From positions 496,001-560,000 of the forward strand of contig NZ_AP018549.1 in assembly GCF_003584685.1 (NCBI RefSeq): a stretch of 64,000 nt of DNA. The letters are read 5' to 3'. The notes below the pieces were generated by a model that saw nothing but the letters and a program-made list of their open reading frames with translations, ran no database searches and was not told the DNA's origin. The first letter of the stretch is position 1. Each line of letters starts with the position of its first letter. This document shows, one piece after another, positions 1-64,000 of this stretch. A program made the position numbers and the translations under genes. This DNA is from Lactobacillus paragasseri. Lineage in GTDB: Bacteria > Bacillota > Bacilli > Lactobacillales > Lactobacillaceae.

Positions 1-2
1 TT

Positions 3-71
3 CAAGCAACTTCAATTGTTTTAACTGAAGCTTTGAGACTTTTAGGCGTAAATGCACCTAAAGAAATGTAA
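3..71 (+). CDS. C-terminal end of an unidentified protein (partial)
   Basis: An open frame runs in from the left edge and stops at TAA 69-71, giving the last 22 residues of a protein (ending LLGVNAPKEM). The fragment is too short to assign a family. It lies about 110 bases before the aldolase gene on the same strand, with no clear terminator between, so whether they are cotranscribed cannot be judged from the window. Confidence 0.4.
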   Translation, partial: QATSIVLTEALRLLGVNAPKEM

Positions 72-182
72 TATTTATCAAAATAAAAATATTCACTGAA
101 TTTTTTTGAGCTAAAGTATGTTAATTTTTGCACTAATGGGTTAAACTAATGATGTGTTAAAAATTTAGGAGGTATTTTTTTA

Positions 183-1100
183 ATGGCTTATTTAGTAAAT
201 GGTAATGACATTTTCAAAGCTGCTCGTGAAAACCACTATGCTGTAGGTGCATACAACACTAACAACCTTGAATGGACTCGCGCACTTTTAAGAGGTGCTA
301 AGGAAACTAGAACTCCTTTATTGATTCAAGTTTCTACTGGTGCTGCTAAGTACATGGGTGGTTACAAGACTGTTAAGGATTTAGTTCTTAACGAAATGGA
401 CAACATGGATATCGATGTTCCAGTTATTTTGAACTTGGACCACGGTGACTATGAATCTGCTAAGGAATGTATCGCACTTGGTTACTCATCAGTTATGTTT
501 GATGGTCACAACTTACCAACTGACGAAAACTTAGCTAAGACTAAGGAAATCGTTAAGTTAGCTCACGAAAGAGGTATCTCTGTTGAAGCTGAAATCGGTA
601 AGATTGGTGAAAACCAAGGTGCCGATGGCGGTGAATTAGCATCTGTTGAAGACGCTAAGACTTTCGTTGCTGCTGGTGTTGACAAGCTTGCTTGTGGTAT
701 TGGTAACATCCACGGTGTTTACCCAGAAGGCTGGAAAGGCTTGAACTTCGATCGTTTGAAGGAAATCGCAGAAGCTGTACCAGGTGAACCACTTGTTCTT
801 CACGGTGGTTCTGGTATTCCTCAAGACCAAATTGAAAAGGCAATTAAATTAGGTATTGCTAAGATCAACATTAACACTGAATTCCAATTAGCATTCCAAG
901 CTGCAACTCGTAAGTACATCGAAGACAAGATGGACTTAGACAAGGGCAACAAGGGTTACGACCCACGTAAGCTTTTGAGAGCTGGTACTGACGCAATTAC
1001 TGATTCTATGAAGGAAATGATTTCATGGATGGGTACTGCACCAATCGACTCAAAGGAATCATCAGTTAAGTTTGACGAAGCTTCATTAAACGAAGAATAA
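183..1100 (+). CDS. fba: Class II fructose-bisphosphate aldolase
   Basis: Cytosolic zinc-dependent aldolase that splits fructose-1,6-bisphosphate into dihydroxyacetone phosphate and glyceraldehyde-3-phosphate in glycolysis. The 305-residue product has the class II signatures: NLDHGD with presumed catalytic Asp86 and zinc ligand His87, then NIHGVYP (His178) and LVLHGGSG (His207) as the other metal ligands. A strong AGGAGGT lies about 10 bases before the ATG, and a terminator follows directly, so it is probably monocistronic at its 3' end. Codon choice is strongly biased toward a few codons (AAC, GGT, AAG), as expected for a highly expressed gene. It could also accept tagatose-1,6-bisphosphate, but it is not the class I enzyme LacD. 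Confidence 0.95.
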   Translation: MAYLVNGNDIFKAARENHYAVGAYNTNNLEWTRALLRGAKETRTPLLIQVSTGAAKYMGGYKTVKDLVLNEMDNMDIDVPVILNLDHGDYESAKECIALGYSSVMFDGHNLPTDENLAKTKEIVKLAHERGISVEAEIGKIGENQGADGGELASVEDAKTFVAAGVDKLACGIGNIHGVYPEGWKGLNFDRLKEIAEAVPGEPLVLHGGSGIPQDQIEKAIKLGIAKININTEFQLAFQAATRKYIEDKMDLDKGNKGYDPRKLLRAGTDAITDSMKEMISWMGTAPIDSKESSVKFDEASLNEE

Positions 1101-1115
1101 TCAACTAATTCTATT

Positions 1116-1149
1116 AAAAAAGACCTCAGTTTTTCTGGGGTCTTTTTTG
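1116..1149 (+). terminator. Intrinsic terminator of fba
   Basis: AAAGACCTCAG and CTGGGGTCTTTTTT form a hairpin with one G-U pair around a T-rich loop, followed by a T run. It lies 15 bases after the aldolase stop. Confidence 0.9.
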
Positions 1150-1169
1150 TTTAGGTGAGATAAAAGATA

Positions 1170-1487
1170 ATGCGTGTCGAATTTTACGAAAAGGGTTGTA
1201 AAAGTTTCTTTAAAAAATATAATAAGCAAAAAGATACCATTGTAGAATTTGTTGAAGACACAATTGACAAAGAAGTGGCTAGCGGGATGACAAAGGTTAA
1301 ATTGGCGACCAGAAAAAGAATAAAGGGTAGAAATATTTATGAATTTCGTCTTAATGTTGGTACAATAGGTTCGATTCGAATTGCATTTTCAATTTTTGAT
1401 AAAAAAGCAATAGTTTACTTTATTAGTAAGAACATTCAAAAATCAGCGTTTAGTAAAGATTTTGAGAAAATAATTTCTAAGTTATAG
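1170..1487 (+). CDS. RelE/ParE-like protein, orphan toxin candidate
   Basis: A 105-residue basic protein. The central stretch (KRIKGRNIYEFRLN, residues about 50-63, then IRIAF and a C-terminal strand and helix) resembles the RelE/ParE/HigB toxin fold, whose members cleave mRNA on the ribosome or poison gyrase. That is a fold-level resemblance, and catalytic residues cannot be assigned with confidence. AGGTGAG about 10 bases before ATG serves as ribosome binding site. No antitoxin-like DNA-binding gene lies on either side (aldolase upstream, broken acetyltransferase downstream), so if it is a toxin it is an orphan or its partner is remote. It may be a domesticated remnant. Confidence 0.6.
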   Translation: MRVEFYEKGCKSFFKKYNKQKDTIVEFVEDTIDKEVASGMTKVKLATRKRIKGRNIYEFRLNVGTIGSIRIAFSIFDKKAIVYFISKNIQKSAFSKDFEKIISKL

Positions 1488-1536
1488 TAAAATACTTTTA
1501 ACGCAATACATATTTAAAAAGTAAGAATTTGTTACT

Positions 1537-1946
1537 ATGAAAATTTTGAAAATTAAAGATCTAGATCAAGAAATAGAAAATAAATTATTAGTAATTTGGG
1601 AAAGTAGCGTCAGAGCTACGCACAATTTTTTATCAGATCCAGAAATCAACAATATTAAGAAATATGTTCCTCAGGCTCTAAAAGGAGTAGCGCACTTAGT
1701 AATTGCATACAATGATGCAAATGAATCTGTTGCCTTTATGGGAATCAATGATCAAAAGTTAGAAAGGCTTTTTGTTGCTGCTAATCTTACGGCATCAATA
1801 ATTTAGATATTAATGAGCTTGCCGTTAATGAGCAAAATCCAGGAGCTCGTGGTTTTTATGAACATATGGGATTTAAAGCAGTAGAAAGATCTGAGTTTGA
1901 TGATCAGGGTAATCCTTACCCAATTTTAATTATGAAAAGAATTTAG
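1537..1946 (+). pseudogene. Broken GNAT-family N-acetyltransferase
   Basis: The first 89 codons (to TAG 1804-1806) encode a GNAT N-terminus ending in the beta-4 strand region (KLERLFVAAN). The C-terminal half resumes in another frame at about 1786 (GINNLDINELAVNEQN, then GFYEHMGFKAVERSEF) and ends at TAG 1944-1946. In related enzymes the acetyl-CoA pyrophosphate loop (R/Q-x-x-G-x-G/A) and its helix sit between these parts. That segment is missing and the frame is shifted, so a deletion removed the cofactor site. It probably acted on a small molecule or protein amine before inactivation. Little other decay is visible, which suggests a recent event. Confidence 0.8.
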
Positions 1947-1960
1947 AAAGAAGGATTTAG

Positions 1961-2293
1961 ATGTCTTTAACAGTTAACCTTTATTACACTGGAAAAAATG
2001 GAAGTGCCCGCAAGTTTGCTGAAGAAATGGAAAGTAGCGGTGTGGCTGATCGTATTAGACAAGAGCCAGGCAATGAAAAATACGATTATTTCATTCCTAT
2101 GAATGACCCAGAAACGATACTTTTGATTGATAGCTGGAAGAACCAAAAATCTTTAGATGCTCATCATGCTTCGCCAATGATGAAAGAATTAGCAGATTTA
2201 CGTGAAAAGTATGATCTACATATGCGTGTTGAACGTTATATTTCTGATGAGAATGGGATGCCAGATACGGATCAAAAGTTTATTAGAAAATAG
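1961..2293 (+). CDS. Antibiotic biosynthesis monooxygenase (ABM)-domain protein
   Basis: A 110-residue protein with the single dimeric ferredoxin-like ABM fold: an N-terminal strand (SLTVNLYYTG), a helix with KFAEEME, a central YDYFIPMNDPETILLIDSW strand pair, then DAHHASPMMKEL and a final strand VERYI. Family members (YgiN/YdhR type) act as cofactor-free quinol monooxygenases or have unknown substrates. No substrate can be inferred here. AAGGA lies about 9 bases before the ATG, which falls 14 bases after the broken acetyltransferase, so the two were probably one transcript. A terminator follows directly. Confidence 0.8.
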   Translation: MSLTVNLYYTGKNGSARKFAEEMESSGVADRIRQEPGNEKYDYFIPMNDPETILLIDSWKNQKSLDAHHASPMMKELADLREKYDLHMRVERYISDENGMPDTDQKFIRK

Positions 2294-2298
2294 TAACA

Positions 2299-2334
2299 GA
2301 AAAACTCGTTGATCTATCAATCAACGAGTTTTTG
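2299..2334 (+). terminator. Intrinsic terminator after the ABM gene
   Basis: Perfect hairpin AAAAACTCGTTGAT / ATCAACGAGTTTTT with a short loop and T run, 6 bases after the stop codon. It is symmetrical and may also end leftward transcripts. Confidence 0.9.
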
Positions 2335-2380
2335 CGTTCAATACTAAAAATAGAGGAAAATGAAGAATAGAATTATAGAT

Positions 2381-2488
2381 TTATTTCCGACGAACCTTTA
2401 CAGGAACTGGAACTGGTTTATTTACAATAGCGGCATTTGCAGCAAGTACTGCCATAGCGCTAACTCCTAGAATTAATAATAATTTCAT
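2381..2488 (-). CDS. Small membrane or secreted peptide (35 aa)
   Basis: On the minus strand an ATG (2488-2486) is preceded at about 8 bases by AAAGGA and opens a 35-codon frame ending at TAA 2383-2381. The peptide has a Lys at position 2, a hydrophobic stretch of about 20 residues (LLLILGVSAMAVLAANAAIV), then a Pro-Val repeat (PVPVPVK) and a basic end (VRRK). This is the pattern of a single-span membrane peptide or a short exported peptide. I do not recognise a family. It sits alone between two plus-strand units. The frame is supported only by the ribosome binding site and composition. Confidence 0.5.
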   Translation of the reverse strand: MKLLLILGVSAMAVLAANAAIVNKPVPVPVKVRRK

Positions 2489-2730
2489 TAAACCATTCCT
2501 TTCTTTATTTGATTGATATCCATCTTAAAGTGAAGTTGTGAATTTTTTGTGACTTATATTTAAGAGAAAATCTAAAAAACTATAAATAATTTTATTCCCT
2601 TTATAAATACGAACAATTTTGCAATATTAAGTAAAAATAATTAATAAATAAGTGTAAAAAGACTAAAAAAATCTCTTTATTTATGTTAAAATTTCATCAT
2701 TGACGATTTTAAGTAAAGAGGAATTACAGA

Positions 2731-3267
2731 ATGAATAACGATATCGAACGTATATTGTATACTCAAAGCGACTTAGATAGTCGTATGGATGAAATGGCTG
2801 CGGAATTAAATGTGAAGTATAAGGACGAAGAGCCGATTGTCGTGCCCGTCTTAAATGGAGCCATGATTTTTGCTAGTGACATGATTAAGCGATTGAATTT
2901 TAAGTTGACTATTGATCCGATTAAGGCCTCTAGTTATGCTGGTACGCAATCAACTGGAGAAGTAAAGATTACGCAAGATATTAAGTCAGATGTAAAAGAT
3001 CGTCCAGTAATTTTTATGGAAGATATTATTGATACTGGTCGGACTTTACAAGCACTCAGTGAAGTCATGAAAGGTCGTGGAGCTAAGAGCGTTGAAGTTG
3101 TTGCAATGCTTGATAAGCCAGAAACACGTGTAGTAGATTTTCATGCTGATTATTACGGTTTTAAGGCACCAGACGAGTTTTTAGTTGGCTATGGCTTAGA
3201 TTATAATGGGTTGTACAGAAACCTTCCTTATGTGGGAATTTTAAAGCATGAGGTTTATGCTAAATAA
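2731..3267 (+). CDS. hpt: Hypoxanthine phosphoribosyltransferase family protein
   Basis: Cytosolic purine salvage enzyme: transfers 5-phosphoribose from PRPP to hypoxanthine and/or guanine to give IMP or GMP. The 178-residue product has the PRPP-binding loop VIFMEDIIDTGRTL (residues about 93-106) with the acidic pair followed by the Thr-Gly phosphate clamp, plus an upstream VPVLNGAMIF segment forming the pyrophosphate loop. AAAGAGG precedes the ATG by about 8 bases. A second phosphoribosyltransferase acting on another purine base cannot be excluded. The next gene, a glutamine amidotransferase, starts 13 bases after its stop, so the two are likely cotranscribed. Confidence 0.88.
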   Translation: MNNDIERILYTQSDLDSRMDEMAAELNVKYKDEEPIVVPVLNGAMIFASDMIKRLNFKLTIDPIKASSYAGTQSTGEVKITQDIKSDVKDRPVIFMEDIIDTGRTLQALSEVMKGRGAKSVEVVAMLDKPETRVVDFHADYYGFKAPDEFLVGYGLDYNGLYRNLPYVGILKHEVYAK

Positions 3268-3280
3268 GGGGGGATAAGTA

Positions 3281-3949
3281 ATGCGTGTAAATGTTTTACA
3301 ACATACTCCAAATGAAGGACCTGGTTCAATTAAAACTTGGGCTGATCAACATCACTATGATTTCTATGTTTATCATCCTGAAACTTTTGGTAAACTGCCA
3401 ACTGTGGAAGAAACAGATTTATTAATAATTCTTGGCGGACCAATGAGCCCTAATGATGATTTAATTTGGATTAAGCAAGAGAGAAAATTAATTAAAGCAA
3501 TGCTTGATGCGCATAAACCAATGTTTGGTGCATGTCTTGGTGGACAACAAATTGCAAAAACTGTGGGCGCTAAGATTTTAGATGCTCCCCATAAAGAAGT
3601 TGGATGGGCACCGGTTTACTTGAAGGATCAGACAATTCCTAACTTACCGGAAAAATTAACAGCTCTTCATTGGCACCAGCAAATGTTTGAAATTCCAGAA
3701 GGAGCTAAGTTATTGTTCTCAAGTGATTTAGTAAAGAATCAAGGCTTTTTACTTGGTGATAATGTGATTGGTTTACAATTTCATTTTGAACCAGAAGAAG
3801 ATAATGTGAGAGAAATTGCAATTAATGATGTTGATTATCCGTTAGAGAATAATGATTTACATCAAACTGGTGAAGAAATTATTGCTCATGGGGTACCGAA
3901 AGAAAACCAGAAAGTAATGTTTAAATTACTTGATTTCATTACTAAATAA
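3281..3949 (+). CDS. Type 1 glutamine amidotransferase, GMP-synthase-like
   Basis: A 222-residue stand-alone class I glutamine amidotransferase domain. The nucleophile elbow is FGACLGGQQIA with Cys85, and the His-Glu pair is in LQFHFEPE (His168, Glu170). An oxyanion-forming LGGPMSP lies near residue 51. Family members hydrolyse glutamine and pass ammonia to a partner, but stand-alone members often hydrolyse gamma-glutamyl compounds. It directly follows hpt with GGGGGATAAGT before its ATG, suggesting a purine or nitrogen link, but no synthetase partner is nearby and the substrate is unknown. Confidence 0.85.
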   Translation: MRVNVLQHTPNEGPGSIKTWADQHHYDFYVYHPETFGKLPTVEETDLLIILGGPMSPNDDLIWIKQERKLIKAMLDAHKPMFGACLGGQQIAKTVGAKILDAPHKEVGWAPVYLKDQTIPNLPEKLTALHWHQQMFEIPEGAKLLFSSDLVKNQGFLLGDNVIGLQFHFEPEEDNVREIAINDVDYPLENNDLHQTGEEIIAHGVPKENQKVMFKLLDFITK

Positions 3950-4024
3950 AAAGTGTAAATTCTATGCTACTAATAAAAAGTAAGCTAATATAAAGCTGTA
4001 AGTTTTTCGAGGAGGAAAATGATT

Positions 4025-4657
4025 ATGGCGAAGATTTTTATTTTTGGTGGTTCTGGAAGAGTTGCTACAGACTTAATTAAAAACTTAGTAGCAGATGGCA
4101 ATACTATAACAGCAGCTGCACGCCATCCAGAAAATATTATTAAACTTGATGGTGTTACGGCAGAAAAATTAGATTTACATGCTGATGTTGATGATATTGC
4201 CAAGCAAGTAAAAGGTTTTGACGCAATTTACTTTACTGCTGGTTCACGTGGTAAAGATCTTATTCAGACAGATGCCATGGGTGCAATTAAGACAATGATG
4301 GCTGCTGAAAAGGCAGGCGTTAAGCGCTACATTATGCTTAGTTCGATGCTTAGTTTAGATATTAATTCATGGAAGAAGATTCCAAGCTTAGAGGATTATT
4401 TAGCAGCTAAGTTCTTTGCAGATACTTATTTGATGGATTCTACAAATTTGGAATATACTATTTTACAACCAGGCAGTCTTATTGAAGAAACTGGAACAGG
4501 TAAAATTCAACTTAATGTTGAAGCGACAGATTCGAATCCAATCCCTGATGTTGCCAAAACATTAGCAGCAATTCTGAAATATCCGAATACAATAGGCAAG
4601 GTTATTCCAATGAGTAGTGGTAAGACACCAATTGATGATGCTTTGAAAGAAATCTAA
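4025..4657 (+). CDS. NAD(P)-binding SDR-family oxidoreductase
   Basis: An atypical short-chain dehydrogenase/NmrA-type protein of 210 residues with the N-terminal dinucleotide motif IFGGSGRVATDLI. A lone Tyr (KRYIMLSS region) replaces the classical YxxxK pair, as in SDR_a5 proteins related to flavin reductases and YwnB-like proteins. The ATG at 4025 is chosen over 4019 because GAGGAGG at 4009-4015 leaves only 3 bases to the first ATG but 9 to this one. It is followed by its own terminator. The substrate is not predictable; roles in quinone reduction or redox sensing are possible. Confidence 0.82.
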   Translation: MAKIFIFGGSGRVATDLIKNLVADGNTITAAARHPENIIKLDGVTAEKLDLHADVDDIAKQVKGFDAIYFTAGSRGKDLIQTDAMGAIKTMMAAEKAGVKRYIMLSSMLSLDINSWKKIPSLEDYLAAKFFADTYLMDSTNLEYTILQPGSLIEETGTGKIQLNVEATDSNPIPDVAKTLAAILKYPNTIGKVIPMSSGKTPIDDALKEI

Positions 4658-4663
4658 TAAAGA

Positions 4664-4693
4664 GAAAAAAGACTCCATTATGGGAGTCTTTTT
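4664..4693 (+). terminator. Intrinsic terminator between convergent genes
   Basis: AAAAAAGACTCC and GGGAGTCTTTTT form a hairpin with ATTAT as loop and a T run. It lies between the SDR gene and the leftward GAF gene and can serve both. Confidence 0.88.
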
Positions 4694-4715
4694 GTGTGTT
4701 AAGGAAATATGCTAT

Positions 4716-5174
4716 TTAAAATTTAAAGACATTAGAAATTGCTTCCAAATATTTTTGATCTAACTCATCAAAATTAGCAATTTTAGTTGAATCAAAGTCA
4801 AACACACCCCATAATTCACCATTTTTCTTAAAAATAGGAATAACAATTTCAGAATTTGAATCACTATCACAAGCAATATGTCCTGCAAACTCATGTACAT
4901 TTTTTACAATTTGAGTTTGCCTTTCTTTTGCAGTTGTTCCGCAAACTCCTTTACCAACAGCAATATGAACGCATGCTGGTTTTCCCTGAAATGGACCAAG
5001 GATTAATTCATTATTTTCATAGCGATAAACACCAGCGAAGTTAACATTATCAAGTGAATTAAATAAGAGTGCAGAAATATTTGCAGTGTTAGCAATCCAA
5101 TCACTTTCTCCGTCTACTAGAGCTTCAGCTTGTTTTACTAATAGTTGGTAATTGCTTTCTGTTGTTGCTGACAT
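4716..5174 (-). CDS. msrC: GAF-domain free methionine-R-sulfoxide reductase
   Basis: Reduces free L-methionine-R-sulfoxide in the cytosol, using thioredoxin-recycled cysteines. The 152-residue protein is a single GAF domain with family landmarks: W26, GPFQGKPAC (Cys68), GVCGTTA (Cys78) and HIACDSDSNSEIVIP (Cys102, Asp103, Glu109). Cys68, Cys78 and Cys102 match the resolving and catalytic cysteines of fRMsr enzymes. The length fits the family (about 150-165). It is transcribed alone, divergent from the helveticin-like gene. Function is inferred from the intact Cys pattern. Confidence 0.9.
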   Translation of the reverse strand: MSATTESNYQLLVKQAEALVDGESDWIANTANISALLFNSLDNVNFAGVYRYENNELILGPFQGKPACVHIAVGKGVCGTTAKERQTQIVKNVHEFAGHIACDSDSNSEIVIPIFKKNGELWGVFDFDSTKIANFDELDQKYLEAISNVFKF

Positions 5175-5359
5175 AAGTGGTACCTCAATTTTTAGTAAAT
5201 TTATTTAATTTTAACACTTATAAAACATTTAATAGAGAAAATTATATTTTTAATTTAAACATTTGTCTTTCTTCACATCCTAATCAGATTTATGTTAGCA
5301 GTTTACTTTATTTGTTGTCTGGATTCAAATCGCTCATAATAAAATTGAGAGAAGGGTAA

Positions 5360-6379
5360 ATGAAGAAAGGATTTGTCCAAATTATGATTGGAAAAGAAAC
5401 TCAGCTATGTTTGGTAAATAAATTAGAAAATATACATCACGTTGTTGTTCAGGCTTCAGCAATCGATGGAAATAACGTTTTTGCTTTACAGCTCCTTCAT
5501 AAACAGAGCGATGTTATTGTTTATCAAACTCCAAATGATAGTGAAACTGTGACTTTTAATGAGGATCGTCCAATTTTATACTTGAAAGGACCAAATTCAG
5601 CCGGTACAGCAGGTGGACATACTCAAACTTGGGTACAAAGCGGAGAAAACAATAAGTGGTTTGTAGGTACTAAGCCTAAGCGGCATGGCAATACTTATTG
5701 GACTACTCAAATTGCGCGCGTAGCAGTTTCTGGATATCAAACTCAAACTTTTACCAATAATACTGAATTACCACGACTTTCTTATCTTAACCGAGCAGGC
5801 TCAGGTTATGGTGATGGAAGTGTGGCTTATCCCGGAAAGGATTTAGTTAGGGTAGAAGCAGCTGTTTCACCGAATAGACAATATTTTTTGATTGCAAGTA
5901 TTGACATCAACCATACAGGGCATTTTGCTGTCTATAATCTTGATGAAGTTAATAAAAAACTAGATGAAGCAGAAGAAAAGGCTGAAGATGTCAATATTCA
6001 AAACCTGAATTGTCTAGGCGCGTTTAATGTCCCGCATTTTAATGATCAAAAGATTATTTCAATTCAAGGCTACGGAATTGATGATAATAAGAATATTTAC
6101 ATTTCTAGTCAGCCTAGCCCGCATACAACTTTTTTAGGATTTCCAAAACAAGGCAAACCACGTGAAATTGTTAAAATTCCCTGGGGAATATCCGATCCAA
6201 GTAAATGGTCAGTGGTAAATTTAGACAACAGTTTAAAATTAGATGCACTAAACTTTTGTACTGAATTTGAAGGAATACAAGTAACAAGTGATTGTCTTTA
6301 CTTAACCGTTGCCTATCACCAACGAAACAGTGATTTGACTACTTTGATGAATCGAATATATCAGGTTGAAAAATTTTAG
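5360..6379 (+). CDS. Helveticin J-family class III bacteriocin-like protein
   Basis: A 339-residue protein with the features of the helveticin J family of lactobacilli: LYLKGPNSAGTAGGHTQTW near residue 75, the WFVGTKPKRHGNTYWTTQIARV stretch, the RAGSGYGDGS segment and the late NIYISSQPSP motif. There is no cleavable signal peptide, as for helveticin J, whose route out of the cell is unclear. A GAAGG sequence precedes the ATG. No immunity or export genes adjoin it; a terminator and then a DNA repair gene follow. Antibacterial activity is inferred from the family and many homologues are untested. Confidence 0.85.
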   Translation: MKKGFVQIMIGKETQLCLVNKLENIHHVVVQASAIDGNNVFALQLLHKQSDVIVYQTPNDSETVTFNEDRPILYLKGPNSAGTAGGHTQTWVQSGENNKWFVGTKPKRHGNTYWTTQIARVAVSGYQTQTFTNNTELPRLSYLNRAGSGYGDGSVAYPGKDLVRVEAAVSPNRQYFLIASIDINHTGHFAVYNLDEVNKKLDEAEEKAEDVNIQNLNCLGAFNVPHFNDQKIISIQGYGIDDNKNIYISSQPSPHTTFLGFPKQGKPREIVKIPWGISDPSKWSVVNLDNSLKLDALNFCTEFEGIQVTSDCLYLTVAYHQRNSDLTTLMNRIYQVEKF

Positions 6380-6380
6380 A

Positions 6381-6412
6381 AAATGGACAGACTATTGAGT
6401 CTGTCTATTTTG
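6381..6412 (+). terminator. Intrinsic terminator of the helveticin-like gene
   Basis: AATGGACAGACT and AGTCTGTCTATTTT pair around ATTG with one G-U pair, followed by T residues, starting 2 bases after the stop codon. A TATAAT sits at 6414-6419 just beyond, possibly the -10 of the following tag operon. Confidence 0.85.
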
Positions 6413-6441
6413 TTATAATTGATAAAAATGAGGTGTAAAAA

Positions 6442-7008
6442 TTGAAACTAAGTCGTTGTAGTTGGGGAAACAGTAAAAATTCTCTGTATCAAAAGTATCA
6501 TGATCAAGAATGGGGAAAGCTTAATTTAGATTCAACTTATTTATATGAAATGCTAGTTTTAGAAAGTTTTCAGTCAGGATTATCATGGGAGACAATTTTA
6601 AATAAACGAAGAAATTTTAGAAAAGCCTTTGCAAATTTTGATTATCATAAAGTGGCTGAATTCAATCAGGATGATTTTGAACGATTGATGCAAGATAAAG
6701 GAATTGTACGCAATCGTTTAAAGATAAATGCAGCAATTAATAATGCAAAAATATTGGTTAAACTAGAAAAAGAAAATCGGACTTTTGAAAATTTTCTAAC
6801 TGAATTTATTCCTAAGCCAATAATGCATCATCCACAAAAGATGGAAGATATTCCTGCTTCGGATGGTTTATCTACGCAAATTTCAAAAGAAATGAAAAAA
6901 CTTGGCTTTAAATTTGTAGGACCAGTAACTGTGTACTCTTTCTTACAAGCGGTTGGATTAATTAATGATCACTTAGAAAATTGTAGTTTTAAGAATGGAG
7001 GACGTTGA
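6442..7008 (+). CDS. tag: DNA-3-methyladenine glycosylase I
   Basis: Base-excision repair enzyme that removes 3-methyladenine from alkylated DNA. All four zinc-snap ligands are present: Cys6 (SRCSWG), His20 (QKYHDQEWG), His177 and Cys181 (NDHLENC), with the family spacing. The catalytic-region Glu lies in LVLESFQSGLSWETIL. The start is TTG with GAGGTG 7 bases upstream; no ATG fits the conserved N-terminus. Its TGA stop overlaps the ATG of the next gene (TGATG), indicating translational coupling. Length (188) is normal. Confidence 0.93.
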   Translation: MKLSRCSWGNSKNSLYQKYHDQEWGKLNLDSTYLYEMLVLESFQSGLSWETILNKRRNFRKAFANFDYHKVAEFNQDDFERLMQDKGIVRNRLKINAAINNAKILVKLEKENRTFENFLTEFIPKPIMHHPQKMEDIPASDGLSTQISKEMKKLGFKFVGPVTVYSFLQAVGLINDHLENCSFKNGGR

Positions 7009-7946
7009 TGTCTTTATTACTGCCGACAAAACAAGTAGTAATCATGTTCATTTTGATGATTGTCGGCTGGATTTGTTATCAAGTTAAGTTTCTACATGAA
7101 CAAACGGTTAAGGATCTAAGTAAGGTCCTTTTATATGTAGTATCTCCTTGTTTGATTATTAACTCATTTCGACAGTCCTTTTCGGCTGCTAGATTATTAC
7201 AATTTGGGCTAGTGTTTTTACTAGTAATTGCTTTATTTATATTTAAAATTATTACTAGTGAGTTTATTTTTGGTAAAAATTTAGTCAAAGATCGTCAGAA
7301 AAGAACAGTATTGCGATATGCAGGCACCTATACCAATGCAGGCTTCATGGGAGTTCCATTAGTACAGGCAATTCTAGGAACTAAAGGAGTCTTTTTTGCA
7401 GTTCCTTATTTAATTGCTTATAACATTTTCATGTGGACACATGGAATTAGAATGTTCACACAGAAAAAACAGTCATTTAGAGAAAGTTTTCGGCAAGCCG
7501 TGATTAACCCTAATATTATTGCGGCGGTTATTGGGATGATTTTATTTATAACGCAAGTTAAATTACCTGATGTAGTTTCAGATCCAATGAATTATATTGC
7601 TAATTTAAATACTCCCTTAAGTATGATCGTAATCGGTACAAATCTTGGTTCCATTAATTTAAAAGCAGATTGGCAAGATAAGCTAGCTTGGAGCGGAGTG
7701 TTTGTTAGAAACCTATTTTTTCCAATAGTCATTTTAGGGATCTTATATGCCTTACCATTACCGGCAATTGCCAAAATGACTACGTTAATTATGGCTACTT
7801 GTCCAGTTGCAGGTGTTGTAGTTCTCTTTAGTTTACTTAGTAATTTTGATGTGAAATTTCCAACGAAATTAATGTGTTTATCGACTTTAGGAGCGATTAT
7901 TACTATTCCTTTAGTGATTTGTTTAGCTACGTTGATAGGCTTATAA
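7008..7946 (+). CDS. AEC-family transporter (auxin efflux carrier/malate permease type)
   Basis: An integral membrane protein of 312 residues with about ten hydrophobic spans in the 5+5 arrangement of AEC carriers. The conserved YTNAGFMGVPL segment (residues about 108-118) marks the first half, and SPCLIINSF lies near the N-terminus. Lactobacillus members are often annotated as malate permeases, but the substrate is unknown here. ATG 7008 is preferred to TTG 7005 because GGAGG ends at 7002 and because of the TGATG overlap with tag. It forms the middle of a tag-permease-protease operon. Confidence 0.85.
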   Translation: MSLLLPTKQVVIMFILMIVGWICYQVKFLHEQTVKDLSKVLLYVVSPCLIINSFRQSFSAARLLQFGLVFLLVIALFIFKIITSEFIFGKNLVKDRQKRTVLRYAGTYTNAGFMGVPLVQAILGTKGVFFAVPYLIAYNIFMWTHGIRMFTQKKQSFRESFRQAVINPNIIAAVIGMILFITQVKLPDVVSDPMNYIANLNTPLSMIVIGTNLGSINLKADWQDKLAWSGVFVRNLFFPIVILGILYALPLPAIAKMTTLIMATCPVAGVVVLFSLLSNFDVKFPTKLMCLSTLGAIITIPLVICLATLIGL

Positions 7947-7967
7947 GCTAAAGGGTGAGGAAAGATA

Positions 7968-8750
7968 ATGAAAAAAGATAGTTATTTAGCAATCAGTAAA
8001 ACAAACGCATCAATTAAATGGATGCTAATTGCGTCTATAATTTATCTAGTGGTTTATTCCCTAGCTGGGAGATTAGAATTTCAGTCTCAATCGATTTGGA
8101 TGCAAATCTTGTATTTAATCATTGTCTGCGTTTTGGCAATAACGTTTAAAAAGTTCTATAAGACAGACAAAGTTTTTATTAAATTGCCTAAAGAAGGAAA
8201 AGTAAAGATCATCACAATTATTTTTTGTACTCTGGTGATCTTACTCTATGCTCTATTGGGTAGTGTGGTAAGTTGGGCGGAAGTTTTAAATTCAATGCCT
8301 GAAATGATGTGGGGATCCATTTGCGTTGCTTTGGCTGCAGGAATTGGCGAAGAAGTTTTATGCCGAGTTTTACTATTTAATTTGTTTGCTAAAATTTTTG
8401 AAAATAAAAAATATGTTTTAGTTTGGGCTTCTTTAGCTTCGTCAATCTTATTCGGATTATTTCATTTGATTAATTTAACGCATGGAGCAGCTATTAATGC
8501 TACTATGCAACAAGTATTTTACGCAACTGCTATTGGATTAATATTTTCATATATTCATATTTTTACTAATCGAATTTGGTTGTGTATTGTGATGCACTTT
8601 TTATTAGATTTACAGCCCAATATTGGAACGATGGAAGCACAGGCATCTCCATGGGGGTTAATTTTATTAATCTTTGGTACAGCAATGATTGTTTCTTTAT
8701 TTTCTATTTATGTATTTAATAGAAGAGCTAATAAGGTGTTTGAACATTAA
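7968..8750 (+). CDS. CPBP-family intramembrane metalloprotease (Abi/CAAX type)
   Basis: A 260-residue polytopic membrane protein with the CPBP glutamic-type protease motifs: EEVLCR (about residue 129), FGLFHLIN (about 162-169) and a final H-x-x-LDL. Known members process prenylated or small peptides, and several sit by bacteriocin genes as immunity proteins. The helveticin-like gene lies about 1.6 kb upstream but in a separate unit, so an immunity role is only a possibility. It is the last gene of its operon, followed by a strong terminator. Confidence 0.85.
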   Translation: MKKDSYLAISKTNASIKWMLIASIIYLVVYSLAGRLEFQSQSIWMQILYLIIVCVLAITFKKFYKTDKVFIKLPKEGKVKIITIIFCTLVILLYALLGSVVSWAEVLNSMPEMMWGSICVALAAGIGEEVLCRVLLFNLFAKIFENKKYVLVWASLASSILFGLFHLINLTHGAAINATMQQVFYATAIGLIFSYIHIFTNRIWLCIVMHFLLDLQPNIGTMEAQASPWGLILLIFGTAMIVSLFSIYVFNRRANKVFEH

Positions 8751-8779
8751 AAAAAGCAGATCAACTGATCTGCTTTTTT
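8751..8779 (+). terminator. Bidirectional intrinsic terminator
   Basis: A perfect hairpin AAAAAGCAGATCA / TGATCTGCTTTTTT separated by AC, between two convergent genes. A and T runs on both sides let it stop transcription from either direction. Confidence 0.92.
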
Positions 8780-8789
8780 ACATACTTAA

Positions 8790-9545
8790 TTAATTTCCAA
8801 AAGGAATTTTGTAAAGAAAAATTCCGATAATTGCACCAAGAGTAGGAGCGATAACAGGAATCCAGCCATAACTCCAGTGTGCGCCACCCTTTTTATTAGG
8901 GATAGGTAATAATGAGTAAACAAGTCTTGGACCAAAATCACGTGCTGGGTTAAGAGCTGGACCAGTTGGACCACCAAGAGCCATAACTAATGCAGTGATT
9001 AAGAATCCTACACCGATATTAGCAATATCAACAGCCTGTTTGAAAAACATACCCTTGTAAAGTCCGATTGCAACAAACATTAAAACTGCAGTACCAACAA
9101 CTTCTGAAATAAAACCGTTCCATTTGCTGTTAGTACAATCGCTAGTAGCAAAACAAGAAAATACAATGTCAGGATCAGTAGATTCTTTAAAGTGTGGCCA
9201 ATACATTGCTAGAACAAGAAGCTGACCACAAATTGCACCTAGTAATTGGCAAATTATATAAGGAGCGACTTGTGACCATGGAAAGTTACCAGCAGCTGCT
9301 TGAGCAACAGTAACGGCCGGATTAATATGGTTACCAGAAATTGAACCAAATAGCATGGCAGGAAGCATAACACCAAAGCCAAAACTGAAGGCAACCAAAA
9401 TCCAACCACCATTAGCCTTACCGTCAGGTGCATTACCAGTTGTTCCTTTTAAGAAAGAGTTGGCAACTGAACCATTACCAAATAATACTAAAATTAAAGT
9501 ACCGAAAAATTCGGCAAAATACTTGAGCATCCAACTATGTTCCAT
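8790..9545 (-). CDS. glpF: Aquaglyceroporin (glycerol uptake facilitator)
   Basis: MIP-family membrane channel, 251 residues and six spans with two half-helix loops. The two NPA boxes are HINPAVTV (75-77) and ALNPARDFGPR (199-201). Asp203 after the second box is the hallmark of glycerol-permeable rather than water-only channels. The loop between spans 3 and 4 carries a cysteine-containing insert (about residues 117-142) that is longer than in E. coli GlpF. No glycerol kinase adjoins, so transport of glycerol, dihydroxyacetone, lactate or peroxide are all possible. It is divergent from the DHA2 exporter gene. Confidence 0.9.
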   Translation of the reverse strand: MEHSWMLKYFAEFFGTLILVLFGNGSVANSFLKGTTGNAPDGKANGGWILVAFSFGFGVMLPAMLFGSISGNHINPAVTVAQAAAGNFPWSQVAPYIICQLLGAICGQLLVLAMYWPHFKESTDPDIVFSCFATSDCTNSKWNGFISEVVGTAVLMFVAIGLYKGMFFKQAVDIANIGVGFLITALVMALGGPTGPALNPARDFGPRLVYSLLPIPNKKGGAHWSYGWIPVIAPTLGAIIGIFLYKIPFGN

Positions 9546-9690
9546 AGATACTTTTTCCTCTCTTGAAAAAATAAGTGAAAAATAAACACAGCTACTGATT
9601 ATACCTAAAGTTCTAGAAAAATCCTAGATATTTTTTAAGATTCTTGCATTTTTGAGCAAAAAGTTTGCATAATATAAAGATAAATGTTTT

Positions 9691-9727
9691 AGCTCTAATT
9701 ACTTGATGTAATAAGGGCTCTTTTTAT
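9691..9727 (+). promoter_or_regulatory. Promoter-proximal terminator hairpin (attenuator candidate) before DHA2 gene 1
   Basis: AGCTCTAATTAC (9691-9702), loop TTGA and GTAATAAGGGCT form a 12-position stem (one G-U, one mismatch) followed by CTTTTT. The ribosome binding site GAGGAAG (9732-9738) and ATG 9746 come directly after. The upstream gene is divergent, so this terminator has no upstream gene to end; a -10-like TATAAA at 9673-9678 puts the transcript start within about 10 bases of the stem. It is most simply read as a conditional terminator in the leader. Confidence 0.6.
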
Positions 9728-9745
9728 TGTTGAGGAAGTGCTTTA

Positions 9746-11224
9746 ATGAACAAGAAACAGATCAGGATGGTAACAGTGGCCTTGATGCTGGGAAACGTAA
9801 TGGCTGGACTAGATGGAACGATCACTAATACTGCAATTCCAGCAATTGTATCGGCTTTACACGGAATTCAATTTATGGGTTGGATTGTAGCAATCTATCT
9901 TTTAGGAATGTCTGTTTCAATACCAATTTGGACCAAAATTGGTGAAAAAATCACTAATAAATTAGCTTTTGAAATTGCATTAGGTCTGTTTGTTTTAGGG
10001 TCAACTTTAGAAGGGTTAGCACCAAACATCTACTTTTTCTTAGTGGCAAGAATGATCATGGGCATTGGTGGCGGTGGTATGGGATCACTACCTTATATTA
10101 TCGCTGGCTATGTTTTTCCAAATATTAAAAAGAGAACACAAATTTTAGGTTACTTGACTGCAAGTTTTAATGGTGCAGCAATTCTGGGACCTTTAGTGGG
10201 TGGCTGGCTAATTGATGCCCTATCTTGGCACTGGGTTTTCTATATTAATATTCCAATCGGATTAGTTGCTTTACTAATCGCCCTAGTTTACTACAAACCG
10301 GTGACACCAAAATCTGCACCAGTCTTTGACTTAAGAGGAGCATTTTTATTAGTTAGTGGTTTGATTATGTTTCTGATGGGGATTCAACTCTTAGGTTTAA
10401 CTGCAACTTGGATTGTAGTCGGATTAATATTATTGAGCTTAGTTCTTTTAATTTTCTTCTTCTTACACGAAGCAAAGGCTGAAAATCCAATTATTCCATT
10501 ATCGATCTTTAGAAACAGAGATTTAAATGGTGATCTAATTCTATTTGCAACTACCTGGGGTGCCTTCATTGCCGTTAACACTTATTTACCAATGTGGGCA
10601 CAGGCACTTTTAGGGATGTCGGCGTTAATGGGTGGAATGACTTTAATTCCTAATTCAGTTGTTGAAATTATTGCTTCGCAAACTGTTGCTACAATTCAAG
10701 AAAAAATTAGAACTTTTACCTTAGTAATGATTGGAATTGTCACAATGATGATCTCTTCTGGTGGACTATTTTTAGCAAATAATCATACACCGCTATGGGT
10801 ATTAATTGTAGTCGGTGCTTTTTCTGGAATTGGAGTTGGTTTTATCTTCGTGGCACTTCAAGTAAAAGTTCAGATTGATGCTGGAATGAAAGATATGGCG
10901 ACTGCCACTTCGACATCTTACTTAATTAGAATCTTAGCGCAAACAGTAATGGCAGCAGTATATGGTGTGATTATGAATTTGGCTTTAGCTAGCGGAATTA
11001 ATTCACATAGCAATATTACGATGAAGATGATGAATGAATTGAGTGATGCAAAATCTGCTAAATTATTACCACAACACCTTTTGCCAGAGATGCGTGAAAT
11101 TTTTCATAGTGGTATCCACGAAATAATGGCAGTTTCTTTTATTCTATTGTTGATTGCTACTGTTTTTAATTTCTATTTCAACTTCAAACAGCCAAATAAA
11201 AAAATTAAAAATTATTCAAAATAG
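9746..11224 (+). CDS. DHA2-family (14-span) MFS multidrug exporter, copy 1
   Basis: A 492-residue major facilitator of the EmrB/QacA type, using proton influx to export drugs. Motif D1/motif C-like features are visible: AGLDGTITNTAIPAI in span 1, ARMIMGIGGGGMGSLPYII in span 4, and LGPLVGGWLIDALSWHWVFYINIPIG in spans 5-6. It is paralogous to the next gene along its whole length (shared WHWVFYINIPIGL, YLPMWAQ, MTLIPNS, RILAQTVMAAVYGVIMN). The ATG is preceded by GAGGAAG and by an attenuator-like hairpin. The substrate is unknown. Confidence 0.9.
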   Translation: MNKKQIRMVTVALMLGNVMAGLDGTITNTAIPAIVSALHGIQFMGWIVAIYLLGMSVSIPIWTKIGEKITNKLAFEIALGLFVLGSTLEGLAPNIYFFLVARMIMGIGGGGMGSLPYIIAGYVFPNIKKRTQILGYLTASFNGAAILGPLVGGWLIDALSWHWVFYINIPIGLVALLIALVYYKPVTPKSAPVFDLRGAFLLVSGLIMFLMGIQLLGLTATWIVVGLILLSLVLLIFFFLHEAKAENPIIPLSIFRNRDLNGDLILFATTWGAFIAVNTYLPMWAQALLGMSALMGGMTLIPNSVVEIIASQTVATIQEKIRTFTLVMIGIVTMMISSGGLFLANNHTPLWVLIVVGAFSGIGVGFIFVALQVKVQIDAGMKDMATATSTSYLIRILAQTVMAAVYGVIMNLALASGINSHSNITMKMMNELSDAKSAKLLPQHLLPEMREIFHSGIHEIMAVSFILLLIATVFNFYFNFKQPNKKIKNYSK

Positions 11225-11227
11225 TTC

Positions 11228-11256
11228 TTGTTTTTAAGTAAGTGAGCAAGTATATT
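11228..11256 (+). promoter_or_regulatory. Promoter of DHA2 gene 2
   Basis: TTGTTT (11228-11233), a 17-base spacer and TATATT (11251-11256). Transcription would begin near 11263, only about 8 bases before the leader hairpin at 11271. This shows that the hairpin belongs to the second gene's own leader and need not be only the terminator of the first gene. Confidence 0.6.
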
Positions 11257-11270
11257 TTAGATAGATTATT

Positions 11271-11312
11271 AGCCTTGATTATTGCGAAATAATTGGGGCT
11301 TTTTATTTTTTA
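11271..11312 (+). promoter_or_regulatory. Promoter-proximal terminator hairpin (attenuator candidate) before DHA2 gene 2
   Basis: AGCCTTGATTATT (11271-11283) pairs with AATAATTGGGGCT (11288-11300) over 13 positions, including three G-U pairs, closed by a GCGA tetraloop and followed by a long T-rich run. ATG 11330 lies 30 bases past the stem, with AGGTG between. The same layout, and similar stem ends (AGC..., ...GGGCT), are found before copy 1. It may double as the terminator of copy 1. Confidence 0.65.
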
Positions 11313-11329
11313 GAAAAGTAGGTGTAGAC

Positions 11330-12781
11330 ATGACAAAAAAGCAAGTAACGATGGTGACGTTTGCCATGGTTTTAGCAAATGTAATGGCAGGATTAGATAG
11401 TACGATTATTAATACCGCGATTCCCGCCATTATTGCGGACTTACATGGAATCCAATTTATGGGCTGGATTATTGCAATTATGCTCTTAGGGATGTCAGTT
11501 TCAACCCCAATTTGGACCAAAGTCGGTGAAGAAATTGGTAATAAAGCCACCTTTGAATTGTCGTTGCTCTTTTTTGTTTTAGGCTCTCTATTTCAAGGAT
11601 TGGCTGATAATATGTATTTCTTCCTTTTGGCACGTGCTTTAATGGGGATCGGTGCTGGAGGAATGGGATCGCTGCCTTATATTATGGCTGGGTTTATTTT
11701 TGATAATATTAAGGCAAGAACCAAGATTTTAGGTTATTTAGGTGCTGCTTTTAGCGTTGCAGCGATTGTGGGTCCACTAGTTGGTGGCTATTTAGTAGAT
11801 TCTCTTTCCTGGCACTGGGTCTTTTATATTAATATTCCAATTGGTCTTTTAGCAATTTTATTATCGTTAATGTATTATCACGAAGGCAAGATCAGAAAAA
11901 CGCCTAAGTTTGATATACTGGGTTCTTTTTTAATCATTGTTGGATTAACTTTGCTTTTATTAGGGATTCAGTTGCTTGGTCTAACTAAGCCATGGAGTGT
12001 AGCAAGTTTAATTATTGCTGGTTTAGTGTTATTAGTTTTATTCTTTATGCATGAAGGAGGGCACCCCAATCCTGTAGTACCGATTAGTATGTTTAAAAAT
12101 CGAGCTTTAGTCGGTGATTTTTTACTCTTCATTTTTAGCTGGGGTGCATTTTTAGCAATTAATACATATTTACCGATGTGGGCGCAAGGTTTGCTTGGCA
12201 CAACTGCGTTAATTGGTGGAATGACCTTAATTCCGAATTCCTTAGTTGATGTGGTAGGAACTTTAGTGGTTAATCCCTTAAAGGCGCGTTTTAATAATCG
12301 AACACTACTTTCGATGGGATTAATTTGTATTTTGATTTCGTCCTTAGGACTAGCACTGGCATCGCAAAGTACTAATATTTGGTGGTTGGCAATTATTGGA
12401 ACTTTTTCTGGCTTTGGGGTGGGGTTTATTTTTGTATTGCTTCAAATTAAAGTTCAAGTTGATGCTAGTGAGAAAAACATGGCGCCTGCAACATCACTTT
12501 CATATTTAATTAGAATTCTGGCTCAAACTGTCATGGCTGCTGTTTATGGTGTGATTATGAATGTACAATTGGCCAAGGGAGTTGCTGAAAATTCAGGTAT
12601 AACGATGGGAATGCTTAATAAGTTAAGCGATGCTTCATCTGCTAAAAGCTTGCCACAGAATTTATTACCGACAATGAGAAATATTTTTCATTTAGGATTG
12701 CAAGAAATTATGTGGTGTGCCACTGCTTTGCTTGTAATTGCGATTGGATTGAATTTTATTTTTAATGAAAATAGTAAATAA
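11330..12781 (+). CDS. DHA2-family (14-span) MFS multidrug exporter, copy 2
   Basis: A 483-residue EmrB/QacA-type proton-coupled exporter, closely similar to the gene just upstream and evidently its tandem duplicate. Conserved parts include AGLDSTIINTAIPAII, ALMGIGAGGMGSLPYIM and LVGGYLVDSLSWHWVFYINI. ATG 11330 is chosen: the frame can be opened further upstream by a TTG at 11282, but that lies inside the leader hairpin and would add residues not seen in copy 1. AGGTG precedes the ATG. A strong terminator follows. Confidence 0.9.
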   Translation: MTKKQVTMVTFAMVLANVMAGLDSTIINTAIPAIIADLHGIQFMGWIIAIMLLGMSVSTPIWTKVGEEIGNKATFELSLLFFVLGSLFQGLADNMYFFLLARALMGIGAGGMGSLPYIMAGFIFDNIKARTKILGYLGAAFSVAAIVGPLVGGYLVDSLSWHWVFYINIPIGLLAILLSLMYYHEGKIRKTPKFDILGSFLIIVGLTLLLLGIQLLGLTKPWSVASLIIAGLVLLVLFFMHEGGHPNPVVPISMFKNRALVGDFLLFIFSWGAFLAINTYLPMWAQGLLGTTALIGGMTLIPNSLVDVVGTLVVNPLKARFNNRTLLSMGLICILISSLGLALASQSTNIWWLAIIGTFSGFGVGFIFVLLQIKVQVDASEKNMAPATSLSYLIRILAQTVMAAVYGVIMNVQLAKGVAENSGITMGMLNKLSDASSAKSLPQNLLPTMRNIFHLGLQEIMWCATALLVIAIGLNFIFNENSK

Positions 12782-12783
12782 GA

Positions 12784-12832
12784 AAAAAGCTGGTAGACGA
12801 ATCCTAAAGTTGGAATTGTCTATCAGCTTTTT
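12784..12832 (+). terminator. Intrinsic terminator of DHA2 gene 2
   Basis: AAAAAAGCTGGTAGAC and GTCTATCAGCTTTTTTT form a 12-bp or longer stem with one G-U pair and a 20-base loop, followed by T residues. Confidence 0.85.
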
Positions 12833-12897
12833 TTGTAGTATCAAATCGCTGTAGTCTAAACACTACTTAGTGCTGGCACTAATAAATTAAAGAAATA

Positions 12898-12926
12898 TTG
12901 ACATTTTAATAAAAAAATAATATTAT
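12898..12926 (+). promoter_or_regulatory. Promoter of the ABC exporter operon
   Basis: TTGACA (12898-12903), 17-base spacer, TATTAT (12921-12926): a near-consensus vegetative promoter. It leaves a leader of about 100 bases before the first ABC gene. Confidence 0.7.
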
Positions 12927-13036
12927 TGTGGTAATTTTTAAATGGTTATCTCCAACTAACAGATATGTATATTTATCAGTTCCCTTAGAAAAAGCGGACG
13001 CTATTAAAAATAATTATAGGATCTAGATGATTAAAA

Positions 13037-14623
13037 ATGAGTTTTCAAAAATTAATTAAAACTAATTTGCTCTTATTCATTGTAATAATTGTTTTAGAGA
13101 TTTTGTTTGCAGCAGGATCTGCAACAAGTTCGTATATTATACAATTCGCTTATAATCAACTAGTTAAAAATATTCTTCTAGGTTTTTTGCTAATTATTGC
13201 CAGTAGTGTCTTTCTTTCATTCGTTTCTTATATTTTGAGTTCGTTAGCTACATATCTTTTTTGTAAGCAAACGCAAAAATATATTCACAGTATTAGGCAT
13301 AAATTAATAAGCAAATACTATCATGACAAGGCGCCTAAAGTAGCTGAAATGGAAAATGAATTAAATAGCAATTTACAAGTGCTGACTAAAAATTATGCCG
13401 ATCAGTCTTTGAGTATTATCCAATCAGGTTTTTTATTGGTTACGTCAATTAGCAGCCTTCTTCTAATGAATTGGATGCTGACATTGTTAGCAATAATTCT
13501 ATCAGTTATTACGCTTTATATTCCTCGCTTTACAAGACAGAAAGCTTCTAATGCAACGCAAAAAGTAGTTAATAGAAATAGTAAATACTTGTTAGCTATT
13601 GAAGAATGGTTTAATGGTCTAGAAGAATTAAGAAAGTATACTGCTTTTAATAAATTAGACTTAGTCATGCAAAAAGTTAGTCAGAATCTAGAAACAAGTT
13701 TCGTAAAAAGAAAAAAGGTAATTTCTGTTGCTGATTTCCTTAATGGATGTGCTAATTCTTTTTCTCAAATTGCGATTACTTTGTTAGCCGCAATTTTGTT
13801 TTTTAATCATCAAGTAACTTTTGGAGTAATAATAGCAGCAGGTAACTTCTCCTCTATGATTTTAAATTGTTTATTGACAATTACTACATCGCTAACAAGA
13901 ATTCAGTCAGTTCAAGGTCTTAACAAACAAATTATTGAATCCCAGAAGTTAGCCTCTTCTCATAAAGAAACTAATACTGATGAAATATACTCAATTAGTA
14001 CGCATAATTTAAGTATTTCATTTAAAAATGGAGAAACGATCTATTTCCCAGATATTCATATTGAAAGAGGAGAAAAAGTGTTGCTTAGTGGCGACAGTGG
14101 TACTGGTAAGTCTACGCTATTTAAGCTAATTCTTAATAAATTACAACCAACTAATGGACAAGTTGTTTTTGAAAATAAATATGGTAAAGAAGTTAGTCCT
14201 GATTATGCTGAGATAGGATATATTCCTCAAGATGGGAAGCTTTTTCCTACTTCTATTATCAACAATATTATTATGTTCGATAATAAATTGAAAAAACTGG
14301 TTAAAAAAGCAGTTGAAAATAATGATTTAAGTAAAGATATAGCTAGTATGCCAAATGGACTTGAAACGGGAATTGATTTAGATACGAATAATTTTTCTGG
14401 AGGTCAAAAACAGAAAATTATTTTAGCTCGTAATGAGATACATAATTTTTCTATTATTTTAGCTGATGAGGCAACCAGTGTGATAGATTCAAAAAGTAGC
14501 TATCGAATTCTAAAAAACTTAGTATCATCGAATAAAACAGTTATTGTAGTAGCTCATAATTTAACTCCAGCCATTGAAAAACTATTTAGTAGAAAGATTA
14601 GCCTTGTAAATAATAAGAGGTGA
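13037..14623 (+). CDS. ABC exporter half-transporter (TMD-NBD), subunit 1
   Basis: A 528-residue fused permease/ATPase. The N-terminal 300 residues hold about six spans. The nucleotide-binding domain carries Walker A GDSGTGKST (352-360), Q-loop YIPQDG, signature FSGGQKQK, Walker B IILADEATS and H-loop VAHN. All catalytic positions are intact. It is followed 6 bases later by a similar half-transporter, so the pair probably forms a heterodimeric exporter. The ribosome binding site is weak (AGGAT about 14 bases from this ATG), and an ATG at 13026 in another frame makes only a 10-codon peptide that overlaps this start. The cargo is unknown; peptide or drug export is typical of the family. Confidence 0.88.
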   Translation: MSFQKLIKTNLLLFIVIIVLEILFAAGSATSSYIIQFAYNQLVKNILLGFLLIIASSVFLSFVSYILSSLATYLFCKQTQKYIHSIRHKLISKYYHDKAPKVAEMENELNSNLQVLTKNYADQSLSIIQSGFLLVTSISSLLLMNWMLTLLAIILSVITLYIPRFTRQKASNATQKVVNRNSKYLLAIEEWFNGLEELRKYTAFNKLDLVMQKVSQNLETSFVKRKKVISVADFLNGCANSFSQIAITLLAAILFFNHQVTFGVIIAAGNFSSMILNCLLTITTSLTRIQSVQGLNKQIIESQKLASSHKETNTDEIYSISTHNLSISFKNGETIYFPDIHIERGEKVLLSGDSGTGKSTLFKLILNKLQPTNGQVVFENKYGKEVSPDYAEIGYIPQDGKLFPTSIINNIIMFDNKLKKLVKKAVENNDLSKDIASMPNGLETGIDLDTNNFSGGQKQKIILARNEIHNFSIILADEATSVIDSKSSYRILKNLVSSNKTVIVVAHNLTPAIEKLFSRKISLVNNKR

Positions 14624-14629
14624 CTATAA

Positions 14630-16201
14630 GTGTCTTTTAAAGATCTGTATGCTGTTAATAGAATAAGAATGATATCGCTATTAATTCTAGAATTCCTAAC
14701 TTCTGGTTTAATAATTGGGGTCAGCTATATTAATACATATCAAATAACAGCCATTAAGAACCGAAAATGGCAACAATTTATTTTCTTGATTACTCTATCT
14801 TTGATTTTGTTCATTATAAGCTATGCTGGCCTTAATGTTTGTCAGTATTGGATTGAAAAACAAATTCAGCAATACAATCATCAAATAAGATTTAAAATAG
14901 TAAATCATTATTTTTATGATAATAAAACGCATAGTACTGCCCAAGTTCAGAATCGATTAACTAACGACCTGAACTTAATAAAAGATTCAAAGCTTGCAGT
15001 ATATACGGATATTCCATACTATTTAGCGCAAATTATCTTTGCATCAATTGGCTTGCTGCTGTTTCATTGGAGCCTATTAATTGTCGTTTTGATATTAGGA
15101 ACGCTTAGTTTTTACTTGCCTAAACTTCTTCGTCCCGCCATGCAAGCAGCTGCTCTAAAGTTATCTCAAGCAAATAAGCAATATTTAGATACAGCTGAAA
15201 AATGGTTAGATGGTCTATCAGAGCTCAAAAAGTTTTCAGTGGGTTCACAGTTGTCTAAAATTATGGATCATGCATCTGATACATTAGAAAGTGCAAATAT
15301 AGCAAGAACAGGTACTATGCAAGGCTTAGCTGTATTGAATAAGGCTACTTCCGCCTTGTTACAATTTGCTTTATTAGCCGTTACGGCTATATTAGTTACA
15401 AACCATATCGTTATATTTGGTGTAATAGTAACTGTTGAAAGCTTTAGCTCTTATATCAATGTATCAGTTAAGATGCTTGCAACTGAATTAGGACAGATTC
15501 ACTCAGTAGACCGTTTAAGCAGTGAAGTTAATGCGGACACAGCTGTAGTTGAGCATACGGGCGACTTACAATCTCCAGCTAGTTTAATTACAAAAAATGT
15601 GTCAGTAAAATTTCCTAACGGTAAAATAATAAAATTTCCTGATTTAAATATAAAAACTGGTGAGAAAATTCTGTTGACTGGTGACTCAGGATCCGGAAAA
15701 ACTACTTTATTTAAAGTACTTCTTGGTAAGATTAAACTTCATACCGGTATGATCAATTTTAAAAATAAATATGGTGATGATATTAACGTCGATAAGGCTA
15801 AGATAGGATATATCCCACAAGATCCGGTTTTATTTCCTGATAGTATCGAAAATAATATTACGATGTTTAATTCAAAATTGAAAAATAAAGTGCTAGATTA
15901 TGTTAAAGACGTTTCTTTTGAATCTGATATTAGAAAAATGCCGCTAGGTCTAAAGACAGAATTAAATTTGCAAAAATTAAATATTTCTGGAGGTCAGCGA
16001 CAAAAAATTGTGTTAGCTCGGGCTTGCGTTCACGATGACGATTTTATTTTGATTGATGAGGGTACTAGCGCTATAGATAAAAAAGCAACGCTTGATATCT
16101 TAAAGAAGTTATTAGATGGCCCATACACTGTGATCTTTATAGCTCATAATTTTAATGAAGAAATGAACAGTCTCTTTGATAGAGAAATACACTTAACTTA
16201 G
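14630..16201 (+). CDS. ABC exporter half-transporter (TMD-NBD), subunit 2
   Basis: A 523-residue partner of the preceding gene with the same plan: six-span N-terminal domain, Walker A GDSGSGKTT (about 350), Q-loop YIPQDP, signature ISGGQRQK, Walker B FILIDEGTS and H-loop IAHN. The start is GTG with AGAGGTG 7 bases upstream; the gap to the first gene is 6 bases, so translation is likely coupled. The two subunits share KIGYIPQD, FKNKYG and PLGL/PNGLET-like stretches, consistent with an old duplication. Confidence 0.88.
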   Translation: MSFKDLYAVNRIRMISLLILEFLTSGLIIGVSYINTYQITAIKNRKWQQFIFLITLSLILFIISYAGLNVCQYWIEKQIQQYNHQIRFKIVNHYFYDNKTHSTAQVQNRLTNDLNLIKDSKLAVYTDIPYYLAQIIFASIGLLLFHWSLLIVVLILGTLSFYLPKLLRPAMQAAALKLSQANKQYLDTAEKWLDGLSELKKFSVGSQLSKIMDHASDTLESANIARTGTMQGLAVLNKATSALLQFALLAVTAILVTNHIVIFGVIVTVESFSSYINVSVKMLATELGQIHSVDRLSSEVNADTAVVEHTGDLQSPASLITKNVSVKFPNGKIIKFPDLNIKTGEKILLTGDSGSGKTTLFKVLLGKIKLHTGMINFKNKYGDDINVDKAKIGYIPQDPVLFPDSIENNITMFNSKLKNKVLDYVKDVSFESDIRKMPLGLKTELNLQKLNISGGQRQKIVLARACVHDDDFILIDEGTSAIDKKATLDILKKLLDGPYTVIFIAHNFNEEMNSLFDREIHLT

Positions 16202-16218
16202 ATGCGTTTTTTGTATTA

Positions 16219-16590
16219 TTAATTATTTGCTTTTTCTATTTTTCCAACTGCAATTGGAAGAGTAACATGTGGACCATATTTTACTACATTTATATTGAAA
16301 GGAACCATTGTTGTGCCTGACACTAGCTCAGTTTCTGGTAAATCAACAAATCCATCTCCATTTAAGTCATTGTCCATTGTTGCTACATGAGCATCTTTAC
16401 CATCAGGGAAACCATGGAAGTGTTGCCAGTATTCGATGTTTGCTGGAGTGTCGAACATTTCAATCATAATATGTAAGGTATCTTGTTACTCATCTTCAGT
16501 AAAAGTAGCAGTTCCGTGAGGAGAGCAAGCTATTTTTTCGGCATTAAGTGGTCCAATTTTAGCAATATATTTCTTTGTTTCAATTTCCTT
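16219..16590 (-). pseudogene. Disrupted protein with an EF-hand-like loop
   Basis: Reading leftward, a frame from about 16590 encodes KKYIAKIGPLNAEKIACSP and TATFTEDE, meets a TAA near 16490, then continues in the same frame with LHIMIEMFDTPANIEYWQHF to the stop at 16221-16219. The downstream part holds a textbook calcium loop, DLNGDGFVDLPE, and several His residues (QHFHGF). No ATG, GTG or TTG with a ribosome binding site opens the frame upstream, although AAAGGA sits at its left. The gene seems to have lost both its start and its continuity. The family is not identified; a metal- or calcium-binding role is only suggested. Confidence 0.6.
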
Positions 16591-16599
16591 TCTAAAAAC

Positions 16600-16804
16600 T
16601 TAAACTTTCAACTGTATTATAGAAAACAAAATTGAGAGGAAGAAAATATTATGCTTATAAATTAGTAATAGATAATGATAACGGAGAATTTAGCTATTGA
16701 TGACGATATGATTCTCAATATATGATAAGAGCTCATCAATTGGCTTTTGATAATTATGACCAACCCACCAGACCAACAGCATGTAAATGCCACCTGACTG
16801 GTAG
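16600..16804. other. Degenerate spacer left of the oleate hydratase remnant
   Basis: Between the two pseudogenes lies AT-rich DNA without a supported gene. Short broken frames (KLVIDNDNGEFSY, RYDSQYMIRAHQLAFDNY) may be remains of another gene, but I cannot match them to the missing oleate hydratase N-terminus. Confidence 0.4.
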
Positions 16805-18114
16805 CTAATTGCACCAGAAAAGGATTTGCAAGATAAGAAAATTAATGAAGTCTTTGACGATGAATTTTTAAGTCAAACTTCTGGTTATATTGGCAAACAA
16901 TGTTTGCATTTATGCTTTGGGCAAGTGCAATGGAAATGCGTCGTTACTTAATGCGGTTTGTACAGCACGTAGCAACTTTGAAAAATCTATCGTCACTTCG
17001 TTTTACTAAGTACAACCAATACGAAGACTTAATTATGCCTTTGATTAGTTACTTAAAGAAGCATGACGTAAAATTCCATTACGATACAATTGTAGATAAC
17101 ATTATTGTTAACAGAATTGAAGATGAAAAGGTAGCTACGGAAATTAAGATGACTGAGAAGGGTGAGCAAAAAGTTATCAAATTAACGCCTAACGACTTAG
17201 TCTTCGTAACTAATGGCTCAATTACTGAAAGCACAACTTATGGGGACAACACGCACCCAGCTGAACAAAAACATGAGCTTGGACCAAGTTGGCAATTGTG
17301 GAAGAACTTAGCAGCGCAAGATGAAGACTTCGGTCATCCAGAAAAGTTCTGCGAAAATATTCCAGCTGCTAACTGGGTAATTTCAGCTACAGTTACTTTC
17401 ACTAATGATGATATTGTGCCTTACATTGAAAAGGTTAATAAAAAGGATCCACATTCTGGTTCCATTGTAACTAGTGGTCCAACTACGATTAAGGATTCTA
17501 ACTGGTTACTTGGATATTCAATTAGTCGTCAACCACAATTCCATAAGCAAAAGCCAAATGAACTGATTGTTTGGTTATATGGCTTGTATTCAAACACTAA
17601 GGGTAACTATGTCAAAAAGACTATGCCTGAATGTGATGGTATTGAACTTTGCGAAGAATGGCTTTATCACATGGGTGTTCCTGAATCTGAGATTAAGAAG
17701 ATGGCAATTGATGCAACTACGATTCCAAATCATATGCCATATATTACGTCTTACTTCATGCCACGTGCATTAGGCGATCGTCCAAAGGTAGTGCCAAAGA
17801 ATTCCAAGAATTTAGCCTTCATTGGTAATTTTGCTGAAACTGAGAGAAACACTGTCTTTACTACTGAATATTCAGGACGTACTGCTATGGAAGCTGTCTA
17901 CACTTTGCTTAATGTAGACCGCGGTGTTCCTGAAGTATTTGCTTCGGCATTTGACGTGAGAATGTTAATGAATGCAATGTACTATTTAAACGATAGAAAG
18001 AAGTTAACTGAACTAAATTTGCCTTTACCTGAAAAATTGATGGTTAAAGAAGGTTTGAAGAAAGTTAAGGGAACTTACGTTGAAGAATTACTTAAGAAGT
18101 ATAAGTTGATATAG
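16805..18114 (+). pseudogene. Oleate hydratase (MCRA family), truncated and frameshifted
   Basis: The family (about 590 residues, FAD-dependent) adds water to oleic and linoleic acids. Here the first third, including the FAD-binding GxGxxG fold, is gone. A remnant starts at 16805 (LIAPEKDLQDKKINEVFDD), then the frame shifts near 16874-16878 and continues as NFWLYWQTMFAFMLW and the remaining 400 residues to TAG 18112-18114 (RFTKYNQYEDLIMPL, ETERNTVFTTEYSGRTAMEA). The missing bases between SQ and NFW fit loss of one of two AACT repeats. The downstream frame is open and looks little decayed, so inactivation is probably recent. Confidence 0.88.
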
Positions 18115-18137
18115 ATAAAAATTTAATTATTTGACTA

Positions 18138-18171
18138 ATAGGGATGAGTGGAATAGCTTGTCCCTATTTTG
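18138..18171 (+). terminator. Intrinsic terminator after the oleate hydratase remnant
   Basis: AATAGGGA and TCCCTATTTT pair around a 16-base loop, followed by a short T run. Confidence 0.7.
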
Positions 18172-18256
18172 TATAGTATTAGAAATTTGCTTTTTATTGA
18201 AAAGTATTTTTTAATTAGAGAAGTAAATTATATTATTAGAAAAGAGAAGGATTTTT

Positions 18257-18790
18257 ATTTTAGACGAACAACCCGCCCGATGGGGCTCTAAGAATTATCG
18301 TAAAGTTAAAGATTTATATTATAGTGCTTTTCCAGAATGGGAAAGATTTTCATGGATGTCAATGGTATTAATGAGCTTGCGCAAGAAGCTACAACTTAAT
18401 GCCGTCTATGATGGAGAAGTATTTTGCGGGATGGTTTGTTACTACATTAGTGACAATACTGTTTATCTGGCTTACTTAGCTGTTGAATCCGAATTACGTG
18501 GTAATGGATATGGAAGCAAAATTTTACATATGCTTGAAGAAAAATATCCAGATCAGCAAATTGTGTTAGATATTGAACCGCTTGATCCTGATGCCGAGAA
18601 TTATCATCAACGTGTTAGCCGTCTGCGTTTTTATCAAAAGAATGGATGGCGTAGAACTCACCAGATGTTAGTTGACGCAGATGGTGAATTTGAAGCTTTA
18701 GTTGATCAAAATCATTTTGATAAAAAGGATTTTGCTAAGACCTTGAAACAAATGAGTTTAGGCTTTTATCGCTTTAGAATTGAAAAATAA
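18257..18790 (+). CDS. GNAT-family N-acetyltransferase with apparent ATT start
   Basis: The acetyl-CoA loop is intact: LAVESELRGNGYGSKIL, followed by HQRVSRLRFYQKNGW. The fold clearly begins upstream of the first ATG (18356): codons 18260-18355 are open and encode LDEQPARWGSKNYRKV and LYYSAFPEWERFSW, which is a normal GNAT N-terminus. No ATG, GTG or TTG exists there. ATT 18257 lies 6 bases after AGAAGG (18245-18250), so it is the best start; ATT is a rare but known initiation codon. If it is not used, a start mutation has cut the protein to 144 residues from 18356. Substrate unknown. Confidence 0.75.
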   Translation: MLDEQPARWGSKNYRKVKDLYYSAFPEWERFSWMSMVLMSLRKKLQLNAVYDGEVFCGMVCYYISDNTVYLAYLAVESELRGNGYGSKILHMLEEKYPDQQIVLDIEPLDPDAENYHQRVSRLRFYQKNGWRRTHQMLVDADGEFEALVDQNHFDKKDFAKTLKQMSLGFYRFRIEK

Positions 18791-18797
18791 TATTAGC

Positions 18798-18827
18798 AGT
18801 CACTTAACTATTGAGTGACTGTTTTTT
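18798..18827 (+). terminator. Intrinsic terminator of the GNAT gene
   Basis: CAGTCACT and AGTGACTG pair around TTAACTATTG, followed by TTTTTT. Confidence 0.88.
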
Positions 18828-18887
18828 ATGAAAGTATATTTAAAATATAAAGTTGAAGAATTTGGCGATATGTATTAGAAAAAGTAA

Positions 18888-18927
18888 AAAGGCTTGAAAC
18901 AGAGAGGGGGATTGTTTCAAGCCTTTT
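18888..18927 (-). terminator. Intrinsic terminator of the HAD phosphatase pair
   Basis: AAAAAGGCTTGAAAC and GTTTCAAGCCTTTTT form a 15-position stem around a G-rich loop. On the minus strand it follows directly after the phosphatase stop codon, and it is symmetrical enough to act in both directions. Confidence 0.88.
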
Positions 18928-18929
18928 TA

Positions 18930-19718
18930 CTAGAGAATATTATTTTTAATGTAGGTGAGAACACCTTGTTCATTGTTTGATGTTGTTGTATGATTCGCGA
19001 CCTTTAAAAGTATTGGAGCTGCATTTGACATAGCTACGCCATCGCCAACTTCTTTAACCATTTCTAAGTCATTTCCACCGTCACCGAAAGCAGTCATTTC
19101 AGTAAGAGAAATACCAAGTACTTTACCTAATTCTGCTAAGCCATGTGCCTTATGAATTCCTGGTAAGATAAGATCGATATCGCCGTGCCCACTACTTGTT
19201 ACATTACAGTAATTGCCAAGGTTCTTTTTTAGAAAACGAATATAATAATCTGTCTTTTCATCAGGACAGGAAATAGAAAATTTCAGAACTTTGTCGCCAA
19301 TTTCACTAAAGTCGTGTATTTTCTTTAAACGATAGTAATACTTAGTAGAGATTTCGTAATAAGCGTCCGTAAATTGAACTGGAAAATAGGCACACTCTAC
19401 TCCTGATACTAAAAATTGTAATTCAGCTTGCTTTAAAAGAAAATCTTCAATCTTTTTAACGTTTTCTTCAGAGAAAGCATGTAGGGCTAGAATCTTTTCT
19501 TTGGTTCTAACTAAGGCACCATTTTCTGCAACGTAAACTACAGCAGGAAATTTCTTAAAGAAAGTAGTAATTTGATAATATTGATTACCACTAGCAACTG
19601 TGAATATAATGTTTCTTTTTTCTAATTCCTGGTAGATTTTAGCAAATTTTTCTTCATCATAGCTTTTATCGTCTCTTAAGAAAGTACCATCCATATCAAC
19701 GGCAATTAATTTTGTCAT
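18930..19718 (-). CDS. Cof-type HAD-IIB phosphatase, copy A
   Basis: A 262-residue haloacid dehalogenase-superfamily hydrolase that removes phosphate from small metabolites such as sugar phosphates or FMN. Motif I is AVDMDGTFL (nucleophile Asp8, acid/base Asp10), motif II lies in TVASGNQY, and motif IV is AFGDGGNDLEM with GVAMSNA after it. The type IIB cap sits between motifs II and III. GGAGACT precedes its ATG. It follows a similar gene by 25 bases and is likely cotranscribed with it. Substrate unknown. Confidence 0.88.
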   Translation of the reverse strand: MTKLIAVDMDGTFLRDDKSYDEEKFAKIYQELEKRNIIFTVASGNQYYQITTFFKKFPAVVYVAENGALVRTKEKILALHAFSEENVKKIEDFLLKQAELQFLVSGVECAYFPVQFTDAYYEISTKYYYRLKKIHDFSEIGDKVLKFSISCPDEKTDYYIRFLKKNLGNYCNVTSSGHGDIDLILPGIHKAHGLAELGKVLGISLTEMTAFGDGGNDLEMVKEVGDGVAMSNAAPILLKVANHTTTSNNEQGVLTYIKNNIL

Positions 19719-19743
19719 TTTGCAGTCTCCTTTTAATAATTTA

Positions 19744-20550
19744 TTAAAAAATAAATTTATCTAAAGCCTTTGCGATGCCGTCATCATCGTTTGATGCAGT
19801 GATAAAGTTTGCGTGATCTTTAGCTTCTTGACTTCCATTACCCATAGCCACAGCAGTTCCTACGATATCAAACATAGAAATGTCATTTCTTTCATCCCCA
19901 AAAGCAATCATTTCGTTAGTGCTAATGCCAATCTTTTCACCTAATTCTTTCAAACCGTTTCCTTTGTTTACATTTGGATGTAGACATTCTAAGAAATGGT
20001 CATCTGCACGAACAATATATAAATCTTGATCAAACTTTGTTCTTAATATTGGTTCAAATTGATCAAGAAGAGCTTTATCGCCAACAAAGCAGCCTTTAGA
20101 AATCTGAAAGTCGTTAGGCATTTCATCAGGAGTTCTAATGAACATGGGAGCAGTATTCTCCCATGCTTGCAATAATTCAAAGTAATCTACGTTACGGTCG
20201 GCGGTAATAATTCTTGAATCTGGATCAACAATATTGAAAGGAACTTTTTGCTCTTTAGCAAATTTAGTCAGCTCGCGGTAAAGCTTATTGCTGACAAGAT
20301 CTTGCGTCATTATTTTTCCGTCTGCGGTTTTCGTAATTGCACCATTTAAAGTTACGGCATATTGATCACTGCCTTCAATTCCAAGTTCTTTCATGAAATG
20401 CGCAAGCCCCGCGATTGGTCGACCAGAGCAAAGTACGACCTTGATTCCCTGATCTAAAGCTTTTTTAATTGCTGCTTTAGTAGAGGGAAGAATTTTATTT
20501 TTAGAGTTTAAAAGTGTACCGTCTGTATCTAGGGCGATTAATTTAATCAT
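19744..20550 (-). CDS. Cof-type HAD-IIB phosphatase, copy B
   Basis: A 268-residue homologue of the adjacent gene. It has motif I ALDTDGTLLNS (Asp8, Asp10), motif II VLCSGRP, motif III Lys in the KGNGLKEL region, and motif IV AFGDERNDISM with GTAVAMGNG. The family (YidA/Cof) dephosphorylates sugar phosphates and cofactors. GAGGAGG lies about 9 bases from the ATG. It is the first gene of a leftward two-gene unit, divergent from an AraC-type regulator about 100 bases away that could control it. Confidence 0.9.
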   Translation of the reverse strand: MIKLIALDTDGTLLNSKNKILPSTKAAIKKALDQGIKVVLCSGRPIAGLAHFMKELGIEGSDQYAVTLNGAITKTADGKIMTQDLVSNKLYRELTKFAKEQKVPFNIVDPDSRIITADRNVDYFELLQAWENTAPMFIRTPDEMPNDFQISKGCFVGDKALLDQFEPILRTKFDQDLYIVRADDHFLECLHPNVNKGNGLKELGEKIGISTNEMIAFGDERNDISMFDIVGTAVAMGNGSQEAKDHANFITASNDDDGIAKALDKFIF

Positions 20551-20655
20551 TTTTATTTCCTCCTCGTATTTTTTACACTATTAAGATACCATTTATAAAT
20601 AGAAACTAAGTGTAATTTCTGTAACTAAGAAGTAATTATTTTGAAAGGGATTACA

Positions 20656-21492
20656 ATGGCTGAGCATGAGGAAGTTCAAAATAATCAAAGACTGCCATTT
20701 TATTTTTATCATGATAATCAGGTAAATGAGCCAGAGCATTGGCATCAGGGAATTGAGCTAAACTATTTAATTAAAGGGAAAGATTTGCGTTTTGCACTTG
20801 AGGGTAAAACTTACCATTTCGATAGCGGCGATATCTGGCTAGTTAACCGCCGGCAAATTCATAGTGCTTCAGGTGAAAATGAAGACTGGGAGTATGAAGG
20901 TTTTATTATTGATGATGACTTTTTATTGAGCCAGTATCCAACGAGTATCAATTGGAATCTTGATTTATTAGGTAAAAATAGTACTAATAATCAAACTGCT
21001 TATAAGGAGTTAAAAAAAGAAGTTGTTGAACTTGGTGAATTGTGTCAAAAAAGCTTGACTGACGCTCGACGTTTTATGATTTTGAGTCATTTAATGAGAA
21101 TTATTGTCTTACTTGATCAGAATTTTAATAAGAGAGAGCCAGTTACTAGAAGTCCTAATCTTCCCTTGGGGGATGAAATAATTAAATATATTAATGATCA
21201 TTTTCAAGAAGATATTCAGGTTAGTGATATTACAAATAAATTTAATATTTCGCATGTAACTCTGAATCGGCAACTTAAGCAGAGCAATAATATGAGCATG
21301 GGTAAATACTTAAAGCTGGTTCGTTTGATGCACGCTAGAGAATTGTTGTTGAGCACAAATAAGTCAATTGAATTGGTGGCGTTTGAGAGTGGATTTTCGA
21401 ATGCACGGGTGTTGAATAGAAATTTTAAAGAATGGAAACATAAGACGCCAACGGAATATCGAAATGAGTTTAGTAAATACTTTATTAGATGA
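20656..21492 (+). CDS. AraC-family transcriptional regulator with cupin domain
   Basis: A 278-residue regulator. The N-terminal cupin (EHWHQGIELNYLIKG and GDIWLVNRRQIHSA, about residues 24-75) likely senses a sugar or phosphate. The C-terminal pair of helix-turn-helix motifs begins at EIIKYINDHF and includes ISHVTLNRQLK and ESGFSNARVLNRNFKEWKHKTPTEYR. ATG 20656 is chosen because GAAAGGG (20643-20649) is spaced for it; a TTG at 20641 lies before that site. It is divergent from the phosphatase pair. The effector is not known. Confidence 0.87.
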   Translation: MAEHEEVQNNQRLPFYFYHDNQVNEPEHWHQGIELNYLIKGKDLRFALEGKTYHFDSGDIWLVNRRQIHSASGENEDWEYEGFIIDDDFLLSQYPTSINWNLDLLGKNSTNNQTAYKELKKEVVELGELCQKSLTDARRFMILSHLMRIIVLLDQNFNKREPVTRSPNLPLGDEIIKYINDHFQEDIQVSDITNKFNISHVTLNRQLKQSNNMSMGKYLKLVRLMHARELLLSTNKSIELVAFESGFSNARVLNRNFKEWKHKTPTEYRNEFSKYFIR

Positions 21493-21560
21493 ATTATCAA
21501 TATTTTTTAGCAATAAAAATACAATAAGATACACAGAGATACACAAAAATATTTAGTAAT

Positions 21561-21860
21561 TTGTCGAAACAAGATAAAAAATTTGTTTTGGCAATGGCAC
21601 AAAGCTCAAACGAACGGGTAACTATTAAAGAGATACGAGAAAAATTAAATCAACCAAGTAACTTTATTGCTAATTATCGAAGACGTTTATTAGACGATGA
21701 AATTATTAAAGCTACAAATTATGGAGAGGTTGCATTTACTTTGCCATTTTTTAAGGAGTATATATTGCAACAATATAGATTTGAACAAGAATGGACTACT
21801 AAAAAAGCTAGAATCCGTATTACACGGGTTCTAGCTCTTTTCATATATTCAACTAATTAA
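21561..21860 (+). pseudogene. C-terminal remnant of a P-loop ATPase with winged helix
   Basis: The frame starts with TTG and no ribosome binding site. It encodes SKQDKKFVLAMAQSSNERV and REKLNQPSNFIANYRRRLLD, then GEVAFTLPFFKEYI, the C-terminal helix-turn-helix tail seen in a family of lactobacillar ATP-binding proteins of about 400 residues. The Walker A and B domain is absent, and in-frame stops lie just upstream. The last 15 codons run through an intrinsic terminator, so the natural end is probably lost too. It is read as a gene relic. Confidence 0.55.
21803..21843 (-). terminator. Intrinsic terminator, mainly for the uracil permease
   Basis: AGCTAGAATCCGT and ACGGGTTCTAGCT pair with ATTAC as loop, with A and T runs on either side. 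It lies 10 bases from the permease stop on the minus strand. Confidence 0.8.
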
Positions 21861-23184
21861 AGTATTTTTGCTCTTTTTCTTTCTTTTCAGCTTCTAATGC
21901 TTTTTCACTGGCTGCCTTCTTAGGTAAGATCCAGTTCATTAACATACCGAAGATTGTACATAAAGCGACTGAAGTTAATTGGAAATTACCAAGTTGGAGG
22001 TAGGCACCACCAATACCGATAACTAAAATAACTGAGGCAATTAACATATTACGTTTTTCACCAAAATCAATCTTGTCGTCAACTAAGATCTTAAGACCGT
22101 TAGATGCAATAGTTCCGAATAATAGGAAAGAAATACCACCAATAACTGGCATTGGAATTGATTCGATAACCGCAGCGACTTTACCAACAAAGCTAAAGAT
22201 AATTGCAAATACAGCAGCTCCAGCTAATACCCAGACTGAGTGAACCTTAGTCATTGCCAAAACACCAATATTTTCACCATAAGAAGTGGTAGGTGGACCA
22301 CCGATGAAACCAGCAATAATTGTTGAAAGACCATCACCCATCATAGTTCTGTGAAGACCAGGATTCTTAAAGAAGTTTCTCTTGGTTAAAGAGTTAAGAA
22401 CCATAATATGTCCCATGTGTTCAGTCATAGTAACAAAGGCAATTGGAGCCATAGTTAAAATAGCTGCAGGATACCATTTAAAGTGGTAGCTGATTCCAGG
22501 TACATCTAAAGCTGGCATGGAGAACCAAGCGGCTTTTGCTACACCAGAGAAGTCAACAATTCCTAAGACGCAAGATAAGGCATAACCACAGACAATTCCA
22601 AGCATAATGGAAACTAGACTAGTAAAGCCTTTAAAGCACATTTGGAAAATTAGTGTCATAACTAATGTGAAGATTGCAACTCCAAAGTAGGTTAAGTTGT
22701 ATTTAGTGCCTTTCATCATGGCGTCGTTAGCGGCAGTAGTTGCTAGAGATAAACCAATTACGATAATAATTGGACCAACTACAATAGGTGGCAAAACTTT
22801 ATTAACCCAATCAGAACCAACTTTTGCAATGACTAAAGCTACAATTACATATACAAGACCAGCAGCAATCGCACCTTGAGCAATTGCTGGATAGCCATCT
22901 TGTCTCATTAAGGCTTGCATAGTAGCAACAAAGGCAAAACTTGAACCTAAGTATGCTGGAATCTTGAAGTGGGTAAGAAGCATGTGGACTAATGTACCTA
23001 CACCAGATGAAAGCAAGGCAATACTTGGATTGATTCCGACTAAAATTGGAACTAAAACGGTTGAACCGAACATGGCAAACAAGTGCTGCATTGAAAGCAA
23101 AATTCCTTGTCCAAGTTCAGGCTTTTCATAAACGTCTAAGATCGCATCATCATTATGAAATGTGTCTTTAGGCATCTTTTTCAT
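21853..23184 (-). CDS. pyrP: Uracil permease (NCS2 family)
   Basis: A 443-residue, about 14-span nucleobase:proton symporter importing uracil for pyrimidine salvage. Typical segments are VLVPILVGINPSIALLSSG near residue 40, ALDVPGISYHF, the substrate-site region MTEHMGHI with Glu and Gly-rich GGPPTTSYGENIGVLAMT (about 290-307), and a charged tail. GGAGG precedes the ATG. A long leader with a PyrR-type attenuator precedes it, which supports uracil over xanthine as substrate. Confidence 0.92.
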   Translation of the reverse strand: MKKMPKDTFHNDDAILDVYEKPELGQGILLSMQHLFAMFGSTVLVPILVGINPSIALLSSGVGTLVHMLLTHFKIPAYLGSSFAFVATMQALMRQDGYPAIAQGAIAAGLVYVIVALVIAKVGSDWVNKVLPPIVVGPIIIVIGLSLATTAANDAMMKGTKYNLTYFGVAIFTLVMTLIFQMCFKGFTSLVSIMLGIVCGYALSCVLGIVDFSGVAKAAWFSMPALDVPGISYHFKWYPAAILTMAPIAFVTMTEHMGHIMVLNSLTKRNFFKNPGLHRTMMGDGLSTIIAGFIGGPPTTSYGENIGVLAMTKVHSVWVLAGAAVFAIIFSFVGKVAAVIESIPMPVIGGISFLLFGTIASNGLKILVDDKIDFGEKRNMLIASVILVIGIGGAYLQLGNFQLTSVALCTIFGMLMNWILPKKAASEKALEAEKKEKEQKYFN

Positions 23185-23222
23185 TTTTTCCTCCTTGAAA
23201 ACGACATTTGGATGACCTAAAG

Positions 23223-23264
23223 AAAAAACGACTATCTAAAGAATTACCTTTAAGATAGTCGTTT
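23223..23264 (-). terminator. Attenuator terminator in the pyrP leader
   Basis: On the minus strand AAACGACTATCTTAAAGG and its partner ending GATAGTCGTTTTTTC form a long stem followed by T residues. It lies between the PyrR-binding region and the permease start, the expected place for the terminator of a PyrR attenuator. Confidence 0.88.
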
Positions 23265-23299
23265 CTGTTTAAAACTATGCAAAAAATAGTTTACGCGCA

Positions 23300-23340
23300 G
23301 ACTTCCTTGATAGCCTCACAGGACTAAATTAAAGGTCATC
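23300..23340 (-). promoter_or_regulatory. PyrR-binding anti-antiterminator of pyrP
   Basis: The minus strand carries AGTCCTGTGAGGCTATCAAG, which matches the conserved PyrR RNA loop (UCC...GAGGCU...AAGG). In established PyrR systems UMP-bound PyrR stabilises this structure and lets the downstream terminator form, lowering uracil uptake when pyrimidines are plentiful. Confidence 0.88.
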
Positions 23341-23357
23341 ACTTATATTTCTTTTTT

Positions 23358-23386
23358 ATTTAACTAAGTTATAGGAAAAAAGTCAA
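23358..23386 (-). promoter_or_regulatory. Promoter of pyrP
   Basis: On the minus strand TTGACT (23386-23381), 17-base spacer, TTAAAT (23363-23358). It is placed just upstream of the PyrR leader. Confidence 0.6.
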
Positions 23387-23451
23387 GTGTGAAATTTGAG
23401 CTGTTCTAACTTGTGAGTTTGAAAGTTCACAAAAAATTTAAATATTTTATT

Positions 23452-23465
23452 TGTAAGCGATATCG
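23452..23465 (+). promoter_or_regulatory. Probable cre site (CcpA) upstream of lacR
   Basis: TGTAAGCGATATCG differs from the catabolite-responsive consensus (TGNAANCGNNNNCA) at the last base. A TATAAT follows at 23470-23475, so CcpA bound here would cover a promoter. Confidence 0.55.
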
Positions 23466-23510
23466 TTGCTATAATACGGCTTAGAAGGGCTATTTGGCAA
23501 TTTTTAATGA

Positions 23511-23557
23511 AAATGAACACAAATTAACTTTGACAAACATAAATGAACATTTATAAT
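23511..23557 (+). promoter_or_regulatory. lacR promoter with paired AAATGAACA boxes
   Basis: TTGACA (23530-23535), a 16-base spacer and TATAAT (23552-23557) make a near-perfect promoter. AAATGAACA occurs at 23511-23519 and again at 23541-23549 in the spacer, exactly 30 bases apart. The same word recurs before the gat operon. These are proposed LacR operators, implying autorepression; the assignment is by recurrence and position only. Confidence 0.6.
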
Positions 23558-23601
23558 AAAGATGTAATGAGTTGGTTAGCCAAATAGAATTAAGGTGAAC
23601 A

Positions 23602-24366
23602 ATGCTAAAAAGAGAACGATTAAGAAATATTTTAGAAATTGTGACTGATAGAAGGTTTGTGACCGTTGATGAATTGGCTAAGGCGTTGCAAGTTTCAGAT
23701 ATGACAATTAGACGAGACCTCAATGAATTGAATACGACTGGTAAAGTGATGCGAATTCATGGGGGAGCGCAAGTGATTTCTCAGCAAGATTCAGTTGAAA
23801 AGAATTATATGCAAAAAAGAGAAATCAACATTTCTGAAAAAAAAGCAGCTGCTGAAGTTGCAAGTAAGATTGTTCAAGATGGCGAAACTATTTATGTTGG
23901 ACCAGGAACAACCTTAGAGTTTATGGTTGCTAAATTGAATCAAAAAAAATTACGAGTTGTTACTAATTCTTTACCTGTTTTTGAAGCAGCTAAAAAGAAT
24001 CCAAACAATTATGAACTAATTTTGATTGGTGGCTCATATCGCAGAGTTAGCGGAGCATTTATAGGTGCATTGGCAAATAATCAGTTAAGAGGAATATCTT
24101 TTGATCGTGGCTTTGTTGGCGTAAACGGAATCAAGGACACCTCAATGATGACTGCTAACTTAGAAGAAGGACAGACGCAAGGCTTGGGATTAAATCGCTC
24201 ACGTAAAAAGTATGTTGTGGCTGATTATCACAATATTAACCGCAATGACTTTTATGAGTTTTATCACTTATACGATGTTGATGGTTTGATTACAAGTCCT
24301 GGGCTTGATCCGGATATCGTAAAGCATTACAGCCAAATCACGACTTTATATCAGGGTAGTGAATAG
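23602..24366 (+). CDS. lacR: DeoR-family repressor of the lactose/galactose operon
   Basis: A 254-residue cytosolic regulator. The N-terminal winged helix reads VTVDELAKALQVSDMTIRRDLNEL (residues about 19-42), the DeoR signature. The C-terminal sensor domain (GETIYVGPGTTLEFM, VVTNSLPVFEA, LIGGSYRRVSGAFIG) is the isomerase-like fold that binds phosphosugars, tagatose-6-phosphate in known LacR proteins. It leads the lacR-lacA-lacB-DUF4867 operon with a gap of 15 bases to lacA. Likely targets are its own promoter and the gat promoter. Confidence 0.9.
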   Translation: MLKRERLRNILEIVTDRRFVTVDELAKALQVSDMTIRRDLNELNTTGKVMRIHGGAQVISQQDSVEKNYMQKREINISEKKAAAEVASKIVQDGETIYVGPGTTLEFMVAKLNQKKLRVVTNSLPVFEAAKKNPNNYELILIGGSYRRVSGAFIGALANNQLRGISFDRGFVGVNGIKDTSMMTANLEEGQTQGLGLNRSRKKYVVADYHNINRNDFYEFYHLYDVDGLITSPGLDPDIVKHYSQITTLYQGSE

Positions 24367-24381
24367 CGAAAGGAGAACAAC

Positions 24382-24810
24382 ATGAAAGTTGTTATTGGTA
24401 GTGACAAAAAAGGTTTTGAATTAAAAGAAAAAGTTAAAAAGTATCTAGAAGATGGCGGCTATGAAGTATTAGATGTAACGCCAGAACCAGCAGAAGACTT
24501 TGTAGAATCTAGCTTAAAAGTTACGCATGAAGTCTTAGACCATGGTATTAAGAAGGCTATTATGTTTGATGAATATGGCGTTGGTTCAGCAATGGCATCA
24601 AACAAGGTTAAGGGCATGGTAACTGCTGATGTTAACGAAGAAAGAACTGGACACATGACTGCTATGCACAACGGGGCTAAAGCCTTGGCAATTGGTAGTG
24701 GCATTGTTGGTGAAAAGCTTGCCGAATCAATCATTGATTACTACTTGCATACTGAATATGCAGGCGGACGTCACCAAGTTCGTTTAGACATGCTTGAAAA
24801 AATGATTTAG
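24382..24810 (+). CDS. lacA: Galactose-6-phosphate isomerase subunit LacA
   Basis: A 142-residue RpiB/LacAB-family protein. With LacB it converts galactose-6-phosphate to tagatose-6-phosphate, the first step of the tagatose pathway. The N-terminal [19 protein letters not shown] and the [18 protein letters not shown] segment are typical of LacA; it lacks the catalytic Cys found in LacB's MCGTGIG loop. AAAGGAG precedes the ATG and lacB follows after 7 bases. Confidence 0.93.
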
Positions 24811-24817
24811 AGGAGGC

Positions 24818-25399
24818 TTGAAAATGTTTGATAATGATAGACCACAACCAGAATTTGTAGATCCAAAGATTGATAAACATACTGTTGTTGCATTAGGTAA
24901 TGACCACATTGTTACGCCAATTAAGATGGCATTATCTGACCATTTGAAAGAAGAAGGATACCAAGTCTTAGACTTTGGTACTTATGACAACACTAGAACT
25001 CACTATCCAATGTATGGTAAGCGTGTTGCTGAAGCTGTTGCTGACGGCAGAGCTGATGTTGGTATTGTAATGTGTGGTACTGGTATTGGTATTTCAACTG
25101 CGGCTGATAAGAATGAAGGTATTCGTGCCGCAATGGTTGGCGATGTTGCTCAAGCTAAGTATGCTAAGCGTGAATTAAATGCTAACGTCTTAGGTATGGG
25201 CGGTATTGTTTTAGGAAGAGACTTTATTTTCTACATTGCTGATGCATTTTTGAATGAAAAGTATCAACCAACTGAAGAAAACAAGAAGTTAATCGAAAAG
25301 ATCGATAGTATTGCTAAATCAAATCCTGACCAAAAGGACAATGAACACTTCTTTGACGAAGAAAACAAGAAGTGGGCTGAAGGTGTATATCACGATTAG
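24818..25399 (+). CDS. lacB: Galactose-6-phosphate isomerase subunit LacB
   Basis: The catalytic partner of LacA, with [16 protein letters not shown] and the active-site loop [15 protein letters not shown] (Cys about position 85). At 193 residues it is about 20 longer than the usual 171, because of an N-terminal leader ([13 protein letters not shown]) and a charged tail; the core looks complete. GAGGAGG lies close before the start, which here is the second codon context ATG 24824 or 24818 (both in frame); the longer form is given. Part of the lacR operon. Confidence 0.92.
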
Positions 25400-25417
25400 T
25401 TAGAATGGGGTAATAAC

Positions 25418-26098
25418 ATGAGTAAATTAGAAGAATTTAGAAAAGCAAATCCCCAATATAAGATTTTAACTTTGGATGATCCATCTTTTAAAGAATACGG
25501 TGTACTCTACACTAATGACTTTAATTTAGATGATGTTTATAAGGTAATGGAGAAGGTTCCAATTCCCGAAACCGGCATGAAGTATATTGCTAACATTCCT
25601 GAACTAGCTGACACTTATACTATGCTTGCTGTAAAGCGTGATATTTTTGGTGAAATTCCAATTGATGCTGGTGTTACATTAGGGCATTCCGATACCTTTA
25701 CAGCATTTGAATATCACCAATGTTCAGAAGTGAACATTATGCTTGATGATGTGTTAATGGTGCTTGGTAAGCGTGAAACTTTGGAAGAGAAGCATTTTGT
25801 TGATCCAAATACTGAAGCTAGAATGTTCTACATGCCAAAAGGTACTATTGTAGAACTCTATAATGATACTCTTCACTATGCTCCAATTCAGATAACTAAG
25901 AAGGGCTACAAGGTAATTGTGGCTGTAATTCATGGTACTAACGCTGTTTTACCTGAAGGCGTTAAGAGTCTGAATCCACGCGTAGTTAAATGCGGAAAGT
26001 TCCAAGTCGTTCACCCTTCTCGTAAAGATAAGATTGAACAAGGTTATCAAGTCGGTTTAAGTGGGGATGTAATTAAAACAACTCCACTTGATGAATAA
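25418..26098 (+). CDS. DUF4867 family protein of tagatose-pathway operons
   Basis: A 226-residue cytosolic protein that I recognise as the DUF4867 family, which recurs beside lacA-lacB in lactobacilli and other Firmicutes. It has a cupin-like run of His and Glu residues (FTAFEYHQCSEVNIM, near 100-115; MPKGTIVELYNDTLHYAPI, near 147-165), suggesting a metal-dependent isomerase or a sugar-binding cupin. The activity is not established. GGGG before ATG and a gap of 18 bases from lacB indicate cotranscription; a terminator follows at 26161. Confidence 0.85.
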   Translation: MSKLEEFRKANPQYKILTLDDPSFKEYGVLYTNDFNLDDVYKVMEKVPIPETGMKYIANIPELADTYTMLAVKRDIFGEIPIDAGVTLGHSDTFTAFEYHQCSEVNIMLDDVLMVLGKRETLEEKHFVDPNTEARMFYMPKGTIVELYNDTLHYAPIQITKKGYKVIVAVIHGTNAVLPEGVKSLNPRVVKCGKFQVVHPSRKDKIEQGYQVGLSGDVIKTTPLDE

Positions 26099-26160
26099 AT
26101 AATAAGCGCAATAAACTACAATATTTATAAATTTCCCTCAACTTTTATTAATAGAAACTT

Positions 26161-26192
26161 ATGGAGCATATGATTATATGTTCCATTTTTTT
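26161..26192 (+). terminator. Intrinsic terminator of the lacR operon
   Basis: ATGGAGCATAT and ATATGTTCCAT pair around GATT, followed by TTTTTTT. Confidence 0.88.
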
Positions 26193-26219
26193 ATGCAAAA
26201 ATAAGTTCAAAATTATTTT

Positions 26220-26233
26220 TGAAAGCGCTTGTA
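26220..26233 (+). promoter_or_regulatory. cre site upstream of gatA
   Basis: TGAAAGCGCTTGTA fits the CcpA consensus core (TGNAANCGNNNN) with a variant last pair. It lies just past the lacR operon terminator and upstream of the gat promoter region, consistent with catabolite repression of galactose uptake. Confidence 0.65.
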
Positions 26234-26238
26234 ATTTA

Positions 26239-26277
26239 ACGAACAGTATTATATGATAATGGTGTAGTAAATGAACA
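26239..26277 (+). promoter_or_regulatory. Operator boxes upstream of gatA
   Basis: AACGAACAG (26239-26247) and AAATGAACA (26269-26277) repeat the word found twice at the lacR promoter, 32 bases apart at their GAACA cores. This points to one regulator, most likely LacR, for both units. Confidence 0.5.
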
Positions 26278-26338
26278 ATATCTAACATATAAAAACAAAA
26301 GTAAAAGTTCGTTTACAGATACTGGAAAGGTGGTTCAT

Positions 26339-26830
26339 ATGACAGTGGCAACTAGTTTATTTGCTCCTGACGCAGTTTTTACCAGCGACAAGACAAGTAA
26401 GGCAGAAGTCCTAAAAGAGGTCTATGGTAAATTATTAAAGGCTGGCTATGTAAAAGGAAATTTCCTTTCACATATTATTGAAAGAGAAGAGCATTATCCA
26501 ACTGGAATTGACACTTCGCCAATTTCGAAAGAGTTGCCAAATGTCGCAATTCCTCATACAGAAGGCGAATTTGTAAATGCTCGTCTGATTGTTCCAATCG
26601 CTTTGAAACATCCAATTAAGTTTCAAAATATGATTGCTCCGGATGAAAGTTTAGAAGTTAAATTCTTATTTATGATTTTAAACAATGATCCGGAAGGACA
26701 GGCAAATGTCCTAGCACAGATTATGGGGTTCTTATCCACAACGCCAGTTGAAGATTTAATTAGGCTGTTTAATCTCACTTCAACTAAAGAAATATTTGAT
26801 TTTATGAGTGAGAATTTTAAGCAAGAATAG
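26339..26830 (+). CDS. gatA: PTS enzyme IIA, galactitol/fructose type
   Basis: Cytosolic phosphocarrier that passes phosphate from HPr to the IIB protein. The 163-residue product has the EIIA fold of the fructose/mannitol class, with the phosphorylated His73 in NVAIPHTEGE and a supporting VPIALKHPIKF. ATG 26339 is chosen because GGAAAGG ends at 26330; the in-frame GTG at 26330 overlaps that site. In this context the PTS probably imports galactose as galactose-6-phosphate rather than galactitol. Confidence 0.88.
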   Translation: MTVATSLFAPDAVFTSDKTSKAEVLKEVYGKLLKAGYVKGNFLSHIIEREEHYPTGIDTSPISKELPNVAIPHTEGEFVNARLIVPIALKHPIKFQNMIAPDESLEVKFLFMILNNDPEGQANVLAQIMGFLSTTPVEDLIRLFNLTSTKEIFDFMSENFKQE

Positions 26831-26866
26831 CAAGAATAGGAAGATATTTTTTGGGAGGTATTTATT

Positions 26867-27181
26867 ATGGCAAAGGAAGTTAAGTTATTAGCTGCATGTG
26901 GTGCAGGGGTTAACTCTTCTCACCAAATTAAGGATGCTGTTGAAGAAGAAATGAAGAAACGTGGACACAATGTTCATGTTGATGCTGTGATGATTAAGGA
27001 TGTAAACGAAGATATGCTTAATCACTATGATGCATACTTGACTATTGCTAAAACTGATTTAGCATTTCAACCTAAAATTCCTTTAATTGAAGCAGGTCCA
27101 ATTCTTTACAGAATTCCAGCAATGGCTCAACCTGTTTATGACAAGGTTGAAGAAGTAGTTAAAAAGGTAGAAAACGAATAG
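26867..27181 (+). CDS. gatB: PTS enzyme IIB, galactitol type
   Basis: A 104-residue phosphocarrier with phosphocysteine Cys11 in LLAACGAGVNSSHQ, the P-loop-like motif of galactitol IIB proteins. Phosphate moves from IIA to this Cys and then to the sugar bound by IIC. GGGAGGT precedes the ATG. It sits between gatA (36-base gap) and gatC (24-base gap) as a separate subunit. Confidence 0.92.
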   Translation: MAKEVKLLAACGAGVNSSHQIKDAVEEEMKKRGHNVHVDAVMIKDVNEDMLNHYDAYLTIAKTDLAFQPKIPLIEAGPILYRIPAMAQPVYDKVEEVVKKVENE

Positions 27182-27205
27182 CAGTTATTCCTGGGGGAAT
27201 AGAAA

Positions 27206-28624
27206 ATGAACGCGATAATTGATTTTGCGAATGCTATCTTTAAGCCTTTAATTGATATGGGAGCACCAACAATCATGTTGGTTGTTCTTACTATTATTGC
27301 TCTATGTTTCAGAGTTAAATTTAGTAAGGCTCTTGAAGGTGGTATGAAATTAGCCATTGCCTTAACGGCGATCGGCGATGTTATGAACTTATTGACTACC
27401 AGTTTTGCACCAGCGATGAATCAATTCGTTAAGAATACTGGTATGCATAAAGATATCATGGATATGGGATGGGCACCACTTGCTACTATTACTTGGGGTT
27501 CACCATATACTTTGTACTTCTTGTTAGTTTTAATCATCTTGAATGTTTTAATGTTAATCTTCAAGAGAACTAACACATTAGATGTCGATATCTTTGATGT
27601 TTGGCACTCAGCTTTCGTTGGTTTGTTTGCAGTATTCTGCGGCGCACCACTTTGGTTAGCAACTTTATTAATTTTACTTATTGGTTACTTAAAGATCGTC
27701 AACTCAGACTTAATGAAGCCAACCTTTGACGACTTGCTAGATGCTCCATCAAGCAACCCAATGACTACTACTCACATGAACTACATGATGAACCCAGTAA
27801 TCATGGTCTTCAATAAGTTTTTTGATAAATGTTTACCATGGCTTGATAAATACGACTTTGACTCAGCTAAATTAAATGAAAAAATTGGTTTCTGGGGCAG
27901 TCGTTTCGCAATTGGTGTTTACTTAGGTATCTTTGTTTCATTACTTGCTGGCTACAACTTTACAACTGAACAAGGTTGGAAGACAATGTTTACTCTTTCC
28001 TTCACAGCCGGTGCATGTATTGAGTTGTTCTCAGTTATTGGTTCTTGGTTCATTGCTTCTGTTGAACCATTATCACAAGGTATTTCAAACTTCGCTACTT
28101 CAAAATTTAAGGGACGTACATTCAATGTTGGTCTTGACTGGCCATTCATCGCTGGACGTGCTGAAATTTGGGCAGCTGCCAATGTTTTAGCTCCAATTAT
28201 GATGGTTGAAGCTATGGTTATTCCAGGCAACAGATTAATGCCTTTAGGTGGTATTATTGCCATGGGTGTTACTCCAGCCTTGTTAGTTGTAACTCGTGGT
28301 AAGATTATTAGAATGATTATCATTGGTACCATTGAATTACCAATCTTCCTTTGGGCAGGTACTTTAGTTGCTCCATTCGTAACTCAAGTAGCTCACCAAG
28401 TTGGTGCTAACATTCCTGCTCACACTTTAGTATCAGATACTACTATGGAAGGTCCTATTGAAAAATTCTTAGGTTACTTAGTAGGTAACGCTTGGAAGCA
28501 TCAAGGAATGTTCATTGTTTATGCAATCTTAGCCATTGCTGCTTACATTTTAATCTTCTGGTGGTACTCAACAGAAATGAAGAAGCGTAATGCTAAATAT
28601 GCAGCAGCTGCTAAAGAAGCATAG
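27206..28624 (+). CDS. gatC: PTS enzyme IIC, galactitol type
   Basis: The membrane permease of the gat PTS, 472 residues and about 9-10 spans. Typical GatC segments are the N-terminal FKPLIDMGAPTIML, MGWAPLATITWGSPYT, NVGLDWPFIAGRAEIWAAAN (about 310-330) and GNRLMPLGGI. GGGGG precedes the ATG. Beside lacR-lacA-lacB the imported sugar is probably galactose, as for similar permeases proposed in streptococci, but galactitol cannot be excluded. Confidence 0.9.
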   Translation: MNAIIDFANAIFKPLIDMGAPTIMLVVLTIIALCFRVKFSKALEGGMKLAIALTAIGDVMNLLTTSFAPAMNQFVKNTGMHKDIMDMGWAPLATITWGSPYTLYFLLVLIILNVLMLIFKRTNTLDVDIFDVWHSAFVGLFAVFCGAPLWLATLLILLIGYLKIVNSDLMKPTFDDLLDAPSSNPMTTTHMNYMMNPVIMVFNKFFDKCLPWLDKYDFDSAKLNEKIGFWGSRFAIGVYLGIFVSLLAGYNFTTEQGWKTMFTLSFTAGACIELFSVIGSWFIASVEPLSQGISNFATSKFKGRTFNVGLDWPFIAGRAEIWAAANVLAPIMMVEAMVIPGNRLMPLGGIIAMGVTPALLVVTRGKIIRMIIIGTIELPIFLWAGTLVAPFVTQVAHQVGANIPAHTLVSDTTMEGPIEKFLGYLVGNAWKHQGMFIVYAILAIAAYILIFWWYSTEMKKRNAKYAAAAKEA

Positions 28625-28652
28625 TTAATAATATTATTTAGAAACGGTAGAG

Positions 28653-28910
28653 ATGATTTTTATGAAGACAAAGAAAGTTAGCCGCGAAGAAGAAGCACGA
28701 CGTAAGCGAGTATTATATTGGACAATATTTGTAATTGCGATTAATATTCCACAACTTTTCTTTAAAAATATTTTTATTGAAGGCTTTGCAATGATTGGTA
28801 CTATTTATGCCCTTTATCGCTTGGTGGTATTCGATAATAAAAAGAATCGTCTCAGCCGTAAATATTATGACTGGAAGGGCAGACCTTTAGACGCCAAGAA
28901 TAAGAATTAA
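28653..28910 (+). CDS. Small two-span membrane protein of the gat operon, unknown
   Basis: An 85-residue protein with a basic N-terminus (KKVSREEEARRKR), two hydrophobic stretches (YWTIFVIAINIPQLF and GFAMIGTIYALYRLVVF) and a basic, soluble tail. It begins 28 bases after gatC and ends before the operon terminator, so it is cotranscribed with the PTS. An in-frame ATG at 28662 is an alternative start. I do not recognise the family; a role in assembling or regulating the permease is speculation. Confidence 0.7.
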   Translation: MIFMKTKKVSREEEARRKRVLYWTIFVIAINIPQLFFKNIFIEGFAMIGTIYALYRLVVFDNKKNRLSRKYYDWKGRPLDAKNKN

Positions 28911-28971
28911 GACAGTTTAGAATAAGTTATTAAAAAAAGTTAAGATTTATATTTTTAGAAAAACCGCACGC

Positions 28972-29005
28972 AAAAAGAGATTGGAATTGAAACCAATCTC
29001 TTTTT
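28972..29005 (+). terminator. Intrinsic terminator of the gat operon
   Basis: AAAAAGAGATTGG and CCAATCTCTTTTT pair around AATTGAAA, followed by more T residues. Confidence 0.9.
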
Positions 29006-29043
29006 ATTTAGGGACAATAAATAATAAAATAAAGTAATTCTAA

Positions 29044-29057
29044 TAAAAGCGTTTACA
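29044..29057 (+). promoter_or_regulatory. cre site upstream of lacTFEG
   Basis: TAAAAGCGTTTACA is close to the CcpA consensus (core AAAGCGTTTACA) and sits before the antiterminator leader, as in other lac operons under glucose repression. Confidence 0.7.
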
Positions 29058-29104
29058 TTAGACGGATTACATGCTAATATACATGTGTAAGCAAAAATAA
29101 ATGT

Positions 29105-29134
29105 GGATTGTTACTAATACGATTAGGCAAAACC
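29105..29134 (+). promoter_or_regulatory. RAT: ribonucleic antiterminator target for LacT
   Basis: The 30-base element starts GGATTGTTACT and ends AGGCAAAACC, the conserved halves of BglG/LicT/SacY RNA targets. Its 3' end overlaps the left arm of the terminator that follows, so binding of dimeric, unphosphorylated-site-controlled LacT would block terminator formation and let lacTFEG be transcribed when lactose is present. Confidence 0.92.
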
Positions 29135-29193
29135 GCGAATTTTTAATACAGATGACTAACTGTAATCTCGTATTAAAATTCGTGGTTTTTTTA
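29128..29193 (+). terminator. Leader terminator controlled by LacT
   Basis: AACCGCGAATTTTTAATAC and GTATTAAAATTCGTGGTT form a long stem around a 20-base loop, followed by TTTTTT. It overlaps the RAT element, the classical mutually exclusive arrangement. Confidence 0.92.
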
Positions 29194-29214
29194 TTTTTCC
29201 TGGAGGGGTGAGAG

Positions 29215-30054
29215 ATGGAATACCGAATAGTTCAAATATTAAACAATAATGTTGCTATTGTTCATACCAGGAATAATAAACAAAACATTGTTATGGGAAG
29301 GGGTGTTGCTTTTCATAAGCAAAAAGGAGATTTAATCCAAGAAGAGAATGTCGACAAGATATTTGAGATAAGAGATAAAAATACCGTTAATGATCTAACA
29401 ACTTTGTTATCAAACGTACCGCTAGATTTTGTAACTACAAGTTATGACTTAATTGATCAAGTGCAGGCAAAATATCATTTTGCTGCTGAACCTTACATCT
29501 ACGTAACTTTAACAACACACTTGTTTGGTGCATATCAACGCTTAATCAATGGCGATGATGATGTTAATTATTTACCAGATTTAAGTGATAACTATCCAGT
29601 TGCTTATCAAATCGCGGATGATGTAATTAAAGGTTTTCGGAATAGTTTAGATATTTCTTTTCCAGAATCAGAACATAAGAGTATCGCTCTTCATTTTATC
29701 AATGCTCATACTAGTGGAAGCGTTGAAGAAGAAAAGAGTCAGACAGGAAATGATGAAATTATCGAAGTTGTTCAAAAAGAACTGGAAAGGAATGGAATAT
29801 ATCGAACGCAAAAAAATGCCAACGATTATGACAGATTGTTAGTTCATTTGAAGTATTTTATTAATCGGCTTAATAATCATGAGCCAGCTAATTTACCTAT
29901 TTCCGAGGGAATGATTGGAGAAATAGAAGCTAGTTATTCGAAGGCTTGGAGAATAGTTCAGAGAATAAAAGAATTAATGCAAGAAAAATTAGAAATAAAG
30001 TTATCGTTAAGCGAACAAACATATTTAACAATTCATATTCAGAGATTGATCTAA
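29215..30054 (+). CDS. lacT: BglG-family antiterminator LacT
   Basis: A 279-residue RNA-binding regulator. The N-terminal CAT domain (about 1-55: EYRIVQILNNNVAIV, then NIVMGRGVAFHKQKGD) binds the leader RAT. Two PRD domains follow, with His residues phosphorylated by HPr or the lactose PTS (TTHLFGAYQR about 100, HKSIALHFINAHT about 160, VHLKYFINRL, TIHIQRL at the end). GGAGGGG precedes the ATG, and the gene is within the operon it controls. Confidence 0.93.
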   Translation: MEYRIVQILNNNVAIVHTRNNKQNIVMGRGVAFHKQKGDLIQEENVDKIFEIRDKNTVNDLTTLLSNVPLDFVTTSYDLIDQVQAKYHFAAEPYIYVTLTTHLFGAYQRLINGDDDVNYLPDLSDNYPVAYQIADDVIKGFRNSLDISFPESEHKSIALHFINAHTSGSVEEEKSQTGNDEIIEVVQKELERNGIYRTQKNANDYDRLLVHLKYFINRLNNHEPANLPISEGMIGEIEASYSKAWRIVQRIKELMQEKLEIKLSLSEQTYLTIHIQRLI

Positions 30055-30065
30055 GGAGAATAAAA

Positions 30066-30422
30066 ATGGACGCAGAAAATCAAATTACTAAAAAAGATAT
30101 TTCAATGACTGGTTTTTCAATTGTTGCATATTCAGGGGATGCAAGAACTTACTTAATGCAGGCAATGGATAAAGCTAGTGAAGGAAAGATTACTGAAGCA
30201 AAAGAACTTGTTAAGAAGGCGGAGGAATCAATCAACTTAGCTCACAATGAACAGACTAAGCTCTTGAGTAAAGAAGCTGGAGGAGATGATATGGATGTAA
30301 CCTTCATTATGGTCCATGGACAAGATACATTGATGACCACAATGCTTTTAAAGGATCAGATGAGGACAATTATTAACCTTTATGAACGAGTAAATAAGCT
30401 CGAAGGAAATAGTATTGAATAA
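30066..30422 (+). CDS. lacF: PTS enzyme IIA, lactose type
   Basis: A 118-residue trimeric helical phosphocarrier with phosphorylated His84 in FIMVHGQDTLM and an upstream GFSIVAYSGDARTYLMQA helix, typical of lactose/cellobiose IIA. ATG 30066 follows AAGGAGA and lies 11 bases after lacT. The frame extends upstream into lacT, but those residues are not part of the family. Confidence 0.93.
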   Translation: MDAENQITKKDISMTGFSIVAYSGDARTYLMQAMDKASEGKITEAKELVKKAEESINLAHNEQTKLLSKEAGGDDMDVTFIMVHGQDTLMTTMLLKDQMRTIINLYERVNKLEGNSIE

Positions 30423-30472
30423 GTAGTTTAAAAATAAATGATTTTTAAACTTAGGATGAGGAGGAAGAAAAG

Positions 30473-32170
30473 ATGAATGGTTTTACCAAAGCAATGGATA
30501 AAATGAAGCCAAAATTCGAAAAAATAGCGGCTAATCCATATGTTTCAGCAGTTCGTGACGGCTTTATTGCTGCCATGCCAATTATTTTGTTTTCAAGTTT
30601 GTTTACGCTGATTGCATATGTACCAAACGCATGGGGATTTTATTGGCCAAAGGCAGTAGAAAACGCATTGGTTTTGCCTTATAGCTATTCAATGGGCTTG
30701 CTTGCTTTATATGTAACTGCAACTTGTGCGAAGAATTTAACTGATTATAAGAACTTAAAGCTTCCTAAGACAAACCAGATTAATCCAATGAACGTTATCT
30801 TGGCTGCTGAAATTTCATTCATTATTATTGCTATTAAAGTTGGTAAAAATGGATTAGATTTAACTTACTTAGGTACGCAAGGATTAATCGCTTCATATAT
30901 TGTTGGTTTGATCGTACCTAATATTTACTATGCATGTGTTAAGAACAATGTAACTATTAAAATGCCTGATGTTGTACCACAAAACATTGCTCAAACTTTT
31001 AAAGACATTTTCCCAATGACTTTCTCAGTTGCATTGTTCTGGATAGTTCAAATTATTTTAAACCAACTCTTTGGTGCAAATTTATCAGAATGTGTAGTAA
31101 AGGTTCTTTCACCATTATTCCACGCAAGTGATACTTATGGTGGTTTAGCATTAGTTGCTGGTGCGATGGCATTCTTCTGGTTCGTTGGTGTACAAGGTCC
31201 TTCAATTGTTGCACCAGCCGTAGCTGCAATTGAGACTACTAACGTTGGCTTAAACCAACAATTAGTTCATGCAGGAATGCAAGCAAGCCATGCTTTAACT
31301 ATTAACTGTCAAGACTACGTTATAAACATGGGTGGTACTGGATCAACTTTCGTAGTTCCATTCATCTTCTTACTTTTAGCTAAATCAGCTCAAAACAAGG
31401 CTGCTGGTAAAGCCGCCGTTATTCCTGGATGTTTCTCAGTTAACGAACCTATTTTGTTTGGTGCTCCAATTATCATGAACCCAGTATTCTTCATTCCATT
31501 TTTGGTAACACCAATGTTCAATGTCTGTGCTTATAAATTCTTTGTTCAAGTTCTTCACATGAACGCTTTATACAACACTTTACCTTGGACTGTTCCAGCT
31601 CCAATTGGTATTATCGTATCTTCTGGTTTTGCTGGTTTATCATTTGTTTATGTAATTTTAACTTTAGTTGTTGATACTTTAATTTGGCTTCCATTCTTTA
31701 AATTCTATGACAATGACTTATACAAACAAGAACAAGCTAAGCTTGCTGCAGAACAAGCTTCTGGCGTAGCTACTGCTACTGATGATTCAACTGCTAGTCT
31801 TGCAGCTACTGACAAAGAAGCTAAAGAAGGTATTACCAAAGATACTAACGTAATGGTTATCTGTGCCGGTGGTGGTACTTCAGGTATCTTAGCTAAGGCC
31901 TTAAACAAGATGGCTAAAGAACGTAATTTGCCACTTCACGCAGCAGCTCGTGCTTATGGTCAACACATGGATATTATTCATGATATGGACTTAATTATTT
32001 TGGCTCCACAGATGGATAGTATGAAGGATAACTTGAAAGAAATTGCTGATCATGACGGTTCTAAATTAGTCACTACTACTGGACGTCAGTACATTGAATT
32101 AACTCAAAAACCTGATTTAGCATTTAAGTTTGTTGTTGATAGCCTTGAAGGCAAGAATGAAGATAAATAA
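30473..32170 (+). CDS. lacE: PTS enzyme IICB, lactose specific
   Basis: A 565-residue membrane protein that takes up lactose and phosphorylates it at the galactose C6. The N-terminal IIC domain of about 420 residues has 8-10 spans (VSAVRDGFIAAMPII, NINEPILFG-like VNEPILFGAPIIMNP). A linker rich in Ala, Thr and Ser (about 425-450) leads to the IIB domain with phosphocysteine in VMVICAGGGTSG. GAGGAGG precedes the ATG. Confidence 0.94.
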   Translation: MNGFTKAMDKMKPKFEKIAANPYVSAVRDGFIAAMPIILFSSLFTLIAYVPNAWGFYWPKAVENALVLPYSYSMGLLALYVTATCAKNLTDYKNLKLPKTNQINPMNVILAAEISFIIIAIKVGKNGLDLTYLGTQGLIASYIVGLIVPNIYYACVKNNVTIKMPDVVPQNIAQTFKDIFPMTFSVALFWIVQIILNQLFGANLSECVVKVLSPLFHASDTYGGLALVAGAMAFFWFVGVQGPSIVAPAVAAIETTNVGLNQQLVHAGMQASHALTINCQDYVINMGGTGSTFVVPFIFLLLAKSAQNKAAGKAAVIPGCFSVNEPILFGAPIIMNPVFFIPFLVTPMFNVCAYKFFVQVLHMNALYNTLPWTVPAPIGIIVSSGFAGLSFVYVILTLVVDTLIWLPFFKFYDNDLYKQEQAKLAAEQASGVATATDDSTASLAATDKEAKEGITKDTNVMVICAGGGTSGILAKALNKMAKERNLPLHAAARAYGQHMDIIHDMDLIILAPQMDSMKDNLKEIADHDGSKLVTTTGRQYIELTQKPDLAFKFVVDSLEGKNEDK

Positions 32171-32185
32171 TTGAGGTAAAAATTA

Positions 32186-33613
32186 ATGAAAGAATTTAAA
32201 TTTCCAAAAGGATTTTACTTTGGCGGTGCAACTGCTGCTTACCAATGTGAAGGTGCAACAAAAGAAGATGGTAAAGGTGAAGTAATCTGGGATAAGTACT
32301 TGCGTGAACAAGGAACAATTAATCCAGATCCAGCTTGTGATTTTTACCACCGTTATCCAGAAGACTTAGAATTATGTAAAAAGTTTCACATTAACGCAAT
32401 TAGAGTTTCAATTGACTGGGCAAGAATTTTCCCTGAAGGTGAAGGAAGAATTGAGCCAAGAGGTGTTGAATACTACCACAAGTTATTTAAGAAATGTCAT
32501 GAAGAAGGCGTAGAACCTTTCGTAACGCTTCATCACTTTGATACACCACAAGCCTTACAAGACAAGGGCGGCTGGCTATCACAAGAAATGTTAGATGCTT
32601 TTGTTGAATATGCTAAGTTCTGCTTTAAGGAGTATGCTGGCGAAGTTAGATACTGGATTACCATTAACGAACCTACATCAATGGCTGGTCAACAATATGT
32701 TGGTGGAACATTCCCTCCTGCATACAAGGATCAACTTGATAAGTGTTTTAAAGCTGAATATAACCAGAATCTAGTTCATGCCCGAATTGTTAATGCTTAT
32801 AAAGAAGCAGGCTATACTGGCCAAATTGGTATTGTTCATGCTCTTCAAACTGTTTATCCAGCAACAGACAGCGAAGGTGACAAGCATGCTGCTGAATTAA
32901 AAGACGTTTTAGAAAATAAGTTTTATCTTGATGGAACGTTAGCTGGTAAGTATTCTAAGCATACGCTTGCTTTAGTAAAAGAGATTATTGATGCTAATGG
33001 TCAACAAATGATTGACATCAAGCCAGAAGATGAAAAAGTACTTCTTAAAGCTGCAAAACAATTAGACTTTGTGGGAGTTAACTATTACTTCTCGAAGTTT
33101 ATGAAAGAATATCATGGAGACACCGAAATCATTCATAACGGTACTGGTGAAAAGGGAACTGATGTCAACCGTATGAAAGGCGTTGGTGAAGAAATTCACC
33201 CTAAGGACTTACCAGCAACTGACTGGGATTGGATCATTTATCCACAAGGGATGTATGATCAATTGAAGCGTGTTTACGATGATTATCCTTTAGTTCATTC
33301 AATCTATATCACTGAAAACGGAATGGGTTATAAGGATAAGTTTGAAGGAGAAGATAAGATTATTGATGATACTCCAAGAATTGATTATCTAAAGCAGCAT
33401 ATGGAACAGGTAGCTAAGGCAATTGAAGCTGGCATTCCAGTTCATGGTTACTTTGTCTGGTCATTGCAAGACATGTTCTCTTGGACAAACGGTTATTCTA
33501 AGCGTTATGGCTTATTCTATGTCGATTTTAAGACGCAGAAGCGTTATGCTAAAAAGAGTGCATATTGGTATAAGAAATTAGCTGAAACTCGAGAAATTCC
33601 TTCTATTGATTAA
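32186..33613 (+). CDS. lacG: 6-phospho-beta-galactosidase (GH1)
   Basis: Hydrolyses lactose-6-phosphate to galactose-6-phosphate and glucose in the cytosol. Length 475 matches LacG (about 468-474). GH1 motifs are complete: N-terminal FYFGGATAAYQCEG, acid/base Glu162 in TINEPTSM, nucleophile Glu377 in YITENGMG, and a Lys/Tyr-containing phosphate-site region near the end (SKRYGLFYVD). It completes the lacTFEG operon; LacAB then act on its product. Confidence 0.94.
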   Translation: MKEFKFPKGFYFGGATAAYQCEGATKEDGKGEVIWDKYLREQGTINPDPACDFYHRYPEDLELCKKFHINAIRVSIDWARIFPEGEGRIEPRGVEYYHKLFKKCHEEGVEPFVTLHHFDTPQALQDKGGWLSQEMLDAFVEYAKFCFKEYAGEVRYWITINEPTSMAGQQYVGGTFPPAYKDQLDKCFKAEYNQNLVHARIVNAYKEAGYTGQIGIVHALQTVYPATDSEGDKHAAELKDVLENKFYLDGTLAGKYSKHTLALVKEIIDANGQQMIDIKPEDEKVLLKAAKQLDFVGVNYYFSKFMKEYHGDTEIIHNGTGEKGTDVNRMKGVGEEIHPKDLPATDWDWIIYPQGMYDQLKRVYDDYPLVHSIYITENGMGYKDKFEGEDKIIDDTPRIDYLKQHMEQVAKAIEAGIPVHGYFVWSLQDMFSWTNGYSKRYGLFYVDFKTQKRYAKKSAYWYKKLAETREIPSID

Positions 33614-33625
33614 AAATAAGCATTT

Positions 33626-33664
33626 GAAAAAACTAAGTACTGAATAAAAGTACTTAGTTTTTTT
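33626..33664 (+). terminator. Intrinsic terminator of lacTFEG
   Basis: AAAAAACTAAGTAC and GTACTTAGTTTTTTT pair around TGAATAAAA. Confidence 0.9.
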
Positions 33665-33711
33665 GATGGAAAAGTTTAAAAGTATATATTAAGTTCAAGT
33701 AAACGTGCAGG

Positions 33712-33748
33712 TAAAAACCAGCCAAGCATTCAGTGCTTAGTTGGTTTT
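33712..33748 (-). terminator. Intrinsic terminator of the LysR gene
   Basis: On the minus strand AAAACCAACTAAGCA and TGCTTGGCTGGTTTTT pair around CTGAA, with T residues after. Confidence 0.82.
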
Positions 33749-33750
33749 GT

Positions 33751-34635
33751 TTAATTTAGATGGAACTTCCGAAGAATGTCAATTCCTTGTTTTTGATATT
33801 TATTGGGAATAAAACTTTTTCTCATTGCAATTTGCATGTACGCCCAGAGTTTTTGTCCTGAACGAAGACGAATTATGTGGAGATCCTTTTCCTCTTTAAC
33901 GGAATTCTCCATTGCTAGAGCAATACCAACGTTTCTTTTAACTAAATCGATCATTAGCTTCATTGTTCGAGCCGTGTATAAAATGTTTGGAGTAAAATCG
34001 CCGAGCTTTGCCTCTTCTTCCAAACATTCTCTGGTTAAGTAACCTTTTTGTCTGGCCACAAACTTGCGGTTTCTTAATTCCTGGGCATCAATGACTTTTT
34101 TATTTTTCCAAGGATCATCTTTACCGGTAATGATAACTAACTCTGTTCTATCTAAATTACGGATAAAATAGGCAGGATCGTTGATTGGCACCATCCAAGA
34201 ATAGATAGCAACGTCTACATCGCCATTATTTAAATCTTTAAATGCAGTCGCACTTCTTTCTAAGCGAGCATCTAACAGGTTAACAATATCTTCTTTATAA
34301 AATTTTTCTATAATTTCAGGAATATAAATACTACCAGCAATCCCAGAAAAAGCTACTCTAATTTTTTTAATATTGGCGTGTTTAACGTCGTAATCGATAC
34401 TTGCCATTTCTTTTAAAAGATATTTGGCTTTCTGATAAAGTAATTCACCTGCGGGTGAGAGTGTAATTTTACTTTTGCGATTCTTTTGAAAAATCAAGGG
34501 ATCATCAAATCTATTTTGAAGTCGCTTGATCGCCATCGAAATTGTCGGTTGTGTAACGTTGAATGAATTAGCAGTCGCGGTATAGTTCTGCGTTTCAACT
34601 AATTTGCAAAAATATAATAGATCCTTATCGTTCAT
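33751..34635 (-). CDS. LysR-family transcriptional regulator
   Basis: A 294-residue regulator. The N-terminal helix-turn-helix reads FCKLVETQNYTATANSFNVTQPTISMAIKRL (residues about 9-39 in two parts), followed by the linker helix and a periplasmic-binding-like effector domain from about residue 90 (IRVAFSGIAGSIYIPEI). It is divergent from the flavoprotein-DASS operon, 210 bases away, the usual position for a LysR activator of that operon. The inducer is likely the transported acid. Confidence 0.9.
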   Translation of the reverse strand: MNDKDLLYFCKLVETQNYTATANSFNVTQPTISMAIKRLQNRFDDPLIFQKNRKSKITLSPAGELLYQKAKYLLKEMASIDYDVKHANIKKIRVAFSGIAGSIYIPEIIEKFYKEDIVNLLDARLERSATAFKDLNNGDVDVAIYSWMVPINDPAYFIRNLDRTELVIITGKDDPWKNKKVIDAQELRNRKFVARQKGYLTRECLEEEAKLGDFTPNILYTARTMKLMIDLVKRNVGIALAMENSVKEEKDLHIIRLRSGQKLWAYMQIAMRKSFIPNKYQKQGIDILRKFHLN

Positions 34636-34845
34636 ATTATTATCTCTTTTATAAATATTTTTTATAAACTAATCTTTTTTAATTATAAGTTACATTTTTC
34701 ACAATTGCAAGGAAGCTATGATATATGCGGTTTTATAGAGTTGAGTAGTTCAATTTTATTCACAATTACCCACTAGAAAAAGTTTATAAAGAGATATAAA
34801 TTGCTATGTGTAAAGGATGAAACAAGTTTGTGAGGAGAAGAGCAT

Positions 34846-36639
34846 ATGGTGTATAAGACGAAAGTATCTTGGGATGCCACATATGATGTAATTGTAATTG
34901 GTTTTGGTGGCGCCGGAGCAGGTGCAGCGCGTTTTGCTGCTGATAATAATGCAAAAGTTCTTTTGATTGATGCTGCTCCTGAAGGAAGCGAAGGTGGTAA
35001 TACTAGATATGCTGGCGGTGCTTTTGCTTGGGGATCAAATTTCGATCAACTGAAAGAATACTATAAGCAGACCTATTATCCATTTGAGTATGATGAAGAA
35101 GCTTTAGATACCTTTATCAAAAATGTAATGCAAATGAAGGAGTATTCAAAAAAGTATTTTGGAATTGAAGCTCAACCAACGGGTAGAAGACCAAATGGAG
35201 AATATCCAGAATATAAAGATGCAGCTTCTATGCAGTCTCAAAGTATGACTAAAGGGATGTACAATGGCGGATTTTGGAAATTGCTTCGTAAGCAAGTTTT
35301 TGATCGATTAGACAAAATTGATATTTGGTTTGAATCGCCAGCAGAGCACTTAATTCAAGATCCAGAAACTAATACAGTAATGGGTGCTGTTATTAAGCGA
35401 AATAATAGAGAAGTAAATGTTGCTGCTAAAAGAGGAGTTGTCTTAAGTCTAGGCGGTTTTGAAAATAATCAAAGTATGATTCAAGACTTTTTAGGTCAAG
35501 GCTCGCTTGCGCCAATTGGTACTTTGTATAACCGTGGTAAGGGAATTGATCTTGCTGTTGAAGCAGGTGCGCGATTATGGCATATGTCTAACTACGATTC
35601 ACATGGCTTATCACTTAGACAAAATGAACCACGAGAAAAATTTGCTTACATGATTAATTGGAAGAGCTTATTTAATGGGTCAATTTTTGTGGCAGGGGAT
35701 GATGGAACTCGTTACTTTAGAGAAGATGAAGAAGATCGTCATGGCTACAAGTACAATCATGGAAATTGGGTTATGATTCCTAATCAAAATCATCCACATA
35801 TCATTATGGATCAAGCTCAATATGAGCAGCTTTCTAACGATCAGTCAGCTAAGGCAGATCAAATTAAAGAATTGATTTCATATGCAATTAAAGCTGATTC
35901 AATTGAAAAATTATCTAAAAAAATTGATGCGCCATATTTAAAGCATGCAGTTGAAGACTTTAATTTCTTAACTGATGTGAAAAAACGAGATATGTTTTTG
36001 AACAGAAAAATTGAAACTATGAGATCTTTAAAAGAAGGCCCATACTATGCAATTCCTGTTCGTCATAATATTTTGCATACACATGGTGGTGCACAGAGAA
36101 ATTCTAAATGTGAAGTAATTGGACTTGATGGAAAGGCAATTCCTAATTTATATGAAGCCGGAGAATTAGGAGACATTTTTGCCACTAAGTATTTAGGGGC
36201 CAATTCAATTGCTGATTTATTAATTTCAGGAAAGATTGCTGGAACTAATGCAGCAAAAATAAAGAATAACGTAGATCTTTCAGATGCTGTTACTAGCGCA
36301 AGTCAAGTTCATGAAGATTTAAAGAGTGATGCACATCAAGTTAAGATGCATTTTGAAGCTGGTAAAAATCAAGGAATTGGGTCAAGCGATCAAGGGATTA
36401 ATGATCTTCCAATTGTTGTTCGTGTAACTTTAGATGAAAATCAAAACTTAAAGAATATCGAAACGCTTCAAGAAAAAGAATCTGGCGATTTGGGTGGTCA
36501 GGCAATACCAAAATTGACCCAAGAAATGCTCGACCATAATTCTGCTGACGTGGACTCAGTTTCTGGTGCAAGTACAACTAGTAGAGCATTTAAAGATGCT
36601 GTTAAACAAGCAATAGAGAACGCTCGTAAAAGCAAATAG
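34846..36639 (+). CDS. FAD-dependent reductase with C-terminal FMN-binding domain (fumarate/enoate reductase type)
   Basis: A 597-residue flavoprotein. The FAD fold begins VIVIGFGGAGAGAARFAA (Gly19, Gly21, Gly24) with an EGGNTRYAGGAFAW loop. The late GELGDIFATKYLGANSIADLL segment binds FAD again. Residues about 510-595 form an FMN_bind domain with DVDSVSGASTTS, where the penultimate Thr/Ser would carry covalent FMN. Active-site candidates are His and Arg in GTRYFREDEEDRHG. Family members reduce fumarate, urocanate or cinnamate-like double bonds. There is no signal peptide, so it acts inside the cell. It is the first gene of a two-gene operon with a carrier. Confidence 0.88.
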   Translation: MVYKTKVSWDATYDVIVIGFGGAGAGAARFAADNNAKVLLIDAAPEGSEGGNTRYAGGAFAWGSNFDQLKEYYKQTYYPFEYDEEALDTFIKNVMQMKEYSKKYFGIEAQPTGRRPNGEYPEYKDAASMQSQSMTKGMYNGGFWKLLRKQVFDRLDKIDIWFESPAEHLIQDPETNTVMGAVIKRNNREVNVAAKRGVVLSLGGFENNQSMIQDFLGQGSLAPIGTLYNRGKGIDLAVEAGARLWHMSNYDSHGLSLRQNEPREKFAYMINWKSLFNGSIFVAGDDGTRYFREDEEDRHGYKYNHGNWVMIPNQNHPHIIMDQAQYEQLSNDQSAKADQIKELISYAIKADSIEKLSKKIDAPYLKHAVEDFNFLTDVKKRDMFLNRKIETMRSLKEGPYYAIPVRHNILHTHGGAQRNSKCEVIGLDGKAIPNLYEAGELGDIFATKYLGANSIADLLISGKIAGTNAAKIKNNVDLSDAVTSASQVHEDLKSDAHQVKMHFEAGKNQGIGSSDQGINDLPIVVRVTLDENQNLKNIETLQEKESGDLGGQAIPKLTQEMLDHNSADVDSVSGASTTSRAFKDAVKQAIENARKSK

Positions 36640-36665
36640 CTTTGGTTAGGGGAGAAGATATACAA

Positions 36666-38081
36666 ATGTTAGCAAAAGTAAATTGGAAGGGATTTATACT
36701 TCCAGTAATTATTGGATGTGTATTGTGGATCATTACACCTTTTAGACCGGCTGCAATAACACCAATTGCATGGCATTTATTTGCCTTATTTATTGCTACA
36801 ATCGTGGCATGTATTACTAAACCATTACCGATGGTTGGTTCTACTTTGGTTGCTGTTACAATTGGTACGCTACTTCATATTTTTAATATTAAAGAAGTAT
36901 CTGCATCTTTTGGGAATACGACTGTTTGGTTAATTGCAATGTGCTTGTTCATGTCTGCTGGATTTATTAGATCAGGATTGGGTAAACGTGTTGCTTATCT
37001 ATTTATTAGGTCTTTTGGTAAAAGAACAATTGGCTTAGCTTATTCACTTTCAACGGTTGAAACCTTAATGGCGATTGCCATTCCAAGCAATATTGCACGT
37101 GTTAATGGTATTATGTATCCAATTATTGACGCCTTATCTAGACAAATGGGGTCAGATCCAAAAGAAGGAACACAAAGAAAGTTAGGATCGTATTTAATTT
37201 TTAACGAATACGAGGTAAATATTGTAACTTCAACCATGTTTTTAACTGGATTAGCTGGAAATATGGTTGCCTTGGGTATTGCAAAAACGCAAGGAATTAC
37301 TGTCTCATGGATGCAATGGTTTTTAGCAGCAATTGTTCCAGGTCTTATTTCTCTGATTTTAGTACCATTTATTTTATATAAAATTTATCCACCAGAAGTT
37401 AAAGAAACACCTAATGCTAATGCATGGGCAAGTAAGAAGCTTGAAGAAATGGGGAAAATGACGCCTGCTGAAAAGATCATGGCTTGCGTATTTGTTTTGG
37501 CACTACTTTTATGGTTATTAGGATCAAGTATCGGAATTGATGCAACTTTAGTTGGTTTTATCGCAGTTTCAATTTTACTGATTTCTGGTGTCATTACTGT
37601 TAAAGATATGATGGATCAAAAGGGTGCTTGGAGCTTGATTGTATGGCTATCAATTGTGATGCTTATGTCACAGAAATTAATGAAATTAGGATTTTTCCCT
37701 TGGTTCTCAAAGGAATTAGGTCTAATGCTTCATGGCGTTAACTGGGTTTGGGTCTTAGTAATTCTATTCTTGGTTTACTTCTATATTCACTATATGTTCC
37801 CATCTATTACTACGCAAAGTTCAGCCGTTTTAGCAGGTTTTCTATCAATTGCACTTGGAGCTGGTGTTCCAAAGCTAATGGCGGGATTAATGCTAGGCTT
37901 TGCAGGGTCGATCTTTTGTTCAACGACTCCTTATTCAGCTGGACCAGCTGCACTTCTTTCAACTACAGGATATGTAAAATCATCAGATTGGTGGAAATTG
38001 TCCGCAATTTTCGGTGTCTTTTTGAATATTGTATGGCTTGGCGGCGGTCTGCTTTGGACTAAAATAATTGGTTTTTGGTAA
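36666..38081 (+). CDS. DASS/SLC13-family anion carrier
   Basis: A 471-residue, about 12-span carrier of the divalent anion:sodium symporter type (CitT/TtdT-like), which exchanges or imports di- and tricarboxylates. Family features include WHLFALFIATIVACITKPLPMV near residue 35, SFGNTTVWLIAMCLFMSAG and a late TTQSSAVLAGF segment. ATG 36666 is chosen because GGGGAGAA at 36649-36656 fits it; the frame extends upstream to a TTG at 36642. Beside the reductase it likely imports the electron-accepting acid, possibly in exchange for the reduced product. Confidence 0.87.
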   Translation: MLAKVNWKGFILPVIIGCVLWIITPFRPAAITPIAWHLFALFIATIVACITKPLPMVGSTLVAVTIGTLLHIFNIKEVSASFGNTTVWLIAMCLFMSAGFIRSGLGKRVAYLFIRSFGKRTIGLAYSLSTVETLMAIAIPSNIARVNGIMYPIIDALSRQMGSDPKEGTQRKLGSYLIFNEYEVNIVTSTMFLTGLAGNMVALGIAKTQGITVSWMQWFLAAIVPGLISLILVPFILYKIYPPEVKETPNANAWASKKLEEMGKMTPAEKIMACVFVLALLLWLLGSSIGIDATLVGFIAVSILLISGVITVKDMMDQKGAWSLIVWLSIVMLMSQKLMKLGFFPWFSKELGLMLHGVNWVWVLVILFLVYFYIHYMFPSITTQSSAVLAGFLSIALGAGVPKLMAGLMLGFAGSIFCSTTPYSAGPAALLSTTGYVKSSDWWKLSAIFGVFLNIVWLGGGLLWTKIIGFW

Positions 38082-38082
38082 A

Positions 38083-38127
38083 AAAATAAAATATCAGCGG
38101 TGCATGTTATCGCTGATATTTTATTTT
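38083..38127 (+). terminator. Intrinsic terminator of the reductase-carrier operon
   Basis: AAAATAAAATATCAGCG and CGCTGATATTTTATTTT form a 17-bp stem around GTGCATGTTAT. Confidence 0.9.
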
Positions 38128-38208
38128 GTAATCTCAAATATTTCACCTAATCAATTGAATCATCTATGCTTAAAGTGAGAGTGTGTTTTTCATAGAAAAG
38201 AAATAGCT

Positions 38209-39129
38209 ATGATTCAATTAGAGCAATTAGTTCAGAAAAATTTAGCTAAGGAAAAAGAAGGTAAAGTTGCAAGTTATATTCCTGCCTTAGCAGAAGTTAA
38301 CCCTAAGCAATTAGGAGTAGCGCTTTATGATTTAGATGATGGCGAAATCGGTGAAGCTGGGCAAAGTGAAGTTCGATTTGCAATCGAGAGTATTTCAAAA
38401 GTAATTACCTTGATGCTTGCTATAAAGAAGATGGGGATCCAAGAAGTATTTAAGCATGTTGAATTTCGTCAAACCGGTTTTGCCTTTAATTCAATTCTTA
38501 ATATGGAGATTGAAAAGGTAAAATATCCACTGAATCCGTTTATTAACGCCGGCGCTATTGCCACAACATCGATGGTAGTAAGTAAGACCGGAGAAGGAGC
38601 ATTTGAGGAAATCTTATCATTTGCCCGTGATATTTGTAATGATCCTAATCTTTATTTAGATCAAATTATTTATCATTCTGAAAGACGGACTGGTAATCTC
38701 GACCGGTCACTTGCATATTATATGGAATCTAAAAATATGATGCTTGGAGATGTGGTAACTAGCCTTGATACGTATTTTAAGCAGTGCTCAATGATGGTTA
38801 CAGCTCATTCTTTGGCTAATTTAGGTGCCGTTTTGGCAAATGGTGGGGTGAAGCCATGGGATAACAAGCGGATTATTTCTGATGAAGAGGCTAGATGTGT
38901 TAAATCGCTGATGATGACAACGGGTCTTTATAATCAATCAGGAACCTATTCGCGTTTAATTGGCGTGCCAACTAAGAGTGGGGTTGGTGGTGGTTTAATG
39001 TCAGCAGCTCCACATAAATATGGAATTGGGATTTTTAGCCCTGTACTTGATAAGGCTGGCAATAGTGTTGCTGGATTAGAGTTATTGAAGGATATTGTTG
39101 AAGACTTAGAGTTAGATATTTTTGATTAA
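38209..39129 (+). CDS. glsA: Glutaminase A
   Basis: Serine-dependent glutaminase, 306 residues, converting glutamine to glutamate and ammonia in the cytosol; it can feed acid resistance or glutamate antiporters. The catalytic Ser-x-x-Lys is Ser61-Lys64 in AIESISKV. NPFINAGAIATTSM (about 110) and the late GVPTKSGVGGGLMSA loop complete the active site. Length is typical (about 305-310). It is monocistronic, with a terminator after it. GadC-like permeases lie far away (57-61 kb). Confidence 0.93.
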   Translation: MIQLEQLVQKNLAKEKEGKVASYIPALAEVNPKQLGVALYDLDDGEIGEAGQSEVRFAIESISKVITLMLAIKKMGIQEVFKHVEFRQTGFAFNSILNMEIEKVKYPLNPFINAGAIATTSMVVSKTGEGAFEEILSFARDICNDPNLYLDQIIYHSERRTGNLDRSLAYYMESKNMMLGDVVTSLDTYFKQCSMMVTAHSLANLGAVLANGGVKPWDNKRIISDEEARCVKSLMMTTGLYNQSGTYSRLIGVPTKSGVGGGLMSAAPHKYGIGIFSPVLDKAGNSVAGLELLKDIVEDLELDIFD

Positions 39130-39146
39130 ATTATAAATTTTGATAG

Positions 39147-39196
39147 AAAAAGCTAAGTTTACTCGCTGTTTTTTGCGGGAGGCTTAGCTTTTTTAT
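39147..39196 (+). terminator. Terminator of glsA, left copy of a repeated terminator
   Basis: AAAAAGCTAAG and CTTAGCTTTTTT pair around an inner CGCTGTTTTTTGCGGG hairpin. The 49-base element is nearly identical to the one at 43078-43127. Confidence 0.9.
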
Positions 39197-39282
39197 TGTC
39201 CTTACATCGAATATTTTTCAATTAAGCGTATTCAAATTATATTGGTTAAAATATATTTAATACTAAGAAAGGAGTTAGAATC

Positions 39283-40167
39283 ATGCTTATTAAAGATCAA
39301 CTTAGAGAAAAAAAGAATATGAGTAATAATGAAAAAGTTGTTGCAAATTATCTTTTAAAAGCTGATGAAAATATAGAGAAAGATACAGTAAGAACAGTTG
39401 CAGAAAAAACATATACTTCACCATCTACAATTATTAGATTATGTCATAAGCTAGGCTTTACTGGTTTTAGTGATTTTAAAAATAAGTTTTTAAATGAAGT
39501 TAAATATTTTAATTTGCAGTTTCAAAATGTAGACGTAAATTTTCCATTTAGAAGAGAAGATACAGCACGCGAAGTTATGTCTAAAATAACTGATTTATAT
39601 ATTGAGACGATTAAAGATACTGAAAAAGTAGTAGATATGAGAACACTTCTTCGTTGTCGTAAAATTTGTAGCGAAAGTGAGGAAATTCATATTTTTTCCT
39701 ATGGTACTTATTTGAATCAAGCCTATTCCTTTAAAGAAAAGATGATGAAAATTGGAAAGAAGGTTATGATTTCTTCTAATTTGAATTATCAATTGTATGA
39801 AGCAGAAATTATGCAGGCCGGCGATATAGCTATTATAATTTCTTACTCTGGGGAAACGAATAATAGCTTACTTATAGCGAAACAATGCAGGAAAAATAAT
39901 ATACCTACTATTGCTATTACTTCAATTGGAGAAAATGATCTAACAAAGATTTGTGATGAAACTTTATATATTTCTACCAAAGAATCTCTTTATAAAAATA
40001 TTGGGGATTATAGCATTCATTTATCAGTGAGTTATGTGTTAGATGTTTTGTATTCATTAATTTTTCAAAATGACTTTGAGCATTTTTATGAAACTAAGAT
40101 GAATCTAGCAATGTCATTAGAGAAAGATAGAAGATCTAGTAATTCGATTATTGATAATAAAAAATAG
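39283..40167 (+). CDS. MurR/RpiR-family transcriptional regulator
   Basis: A 294-residue regulator with an N-terminal HTH_6 domain (VRTVAEKTYTSPSTIIRLC, residues about 36-54, then GFTGFSDFKNKF) and a SIS sugar-phosphate-binding domain (IHIFSYGTYLNQAY, IIISYSGETNNSLLIAKQC, about 145-215). It likely senses a phosphorylated beta-glucoside. AAAGGAG precedes the ATG. The GH1 and EIIC genes it probably controls follow after a terminator. Its A+T content and codon use (many ATA, AGA) differ from the lac genes, hinting at transfer. Confidence 0.88.
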   Translation: MLIKDQLREKKNMSNNEKVVANYLLKADENIEKDTVRTVAEKTYTSPSTIIRLCHKLGFTGFSDFKNKFLNEVKYFNLQFQNVDVNFPFRREDTAREVMSKITDLYIETIKDTEKVVDMRTLLRCRKICSESEEIHIFSYGTYLNQAYSFKEKMMKIGKKVMISSNLNYQLYEAEIMQAGDIAIIISYSGETNNSLLIAKQCRKNNIPTIAITSIGENDLTKICDETLYISTKESLYKNIGDYSIHLSVSYVLDVLYSLIFQNDFEHFYETKMNLAMSLEKDRRSSNSIIDNKK

Positions 40168-40212
40168 TAGAAGCATAATTAAATATTTAATATTGAAACT
40201 ATGTTTTAAAAA

Positions 40213-40264
40213 ATAAGGCATAAAAGGAAGAATTGTTAGAACAAAATTCCTTTTATGCCTTTTG
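40213..40264 (+). terminator. Intrinsic terminator between the RpiR and GH1 genes
   Basis: AAGGCATAAAAGGAA (40215-40229) and TTCCTTTTATGCCTT (40247-40261) form a perfect 15-bp stem followed by TT. Since the next gene's ribosome binding site is 45 bases on, it may act as an attenuator as well as a terminator. Confidence 0.8.
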
Positions 40265-40306
40265 GCATTGTATGCGCTATCAAAAGACTATAAATTAAAA
40301 ATGTAA

Positions 40307-41722
<1,416 letters not shown>

Positions 41723-41734
41723 TGAGGTGTTATT

Positions 41735-43027
41735 ATGAACAAGTTTATGAGTGTTTTACAAACTAAAGTAATACCTAAAGCCAATAAGATAGCTAGTGAG
41801 AAACACTTATCTGCTCTTAGAGATGCTATGGTTTTAACAATACCATTTATTATTATTGGTTCAATATTTTTGATATTGGCTGATTTTCCAATACCAGCAT
41901 ATCTTTCCTTTTTAAAAGCACATCCTCAAATTCAACAAGCATTGTTATATCCATATAACGCAACATTTAATATTGTTGCATTGATTGCAACATTTGGAAT
42001 GGGATATAAGTTAGGAGAGAGCTATAAAGTTGATGGTATAAGTTCAGGATTGATATCATTAGCAGCGTATTTTTTAGTAATACCAACTAATGCTGTAAAA
42101 ATAGCTAATAATCCAACTACAGTGATTAACACAAATTATTTTAGTAGTGCAGGTCTATTTGTAGGATTAATTATGGCAATAATTTCAACTGAAGTTTATC
42201 ATTTTATAGTTAAGAAAAATATTGTAATAAAAATGCCAGATGGTGTTCCTCCAGCCGTAGCGAAGTCCTTTAATTCAATCATACCTGGATTTTTTGCAGT
42301 TATTGTTATTTGGATAATTAGATTAATTGTAGAAATAACACCTTATAAAAACGTTCAGAACTTAATTCAAAGTATAATTGCACAACCATTAACTAAATTA
42401 GGAACAAGTTTTTGGGGAACTCTGGCAGTATTTTTAATAATTAACTTGTTGTGGTGCATAGGATTACATGGATCAATTATTGCTAATTCCGTAATGTTAC
42501 CTATTTGGCTCTCATTAACTAGCCAAAACGCTGCTGCTTTGGCTGCAGGTCATGCCGTTAAAAATATCGCTTCTGCAGAATTTAGATATATTATATTTGT
42601 TGGTGGATCTGGTGCAACTTTAGGATTGGTTATTGCTATGGCATTCTTTGCAAAAAGTCAGCAATATAAAAAACTTGGAAGATTAAGTCTGGCTCCAAGT
42701 ATTTTCAATATAAACGAACCAGTATTATTCGGTTTCCCGATAGTTTTTAACCCAATTATGTGGATTCCATTTTTATTAATGCCTATTATTACAGTTACTA
42801 TTACCTATTTATCTATGCAATTTGGAATTGTAGGTAAACCTATCGGAGTATTACCTCCTGGTACAACCCCAATGATTATTGGTGGTTATATAATGACTGG
42901 CGGCATTTCTGGTGCTATCTTACAGATTGTAATTTTTATAATTTCATTTTTTGTATATTACCCATTTTTCAAAATTGAAGATAACCTTCAATATAAAAAA
43001 GAAATGGAAGGTGATACTAAAAAGTAA
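41735..43027 (+). CDS. celB: PTS enzyme IIC, cellobiose/beta-glucoside type
   Basis: A 430-residue membrane permease of the lactose/cellobiose PTS family with about ten spans (LSALRDAMVLTIPFIIIGS, FNINEPVLFGFPIVFNP near 325). No IIA or IIB gene lies with it, so it must borrow them from elsewhere in the genome; LacF is not an obvious partner. AGGTG precedes the ATG 12 bases after the GH1 gene. The exact sugar is unknown. Confidence 0.9.
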   Translation: MNKFMSVLQTKVIPKANKIASEKHLSALRDAMVLTIPFIIIGSIFLILADFPIPAYLSFLKAHPQIQQALLYPYNATFNIVALIATFGMGYKLGESYKVDGISSGLISLAAYFLVIPTNAVKIANNPTTVINTNYFSSAGLFVGLIMAIISTEVYHFIVKKNIVIKMPDGVPPAVAKSFNSIIPGFFAVIVIWIIRLIVEITPYKNVQNLIQSIIAQPLTKLGTSFWGTLAVFLIINLLWCIGLHGSIIANSVMLPIWLSLTSQNAAALAAGHAVKNIASAEFRYIIFVGGSGATLGLVIAMAFFAKSQQYKKLGRLSLAPSIFNINEPVLFGFPIVFNPIMWIPFLLMPIITVTITYLSMQFGIVGKPIGVLPPGTTPMIIGGYIMTGGISGAILQIVIFIISFFVYYPFFKIEDNLQYKKEMEGDTKK

Positions 43028-43077
43028 TTGTGTTTAATGATTTATTAAATTAATTTGTTGTTCTATTAATTAAATGT

Positions 43078-43127
43078 AAAAAGCTAAGCTTACCGCTGTT
43101 TTTTGCGGGATGCTTAGCTTTTTTATT
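43078..43127 (+). terminator. Terminator of celB, right copy of a repeated terminator
   Basis: AAAAAGCTAAG / CTTAGCTTTTTT with inner CCGCTGTTTTTTGCGGG, matching the glsA terminator except for about three positions. Confidence 0.9.
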
Positions 43128-43230
43128 ATGCGGTTAAAAGAAATTGTAAATATAAAAATGATCAAATCACAACATTTATTTGATTAAGTTCTGGTATTTA
43201 TATGAATCAATATGATAGATAATAACCATA

Positions 43231-43270
43231 GATATCAATGAAAGCGCTTTGATATAAAAGATATCAATGA
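43231..43270 (+). promoter_or_regulatory. cre site and direct repeats before the GH42 operon
   Basis: TGAAAGCGCTTTGA at 43239-43252 is a cre-like site for CcpA. GATATCAATGA occurs at 43231-43241 and again at 43260-43270, 29 bases apart, overlapping the cre site. The direct repeats suit an AraC-type activator such as the one at 49139, whose sites are usually direct repeats near -35. The assignment is positional. Confidence 0.55.
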
Positions 43271-43313
43271 TAATTGAACACTAAAAAATTTTTTTGAGAA
43301 AGGAGAGAAAAAT

Positions 43314-45848
43314 TTGAAATTTTATTTTATTCAGAACAATGACAATATTGTGATAAATCCATCGCATATTTCAAATCTAATTAAACAAAAATTTTCTCCC
43401 TCAAGTAATTTTGAAATAAAGAGTTTAACGTATAAAGGTGACAAATGGAAACAAACTGATATTAATCAAGATGATGTTGTTATCCTAGGATTAGGTCATT
43501 TATTTAACCCAGAATATGTAAGAGGTGAGATAAAAGCTCAAGTTAGTTATTTCTTGAAGAAAAAAGTTAAAGTCGCTCTCGCAACAGAGTATCGTTATTT
43601 TAATTATTATCGAAATTATTTCGATAAAGATTCCGATGGAATGGCTATTCATAATCTAGCCTGGAAAAATAGATTACCGGTTTTAGATGTATACAGTTTT
43701 CTTAATTCATGGTATTTAAGCGATGTCAGAAAACAGAGTGATTTAGAACCCGTTAAATATAGAGATAATGAACAGCAAATCAAGTCAGGTGTAAAGCAAC
43801 AATTATTTGAAAATTTTATTTCTACTTGGTTATATCGTAAATTTATTAAACCTAATCGCTCTCAATACTTATATGGGGCCTCAATTTATCCTGAAGTATG
43901 GAGTGATGAAATCAATGAAGAAGATATGGACCATATGGAAAAAATTGGTTTTAATACGGTTCGAATTGGTGAATTTTTCTGGAGTAAATTAGAACCAGAA
44001 GAAAACCACTATGATATGGAATATCTTCGAAACTTATTAGAGAAATTAAAGAGACATCATCTTAAAGTGATCTTGGGAATCCCTTCCCCAACGCCTCCAA
44101 GATGGTTTACATTACATTATCCTGAAGCACGAGTGGTTAATAAAGATGGTCAAGTTGATGAACATGGATCAAGACAACATGTTTGTACGAATAATTTGGT
44201 TTTTAGAAAAAAAGTTTATCAACTAACTAAAAAAATTGCAGCAGTTGCTAATGATTTTGACAACATTGTTGCTATTCAAATTGATAATGAATTTAAATGT
44301 CATGTAGACCAGTGTTTTTGTGAATCGTGTAAGAAATTATGGCCGAGATGGTTAAAAGAAAAATACGGAATAATTGAAAATCTAAACAAGTCTTGGGGAA
44401 CAAATTTATGGAGTGAAAGATATCCTAATTTCGATTCGGTAGTAATGCCGACTAAAACGCCATTTACTCATAATACCGGATTAGAAAATGCTTTTGCTGA
44501 TTTTACTGCTGATACAGTTAATGATTTTGCTTCTGGAATAATTCAAATATTAATTGATAATACAAAAATTCCAATAACTCATAATTCGTCGATGAACTTT
44601 AACTTGAATAACTTTGAATTATTTAATCAGCTGGATATCGCAGGCTACGATACTTATCCAAGGTTTGATCAATACTGGAACTTTCCAATTAATCTTGATT
44701 TGTTTAGAAATGTAAAAGATACTAGTAACTTTTATTTGCTAGAAACGTGTACTTCACATGTTGGATATATAGGTAATTATGTTCCACCTTACTCTAAAGG
44801 ATATTTACCTGTAGAGGTATTTTTAGGATATGCAGCAGGGTTAAATTCGATTTTGTATTGGCCTTATCGTGGGCAACGTGTTGGTGTTGAACAAACGCAC
44901 AGCGCAGTTGTTACACAAGCAGGAACACCAGATCTTGGTTATGAGGATGTCTTAAAAGGTGAACAGATTTTAAACAGAATAAAACCAATATTAAAAGAAA
45001 CTACGGTTCGAAAAGCAAAAGTAGCAATAATTTATTCTGATGAAACTAAACGTAAGATGAATACAGAATCGGGTGGAATATATCAATATCGTCCAACGTT
45101 TACGGAAGTATATGAAGCAATTACAAGACTTGGAATATCAGTTGAAGTAATTCAACCAAATGCTGATTTTAGTGAGTTTAATTGCATTATTGCTCCGTAT
45201 ATTCGGTCAGTTGACCAAGATTTATTAAATAAATTTAAGTACTTTTCTGAGAACGGAGGTGAATTAATTTTAGGACCTTTAACAGGAGATAGAACGGTTG
45301 AAGGAAATTGGCATAATAATGATAACGGGTTAGGGCAACTAGGAATTTGGCTAGGTGTAAAAAATGTCGTCCAATATCTTTCTAGTGAGGATAAAACTGC
45401 GGCTAGAGTTCAAGTAGATAAAAAAGAGGATAGATTTAGTGGTTTAGTAACTTTATTTGATACCGATCATGAAATGAAGGATGTAAGAACAATTGCACCA
45501 GTTGCCGGAAACCGATCAATTACTTATCAAAATAAAAATGTAATCTATATAGGCGGAATGCCAGAAGATTGTATGAAAAGTTGTTTTTGGGATTATGTAA
45601 TTGATAAATATATTAAAACAAACAGTGAGCAAATTATTGAACAAATGGACGATGGTATCTATAAATATGAACGAGAAAATGATGACTTCGTGTATATATT
45701 TATTGCCAATATGTCTGATAAAAGTAGGAATATACGAGTAGATAAAGAAAATATACTTAACGAAAATAATGAAAAAATAAGTGTAGGATTACATAAATTT
45801 GAACCATATACATATCGAATTTTTAAAATTAAGAAAGAGAGGAAATAA
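43314..45848 (+). CDS. GH42 beta-galactosidase with an extra N-terminal domain
   Basis: Glycoside hydrolase family 42 enzyme releasing galactose from beta-galactosides, often galactan side-chain oligosaccharides. The GH42 part starts near residue 186 (YLYGASIYPEVW) and holds acid/base Glu326 (IQIDNEF), nucleophile Glu477 (YLLETCTS), and the zinc cysteines Cys329, 334, 336 and 339. The trimerisation and C-terminal domains follow. Residues 1-185 are an extension not present in standard GH42 (about 690 residues against 844 here), which I do not recognise. TTG start with AAGGAGAG 10 bases upstream. First gene of a four-gene operon; no signal peptide. Confidence 0.9.
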   Translation: MKFYFIQNNDNIVINPSHISNLIKQKFSPSSNFEIKSLTYKGDKWKQTDINQDDVVILGLGHLFNPEYVRGEIKAQVSYFLKKKVKVALATEYRYFNYYRNYFDKDSDGMAIHNLAWKNRLPVLDVYSFLNSWYLSDVRKQSDLEPVKYRDNEQQIKSGVKQQLFENFISTWLYRKFIKPNRSQYLYGASIYPEVWSDEINEEDMDHMEKIGFNTVRIGEFFWSKLEPEENHYDMEYLRNLLEKLKRHHLKVILGIPSPTPPRWFTLHYPEARVVNKDGQVDEHGSRQHVCTNNLVFRKKVYQLTKKIAAVANDFDNIVAIQIDNEFKCHVDQCFCESCKKLWPRWLKEKYGIIENLNKSWGTNLWSERYPNFDSVVMPTKTPFTHNTGLENAFADFTADTVNDFASGIIQILIDNTKIPITHNSSMNFNLNNFELFNQLDIAGYDTYPRFDQYWNFPINLDLFRNVKDTSNFYLLETCTSHVGYIGNYVPPYSKGYLPVEVFLGYAAGLNSILYWPYRGQRVGVEQTHSAVVTQAGTPDLGYEDVLKGEQILNRIKPILKETTVRKAKVAIIYSDETKRKMNTESGGIYQYRPTFTEVYEAITRLGISVEVIQPNADFSEFNCIIAPYIRSVDQDLLNKFKYFSENGGELILGPLTGDRTVEGNWHNNDNGLGQLGIWLGVKNVVQYLSSEDKTAARVQVDKKEDRFSGLVTLFDTDHEMKDVRTIAPVAGNRSITYQNKNVIYIGGMPEDCMKSCFWDYVIDKYIKTNSEQIIEQMDDGIYKYERENDDFVYIFIANMSDKSRNIRVDKENILNENNEKISVGLHKFEPYTYRIFKIKKERK

Positions 45849-45850
45849 AA

Positions 45851-47290
45851 ATGGATGCAATGAGTGATCAACAGCCGTTGGCTGTAAAAGTTAATGGTGG
45901 AAAACCAATACCTAAGTTTGGTTTAAGAGATAAAATTGGTTACGCTTTTGGTGATGTAGGTACTACCTTTTTAATGGGTATTTTAGCCTCATTTGAATCA
46001 ATTTACTTTACTAACGTTTTGGGAATTTCGCCAGTTATTAGCGGGACAATCTTATCGGTTACAACAATTGTTGGTGCATTTACTGATTTAGCCGTTGGTA
46101 GAATGGCAGATAAACGTCATTTAGGAAAGAAAGGTCGTTTTCATCCTTGGATTAAATCAATGAAGTGGGCATTAGGATTGTCAGTTTTGCTAATCTATAT
46201 GCCGTTTATTCAAAGTTGGTCAATGGGAGCAAAGATTACATATATTTCATGTGCAAGTATTTTCTATATTGCTTGTTTATCTGCATTTAATATCCCTTAT
46301 GGATCTTTAGCTGCTGCTATTAGTTCTGATCCAGATGATAGAACGTCTCTTTCAATTTATCGTAGTGTAGGTTCTGCTATTGGTGCTGGTGGTACAGGAT
46401 TTGTTTTACCATATCTTGTTTATACGACCTCTAAGACAGGACAGCAAATTTTATCTGGTACTCGTTTATTCTACTGTGCTATTGGTTGTTTTGTATTAGC
46501 AATGATCTGCTACACAATTATGTACACCTTAACTACTGAAAGAGTTGTGGTTGAACATAAAAATCCTGTTAAGGGTGGAAAACTAGCCGCTTCATTATTT
46601 AAGGACCGTGCACTAATTTCATTCTTAGCAGCAGAAATTGTCATTGTTTTATCAACGAGTTTTTCATCATTCTTAACTACTTATATGTTTTCAACTTACT
46701 TCCAAAGTAAGCAAGCTTTATCAATTGCATTATTGTTTAACTATGCCAATACTATTGTTCTTTCATTCTTTGCAAAACCATTAGCTTCAAAATTTGGTAA
46801 GAAAAAGATTGTTTCAATTGCCTTATTTATGTCGTCAATTTTGTATTTAGTTGTTTACATTATGCAAATCCATAATGTATGGCTTTACTTAGTTTTAAGT
46901 TTCTTTACTACATTATGTTTCTCTATGTTTAATATTATGACTTGGGCCTTTATGACTGACGTTATTGACTACCATCAATATGTTTCAGGGATGCGTGAAG
47001 ACGGGACTATTTATAGTGTAAATATGTTTGGACGTAAAATTGCACAAACTTTGAATTCATTCTTTAGTGGTGCAATTTTGACAGCAATTGGTTATAAGGC
47101 ATCAACAACTGGTAGTTTGACACAATCACCAGAGGTTCTAAGAGGAATTTACGCTTTGGCAACATTAGTTCCATTTGTTTTATTAATGATTGGTGCTTTG
47201 ATCTTAACTTTCTGGTATCCATTAAGTAAAAAAGAATTAGAGAAAGTATCCGCAAAATTAAAGGTGGTTAATAAGACTAATAAAGAATAG
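45851..47290 (+). CDS. GPH-family sugar:cation symporter, copy 1
   Basis: A 479-residue, 12-span glycoside-pentoside-hexuronide carrier (MelB/XynP type) importing oligosaccharides with Na+ or H+. Signatures include GYAFGDVGTTFLMG in span 1, DLAVGRMADKRHLGKKGRFHPW in the 2-3 loop (the cation-site Asp), and ISSDPDDRTSLSIYRS in the middle. GAGAGG precedes the ATG, which lies 2 bases after the GH42 stop. Short alpha- or beta-galactosides from pectin are likely cargo, from context. Confidence 0.9.
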   Translation: MDAMSDQQPLAVKVNGGKPIPKFGLRDKIGYAFGDVGTTFLMGILASFESIYFTNVLGISPVISGTILSVTTIVGAFTDLAVGRMADKRHLGKKGRFHPWIKSMKWALGLSVLLIYMPFIQSWSMGAKITYISCASIFYIACLSAFNIPYGSLAAAISSDPDDRTSLSIYRSVGSAIGAGGTGFVLPYLVYTTSKTGQQILSGTRLFYCAIGCFVLAMICYTIMYTLTTERVVVEHKNPVKGGKLAASLFKDRALISFLAAEIVIVLSTSFSSFLTTYMFSTYFQSKQALSIALLFNYANTIVLSFFAKPLASKFGKKKIVSIALFMSSILYLVVYIMQIHNVWLYLVLSFFTTLCFSMFNIMTWAFMTDVIDYHQYVSGMREDGTIYSVNMFGRKIAQTLNSFFSGAILTAIGYKASTTGSLTQSPEVLRGIYALATLVPFVLLMIGALILTFWYPLSKKELEKVSAKLKVVNKTNKE

Positions 47291-47302
47291 AGAAGAGATA
47301 AA

Positions 47303-48142
47303 ATGAGATATTTTTCACAAAAAATAAACTCACCACTTTCTGAAAAAGCAGTATTAGATTGCTATATTCAAAACACAGAGAAATGTGCTCAAGGCAGGAA
47401 GAGACCAGCAATTATTATTTGCCCAGGTGGTGGCTATGAAGAAATTGCTGATCGAGAAGGTGAGCCAATTGCAATTAAGATGATGTCTTATGGATTTCAG
47501 TCTTTTGTATTGAACTATAGCCTAACGCCAGCCCATTTTCCAATAGCCTTAACTGAACTAAGCACTGCAATAGAATATGTTAGAAAAAATGCTAAAGAAT
47601 TTCATATTGATCCAGATGCTATTTGGGTAGCGGGATTTTCTGCTGGAGGTCATTTGGCGGCTAGCTTAGGAGTTTATTGGCATACTGATTTTCTGCAAAA
47701 ATATGGTTATCAAGCCGAAGGAATTAAACCTAATGGATTATTGCTTGGTTACCCTGTAATTACAGCAGGTAAGTATGCTCACCGTGGATCAATTGTTAAT
47801 TTGCTAGGTAAAGACAAAGCAAATGAAATTGAGTATTTAAATGAAGTATCTTTAGAGTTGCATGTAGATAGATTTACCCCACCAAGTTTCATTTGGCATA
47901 CAGCAACAGATGATGTTGTACCTGTAAATAATAGCTTAATGTTTGCGAATGCTTTGAAACAAAATGATGTTAAATTTGATTTGACCATTTATCCAGAAGG
48001 TGGTCATGGATTAAGTTTGGGGACTATTGAAACAGCCCATAAAAGTGGTCACGATATTGTTCCTTGCGTAACAAATTGGCCAGAAAAATTTGTTGAATTT
48101 GCTAAAAATGTAGGAAATACCTTTCTGAGTGAAAGCAAATGA
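47303..48142 (+). CDS. Alpha/beta-hydrolase, BD-FAE/xylan-esterase-like
   Basis: A 279-residue intracellular esterase. The oxyanion loop is ICPGGGYEEIADREGEPIA (about 39-57), nucleophile Ser113 in GFSAGGHLAAS, Asp in TDDVVPVNNS and His in EGGHGLSL, a complete triad. Relatives remove acetyl or feruloyl groups from plant polysaccharide fragments. It overlaps the next esterase gene by 4 bases (ATGA), so both are translated together. Deacetylation of imported sugars is likely from context. Confidence 0.86.
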   Translation: MRYFSQKINSPLSEKAVLDCYIQNTEKCAQGRKRPAIIICPGGGYEEIADREGEPIAIKMMSYGFQSFVLNYSLTPAHFPIALTELSTAIEYVRKNAKEFHIDPDAIWVAGFSAGGHLAASLGVYWHTDFLQKYGYQAEGIKPNGLLLGYPVITAGKYAHRGSIVNLLGKDKANEIEYLNEVSLELHVDRFTPPSFIWHTATDDVVPVNNSLMFANALKQNDVKFDLTIYPEGGHGLSLGTIETAHKSGHDIVPCVTNWPEKFVEFAKNVGNTFLSESK

Positions 48143-49092
48143 TTATGTTAACTAATTTAGATAAGTATAAAAATTATAAGGGAGTCGGTGAAAGACCAAA
48201 AGATTTTGACAAGATTTGGAATCAAGGGAAAAGAAAAGTAGACGAAATAGGTTTTGATTATGAACTGCAAAAAGTAAGTGAGCCTTCAAATATTGTAGAT
48301 TTTTATCATTTATATTTTTATGGAATCGGTGGAGCCAAAATTCATGCTCAGCTAATTGCCCCTAAAAAATTAATTGGTAAGCATGCTGGACTATTGTACT
48401 TTCATGGTTATCATTGTAGTGCAGGTGATTTTGAAGATAAAGTTGGTTGGGCAGCTGAAGGATTTATTGTTCTTGCTTTAGATTGTCGCGGACAAGGAGG
48501 TTTATCTGAGGATAATGTTTCTGTAAAAGGAGATATTATGAATGGACTAATTATACGTGGCGTTGAAGAGTGGAATCCAGAGAAACTATACTTTTATCGC
48601 CAGTTTTTAGATACTTACCAAGCTGCAAACATTCTCATGAATATGACTCATGTTGATGAAAAGAAAATATTCATTAAAGGAATTTCACAAGGTGGTGGTT
48701 TAGCACTAGCATGTGCAGGCTTAGTACCAGAAACTTATAAAGTTCAAGTTGCGTATCCATTTTTATCAGACTATCGAAAAGCATATCAGTATGGACCAAC
48801 GACAGCTTTTGGTGAATTATCTTATTGGTTTCATTATCGCGATCCTCTTCATAAAAAAGAAAAAGATCTATTTAATCTTTTAGATTATATCGATGTTAAA
48901 TTCTTTGCTGATAAAATAAAAGCTCAAGTGTTGTGGGAAATGGGTGGTTCGGATAAACAGGTCCCTCCTGAAACACAAATGGCTGCTTTTAATCGGATTA
49001 CGTCTAAAAAGAAGATTTATTTGGCTCCAGAATATGGACATGAATTTATTCCTCGATTAGGTGATGAAATTAGAGACTTCTTTTTCAAATAA
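48139..49092 (+). CDS. AXE1/CE7-like acetyl esterase
   Basis: A 317-residue hydrolase of the acetylxylan esterase/cephalosporin C deacetylase family. Motifs: YFHGYHCSAGDF (oxyanion), LDCRGQGG (the RGQ motif), nucleophile Ser183 in GISQGGGLAL, and triad Asp and His in MGGSDKQVPP and EYGHEF. These cytosolic enzymes strip acetyl groups from imported oligosaccharides. It is last in the GH42 operon. ATG 48139 overlaps the upstream stop; ATG 48145 is an alternative. Confidence 0.88.
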   Translation: MIMLTNLDKYKNYKGVGERPKDFDKIWNQGKRKVDEIGFDYELQKVSEPSNIVDFYHLYFYGIGGAKIHAQLIAPKKLIGKHAGLLYFHGYHCSAGDFEDKVGWAAEGFIVLALDCRGQGGLSEDNVSVKGDIMNGLIIRGVEEWNPEKLYFYRQFLDTYQAANILMNMTHVDEKKIFIKGISQGGGLALACAGLVPETYKVQVAYPFLSDYRKAYQYGPTTAFGELSYWFHYRDPLHKKEKDLFNLLDYIDVKFFADKIKAQVLWEMGGSDKQVPPETQMAAFNRITSKKKIYLAPEYGHEFIPRLGDEIRDFFFK

Positions 49093-49094
49093 AA

Positions 49095-49122
49095 TGTAAG
49101 CGAATACATCTTATGCTACAAT
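49095..49122 (+). promoter_or_regulatory. cre site and extended -10 promoter of the AraC gene
   Basis: TGTAAGCGAATACA (49095-49108) fits the CcpA consensus well. TGCTACAAT gives an extended -10 (TACAAT 49117-49122). The cre site covers the -35 position, so glucose would repress the regulator itself. Confidence 0.65.
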
Positions 49123-49138
49123 TAAATTGTAACTATAG

Positions 49139-49963
49139 ATGAAAAGCGTAGATAAGATGAGTATAAAATTCAATTCTTCAGAAAGCGAATATCCACTAAA
49201 GTTTTATGATATCGGATTAAAGTGGGTACAACATAAAGTTTATCGTCCTCATGGATTCAGATATTATCATTGGCTTCAAACAGATAAAGGTACTGGTTTT
49301 ATAAAAATCGGTCAAAAAATAATCAAATTATCTCCCCATCAAGGTTTCCTAATGAGACCATATACTCCCTATTCTTGCTATCCTGATACAGATCAAATTT
49401 GGATAACATCATTTTTAACTTTTGAAGGAACAATGATTGATTCCATGGCATCATTTCTTGACTTAAATGAATTTCAAATTTATCAGGATCTTGATAAAAA
49501 TCTGGAGAATTTTATTGAGAATAATTACAAGTCATTTACAACGTATGATTATTTATCTTCATTAGAACAATCTACCTTAATTTATACATTTTTGATGTAT
49601 TTAAAGCGTAATGCCTATATTAATGAATTGGATTTTTCGCAAAGTAAAATAGTCAATAAAATTATTGAGTACATTAGACTTCATTATCAAGAAAAAATAA
49701 GTAATGAGATGCTTGCATCACTTAGTGGTTATTCTATCCCTCACACTGTAAGATTATTTAAAGCCGAAGTTGAGGTTACTCCAATGGAATATTTAACACG
49801 TTTTCGCTTGAGAATGGCTAAGACACTGGTAGATTTTAAGCCAGAGATTAGTATTGATGAAATAGCCTCGTTAGTTGGCTACTCGAATATTTCTTACTTT
49901 ATTCAACAGTATAAAAAGATGTTTCAAACAACTCCTGGGCAGGAACGACATCATGTTTTATAA
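49139..49963 (+). CDS. AraC-family regulator of the pectin locus
   Basis: A 274-residue regulator with an N-terminal cupin (YRPHGFRYYHWLQTDKGTG and LSPHQGFLMRPYTPYSC, about 35-80) and the C-terminal double helix-turn-helix (NKIIEYIRLHYQEKIS, LSGYSIPHTVRLFKAE, EIASLVGYSNISYFIQQYKKMFQTTPGQER). No ribosome binding site precedes ATG 49139, and the promoter leaves only about a 10-base leader; ATG 49157 is possible. It sits between the GH42 and PL4 units and probably activates both in response to a galactose-containing fragment. Confidence 0.88.
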   Translation: MKSVDKMSIKFNSSESEYPLKFYDIGLKWVQHKVYRPHGFRYYHWLQTDKGTGFIKIGQKIIKLSPHQGFLMRPYTPYSCYPDTDQIWITSFLTFEGTMIDSMASFLDLNEFQIYQDLDKNLENFIENNYKSFTTYDYLSSLEQSTLIYTFLMYLKRNAYINELDFSQSKIVNKIIEYIRLHYQEKISNEMLASLSGYSIPHTVRLFKAEVEVTPMEYLTRFRLRMAKTLVDFKPEISIDEIASLVGYSNISYFIQQYKKMFQTTPGQERHHVL

Positions 49964-49984
49964 AGTAATATTTTAATTATATAT

Positions 49985-50017
49985 AAAAGCCAATCATATT
50001 ATGTTTGGCTTTTTTAT
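49985..50017 (+). terminator. Terminator between the AraC and PL4 genes
   Basis: AAAAGCCAATCA and TGTTTGGCTTTTTT pair around TATTA. The PL4 ribosome binding site starts only 2 bases further, so read-through past this hairpin is needed unless a promoter lies within it. Confidence 0.8.
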
Positions 50018-50031
50018 TAGGAGAAAATGCC

Positions 50032-51723
50032 ATGTTATCTAAATTAAAAGACCACATAGAAGATAGTAATAAAGAATTATCTTTAAGCAATAATGAAGTA
50101 CAAATAACTTTCACTAAACAAGGCTATGTCACAAAGCTACTGTATAAAGGAAAAAATGTCTTAGAAGACTTAGCAGGTGAACCTCATGATCGCGATAAAA
50201 ATTATAGTTTCTATTGCGATTATCATATGGATGGAAAAACAAGACATATGCATATTGATCAAACAAAAACTATTGAAAATAATGATCAGATGATTCATGT
50301 GGCGTTTATTGATTCAAAAAGTGAACTTGGAATTGAATATCATATTATTTTGAAAAATAACGATTCTGGCATTTATTCGTATGTTAAGGCATGGAACAAT
50401 ACTGATCATCCCTTGAAAGTAAATGAATTAAGAACTGTTTATCGTTTTAATCAAGGCTTGTTTAATTGGAGTACTAATGGAGTTCGATTCGGCAGACAAC
50501 CTTCATCAAAGGAAATGCTGAGAGGTAAAAAATTCCAAGATGAAACTTATAGGATGAAGCGGGGAGCTTTATTTTCAAACAGTCAGATTTATTCCAAATA
50601 TGATTATGCTGGTTACTATAAAGATACAGATTTCTGGGGACAAGCAGGAAATAATTTTGGTGCATGGCTAATTACACCAAATAAATCTTTTTATGGTTCA
50701 GGCCCGTTAAATCAAGATCTTATGATTCATTATGATGGATTAATCTTGAATTACTTATTTAGTGAACATTTTGGTAAGGGACTGAATGTTCTGCCAACTG
50801 ACTTTAAGAAAATGTATGGACCATGGTGTCTCTATTTAAATAATGGCTCATTTGAAGATGTAGTAAAAAGAAGCAAGAAAGAAAAACAGGCTTGGCCATA
50901 TTCCTGGTTGGATGATCTAGATTATCCGTTAGAGTTAAGCGATGTTGTTGGTCAGATTAGTTCAGCTGTTTCTAAAAAATATGAAATTATTTTGATTAGT
51001 AATACTAAGGATAAAAAGACATTTATCGAGCAACAAAATTCTAATACCTATTACGTTGAGACAGATAAAAATGGAAAATTTAGTTTAAAAAATATTCGAC
51101 CAGATAGCTATTCCTTATATGCTTACGCTTTAGATGGTACAGATCTTGATGAACATTTATTGATAAAAGATATTTCAATCAATCAAAGAAAGATTGATTT
51201 AGGAGAATTTGAAATTCATCCATCTACAAAATCTATTTGGCAAATTGGTTATCCTTCACACACAACCGATGGATTTAAGTATAGTGATCAGCTACGTAAT
51301 TATGTTTGGCAAGAATTAGTGCCTAACAATTTAACATATCGGATTGATAAAAATGATGACTGGTATTATCTCCAAAATGATAGTGGGAAATGGAATATTG
51401 AATTTTCTTCTAATAATTTATCTAATAAAAATTTATTACTTAAGGTTGCGTTAGCAGGAGCAACGCAAAAACAAATGGATCAAGGAAATGGGGTCCTGAT
51501 TAATATCAATTTAAATGGAAAAAAGATTTTTTCTGAAAGATTTGAAAATGATCGGGCTGCATATCGTTCAGCCTTAAAGAGTGGAAGATATCATCTGATA
51601 ATAGTGCTGATTACTTATAATCAACTAAAGCAAAATCAAGTTAATACTATTAGTTTTACTACTGATGGATATTTAATGTATGACGCAATCCAGTTAGGAG
51701 AGGAGTGTAAAAGCAATGAATAA
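50032..51723 (+). CDS. PL4-family rhamnogalacturonan lyase, intracellular
   Basis: A 563-residue protein of polysaccharide lyase family 4, which cleaves the rhamnose-galacturonic acid backbone of RG-I pectin by beta-elimination. The N-terminal beta-sandwich (LSLSNNEVQITFTKQGYV to about 300; GNNFGAWLITPNKSFYGSGPLNQDLM), a fibronectin-like middle (VGQISSAVSKKYEIIL to about 390) and a carbohydrate-binding third domain (SIWQIGYPSHTTDGFKYSD to the end) match the three-domain plan. It lacks a signal peptide, so it would act on imported oligosaccharides. Starts at ATG 50032 after AGGAGA; overlaps the next gene by 8 bases. Confidence 0.85.
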   Translation: MLSKLKDHIEDSNKELSLSNNEVQITFTKQGYVTKLLYKGKNVLEDLAGEPHDRDKNYSFYCDYHMDGKTRHMHIDQTKTIENNDQMIHVAFIDSKSELGIEYHIILKNNDSGIYSYVKAWNNTDHPLKVNELRTVYRFNQGLFNWSTNGVRFGRQPSSKEMLRGKKFQDETYRMKRGALFSNSQIYSKYDYAGYYKDTDFWGQAGNNFGAWLITPNKSFYGSGPLNQDLMIHYDGLILNYLFSEHFGKGLNVLPTDFKKMYGPWCLYLNNGSFEDVVKRSKKEKQAWPYSWLDDLDYPLELSDVVGQISSAVSKKYEIILISNTKDKKTFIEQQNSNTYYVETDKNGKFSLKNIRPDSYSLYAYALDGTDLDEHLLIKDISINQRKIDLGEFEIHPSTKSIWQIGYPSHTTDGFKYSDQLRNYVWQELVPNNLTYRIDKNDDWYYLQNDSGKWNIEFSSNNLSNKNLLLKVALAGATQKQMDQGNGVLININLNGKKIFSERFENDRAAYRSALKSGRYHLIIVLITYNQLKQNQVNTISFTTDGYLMYDAIQLGEECKSNE

Positions 51724-53287
51724 AAAAAAGATAAAATTGCAAAAATTAGCAATAGGCGGAGAAAATGCAAAGATCCCTATGTGGCGTAAATTAGGGTTTT
51801 CGGCATTTCAAATGTCTAATATTATGATGACCTTGGTCACAACATGGTTGATGTATTACTACACTACATTTTTGAAAGTGCCAATTGTTACTGTAACTTT
51901 GATGTTTACGACAGCCAAAATTATTGGAGCAATTATTACACCAATTTATGGCTATTTTTCAGATCGTTTATATCAAACAAAATTTGGACGTAAACACGGT
52001 AGACGCAAATCAATGTTTCTAATTGGCGTACCACTTAAGGCGATTACTTATATCGTGATGTGGATACCAGGATTAACAACGCCATTTTATTTCATTTTCT
52101 TTATGCTGTATTTCCTTGTAACACCAATGCTTTCTACCTCTCAATTAACTTTGACTTCAGAAATGTCAGAAAGTTCTGGGCAAAGAGCACAATTAGTTGG
52201 CTTTAATCAAGCGGGGAGTGCAATTGCTGGTATCTTTGGTTCTTTATTCATTGCTTGGATTTTTAAGCTTTGCGGTCAAAACAATCTAAAAAGTTTTGTA
52301 ATTGCAGCAATTATTTATGACATTATCGGTACTATTATGCTGATTATTTTCTATAATTCCGTTTATGAAAGACCAGTCGATGAATCAACTATTCTTGAAA
52401 ATAATAAACTAGGATTGTGGGAGAGATTAGTTAATATTTTTTGGAATTTCTTCAGTGCAATCAAGAATAGATCTTATTGGACTTATGTATTAATGTGGCA
52501 GAGTGAAGAACTTTTTAGAACAATTCGTGGTGACATTAATACTTACTTTATTATTTTTGTATTGTTATTAACGCCATCGGATGTTGCGGTCTCAACTAGT
52601 GTTGGTTTCTTCTTTGGTATTTTGTTTTTACTATTCTTTATGTGGTTGCAGAGCAAGACAAATGGGATGCTCTCATATCGTATCGGTGCCTGGGCAGGAA
52701 TTGCTGTCTTTTTGTTCATCGGATGCTTGGCTATCTTTAGACCAGCACATTTAAGTTTATGGTGGATTGTGGCAATGATTGCATTAAACTTCGGTATTAC
52801 TGGAGTTGTTAATTCATCACAATATATTTTTACTTTTATTCCAGATATTGACGAGATGGTAACTTCGAAGCGTCGAGAAGGTGAATTTGCAGGTATTAAT
52901 ACAACTTTAGATACGGTTTTAGATTCTCTGTTCACCTTAATTGTAGGTGTTGTTTTGCAAGTTACTGGATTTAAACCAGGCGCAAAAATTCAGTCAGCTA
53001 CAACAGTAAATGCGTTGATGATTTTATATATAGCTGTCCCAATTTGCTTGTTATTGTTAGGAATTGCTTTTTCTTATATTTGTAAATTAAATGTTGAAAA
53101 TCATACGATTATTTTGAATGAAATTAAGAGATTACGTAATGGTGGTTCAATGAGAGAAGTTACCCCAGAAACTAAGAAAGTAGTAGAAGATCTTACTGGT
53201 TTTAAGTATGAGAACTGCTGGGGTAATAATGATGTGATGAATTATCGAAAGAGTAGGAAAAAGTCGAAAGAGATAGAAATGAATTAA
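51716..53287 (+). CDS. GPH-family sugar:cation symporter, copy 2
   Basis: A 523-residue MFS carrier of the GPH family. It has the span-2/3 loop YFSDRLYQTKFGRKHGRRKSM, a late cytoplasmic DIDEMVTSKRREGEFAGIN and a charged tail of about 70 residues. The start overlaps the PL4 gene by 8 bases after GGAGAGGAG, so the pair is coupled. It probably imports the rhamnogalacturonan oligosaccharides cleaved by PL4. It is only distantly similar to copy 1, which suggests different cargo. Confidence 0.88.
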   Translation: MNKKKIKLQKLAIGGENAKIPMWRKLGFSAFQMSNIMMTLVTTWLMYYYTTFLKVPIVTVTLMFTTAKIIGAIITPIYGYFSDRLYQTKFGRKHGRRKSMFLIGVPLKAITYIVMWIPGLTTPFYFIFFMLYFLVTPMLSTSQLTLTSEMSESSGQRAQLVGFNQAGSAIAGIFGSLFIAWIFKLCGQNNLKSFVIAAIIYDIIGTIMLIIFYNSVYERPVDESTILENNKLGLWERLVNIFWNFFSAIKNRSYWTYVLMWQSEELFRTIRGDINTYFIIFVLLLTPSDVAVSTSVGFFFGILFLLFFMWLQSKTNGMLSYRIGAWAGIAVFLFIGCLAIFRPAHLSLWWIVAMIALNFGITGVVNSSQYIFTFIPDIDEMVTSKRREGEFAGINTTLDTVLDSLFTLIVGVVLQVTGFKPGAKIQSATTVNALMILYIAVPICLLLLGIAFSYICKLNVENHTIILNEIKRLRNGGSMREVTPETKKVVEDLTGFKYENCWGNNDVMNYRKSRKKSKEIEMN

Positions 53288-53291
53288 AGAA

Positions 53292-53323
53292 AAAAGAAAG
53301 CAGAAACAAAACTGCTTTCTTTT
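53292..53323 (+). terminator. Intrinsic terminator of the PL4-GPH operon
   Basis: AAAAGAAAGCAG and CTGCTTTCTTTT pair around AAACAAAA. Confidence 0.88.
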
Positions 53324-53501
53324 AATATATAAGCTACATTTAAGGCTTAATCTTTAGTAAAATATAATCCAGGTTCAAATATAGCAGGTAGCTCCTGCTA
53401 GAGCTTAGTAACTTTAGCATGGCTATACGCCCCTCAAGCATTTAAGTTACGGAGGTGGAAGCTCATGCAAAACTGGGTGGACTGGAGAGTTAGATTGACG
53501 A

Positions 53502-53612
53502 GTGATATCTTTCGCTATTGCGGTAAGTATTATCTTAGGTGCTCTTGGAACATGTGCCATACGTATCGCAAAAGCTTACGCAATAATAAAAAAAGCTAAT
53601 CACAAGGATTAG
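53502..53612 (+). CDS. Hydrophobic 36-residue peptide, possible type I toxin
   Basis: GTG 53502 opens a frame of 36 codons: a 22-residue hydrophobic span (ISFAIAVSIILGALGTCAI) and a basic tail (RIAKAYAIIKKANHKD). This is the layout of small membrane toxins of type I systems. The ribosome binding site is unclear: GGAGAG lies 12 bases upstream, while a much stronger GGAGGTGG (53451-53458) serves an ATG at 53465 in another frame that overlaps this one and ends at 53599. A frame disturbance or translational coupling are both possible. The stop lies in the stem of a minus-strand terminator. Confidence 0.4.
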   Translation: MISFAIAVSIILGALGTCAIRIAKAYAIIKKANHKD

Positions 53613-53690
53613 CTAAACTCAAAAGTCATCTTAAGTTACGATTGGAGTTAGTGACTCGCACTCACTAGCTCCTTTTCTTTTACAATTATA
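53594..53690 (-). ncRNA. Possible antisense RNA opposite the peptide gene
   Basis: On the minus strand a TATAAT (53690-53685) is followed downstream by a stem-loop and, at 53614-53594, by an 8-bp hairpin AGCTAATC/GATTAGCT with a long T run, an intrinsic terminator in that direction only. This would give an RNA of about 80-90 bases overlapping the 3' end of the peptide mRNA. No convincing -35 is seen. Existence is inferred. Confidence 0.35.
53645..53680 (+). terminator. Plus-strand terminator of the peptide locus
   Basis: GGAGTTAGTGA and TCACTAGCTCC form an 11-position stem (one G-U) around CTCGCAC, followed by TTTTCTTTT. It lies 32 bases after the peptide stop. Confidence 0.75.
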
Positions 53691-53791
53691 CACTAAAAAG
53701 TTCATTTATGGTGTGAAAGCGTATGTAAAAATCATATATGATAAATTAAGTGGTAAAATAATAAAAAACATTAATGGAAATAGGAGTAAAA

Positions 53792-54412
53792 ATGAAAAAA
53801 TACGCAAAAGCAATATATTGGGGATTACCAATCAGTTTAATCCTTGCTATTTCAATTATTTTGCATTTAGGTTGGATTAATGCCTTTGATAATTTCTTTG
53901 AAGGATTAGTTCATATTGTGCCTAATTTAAAAGGGCTAATGCTAAAGATTACGTTTTTAGCTGATACCAAGGTTGATTTGGTTTGGATGGTTTTAATTGC
54001 CGTAATTCTATGGTTTAGAAAACAACGTCCTCTTGCGACTAACTTGGTTTTAACAATGATTACTGGGGATGCAGTAGGTTGGGTAATTAAGCATTTAATT
54101 CAAAGAGCACGTCCAGTACAACACTTGGCAGTTGATGATGGATTTAGTTTTCCGAGTGGTCATACCTTAGGTATGGGGATGATTGTAATCTGGATTATTA
54201 TGGTTCTTTTACCAGTTGTCTTGAAGGATAGAACTAAACGTTTTTGGATTGATTTTCTTTTAATTGTTTGGTTAGTCATCGTAATGATTTCTAGAGTGTA
54301 CGTATATGCTCACTATCCATCAGATGTTTGTGGCTCCGTTGCAATTGCCTTAACTTGGGTTGCTGTCATGCAATTTGTGTTTGAAAAGATTAAGCAAACG
54401 ATAAATAAATAG
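53792..54412 (+). CDS. PAP2-family membrane phosphatase
   Basis: A 206-residue, about six-span lipid phosphatase. All three active-site motifs are intact: KHLIQRARP (about 105), SFPSGHT (catalytic His about 125) and SRVYVYAHYPSD (His nucleophile about 175). Relatives dephosphorylate phosphatidate, phosphatidylglycerophosphate or undecaprenyl pyrophosphate at the membrane outer face. ATG 53792 is chosen: TAGGAGT lies 5 bases before it, and the upstream in-frame ATG 53774 precedes that site. Monocistronic. Confidence 0.88.
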   Translation: MKKYAKAIYWGLPISLILAISIILHLGWINAFDNFFEGLVHIVPNLKGLMLKITFLADTKVDLVWMVLIAVILWFRKQRPLATNLVLTMITGDAVGWVIKHLIQRARPVQHLAVDDGFSFPSGHTLGMGMIVIWIIMVLLPVVLKDRTKRFWIDFLLIVWLVIVMISRVYVYAHYPSDVCGSVAIALTWVAVMQFVFEKIKQTINK

Positions 54413-54415
54413 TAA

Positions 54416-54452
54416 AAAAAATAGGGTTAAGCGTAAATGCTTAACCCTATTT
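54416..54452 (+). terminator. Bidirectional terminator between convergent genes
   Basis: ATAGGGTTAAGC and GCTTAACCCTAT form a perfect 12-bp stem with GTAAAT as loop, with A run before and T residues after. Confidence 0.9.
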
Positions 54453-54502
54453 GTGTGAGTAGTTTTATAATTATATTTCTGATTAAGTTAATAGAAATTT
54501 AT

Positions 54503-55858
54503 TTAGTCAAATAATGTCCAAGGTTGACTTGGTCTGTCATACAGATAACCTTTTTGCCAGTTCCATTCTGGATGTTGCTTCATAAAGTCTTTTGCATCAA
54601 ATGGCTCGCCATCGGCTCTGCCAAAGATGCCCCACATATTCAAGTTTTGAATATCAGTAGCATCTGCGCATTTACCATCGCATGAGCCACCTGGGAAGAA
54701 TGGAACATTCCATACACCATGTGGATCATCAGCATAATATTGTGGGTCAACATCATAGTGAGCACAAATATTACGTGAAGAAGCACATTGATAACCAAGA
54801 TATGGATCATATTTATCAGCTAAAATCTTTTTAGCTACTGAATCGTCAATTGTGCCTGATACTTCTGGCAATAATTGCTCAAAGCGAGCCCGGCGAGCAC
54901 CAGTTTGCTGACGAGTATCATTATAGCCGTTGTCGACACACTCAAGATTGCGAATTCGAGGATTATGACAAGCATTGCAGCCATAGTAGAAACCATCAGT
55001 TGATTCTAGTAATTCTTGATTCTTTAATCCTTGTTCATAACGGGCAATTTCACCGGTATTAATATTGCAAAGAAGCCAAATATTAGCGTAGCCACCGTTA
55101 TTCCCTTCATTGACTAGTTTTACCCATTGTTCAATATTATTAGCATATTGAGTAGCTTTACGAGCCCGGATAAATTCTGGCATCCCGTTTACATCATAAC
55201 CAACAAATCCAGCAATAGTGGTTTCAGTAATGCCAAGACCTGCATCTGTTACGTAAAAGTCGGTCATTGAATCGATGTAGCCAGGAACGGTTTGCATCTT
55301 AAAGGCATGACCATTAGTTGGGTGAACTTCTTCGCAAACGTTGAAGTATTGTCCACTCCAAAAATCGTCAAAACTTTCGTGAGCAATGACAGGTTTTCCA
55401 TCCCGCGTAGCAGATCCAGTTGCAACAAAACCAGAGCAGTGTGATCCGCGTGGACCTTGAGGTGGATTGTTTGAGTAGTTAGCTGCAACTTGTGGCCACC
55501 AATAGCCGGTTAACTCCATCCAATCGTTCCAGCCGATAATGTCGTCAAGGCTAGTTTCAAAGCCATTTGCTGTAAAGCCATCAGCCATCCCTTGCATTTC
55601 TTCTAGGTATTCTTCAGAAATCTTATTTTTATGCAATTTAACAGCTTCCTGAACAAAGAATGAATAATCCATTCCATATAGTTCAAGAGTCATATGTGTG
55701 TAAACACGAATTGCATCCCTGAACTCATCAGTTAAAAGATAGCCATGTTGAAAGCCAATTTCATAGGGATCTCCCTGAACTGATAAGTAGTGCCAGCCAT
55801 TGAGATCTTTTTTACTAGCTTTTGCAATAATTTCTTTTTGCGTATCTGTTAATGTCAT
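54503..55858 (-). CDS. C45-type Ntn hydrolase (acyltransferase/phospholipase B-like)
   Basis: A 451-residue protein of the acyl-CoA:6-aminopenicillanate acyltransferase/PLB-like Ntn superfamily. The likely nucleophile is Cys141 in GSHCSGFVATG; in this family the chain is cut just before the Cys, freeing its amine. The N-terminal part (SVQGDPYEIGFQHGYLLTDE, EEMQGMADGF) and the IAHESFDDFW segment are typical. Substrates range from N-acyl amino acids to peptides; here unknown. There is no signal peptide. It is downstream of pepC with a terminator between, suggesting separate expression with a link to amide or peptide breakdown. Confidence 0.82.
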   Translation of the reverse strand: MTLTDTQKEIIAKASKKDLNGWHYLSVQGDPYEIGFQHGYLLTDEFRDAIRVYTHMTLELYGMDYSFFVQEAVKLHKNKISEEYLEEMQGMADGFTANGFETSLDDIIGWNDWMELTGYWWPQVAANYSNNPPQGPRGSHCSGFVATGSATRDGKPVIAHESFDDFWSGQYFNVCEEVHPTNGHAFKMQTVPGYIDSMTDFYVTDAGLGITETTIAGFVGYDVNGMPEFIRARKATQYANNIEQWVKLVNEGNNGGYANIWLLCNINTGEIARYEQGLKNQELLESTDGFYYGCNACHNPRIRNLECVDNGYNDTRQQTGARRARFEQLLPEVSGTIDDSVAKKILADKYDPYLGYQCASSRNICAHYDVDPQYYADDPHGVWNVPFFPGGSCDGKCADATDIQNLNMWGIFGRADGEPFDAKDFMKQHPEWNWQKGYLYDRPSQPWTLFD

Positions 55859-55889
55859 AGTATTTGCCTCTATGTTTTACTTTTAAAAG

Positions 55890-55924
55890 AAAAAGCTAGA
55901 TGAAATTGTCACCTAGCTTTTAAA
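55890..55924 (-). terminator. Intrinsic terminator of the permease-pepC unit
   Basis: On the minus strand AAAAGCTAGGTGA and TCATCTAGCTTTTT pair around CAATT, with a T run. Confidence 0.82.
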
Positions 55925-55954
55925 AATTTTATAGCTATGGGAGCTTTAAAGCTA

Positions 55955-57280
55955 CTAAATTGGGTTCATTGCGTTCCAGTATGGAAGCATTACAGGTTCT
56001 TTTTCGTATGCGGCAAGTTGCTCATCAGTTAAATACTTCTTGTTGACAACTGTTTCGTAAGTGTATTGTTCCATCCAATCGTTACCCATAATGAAGTAAC
56101 CTTTGTGACCAGGCTTATTGCCCCAAGAGTTTTGAATCTTCCATCTAATTGGCTTGTCATCACGCATGTCAACACCAGAAATAAGCATTGCGTGTGTTGG
56201 AAGACTTTCACGATATTCAAATCTCTTGGTCTTATCAGTACCTAATTTAATTCCAAATGAACGATCCCAATCAAATACCTTAGTATCTAACAAGCCGGCG
56301 TTTGGAGCCCATTCTTGCAATACATCACAACCAAACCATACAGGTTCATCATCTTTCAATTGCTCAATGGCGGTCTTTTCCATATCTTTCATTGAAACGT
56401 TAAAGTAACGACTTGGTTGACCACCAACCATATTTCCAGAAATTTCAACGCCAAATGGAGTGTTATATGGATAATTTTCACCTGGTAAGTTCATTAATTC
56501 AACATAATCATCAAAGTTAATGTTAACGAACTTCTTGAAGAATTCCATTGGAGTAACTTGACCAGTGGTGTGGTATTCATTGTTTTCGTCACGATATTCA
56601 TAAGTAAACTTCTCTGGAGGAGTACCTAAAGAAATAGCTAAGACACGATAGTTTTCTGCGTTTAAGTGGTGAAGAACACTCTTCATCTTTTCATCAGATG
56701 CATCGCTGTTTGCTAAATCACGTAACTTTAAGGCATCCTTTTGTAATTTTCTATTAAACATCCGGTTTAATTCCTGAGAGTTAGCACTGACTGCATCTTC
56801 AGGCATAGCTTCAAATGGAACAATACCGTACTTCTCAATCAAATCAACTAATAATTGCCAGTCACCACCATCTTGTTGTGGAGTAGTAAGTAACCAGTTA
56901 ACTAAACGATCTGATAGGGGACGATCAGCAGTGTTAATAATGTTTTGATAGAAGTAATTAGCTTTTTCTAACTTGTCATAGAAGTAAACATAAGTGCCAG
57001 ATAATTCCATATCCTTGATATGATGTTCTTTTTCCACGTGATAGCGGATAAAGTTTAAACCTGAAAAGTCCCAGCAACGGCCAGATTGCTTTTGGTTCAT
57101 AACTTTGTTTGAGTCAACATCAACTGAAAATACGAAGGGTTGAGAATTAATTACGCTTTGGTTCGTAATTGATTTCTTAATGCCATTCTTCATGACAGCA
57201 TTTTGTGTATTGCGGTACTTTGGAGTATCTAAAAATTCAGATCTAACTTGTTTTAAATCTTCATTATCAATTTGTACCAT
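55955..57280 (-). CDS. pepC: Aminopeptidase C (bleomycin hydrolase family, C1B)
   Basis: Cytosolic cysteine aminopeptidase of lactobacilli, a homohexamer that removes N-terminal residues from peptides. The triad is visible: Cys69 in SGRCWDFSGLN, His in LPTHAMLISGVD (about 365) and Asn in IQNSWGNKPG (about 388). Gln64 in NQKQSG forms the oxyanion hole. Length 441 is normal. The C-terminal tail (YWNAMNPI) reaches into the active site in this family. It lies 34 bases after an amino-acid permease gene. Confidence 0.93.
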   Translation of the reverse strand: MVQIDNEDLKQVRSEFLDTPKYRNTQNAVMKNGIKKSITNQSVINSQPFVFSVDVDSNKVMNQKQSGRCWDFSGLNFIRYHVEKEHHIKDMELSGTYVYFYDKLEKANYFYQNIINTADRPLSDRLVNWLLTTPQQDGGDWQLLVDLIEKYGIVPFEAMPEDAVSANSQELNRMFNRKLQKDALKLRDLANSDASDEKMKSVLHHLNAENYRVLAISLGTPPEKFTYEYRDENNEYHTTGQVTPMEFFKKFVNINFDDYVELMNLPGENYPYNTPFGVEISGNMVGGQPSRYFNVSMKDMEKTAIEQLKDDEPVWFGCDVLQEWAPNAGLLDTKVFDWDRSFGIKLGTDKTKRFEYRESLPTHAMLISGVDMRDDKPIRWKIQNSWGNKPGHKGYFIMGNDWMEQYTYETVVNKKYLTDEQLAAYEKEPVMLPYWNAMNPI

Positions 57281-57314
57281 AATATAATCTCTTTTCTTTA
57301 AATCGATAATTTAT

Positions 57315-58961
57315 TTAATTTTTACCAGTAGAAATATTATTCTCTTCATCAGCTTTAACTACATGCTCAGAAACTTGTTGGTCTGGCTTGTATGGACGCT
57401 TGATTGGCATACCCATTGGATTTTGATCTTTAGACATAAGTGTAGTAGGTACATTTGATAATACCTTGCCAGGCTTCTTAAGACCTTCAATTTCCCAAGT
57501 AAACGGAGCAAATTCATTATCTGGATTTACCCAATCGTGGTGCTTTGAAAGTTGATACAAGGCTAGACAAATAGCAAGAATAATTGCAACTAAAATTACA
57601 ATTACTGAGATATAAATAGCTGGTGAACCAACTTCTGACTTAACTTGTGCAGGTGGATAAATAGCTAAAACAATCGCAAATACGCTTGAAATTAACCCTA
57701 TACCAGCAACGATCCATGCACCGACCATACCGCCAGGAACTTTAAATGAACGTGGACGGTTAGGTTGATCGTAACGTAAACGTAAGAAAGCAGTGAACAT
57801 TAAAATGTAGTAGAACATGTATAAAACGGTAATTGTTTGTGTTAGTAAAATAACGAATCCTTCAACATTTGGAATTAATTTTACTAAGTAGGCAATAATC
57901 GTCATACCTGCAATTTGCGTGTACATTAAGTGAGCAGGCATATTATGCTTGTTCTTTTCTTGAAGCCAATGTGGTAAAAATCCACTACCGCCAGCTTGAC
58001 CAAGCATAAATGAAGGACCAGCCATGTTGGTAACAACCATCGCAATTGTGTTGCAGAGCAACGCCCAGACAAGAACCATGTATAACCATGGCATTCCGAT
58101 AGTTGATCCTAAAATCCTGAATACAGAGTAGAGAGTGTACAAAACGTTAATTTGTTTTTCAGGAATAATCATCGCAATGATGACAGTACCAACAACGAAG
58201 ATTAAGAAGGCAAGAATAATAGAAATAAACATTGCCTTGGTAAAGTCCTTTTCAGGGTGCTTCAATTGCTTAATGTGGGCGGCGTTCATATCAATACCAG
58301 TGTATGAGAAGAACACACCAGCAGCTAATGCTAAAGTACTCATTCCATTCCATTTAGGAATTAAATCTTTTGGTGTCATTGGAATAGCAGGAGTATGTCC
58401 TTGAGCTACCCAAACAATAGCTAAAATAACCATGACTGCTAAAGGAATTAAACTTCCGATAATAACACCGTATTTGGCAAGGTTTGAGAAAGTTTTAACA
58501 CCTTTAGTTGCTAAATACGCTAAGACCCAATATAGGATGATCCAACCTGTCATGATTAATAACTCATGCTGTGGGTTTTGAGCGAATTTTACAGCGGCAT
58601 CATAGTTCGGTGTATAGAACATAATCGTGGCAGTAAAACTAGGCATTCCCATCCCAAAGTTCAGCATTGTCTGGAACCATAGGATAAACAAACAGGTTAG
58701 TCCCCAGCCTTTACCTAAACCTTCACCAACCCAGCGGAAGATTCCTCCGCGGTTACTCCAACCAGAAGCAAGTTCAGCCGCAACCAAAGCGGTTGGGATG
58801 AAGAAGCAAATAGCTCCGATTGCAAAGTACGTTACTGATGCAAGTCCGTAGAATGATTGCTGAACATCATTTGCAAGACCGGCAACCATAGAGACATTCA
58901 TCATTGTCAAGGCAAGGACGGATATATAGGTCTTCTTTGTTTTGGTTTTTTCGTCTTCCAT
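57315..58961 (-). CDS. APC-family amino acid antiporter, glutamate/GABA type
   Basis: A 548-residue, 12-span amino acid carrier with long soluble N- and C-terminal tails. The span-1 segment MMNVSMVAGLANDVQ, FFIPTALVAAELASGWSNRGGIF and FSYTGIDMNAAHIKQL are typical of the GadC/YjeM subgroup (glutamate:GABA-type exchangers). The basic tail of about 80 residues may act as a pH-sensing plug, as in GadC. No decarboxylase is nearby, so the substrate pair is uncertain. Upstream gene of pepC, probably cotranscribed. Confidence 0.85.
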   Translation of the reverse strand: MEDEKTKTKKTYISVLALTMMNVSMVAGLANDVQQSFYGLASVTYFAIGAICFFIPTALVAAELASGWSNRGGIFRWVGEGLGKGWGLTCLFILWFQTMLNFGMGMPSFTATIMFYTPNYDAAVKFAQNPQHELLIMTGWIILYWVLAYLATKGVKTFSNLAKYGVIIGSLIPLAVMVILAIVWVAQGHTPAIPMTPKDLIPKWNGMSTLALAAGVFFSYTGIDMNAAHIKQLKHPEKDFTKAMFISIILAFLIFVVGTVIIAMIIPEKQINVLYTLYSVFRILGSTIGMPWLYMVLVWALLCNTIAMVVTNMAGPSFMLGQAGGSGFLPHWLQEKNKHNMPAHLMYTQIAGMTIIAYLVKLIPNVEGFVILLTQTITVLYMFYYILMFTAFLRLRYDQPNRPRSFKVPGGMVGAWIVAGIGLISSVFAIVLAIYPPAQVKSEVGSPAIYISVIVILVAIILAICLALYQLSKHHDWVNPDNEFAPFTWEIEGLKKPGKVLSNVPTTLMSKDQNPMGMPIKRPYKPDQQVSEHVVKADEENNISTGKN

Positions 58962-59498
58962 GAAAATACCAACTCCTTACTAGAAAGGCAAAAGAAGCTA
59001 ACTAAAAAGATGCTTAGCTTGTGATAATCATTAATAATAACTTATGTTATAATCAATTGATTAAAAAACGCTAAATTAATTTAAAATAGCGATTTACACG
59101 AGTTTTCATCAAAATAGAAAGTTTAAATATTTCAAATAGATATTTACATAACAACTTGCAAGCTAAAAAATAATTATCTATTCGTTTCTTAAGATAGTTT
59201 CTTATAGACGAAAAAGCAAATAAAAGGAACCGCTTAAGTAATAGTTTTTATCGAAATTCATACTATAGTAATAAATAATAATAAAATAACATTAATGAAT
59301 GCCGTATTAATAAAGAAAAGGTATTCGTATTATAAAATTATATTTTTTATAAATAGTTAATATTTTATAGGTAAGTTAGATTGTTTTATTGAACTCGGTT
59401 TCTTTTATTTGCTTTTAAAAAAGACAATAGTTATCGTTGAGGTGAGAGTTAATATTTTAAATTAATAAAGTGAACAGTTTCAAAGGTGGTAAGTACTT
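58962..59498. other. AT-rich divergent intergenic region (537 bp)
   Basis: Between two divergent permease genes there is no supported gene. It holds an inverted repeat AAGCTAA/TTAGCTT (58994-59019) in the leader of the leftward permease, a TATAAT-like box near 59047, and many short AT runs. No riboswitch was recognised. Its length suggests regulator binding for one or both permeases. Confidence 0.5.
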
Positions 59499-60869
59499 AT
59501 GGTTAAGAAAACTGTTCCTAAAAAGTTAACTTTTATGTCGATTTACTTTTTGGGAATTAACGGAATTATAGGTTCTGGGGCGTTTTTACTTCCACAATCT
59601 ATCTATAAAGACATGAATTTGCTTAGTGTAATTGTTTTACTATCTGCTGCCTTAACAGTTGGCTTAATTGCTTTGTGTTATGCAGATTTGGCGAGTCGTT
59701 TTACAGGATCAGGAGCTGCATGGCTATATTCATATAACGCTTTTGGTCGATTTGCTGGTTATGAACTAGGTGTATTTACCTGGTTTTTGGGTTGTTGTAC
59801 TTATGCAGCTGAAGTCGTAGCATTTTTAACAACGCTTAAGAGTTTTGTACCTGCTTTTAATCAAAGCTCAATATATTTTGCAGTAGGGATCGGATTGATC
59901 CTATTATTCTCAATAATTAATTTCTTTGGTCGAGCTTTAGTTAAAGTGATTGATAATACTTCATCAATTGCAAAGCTTTCAACGATTATTCTATTTATTG
60001 TGGTTGGGATGTTCTTTATGCATATTACGAACTTCCATCCAGTACTGCCAGTGGCTGCTGCAAAAGGCGTAGGACCATTCTTCCATCACTTTGGTGCAGC
60101 ATTCAGTGTTGTCTTTTATTTGTTTAGTGGCTTTTCATTTATTCCAATTGCTGCTTCGCAGATGAAAGATCCAGCTAAAAATATTCCACGAGCCTTAGTT
60201 GCAGTAATGGTAAGTGTAAGTATCTTATATACATTAATGCTTTTAATTGCTATCGGTATTTTAGGTCATAAGATGTCTTGGTATACCATTCCAATTGCAA
60301 ATGCCCTTAAGTCCGCTGTCGGTGAATGGGGCTACATTATTATCATTATTGGAGTTGTATTAAGTATCTTTGGTGTAGCATTTACCTGTTCATTTAATAC
60401 GCCAGCTTTAATTGCTTCACTAGCGCTCGAACACCAATTATTACCAGCTTGGGTAGGTAAGAAGAATAAGTTTGACGCTCCATGGGTTGGTATTATTCTG
60501 ACCGCTGCGGTAACTTTGCTTTTGATCACGCAATCTTATTTGTTCTTAGTTGGCTGTATTGTTTTAGCATCATTTGTTCAATATGTACCATCGATTTTTG
60601 CTGTAATTAAGTTTAAACACACAGGTCAATATCCAAATCATGGCTTTAAACTTCCCGGTGGTTATACGATTCCAATTTTGGCCTTATTAGTAGCATGCTA
60701 CTTAGTATTTAACTTTACTTGGGAAACCATCTTACTTTCAATCATTGTAGCAGCTGTAACTGCCATTCTTTATCTATTCTTGGGTAAAAAGAGATTGGCA
60801 AAGATTGGCGGTATTCCTACTGCAATTAGGGAACAGAAGAATCATCAAGACGCTAAGAAACAAAATTAA
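59499..60869 (+). CDS. APC-family amino acid permease
   Basis: A 456-residue, 12-span carrier. The start is marked by LTFMSIYFLGINGIIGSGAFLLPQ, the APC span-1 hallmark with GIIGSG as the unwound substrate loop. FGRALVKVIDN and FYLFSGFSFIPIAASQMKDPAKN (span 6 region) follow. It belongs to the amino acid/polyamine/organocation group; the amino acid cannot be told. GTGGTAAG lies before ATG 59499. The gene ends in the palindrome-bearing spacer. Confidence 0.87.
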   Translation: MVKKTVPKKLTFMSIYFLGINGIIGSGAFLLPQSIYKDMNLLSVIVLLSAALTVGLIALCYADLASRFTGSGAAWLYSYNAFGRFAGYELGVFTWFLGCCTYAAEVVAFLTTLKSFVPAFNQSSIYFAVGIGLILLFSIINFFGRALVKVIDNTSSIAKLSTIILFIVVGMFFMHITNFHPVLPVAAAKGVGPFFHHFGAAFSVVFYLFSGFSFIPIAASQMKDPAKNIPRALVAVMVSVSILYTLMLLIAIGILGHKMSWYTIPIANALKSAVGEWGYIIIIIGVVLSIFGVAFTCSFNTPALIASLALEHQLLPAWVGKKNKFDAPWVGIILTAAVTLLLITQSYLFLVGCIVLASFVQYVPSIFAVIKFKHTGQYPNHGFKLPGGYTIPILALLVACYLVFNFTWETILLSIIVAAVTAILYLFLGKKRLAKIGGIPTAIREQKNHQDAKKQN

Positions 60870-60874
60870 TTTTT

Positions 60875-60968
60875 TTGAAGTATATTTCAATTTTTAGCAA
60901 TTTATGTGCTGAAATGAAGTATACTTCATTTTTTTATGAATTTAAGGCAAATTTGAAGTATAATTCAA
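60875..60968. repeat. Three 16-bp palindromes at exact 39-bp intervals
   Basis: TTGAAGTATATTTCAA (60875-60890), ATGAAGTATACTTCAT (60914-60929) and TTGAAGTATAATTCAA (60953-60968) share TGAAGTATANTTCA. Starts are 39 bases apart both times. The middle one is a perfect palindrome extending to 20 bp (60912-60931). They lie between two convergent genes, where no promoter is needed. Their role is unknown; cooperative protein binding is the simplest reading. Confidence 0.9.
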
Positions 60969-60991
60969 GAAAATAATTTAGAAACAAAAAT

Positions 60992-61038
60992 ACGCCATTT
61001 CTATCTAATTTAAATTAGGTAAGAAATGGCGTTTTTTG
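60992..61038. terminator. Bidirectional terminator between APC permease and ade
   Basis: ACGCCATTTCT and AGAAATGGCGT enclose a second inverted pair (ATCTAATTT/AAATTAGGT), with A and T runs outside. It suits both convergent genes. Confidence 0.88.
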
Positions 61039-61077
61039 TTAGTTATTAGAATTTAAGAAAAAGCGACTATATAAGCA

Positions 61078-62778
61078 TTATAATTTCTCAAATAAAGGTA
61101 TTTTTTCCTGAGATTTTACATCGAACAACCCTTTATCAGAAATTTTTATTTGAGGAGAAACCAATAGAGACAGTGTTGAAAATGACATAATTTCGTTTGT
61201 ATTTTTATATCCTAAGTCTTGCAGAGTATGTCTAATGTTACTAATTTTTTCTCCTAATTTTGTCATTGGTTCATCACTAACAACTCCGCCGATAGGTAAT
61301 GGAGCATCTTCTATGATTTCGTCTCCTTTAGCAACCACATAACCACCTTGTTCATCTATTAATTGATGTTGTATTTTTAGCATAGCCTTAATGTTTGTTC
61401 CCATTATCATTATATTGTGGTGATCATGAGCCCATGTGGCTCCAACAGCACCGTCTTTAGAAATTCCGCGATCTACTAGTCCTAAAGTGTAGTTACCATT
61501 GTTTTTGCCATAACGGTCTTGCACCATAATAAGATTTAAGTTTGCTTTTTTCCATTGCACTTCATGATTTTTAACTTCTAGTTTTACTTTAATATGATTG
61601 GTAAAAGTTCCAACAGGATTAATTTGGATTCCATTGGCAACTACTTGACCATTGTTAATCAGATCAGTTTTTAATTTGAAATCATTGATTTCTAGTTTAG
61701 GAGCTTTAACTGATGATCTTAGAGAAGGCAAGAATTGATAATCAGATTTCTTAAATTTGTTTTCTATAGGAAGGCCATTTTTGTATACGGTATTAATAGA
61801 TAATGTTCTAGGATTGTCTAGAATTATAAAATCAGCTATTCTTCCTGGTGCAATACTTCCGCGATCCCATAAGCCCATATGTCTTGCAGGAGTATATGTT
61901 GAAATATAAATTGCTTGCTCTGGGGTCATTCCCATATCAATTGCTTTCTTTACTAAAGCATTTAAGTGGCTATGAAGAAGAGTATCAGGCATTGAGTCAT
62001 CTGTTACAAGAGCAACATGTTCGAAAAAGTCATTTTTAATGATAGTGTCAATTACATCTTGATGCATAGACTTTAGTTGGACTTCTACAAACATTCCATT
62101 GCGAACTTTTTCTTCAACTAGTTCGGCAGTTTGTTGAGTATGATCAGTTGTAATGCCAGCATAAATGACCTTTGTTAAGTCTTCTCCAGTGTAAGCTGGA
62201 ACGTGACCTTCAAGTGGCATTGTAGGGTGGATGTTTCTACACGTTTTTATTATTTTCTTGATTAAAGTATTATCAGGGGAAGTCATACCTTTAAAGTTCA
62301 TTACTTCACCCAAACATATGAAGCGGGGATCCTTTAATAGCTCTTTAACTTCATCGGGCCCAATTTGACCACCAGTAGTTTCCATATGTGAATTAGTTGA
62401 AGGAACTGATGATGGTATTCCGAAATAGATGTCTATTGGAGAAGGCTGATTAATAAAATTTTTAAGACCTTTTATACCAGCGACGTTAGTAATTTCATGA
62501 TCATCTGCAATAATTGTCGTTGTACCATATTTTCCAATTGTTTGTCCCATGATTTCTGGTGTTGTCATTGAACTATCAATATGCATATGAGCATCAACAA
62601 AGCCAGGAATAAGATATTTACCTTTCAGATCTATAACTTTTTTAGCTGTAACGTTAGCTAGATTATCGCTAATCCAATAAAATTTATCATCTTTTATAGT
62701 TACATCGCTGTGAATGAACTTTTTCAAGAAGACATTGAAAACTTGAGCGTTTTTAATTAATAAATCTACCTGTGTCAT
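61078..62778 (-). CDS. ade: Adenine deaminase
   Basis: A 566-residue amidohydrolase converting adenine to hypoxanthine and ammonia in purine salvage. Metal-site motifs are GFVDAHMHIDSSM (His pair about 63-65), EGHVPAYTG, DHTQQTAE and VTDDSMPD (the Asp ligand). The C-terminal half shows the family's VGATWAHDHHNIMIMG and VVSDEPM. Length fits (about 560-600). The product hypoxanthine can be used by the hpt enzyme at the left of the window. Ribosome binding site GGGAGC. A terminator lies between it and the upstream ABC gene. Confidence 0.93.
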   Translation of the reverse strand: MTQVDLLIKNAQVFNVFLKKFIHSDVTIKDDKFYWISDNLANVTAKKVIDLKGKYLIPGFVDAHMHIDSSMTTPEIMGQTIGKYGTTTIIADDHEITNVAGIKGLKNFINQPSPIDIYFGIPSSVPSTNSHMETTGGQIGPDEVKELLKDPRFICLGEVMNFKGMTSPDNTLIKKIIKTCRNIHPTMPLEGHVPAYTGEDLTKVIYAGITTDHTQQTAELVEEKVRNGMFVEVQLKSMHQDVIDTIIKNDFFEHVALVTDDSMPDTLLHSHLNALVKKAIDMGMTPEQAIYISTYTPARHMGLWDRGSIAPGRIADFIILDNPRTLSINTVYKNGLPIENKFKKSDYQFLPSLRSSVKAPKLEINDFKLKTDLINNGQVVANGIQINPVGTFTNHIKVKLEVKNHEVQWKKANLNLIMVQDRYGKNNGNYTLGLVDRGISKDGAVGATWAHDHHNIMIMGTNIKAMLKIQHQLIDEQGGYVVAKGDEIIEDAPLPIGGVVSDEPMTKLGEKISNIRHTLQDLGYKNTNEIMSFSTLSLLVSPQIKISDKGLFDVKSQEKIPLFEKL

Positions 62779-62797
62779 GTGTTGCTCCCTATAAATA

Positions 62798-62824
62798 AAA
62801 GAGTTGGTAATTCCAACTCTTTTA
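62798..62824 (-). terminator. Intrinsic terminator of the PotD-like gene
   Basis: AAAAGAGTTGG and CCAACTCTTTT pair around TAATT, with T residues on both sides. Confidence 0.85.
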
Positions 62825-62875
62825 TAATGTTTGCGTTAAAAACTAATTATTCATTATCTTGTTCCATTGGTTTAT

Positions 62876-63892
62876 TCATTTGGAAATATGGCTGTTAACA
62901 TAGAAGAAATCAATGGTTTTAGCACGTTTAGCTACATCACCGTAAGTTTTATTAGCTGCCTCTTTTTTGCTTAAATTAACTTGTTGATTAACAGGAGCGT
63001 TATTAAGTGATTTAGTATTAGCAACTTTCTTTTGCACTGATTCGCTTAAACGGTAATTAATATATTGATAAGCTGCATTCGTATTTTTACTATTTTTCAA
63101 AATAGAAACATTATCATAGTTAGCATAAGTGCCAGAAGCTGGTACGAAATATTTTAAATCAGGATTAGTTGCTTGAAGCATTCCGACAGCATAGTCACCT
63201 ACAACTGCAGCACTAATTTCTCCAGTCTTAAACATATTACTTAAATCAGAACTTTGAGTATAAGTTTTTACGATGTTAGGTTTTAATTCCTTCATTGCTT
63301 TAAATGCGGCAGTACCATCATCTTTAGTAACTTGGGTACCAGCATGATCACCGGCAATATATAGCATAGCAGGGCCAAATGTAGTAGTCATATCTGGAAC
63401 GGATATTTTTTGCTTGAGCTTATCAGACCAAAGATCGTTCCAATCTTTAATGTTTACTTTTTTAGGATTATAAATAATTCCTACACTATTTACTGTATAG
63501 GGAACAGTATTGGTTTTCTTAGCTAATTGCTGTTGATCTTTAGATAGATACTTGAAATTTTTGATTTTTGAAAAGTCTAGTTTTTTAAATAATTTCTTTT
63601 TTGCTCCTGTAACAGCATTATTTTGAGCGAGTTCAATAACATCGACATTAGAGTTGGGATTATGTTCTATTTGAGTTAGTCGAGTTGAACTGTCTCCAAA
63701 TTGAGTTGAGACTTTGACGTTATATTTTTTTGAGAAGGGATTTAAAACATCTGAGCGCATTTGCTTAGTAGATAAGCCAAAGGTTGAAACTACCAATTTT
63801 TCGCTTGATTTTGATGAACAAGCAGAGGTACTAATGGCAACACCAGCAGTAATTAAGATAAGGGACCAAAGGTAAAACTTTTTGAATTTCAT
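62876..63892 (-). CDS. PotD-like ABC substrate-binding lipoprotein
   Basis: A 338-residue exported lipoprotein of the spermidine/putrescine-type binding protein family. Residues 1-25 are a lipoprotein signal (MKFKKFYLWSLILITAG then TSAC, lipid-modified Cys25). The mature part has VVSTFGLSTKQMRSDVL, an IYNPKKVNIKDWNDLW hinge motif and DYAVGMLQA, typical of the family. ATG 63892 follows AAAGGA; a longer frame to 63913 lies across that site. The ligand may be a polyamine or another small cation, or a thiamine-like compound. It follows an ATPase gene in the same direction. Confidence 0.87.
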   Translation of the reverse strand: MKFKKFYLWSLILITAGVAISTSACSSKSSEKLVVSTFGLSTKQMRSDVLNPFSKKYNVKVSTQFGDSSTRLTQIEHNPNSNVDVIELAQNNAVTGAKKKLFKKLDFSKIKNFKYLSKDQQQLAKKTNTVPYTVNSVGIIYNPKKVNIKDWNDLWSDKLKQKISVPDMTTTFGPAMLYIAGDHAGTQVTKDDGTAAFKAMKELKPNIVKTYTQSSDLSNMFKTGEISAAVVGDYAVGMLQATNPDLKYFVPASGTYANYDNVSILKNSKNTNAAYQYINYRLSESVQKKVANTKSLNNAPVNQQVNLSKKEAANKTYGDVAKRAKTIDFFYVNSHISK

Positions 63893-63920
63893 GATATTCC
63901 TTTCTGAAAACAAAATTCAA

Positions 63921-64000
63921 TTATTCTGATAGAGGATGAAGATGTTTAGCTGGGAGAGTGAGAGTTACTGTATCTCCTGAACTGCGCATCTTTGCTCTAG
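63921..64000 (-). CDS. ABC transporter ATP-binding subunit, C-terminal end (partial)
   Basis: The minus-strand frame ending at TAA 63923-63921 encodes RAKMRSSGDTVTLTLPAKHL and HPLSE, the tail of a TOBE domain as found at the end of PotA/MalK-type ATPases. The rest lies beyond the right edge. The stop is 29 bases before the start of the PotD-like gene, so they form one operon. Confidence 0.6.
   Translation of the reverse strand, partial: RAKMRSSGDTVTLTLPAKHLHPLSE

Follow-up and report, generated by a model that had tools for sequence, protein, structure and literature searches.

A candidate mobile cassette for scavenging rhamnogalacturonan-I side chains in Lactobacillus paragasseri, with a lyase predicted to be cytosolic

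Seven consecutive plus-strand open reading frames occupy positions 43314-53287 of a 64,000-nucleotide stretch of the Lactobacillus paragasseri genome (contig NZ_AP018549.1, positions 496,001 to 560,000), referred to here as the window. Pfam and NCBIfam, together with a predicted fold in the case of PL4, place the seven genes in the families and at the positions given by the initial annotation, which was made from the sequence alone. The features are as follows.

43079..43124, plus strand: terminator-like hairpin, dividing the cassette from an upstream RpiR/GH1/cellobiose-type PTS unit
43238..43253, plus strand: near-consensus cre-like (CcpA) site, ATGAAAGCGCTTTGAT, 5' of GH42, spotted by eye
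43314..45848, plus strand: GH42 beta-galactosidase, 844 aa (Pfam PF02449, PF08532)
45851..47290, plus strand: GPH1, a GPH-family carrier, 479 aa (PF13347), adjoining GH42
47303..48142, plus strand: carboxylesterase of the BD-FAE/lp_1002 type, 279 aa (PF20434; GFSAG motif)
48139..49092, plus strand: CE7/AXE1 acetylesterase, 317 aa (PF05448; GISQG motif), overlapping the stop codon of the preceding esterase gene
49094..49108, plus strand: cre-like site in the CE7-AraC gap, the single match to WTGNAANCGNWNNCW on both strands of the window
49139..49963, plus strand: AraC-family regulator, 274 aa (PF12833, 62.4 bits; PF02311, 35.8 bits)
49985..50015, plus strand: terminator- or attenuator-like hairpin with a T run in the AraC-PL4 gap, kept in genome G148
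50032..51723, plus strand: PL4 rhamnogalacturonan lyase, 563 aa (PF14683, PF14686, PF06045 in the N-terminal half, predicted fold)
51716..53287, plus strand: GPH2, the PL4-associated GPH carrier, 523 aa (PF13347), overlapping the PL4 stop codon

The left edge of the cassette is the hairpin at 43079..43124, which is covered by a fold of -25.2 kcal/mol at 43071-43140, and the block shared with a second species (G148) begins at 43078 by blastn. The upstream RpiR/GH1/PTS genes (39283-43027) were considered as members of the locus and rejected, given the hairpin between and their position outside the shared block. Of the 45 open reading frames of at least 180 aa in the window, 30 were scanned in all (20 + 10), and the 20 additional ones gave no more pectin genes at E 1e-10. 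The cre-like site at 43238..43253 is near the cre consensus, and it is matched by none of the three patterns run. The hairpin ahead of PL4, which folds at -11.5 kcal/mol in the window and -15.8 kcal/mol in G148, is absent from the pattern-scan hits. The promoter scan is uninformative, because its 39 promoter-like sites are fewer than the shuffle mean of 57.7.

The PL4 gene most likely starts at ATG 50032, rather than at TTG 50005, because an AGGAG lies ahead of this ATG at 50019 and the TTG sits within the hairpin; the orthologue in G148 starts at the corresponding ATG. The identity of the lyase is weak by sequence but secured by its predicted fold. In the whole protein, PF14683 and PF14686, for the two domains other than the catalytic one (fn3-like II, CBM-like III), are above cut-off, with no Pfam catalytic-domain match at E 0.001. 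When the N-terminal half is scanned alone, PF06045 reaches 26.5 bits (cut-off 22.8) and PF09284 reaches 18.8 bits, below its cut-off of 27.2. The structure model has a pLDDT of 87.8; an earlier one from seven sequences was poor (65.8) and was not used in the fold searches. The 87.8 model matches the Aspergillus aculeatus RG-I lyase 2xhn with a Z of 29.5 and an rmsd of 2.9 over 475 aligned residues at 16% identity, and 3njx with a Foldseek E of 3.1e-32. The next family, the PL26 exo-RG lyases, follows at Z 20.3 over 255 residues, barely exceeds the GH38 mannosidase rows (18.9), and is not within the Foldseek top 50. The PL4 call is accepted because the predicted fold matches a solved PL4 enzyme, and a chance or partial domain match was ruled out by the same fold. 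K150 and H210 of the A. aculeatus enzyme, which appear as the mutants K150A and H210A in PDB titles, align with K189 and H246 (K198 and H255 counted from TTG 50005), a match that comes from alignment rather than spatial overlay and lies in a low-scoring stretch of the profile alignment (-0.3 bits). This predicted catalytic Lys-His pair is conserved without exception in the 20 aligned rows, drawn from 16 genomes, and the predicted activity is beta-elimination on RG-I.

The remaining enzymes and the carriers are recognised more directly. GH42 has the TIM barrel and trimerisation domain of its family (PF02449, 321 bits; PF08532, 73.6 bits; both above cut-off), and it matches the Bga structure 6lvw at E 1.3e-66. 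It begins at a TTG with an AGGAG-type ribosome site and carries about 185 additional N-terminal residues that have no Pfam match at all; the best PDB GH42 matches start at residues 178-188, and the match to L. hamsteri is full length (62%). Both carriers are above cut-off for PF13347 (218 bits for GPH1, 121 for GPH2) and below the TIGR00792 cut-off of 231.35, slightly so for GPH1 (229.0) and at 101.9 bits for GPH2. GPH1 forms a separate clade in the GPH tree. GPH2 shares 29-30% identity with carriers of Rahnella; one of them, H26, bears the annotation of an oligogalacturonide transporter and adjoins genes for an exopolygalacturonate lyase and an oligogalacturonate porin. RhiT, the rhamnogalacturonide carrier of Dickeya and Erwinia, is also a member of the GPH family.

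The 279-aa esterase matches PF20434 (93.5 bits) and PDB esterases, with NF052620 at 189.5 bits, below the cut-off of 300. The CE7 enzyme matches PF05448 (298 bits) and the acetylxylan esterase 7xmj (E 2.8e-108), and its GxSxG motif is the GISQG at residue 181. Its reading frame is open in the window. The G148 orthologue has an in-frame stop near residue 278, ahead of the region with the catalytic His, and the L. hamsteri orthologue has one near residue 27. G148 and L. hamsteri are the sole relatives found with the cassette, and their stops may be draft errors; since both carry one, deacetylation by CE7 is not conserved and that step is weakened. There is no endogalactanase among the seven genes. 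The enzymes had been described as lacking signal peptides, and a crude hydropathy scan bears this out for GH42, both esterases and PL4, whose best 15-residue windows score 0.14-0.76, against 2.46 for a comparison homologue with an evident signal-like start (the second PL4 of Pelosinus, L016). By prediction, the lyase is cytosolic.

The cassette appears to move as a block. In G148, the 10.2-kb block is 92.8% identical and flanked by different neighbours, and in L. hamsteri the same seven genes lie together in a different order. The dN/dS values against G148 range from 0.008 to 0.249 across the seven genes (for CE7, over the first 277 codons only), with GPH2 at 0.04 and PL4 the highest. A decaying relic is ruled out for six of the seven genes, which are open in the window, G148 and L. 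hamsteri with dN/dS of at most 0.249; the relic reading stands for CE7 alone. Spread of the whole cassette by plasmid was rejected, as the plasmid collection holds no near match. In G038, which is outside the five genomes scored PL4-positive in one of the searches, there is an AraC(50%)-GH42-GPH1-GPH-SGNH arrangement. GH42, GPH1 and AraC thus occur without PL4, the single joined locus of the initial annotation is not a fixed unit, and the two halves may therefore have different substrates.

The gap extends to the genome of L. paragasseri itself. Across the whole 1.94-Mb single contig, there is no match to GH88/105 (PF07470), KduI (PF04962), RhaA (PF06134) or the KDPG-aldolase family (PF01081), each of which was matched in 3 to 8 of 14 control genomes; these four families cover some of the possible backbone routes. 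The absence of GH105, first noted for the window, extends to the contig. The pathway had been called incomplete in the window; the gap is real but was understated, with all four families unmatched genome-wide.

The same gap recurs elsewhere. Seven of 15 other PL4 genomes lack both GH105 and RhaA, and the six of these tested for KduI all lack it (the KduI and PF01081 searches covered the genomes other than G349); GH105, RhaA and KduI are all present in six of the 15, and two are mixed. With L. paragasseri, this makes eight lyase-only genomes, in all of which galactokinase is above cut-off, and three of which (L008-L010) do carry the PF01081 aldolase. Their PL4s form one clade (94/94) with L012, which has GH105 and RhaA, outside it, unlike the GPH2 tree, where L012 falls among the lyase-only rows (97/93). 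A GPH2-clade carrier adjoins PL4 in 13 of 16 genomes. All eight lyase-only loci include a galactosidase, GH42 in three and GH2 in five, and a GH51-like gene is present in four of the five GH2-type loci, the remaining one (L009) being cut short ahead of that position. Backbone use is not supported, because GH88/105, KduI, RhaA and the KDPG-aldolase family are unmatched and the gap recurs in other PL4 lactobacilli. With no known backbone-digesting gene found, galactose from the side chains is probably all that the cell uses, and the remainder would be thrown away.

Known systems share parts of this design. The A. aculeatus rhamnogalacturonan lyase, a fungal and secreted enzyme, has the same three-domain fold and catalytic Lys and His (1nkg, 2xhn, 3njx). 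In Dickeya and Erwinia, the rhiE-rhiT-rhiN system, as described in PMC3870299, likewise pairs an RG lyase with a dedicated rhamnogalacturonide carrier and an AraC-type regulator. In that account, RhiE is secreted, whereas the cassette PL4 has no hydrophobic N-terminal stretch in the crude scan, and RhiN (an unsaturated galacturonyl hydrolase) and the rha genes complete a pathway for which GH88/105 and RhaA are unmatched here. The lacA-lacS-lacR operon of Lactiplantibacillus plantarum, as described in PMC7728778, likewise has an intracellular GH42, a GPH permease and an adjoining regulator, serves galacto-oligosaccharides and is without PL4; it is likened here by gene content, not sequence. PL4 homologues also occur on small plasmids of Stammera capleta, made by the symbiont for its beetle host (15 Stammera records, at 30-36% identity with 55-98% of the protein aligned). 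Stammera species include RG-I lyase producers in the account of PMC12905250, and the plasmid genes presumably encode that lyase. Among the literature matches listed, judged by titles and abstract openings, no paper is on a Lactobacillus PL4.

The best reading of the parts is import, cytosolic galactose removal and backbone cleavage. These three steps of the initially proposed pathway draw support from the PL4 fold and residues, the GPH2 relatives, GH42 and galactokinase, whereas deacetylation is weakened by the CE7 stops; we infer the substrate, its acetylation, the order of steps, the direction of transport and the fate of the backbone. Other microbes would release short, galactose-bearing and probably acetylated RG-I fragments, of which GPH2 would admit the acidic, backbone-containing ones and GPH1 the neutral galactosides. 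One or both esterases would take off acyl groups, GH42 would supply the Leloir pathway with galactose, and PL4, acting in the cytosol, would cut the Rha-GalA backbone by beta-elimination. The unsaturated GalA-Rha pieces would not be catabolised and most likely would be expelled, conceivably by product/substrate exchange on GPH2. Side-chain scavenging is supported, with catabolism of the backbone itself not supported, and we give about an even chance to the reading in which a mobile cassette scavenges RG-I side chains and the backbone is cut without being catabolised.

It is doubtful, though worth weighing, that two systems merely lie side by side, with GH42, GPH1, the esterases and AraC serving (acetylated) galactosides and a separately acquired PL4/GPH2 pair sharing no pathway with them. 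The G038 arrangement, the hairpin that parts AraC from PL4 within the cassette, the other partners of PL4 and GPH2 elsewhere and the CE7 interruption in both relatives all fit this, as does the L. plantarum GH42-GPH pair, which serves higher galacto-oligosaccharides in the account of PMC7728778. Against it, the entire 10.2 kb is one block in two species with different flanks, and L. hamsteri keeps all seven genes together despite the changed order.

Full use of RG-I, with the backbone products catabolised by enzymes of unrecognised families in a complete but unfamiliar pathway, is unlikely. Each of the eight lyase-only genomes has open frames for PL4 and GPH2 (dN/dS against G148 of 0.25 and 0.04), and in the GH2-type loci a protein of 827-835 aa without a Pfam match above cut-off adjoins PL4 together with a ROK kinase, which shows that unknown enzymes do occur in such settings. 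However, the 827-aa protein, tried as the missing hydrolase, has no match in the L. paragasseri genome (one genome, searched without a positive control), only the GH42 N-terminal stretch lacks a family among the cassette enzymes, and unfamiliar enzymes would be needed for several steps simultaneously. A different rhamnose/uronate glycan as the target of the PL4-like enzyme, such as a plant or bacterial exopolysaccharide, is quite improbable. The identity of only 16% with the solved RG lyase in the structural alignment and the missing whole-protein catalytic-domain match would allow it, but the predicted catalytic pair and three-domain fold are retained, PL4 is the top fold match by a wide margin, the linked GPH carrier is related to a pectic transporter gene, and GH105, RhaA and KduI accompany PL4 in six of 15 genomes, as RG-I use predicts.

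Lactobacilli of the gut and of bees are commonly credited with using pectin through side-chain oligosaccharides freed by others. A cytosolic RG-I lyase without a recognised product route would mean that charged backbone pieces are imported and then wasted, in which case an exported metabolite should be measurable and a link to other microbes by cross-feeding is expected. The PL4 clade with GPH2 and without GH105 would also be a clean genetic marker for RG-I scavengers. A more speculative extension of the scavenging reading, which we hold only tentatively, is that the lyase is a harvesting tool in this clade of lactobacilli: cutting would serve only to release or unload the sugars of the side chains, with the unsaturated backbone pieces antiported through the cognate GPH carrier to cross-feed owners of GH105 and the rhamnose pathway. 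If true, an acidic polysaccharide would undergo sugar stripping within the cell, powered by product antiport.

Seven genes, all on the + strand, occupy 43314-53287 (by ORF, Pfam and NCBIfam assignments), and they are of the families that the initial annotation had recognized there. The Lactobacillus paragasseri genome that carries them (G000) is one contig of 1.94 Mb with a completeness of 99.96%. The main features are as follows.

43314-53287, + strand: cassette genes in the order GH42, GPH1 (the carrier beside GH42), BD-FAE/lp_1002-type esterase, CE7/AXE1 esterase, AraC, PL4 (the rhamnogalacturonan, RG-I, lyase), GPH2 (the carrier beside PL4)
43079-43124: strong terminator-like hairpin upstream of GH42
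49985-50015: weaker terminator-like hairpin between AraC and PL4

The CE7 start overlaps the stop codon of the preceding esterase gene, and the PL4 stop codon is overlapped by GPH2; the PL4 start codon should be the ATG at 50032. One cre-like site, recognized by eye, lies upstream of GH42 and a second upstream of AraC. A terminator-like element of about 51 nt is present twice (94% identical), at 39147-39197 before RpiR and at 43078-43130 before the cassette.

In a full-length Pfam scan, PL4 shows domains II and III only, and its catalytic domain is weak by sequence, but the N-terminal half scanned alone exceeds the PF06045 cut-off (26.5 vs 22.8 bits). A profile of 18 homologues matches the Aspergillus aculeatus lyase (E 7.9e-05), chiefly across the C-terminal domains. 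The AlphaFold model, with 20 sequences as input (pLDDT 87.8, pTM 0.88), aligns with 2xhn over 475 residues (Z 29.5, rmsd 2.9, 16% identity). The next-best family, PL26 exo-RG lyase, matches the catalytic part only, and its Z of 20.3 scarcely exceeds that of the GH38 mannosidases (18.9). K189 and H246, invariant in 20/20 aligned rows, align with A. aculeatus K150 and H210, the residues mutated according to PDB titles. This is consistent with a catalytic pair rather than proof of one, since the profile alignment scores poorly over the stretch that pairs them. A hydropathy scan found no signal-like N-terminus in this PL4, whereas the second of the Pelosinus PL4s is strongly hydrophobic there, so the family includes members of both sorts.

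PL4 is found in 5/301 sampled Lactobacillaceae genomes (single-protein query) and in 8/75 genomes of the genus (profile query), and a scan of genome contigs with one alignment gave 13 loci. Merging duplicates and leaving out Stammera and Enterobacter plasmid matches gives 16 distinct genomes, G000 included. GH88/105 (PF07470), KduI (PF04962) and RhaA (PF06134) were profile-searched in 15 of these. All three are missing from seven genomes (G000, G148, L008, L009, L010, L. hamsteri L011 and L020), and six have the full set (G099, G241, L012, L013, L015 and the Pelosinus locus L016). In 4/6 of the latter, KduI matches reach only 82-98 bits and may represent different proteins of the KduI family. 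G213 has RhaA alone and L019 GH105 alone. In the sixteenth, G349, a search covering GH105 and RhaA found neither. The KDPG/KDG aldolase family (PF01081) has no match in G000, G148, L011 or L020 and is present in 11/15, including L008-L010. Among 14 control genomes, every one of the four families gave matches, in 3 to 8 genomes each. The absences in L008 (G361) and L009 (G339) are weaker because these genomes are 66% and 93% complete.

Since only 10/75 genomes of the genus match GH88/105 and 6/75 RhaA (one of each under cut-off), lacking them is usual; the unusual feature is PL4 without both, seen in 7/8 PL4 carriers of the genus. All eight lyase-only genomes (the seven without any of the three families, plus G349) have a galactokinase above cut-off. 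Their PL4s form one clade (support 94/94, slightly below the star threshold) neighboring the first PL4 of L012, and a second clade holds L012, L014 and L017, all also with GH105 and RhaA, plus L018. Unlike this tree, the GPH2 tree sets L012 among the lyase-only rows, so the gap may have arisen once or more than once.

A GPH2-clade carrier adjoins PL4 in 13/16 genomes (not L013, L018 or L019), and a galactosidase lies within the PL4 locus in both architectures seen. The first is the gene set listed here, shared by G000, G148 (a second species) and L. hamsteri; in L. hamsteri GPH1 is shifted to the front. The second (L008, L009, L010, L020, G349) has GH2, a third kind of GPH, a protein of 827-835 aa, ROK, PL4 and GPH2, followed by a GDSL gene (L008-L010) and/or GH51 (L008, L010, L020, G349). 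The 827-835 aa protein (L010:6466-8949; counterparts in L008, L009, L020, L056) adjoins the ROK kinase and PL4 in 5/5 GH2-type lyase-only loci; with no Pfam match above cut-off in three copies and no PDB match for the one searched, it is a candidate new carbohydrate enzyme. GH42 carries an N-terminal stretch of about 185 aa (43314-43870) without a Pfam match, common to G148, L. hamsteri and G038, with most of it in G099. At E 1e-60, 4/301 family genomes have this form (G000, G148, G038, and G099 from residue 48), and two further matches lack the extension. In G038, GH42 is accompanied by AraC, GPH1, another GPH carrier and a protein of SGNH type (the last identified by eye). As G038 is absent from the five PL4-positive genomes of the single-protein query of 301, the GH42 half is separable from PL4.

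The window at 43078-53271 matches G148 at 92.8% identity across 10.2 kb, ending at both edges, and the flanking genes in G148 differ over about 5 kb each way; the plasmid collection gave no near match. Against G148, dN/dS is 0.008-0.249, highest for PL4. The genes differ several-fold in dS (0.08-0.57), a spread that points to recombination. CE7 is open in the window, but the G148 copy (L059:9955-10902) has an in-frame stop near residue 278 and the L. hamsteri copy (L011:8100-9038) one near residue 27; all six remaining genes are open in the two relatives. As no further relatives were found and the gene is broken at a different place in each of these, CE7 is probably dispensable; two sequence errors in the same gene are less likely. 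A 117-nt intergenic element (53576-53692; L059:19571-19687; 97% identical) lies outside the shared cassette in G148. Elsewhere in the window, an oleate hydratase-like (MCRA) ORF at 16900-18114 looks truncated or broken, as it matches profile positions 165-495 only and no upstream ORF of at least 40 aa clearly supplies its start (by eye). A helveticin J-like bacteriocin gene (PF17312) lies at 5360-6379.

In the favored mechanism, short galactosylated RG-I fragments would be imported, the esterase(s) would strip acyl groups if required, galactose would be removed, and the backbone would be cut without being catabolized, its products being expelled or exchanged. The initial interpretation is right in part: import, galactose removal and backbone cleavage are retained, and use of the backbone itself is not supported. 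LacS of L. delbrueckii is a GPH-family member. PMC4082628 describes it as swapping lactose for galactose, which by analogy makes exchange by GPH2 plausible at most. PMC9319371 describes acetylated RG-I oligosaccharides with arabino- and galacto-oligosaccharide chains, and includes them as a minor part of a mixture supporting growth of lactobacilli; because of that minor share, these data give context rather than proof. The most interesting point is the missing backbone pathway, which the initial annotation had noted as a lack of GH105 in the window and left open: it extends to the whole of the L. paragasseri genome, and seven further genomes with PL4 show it too.
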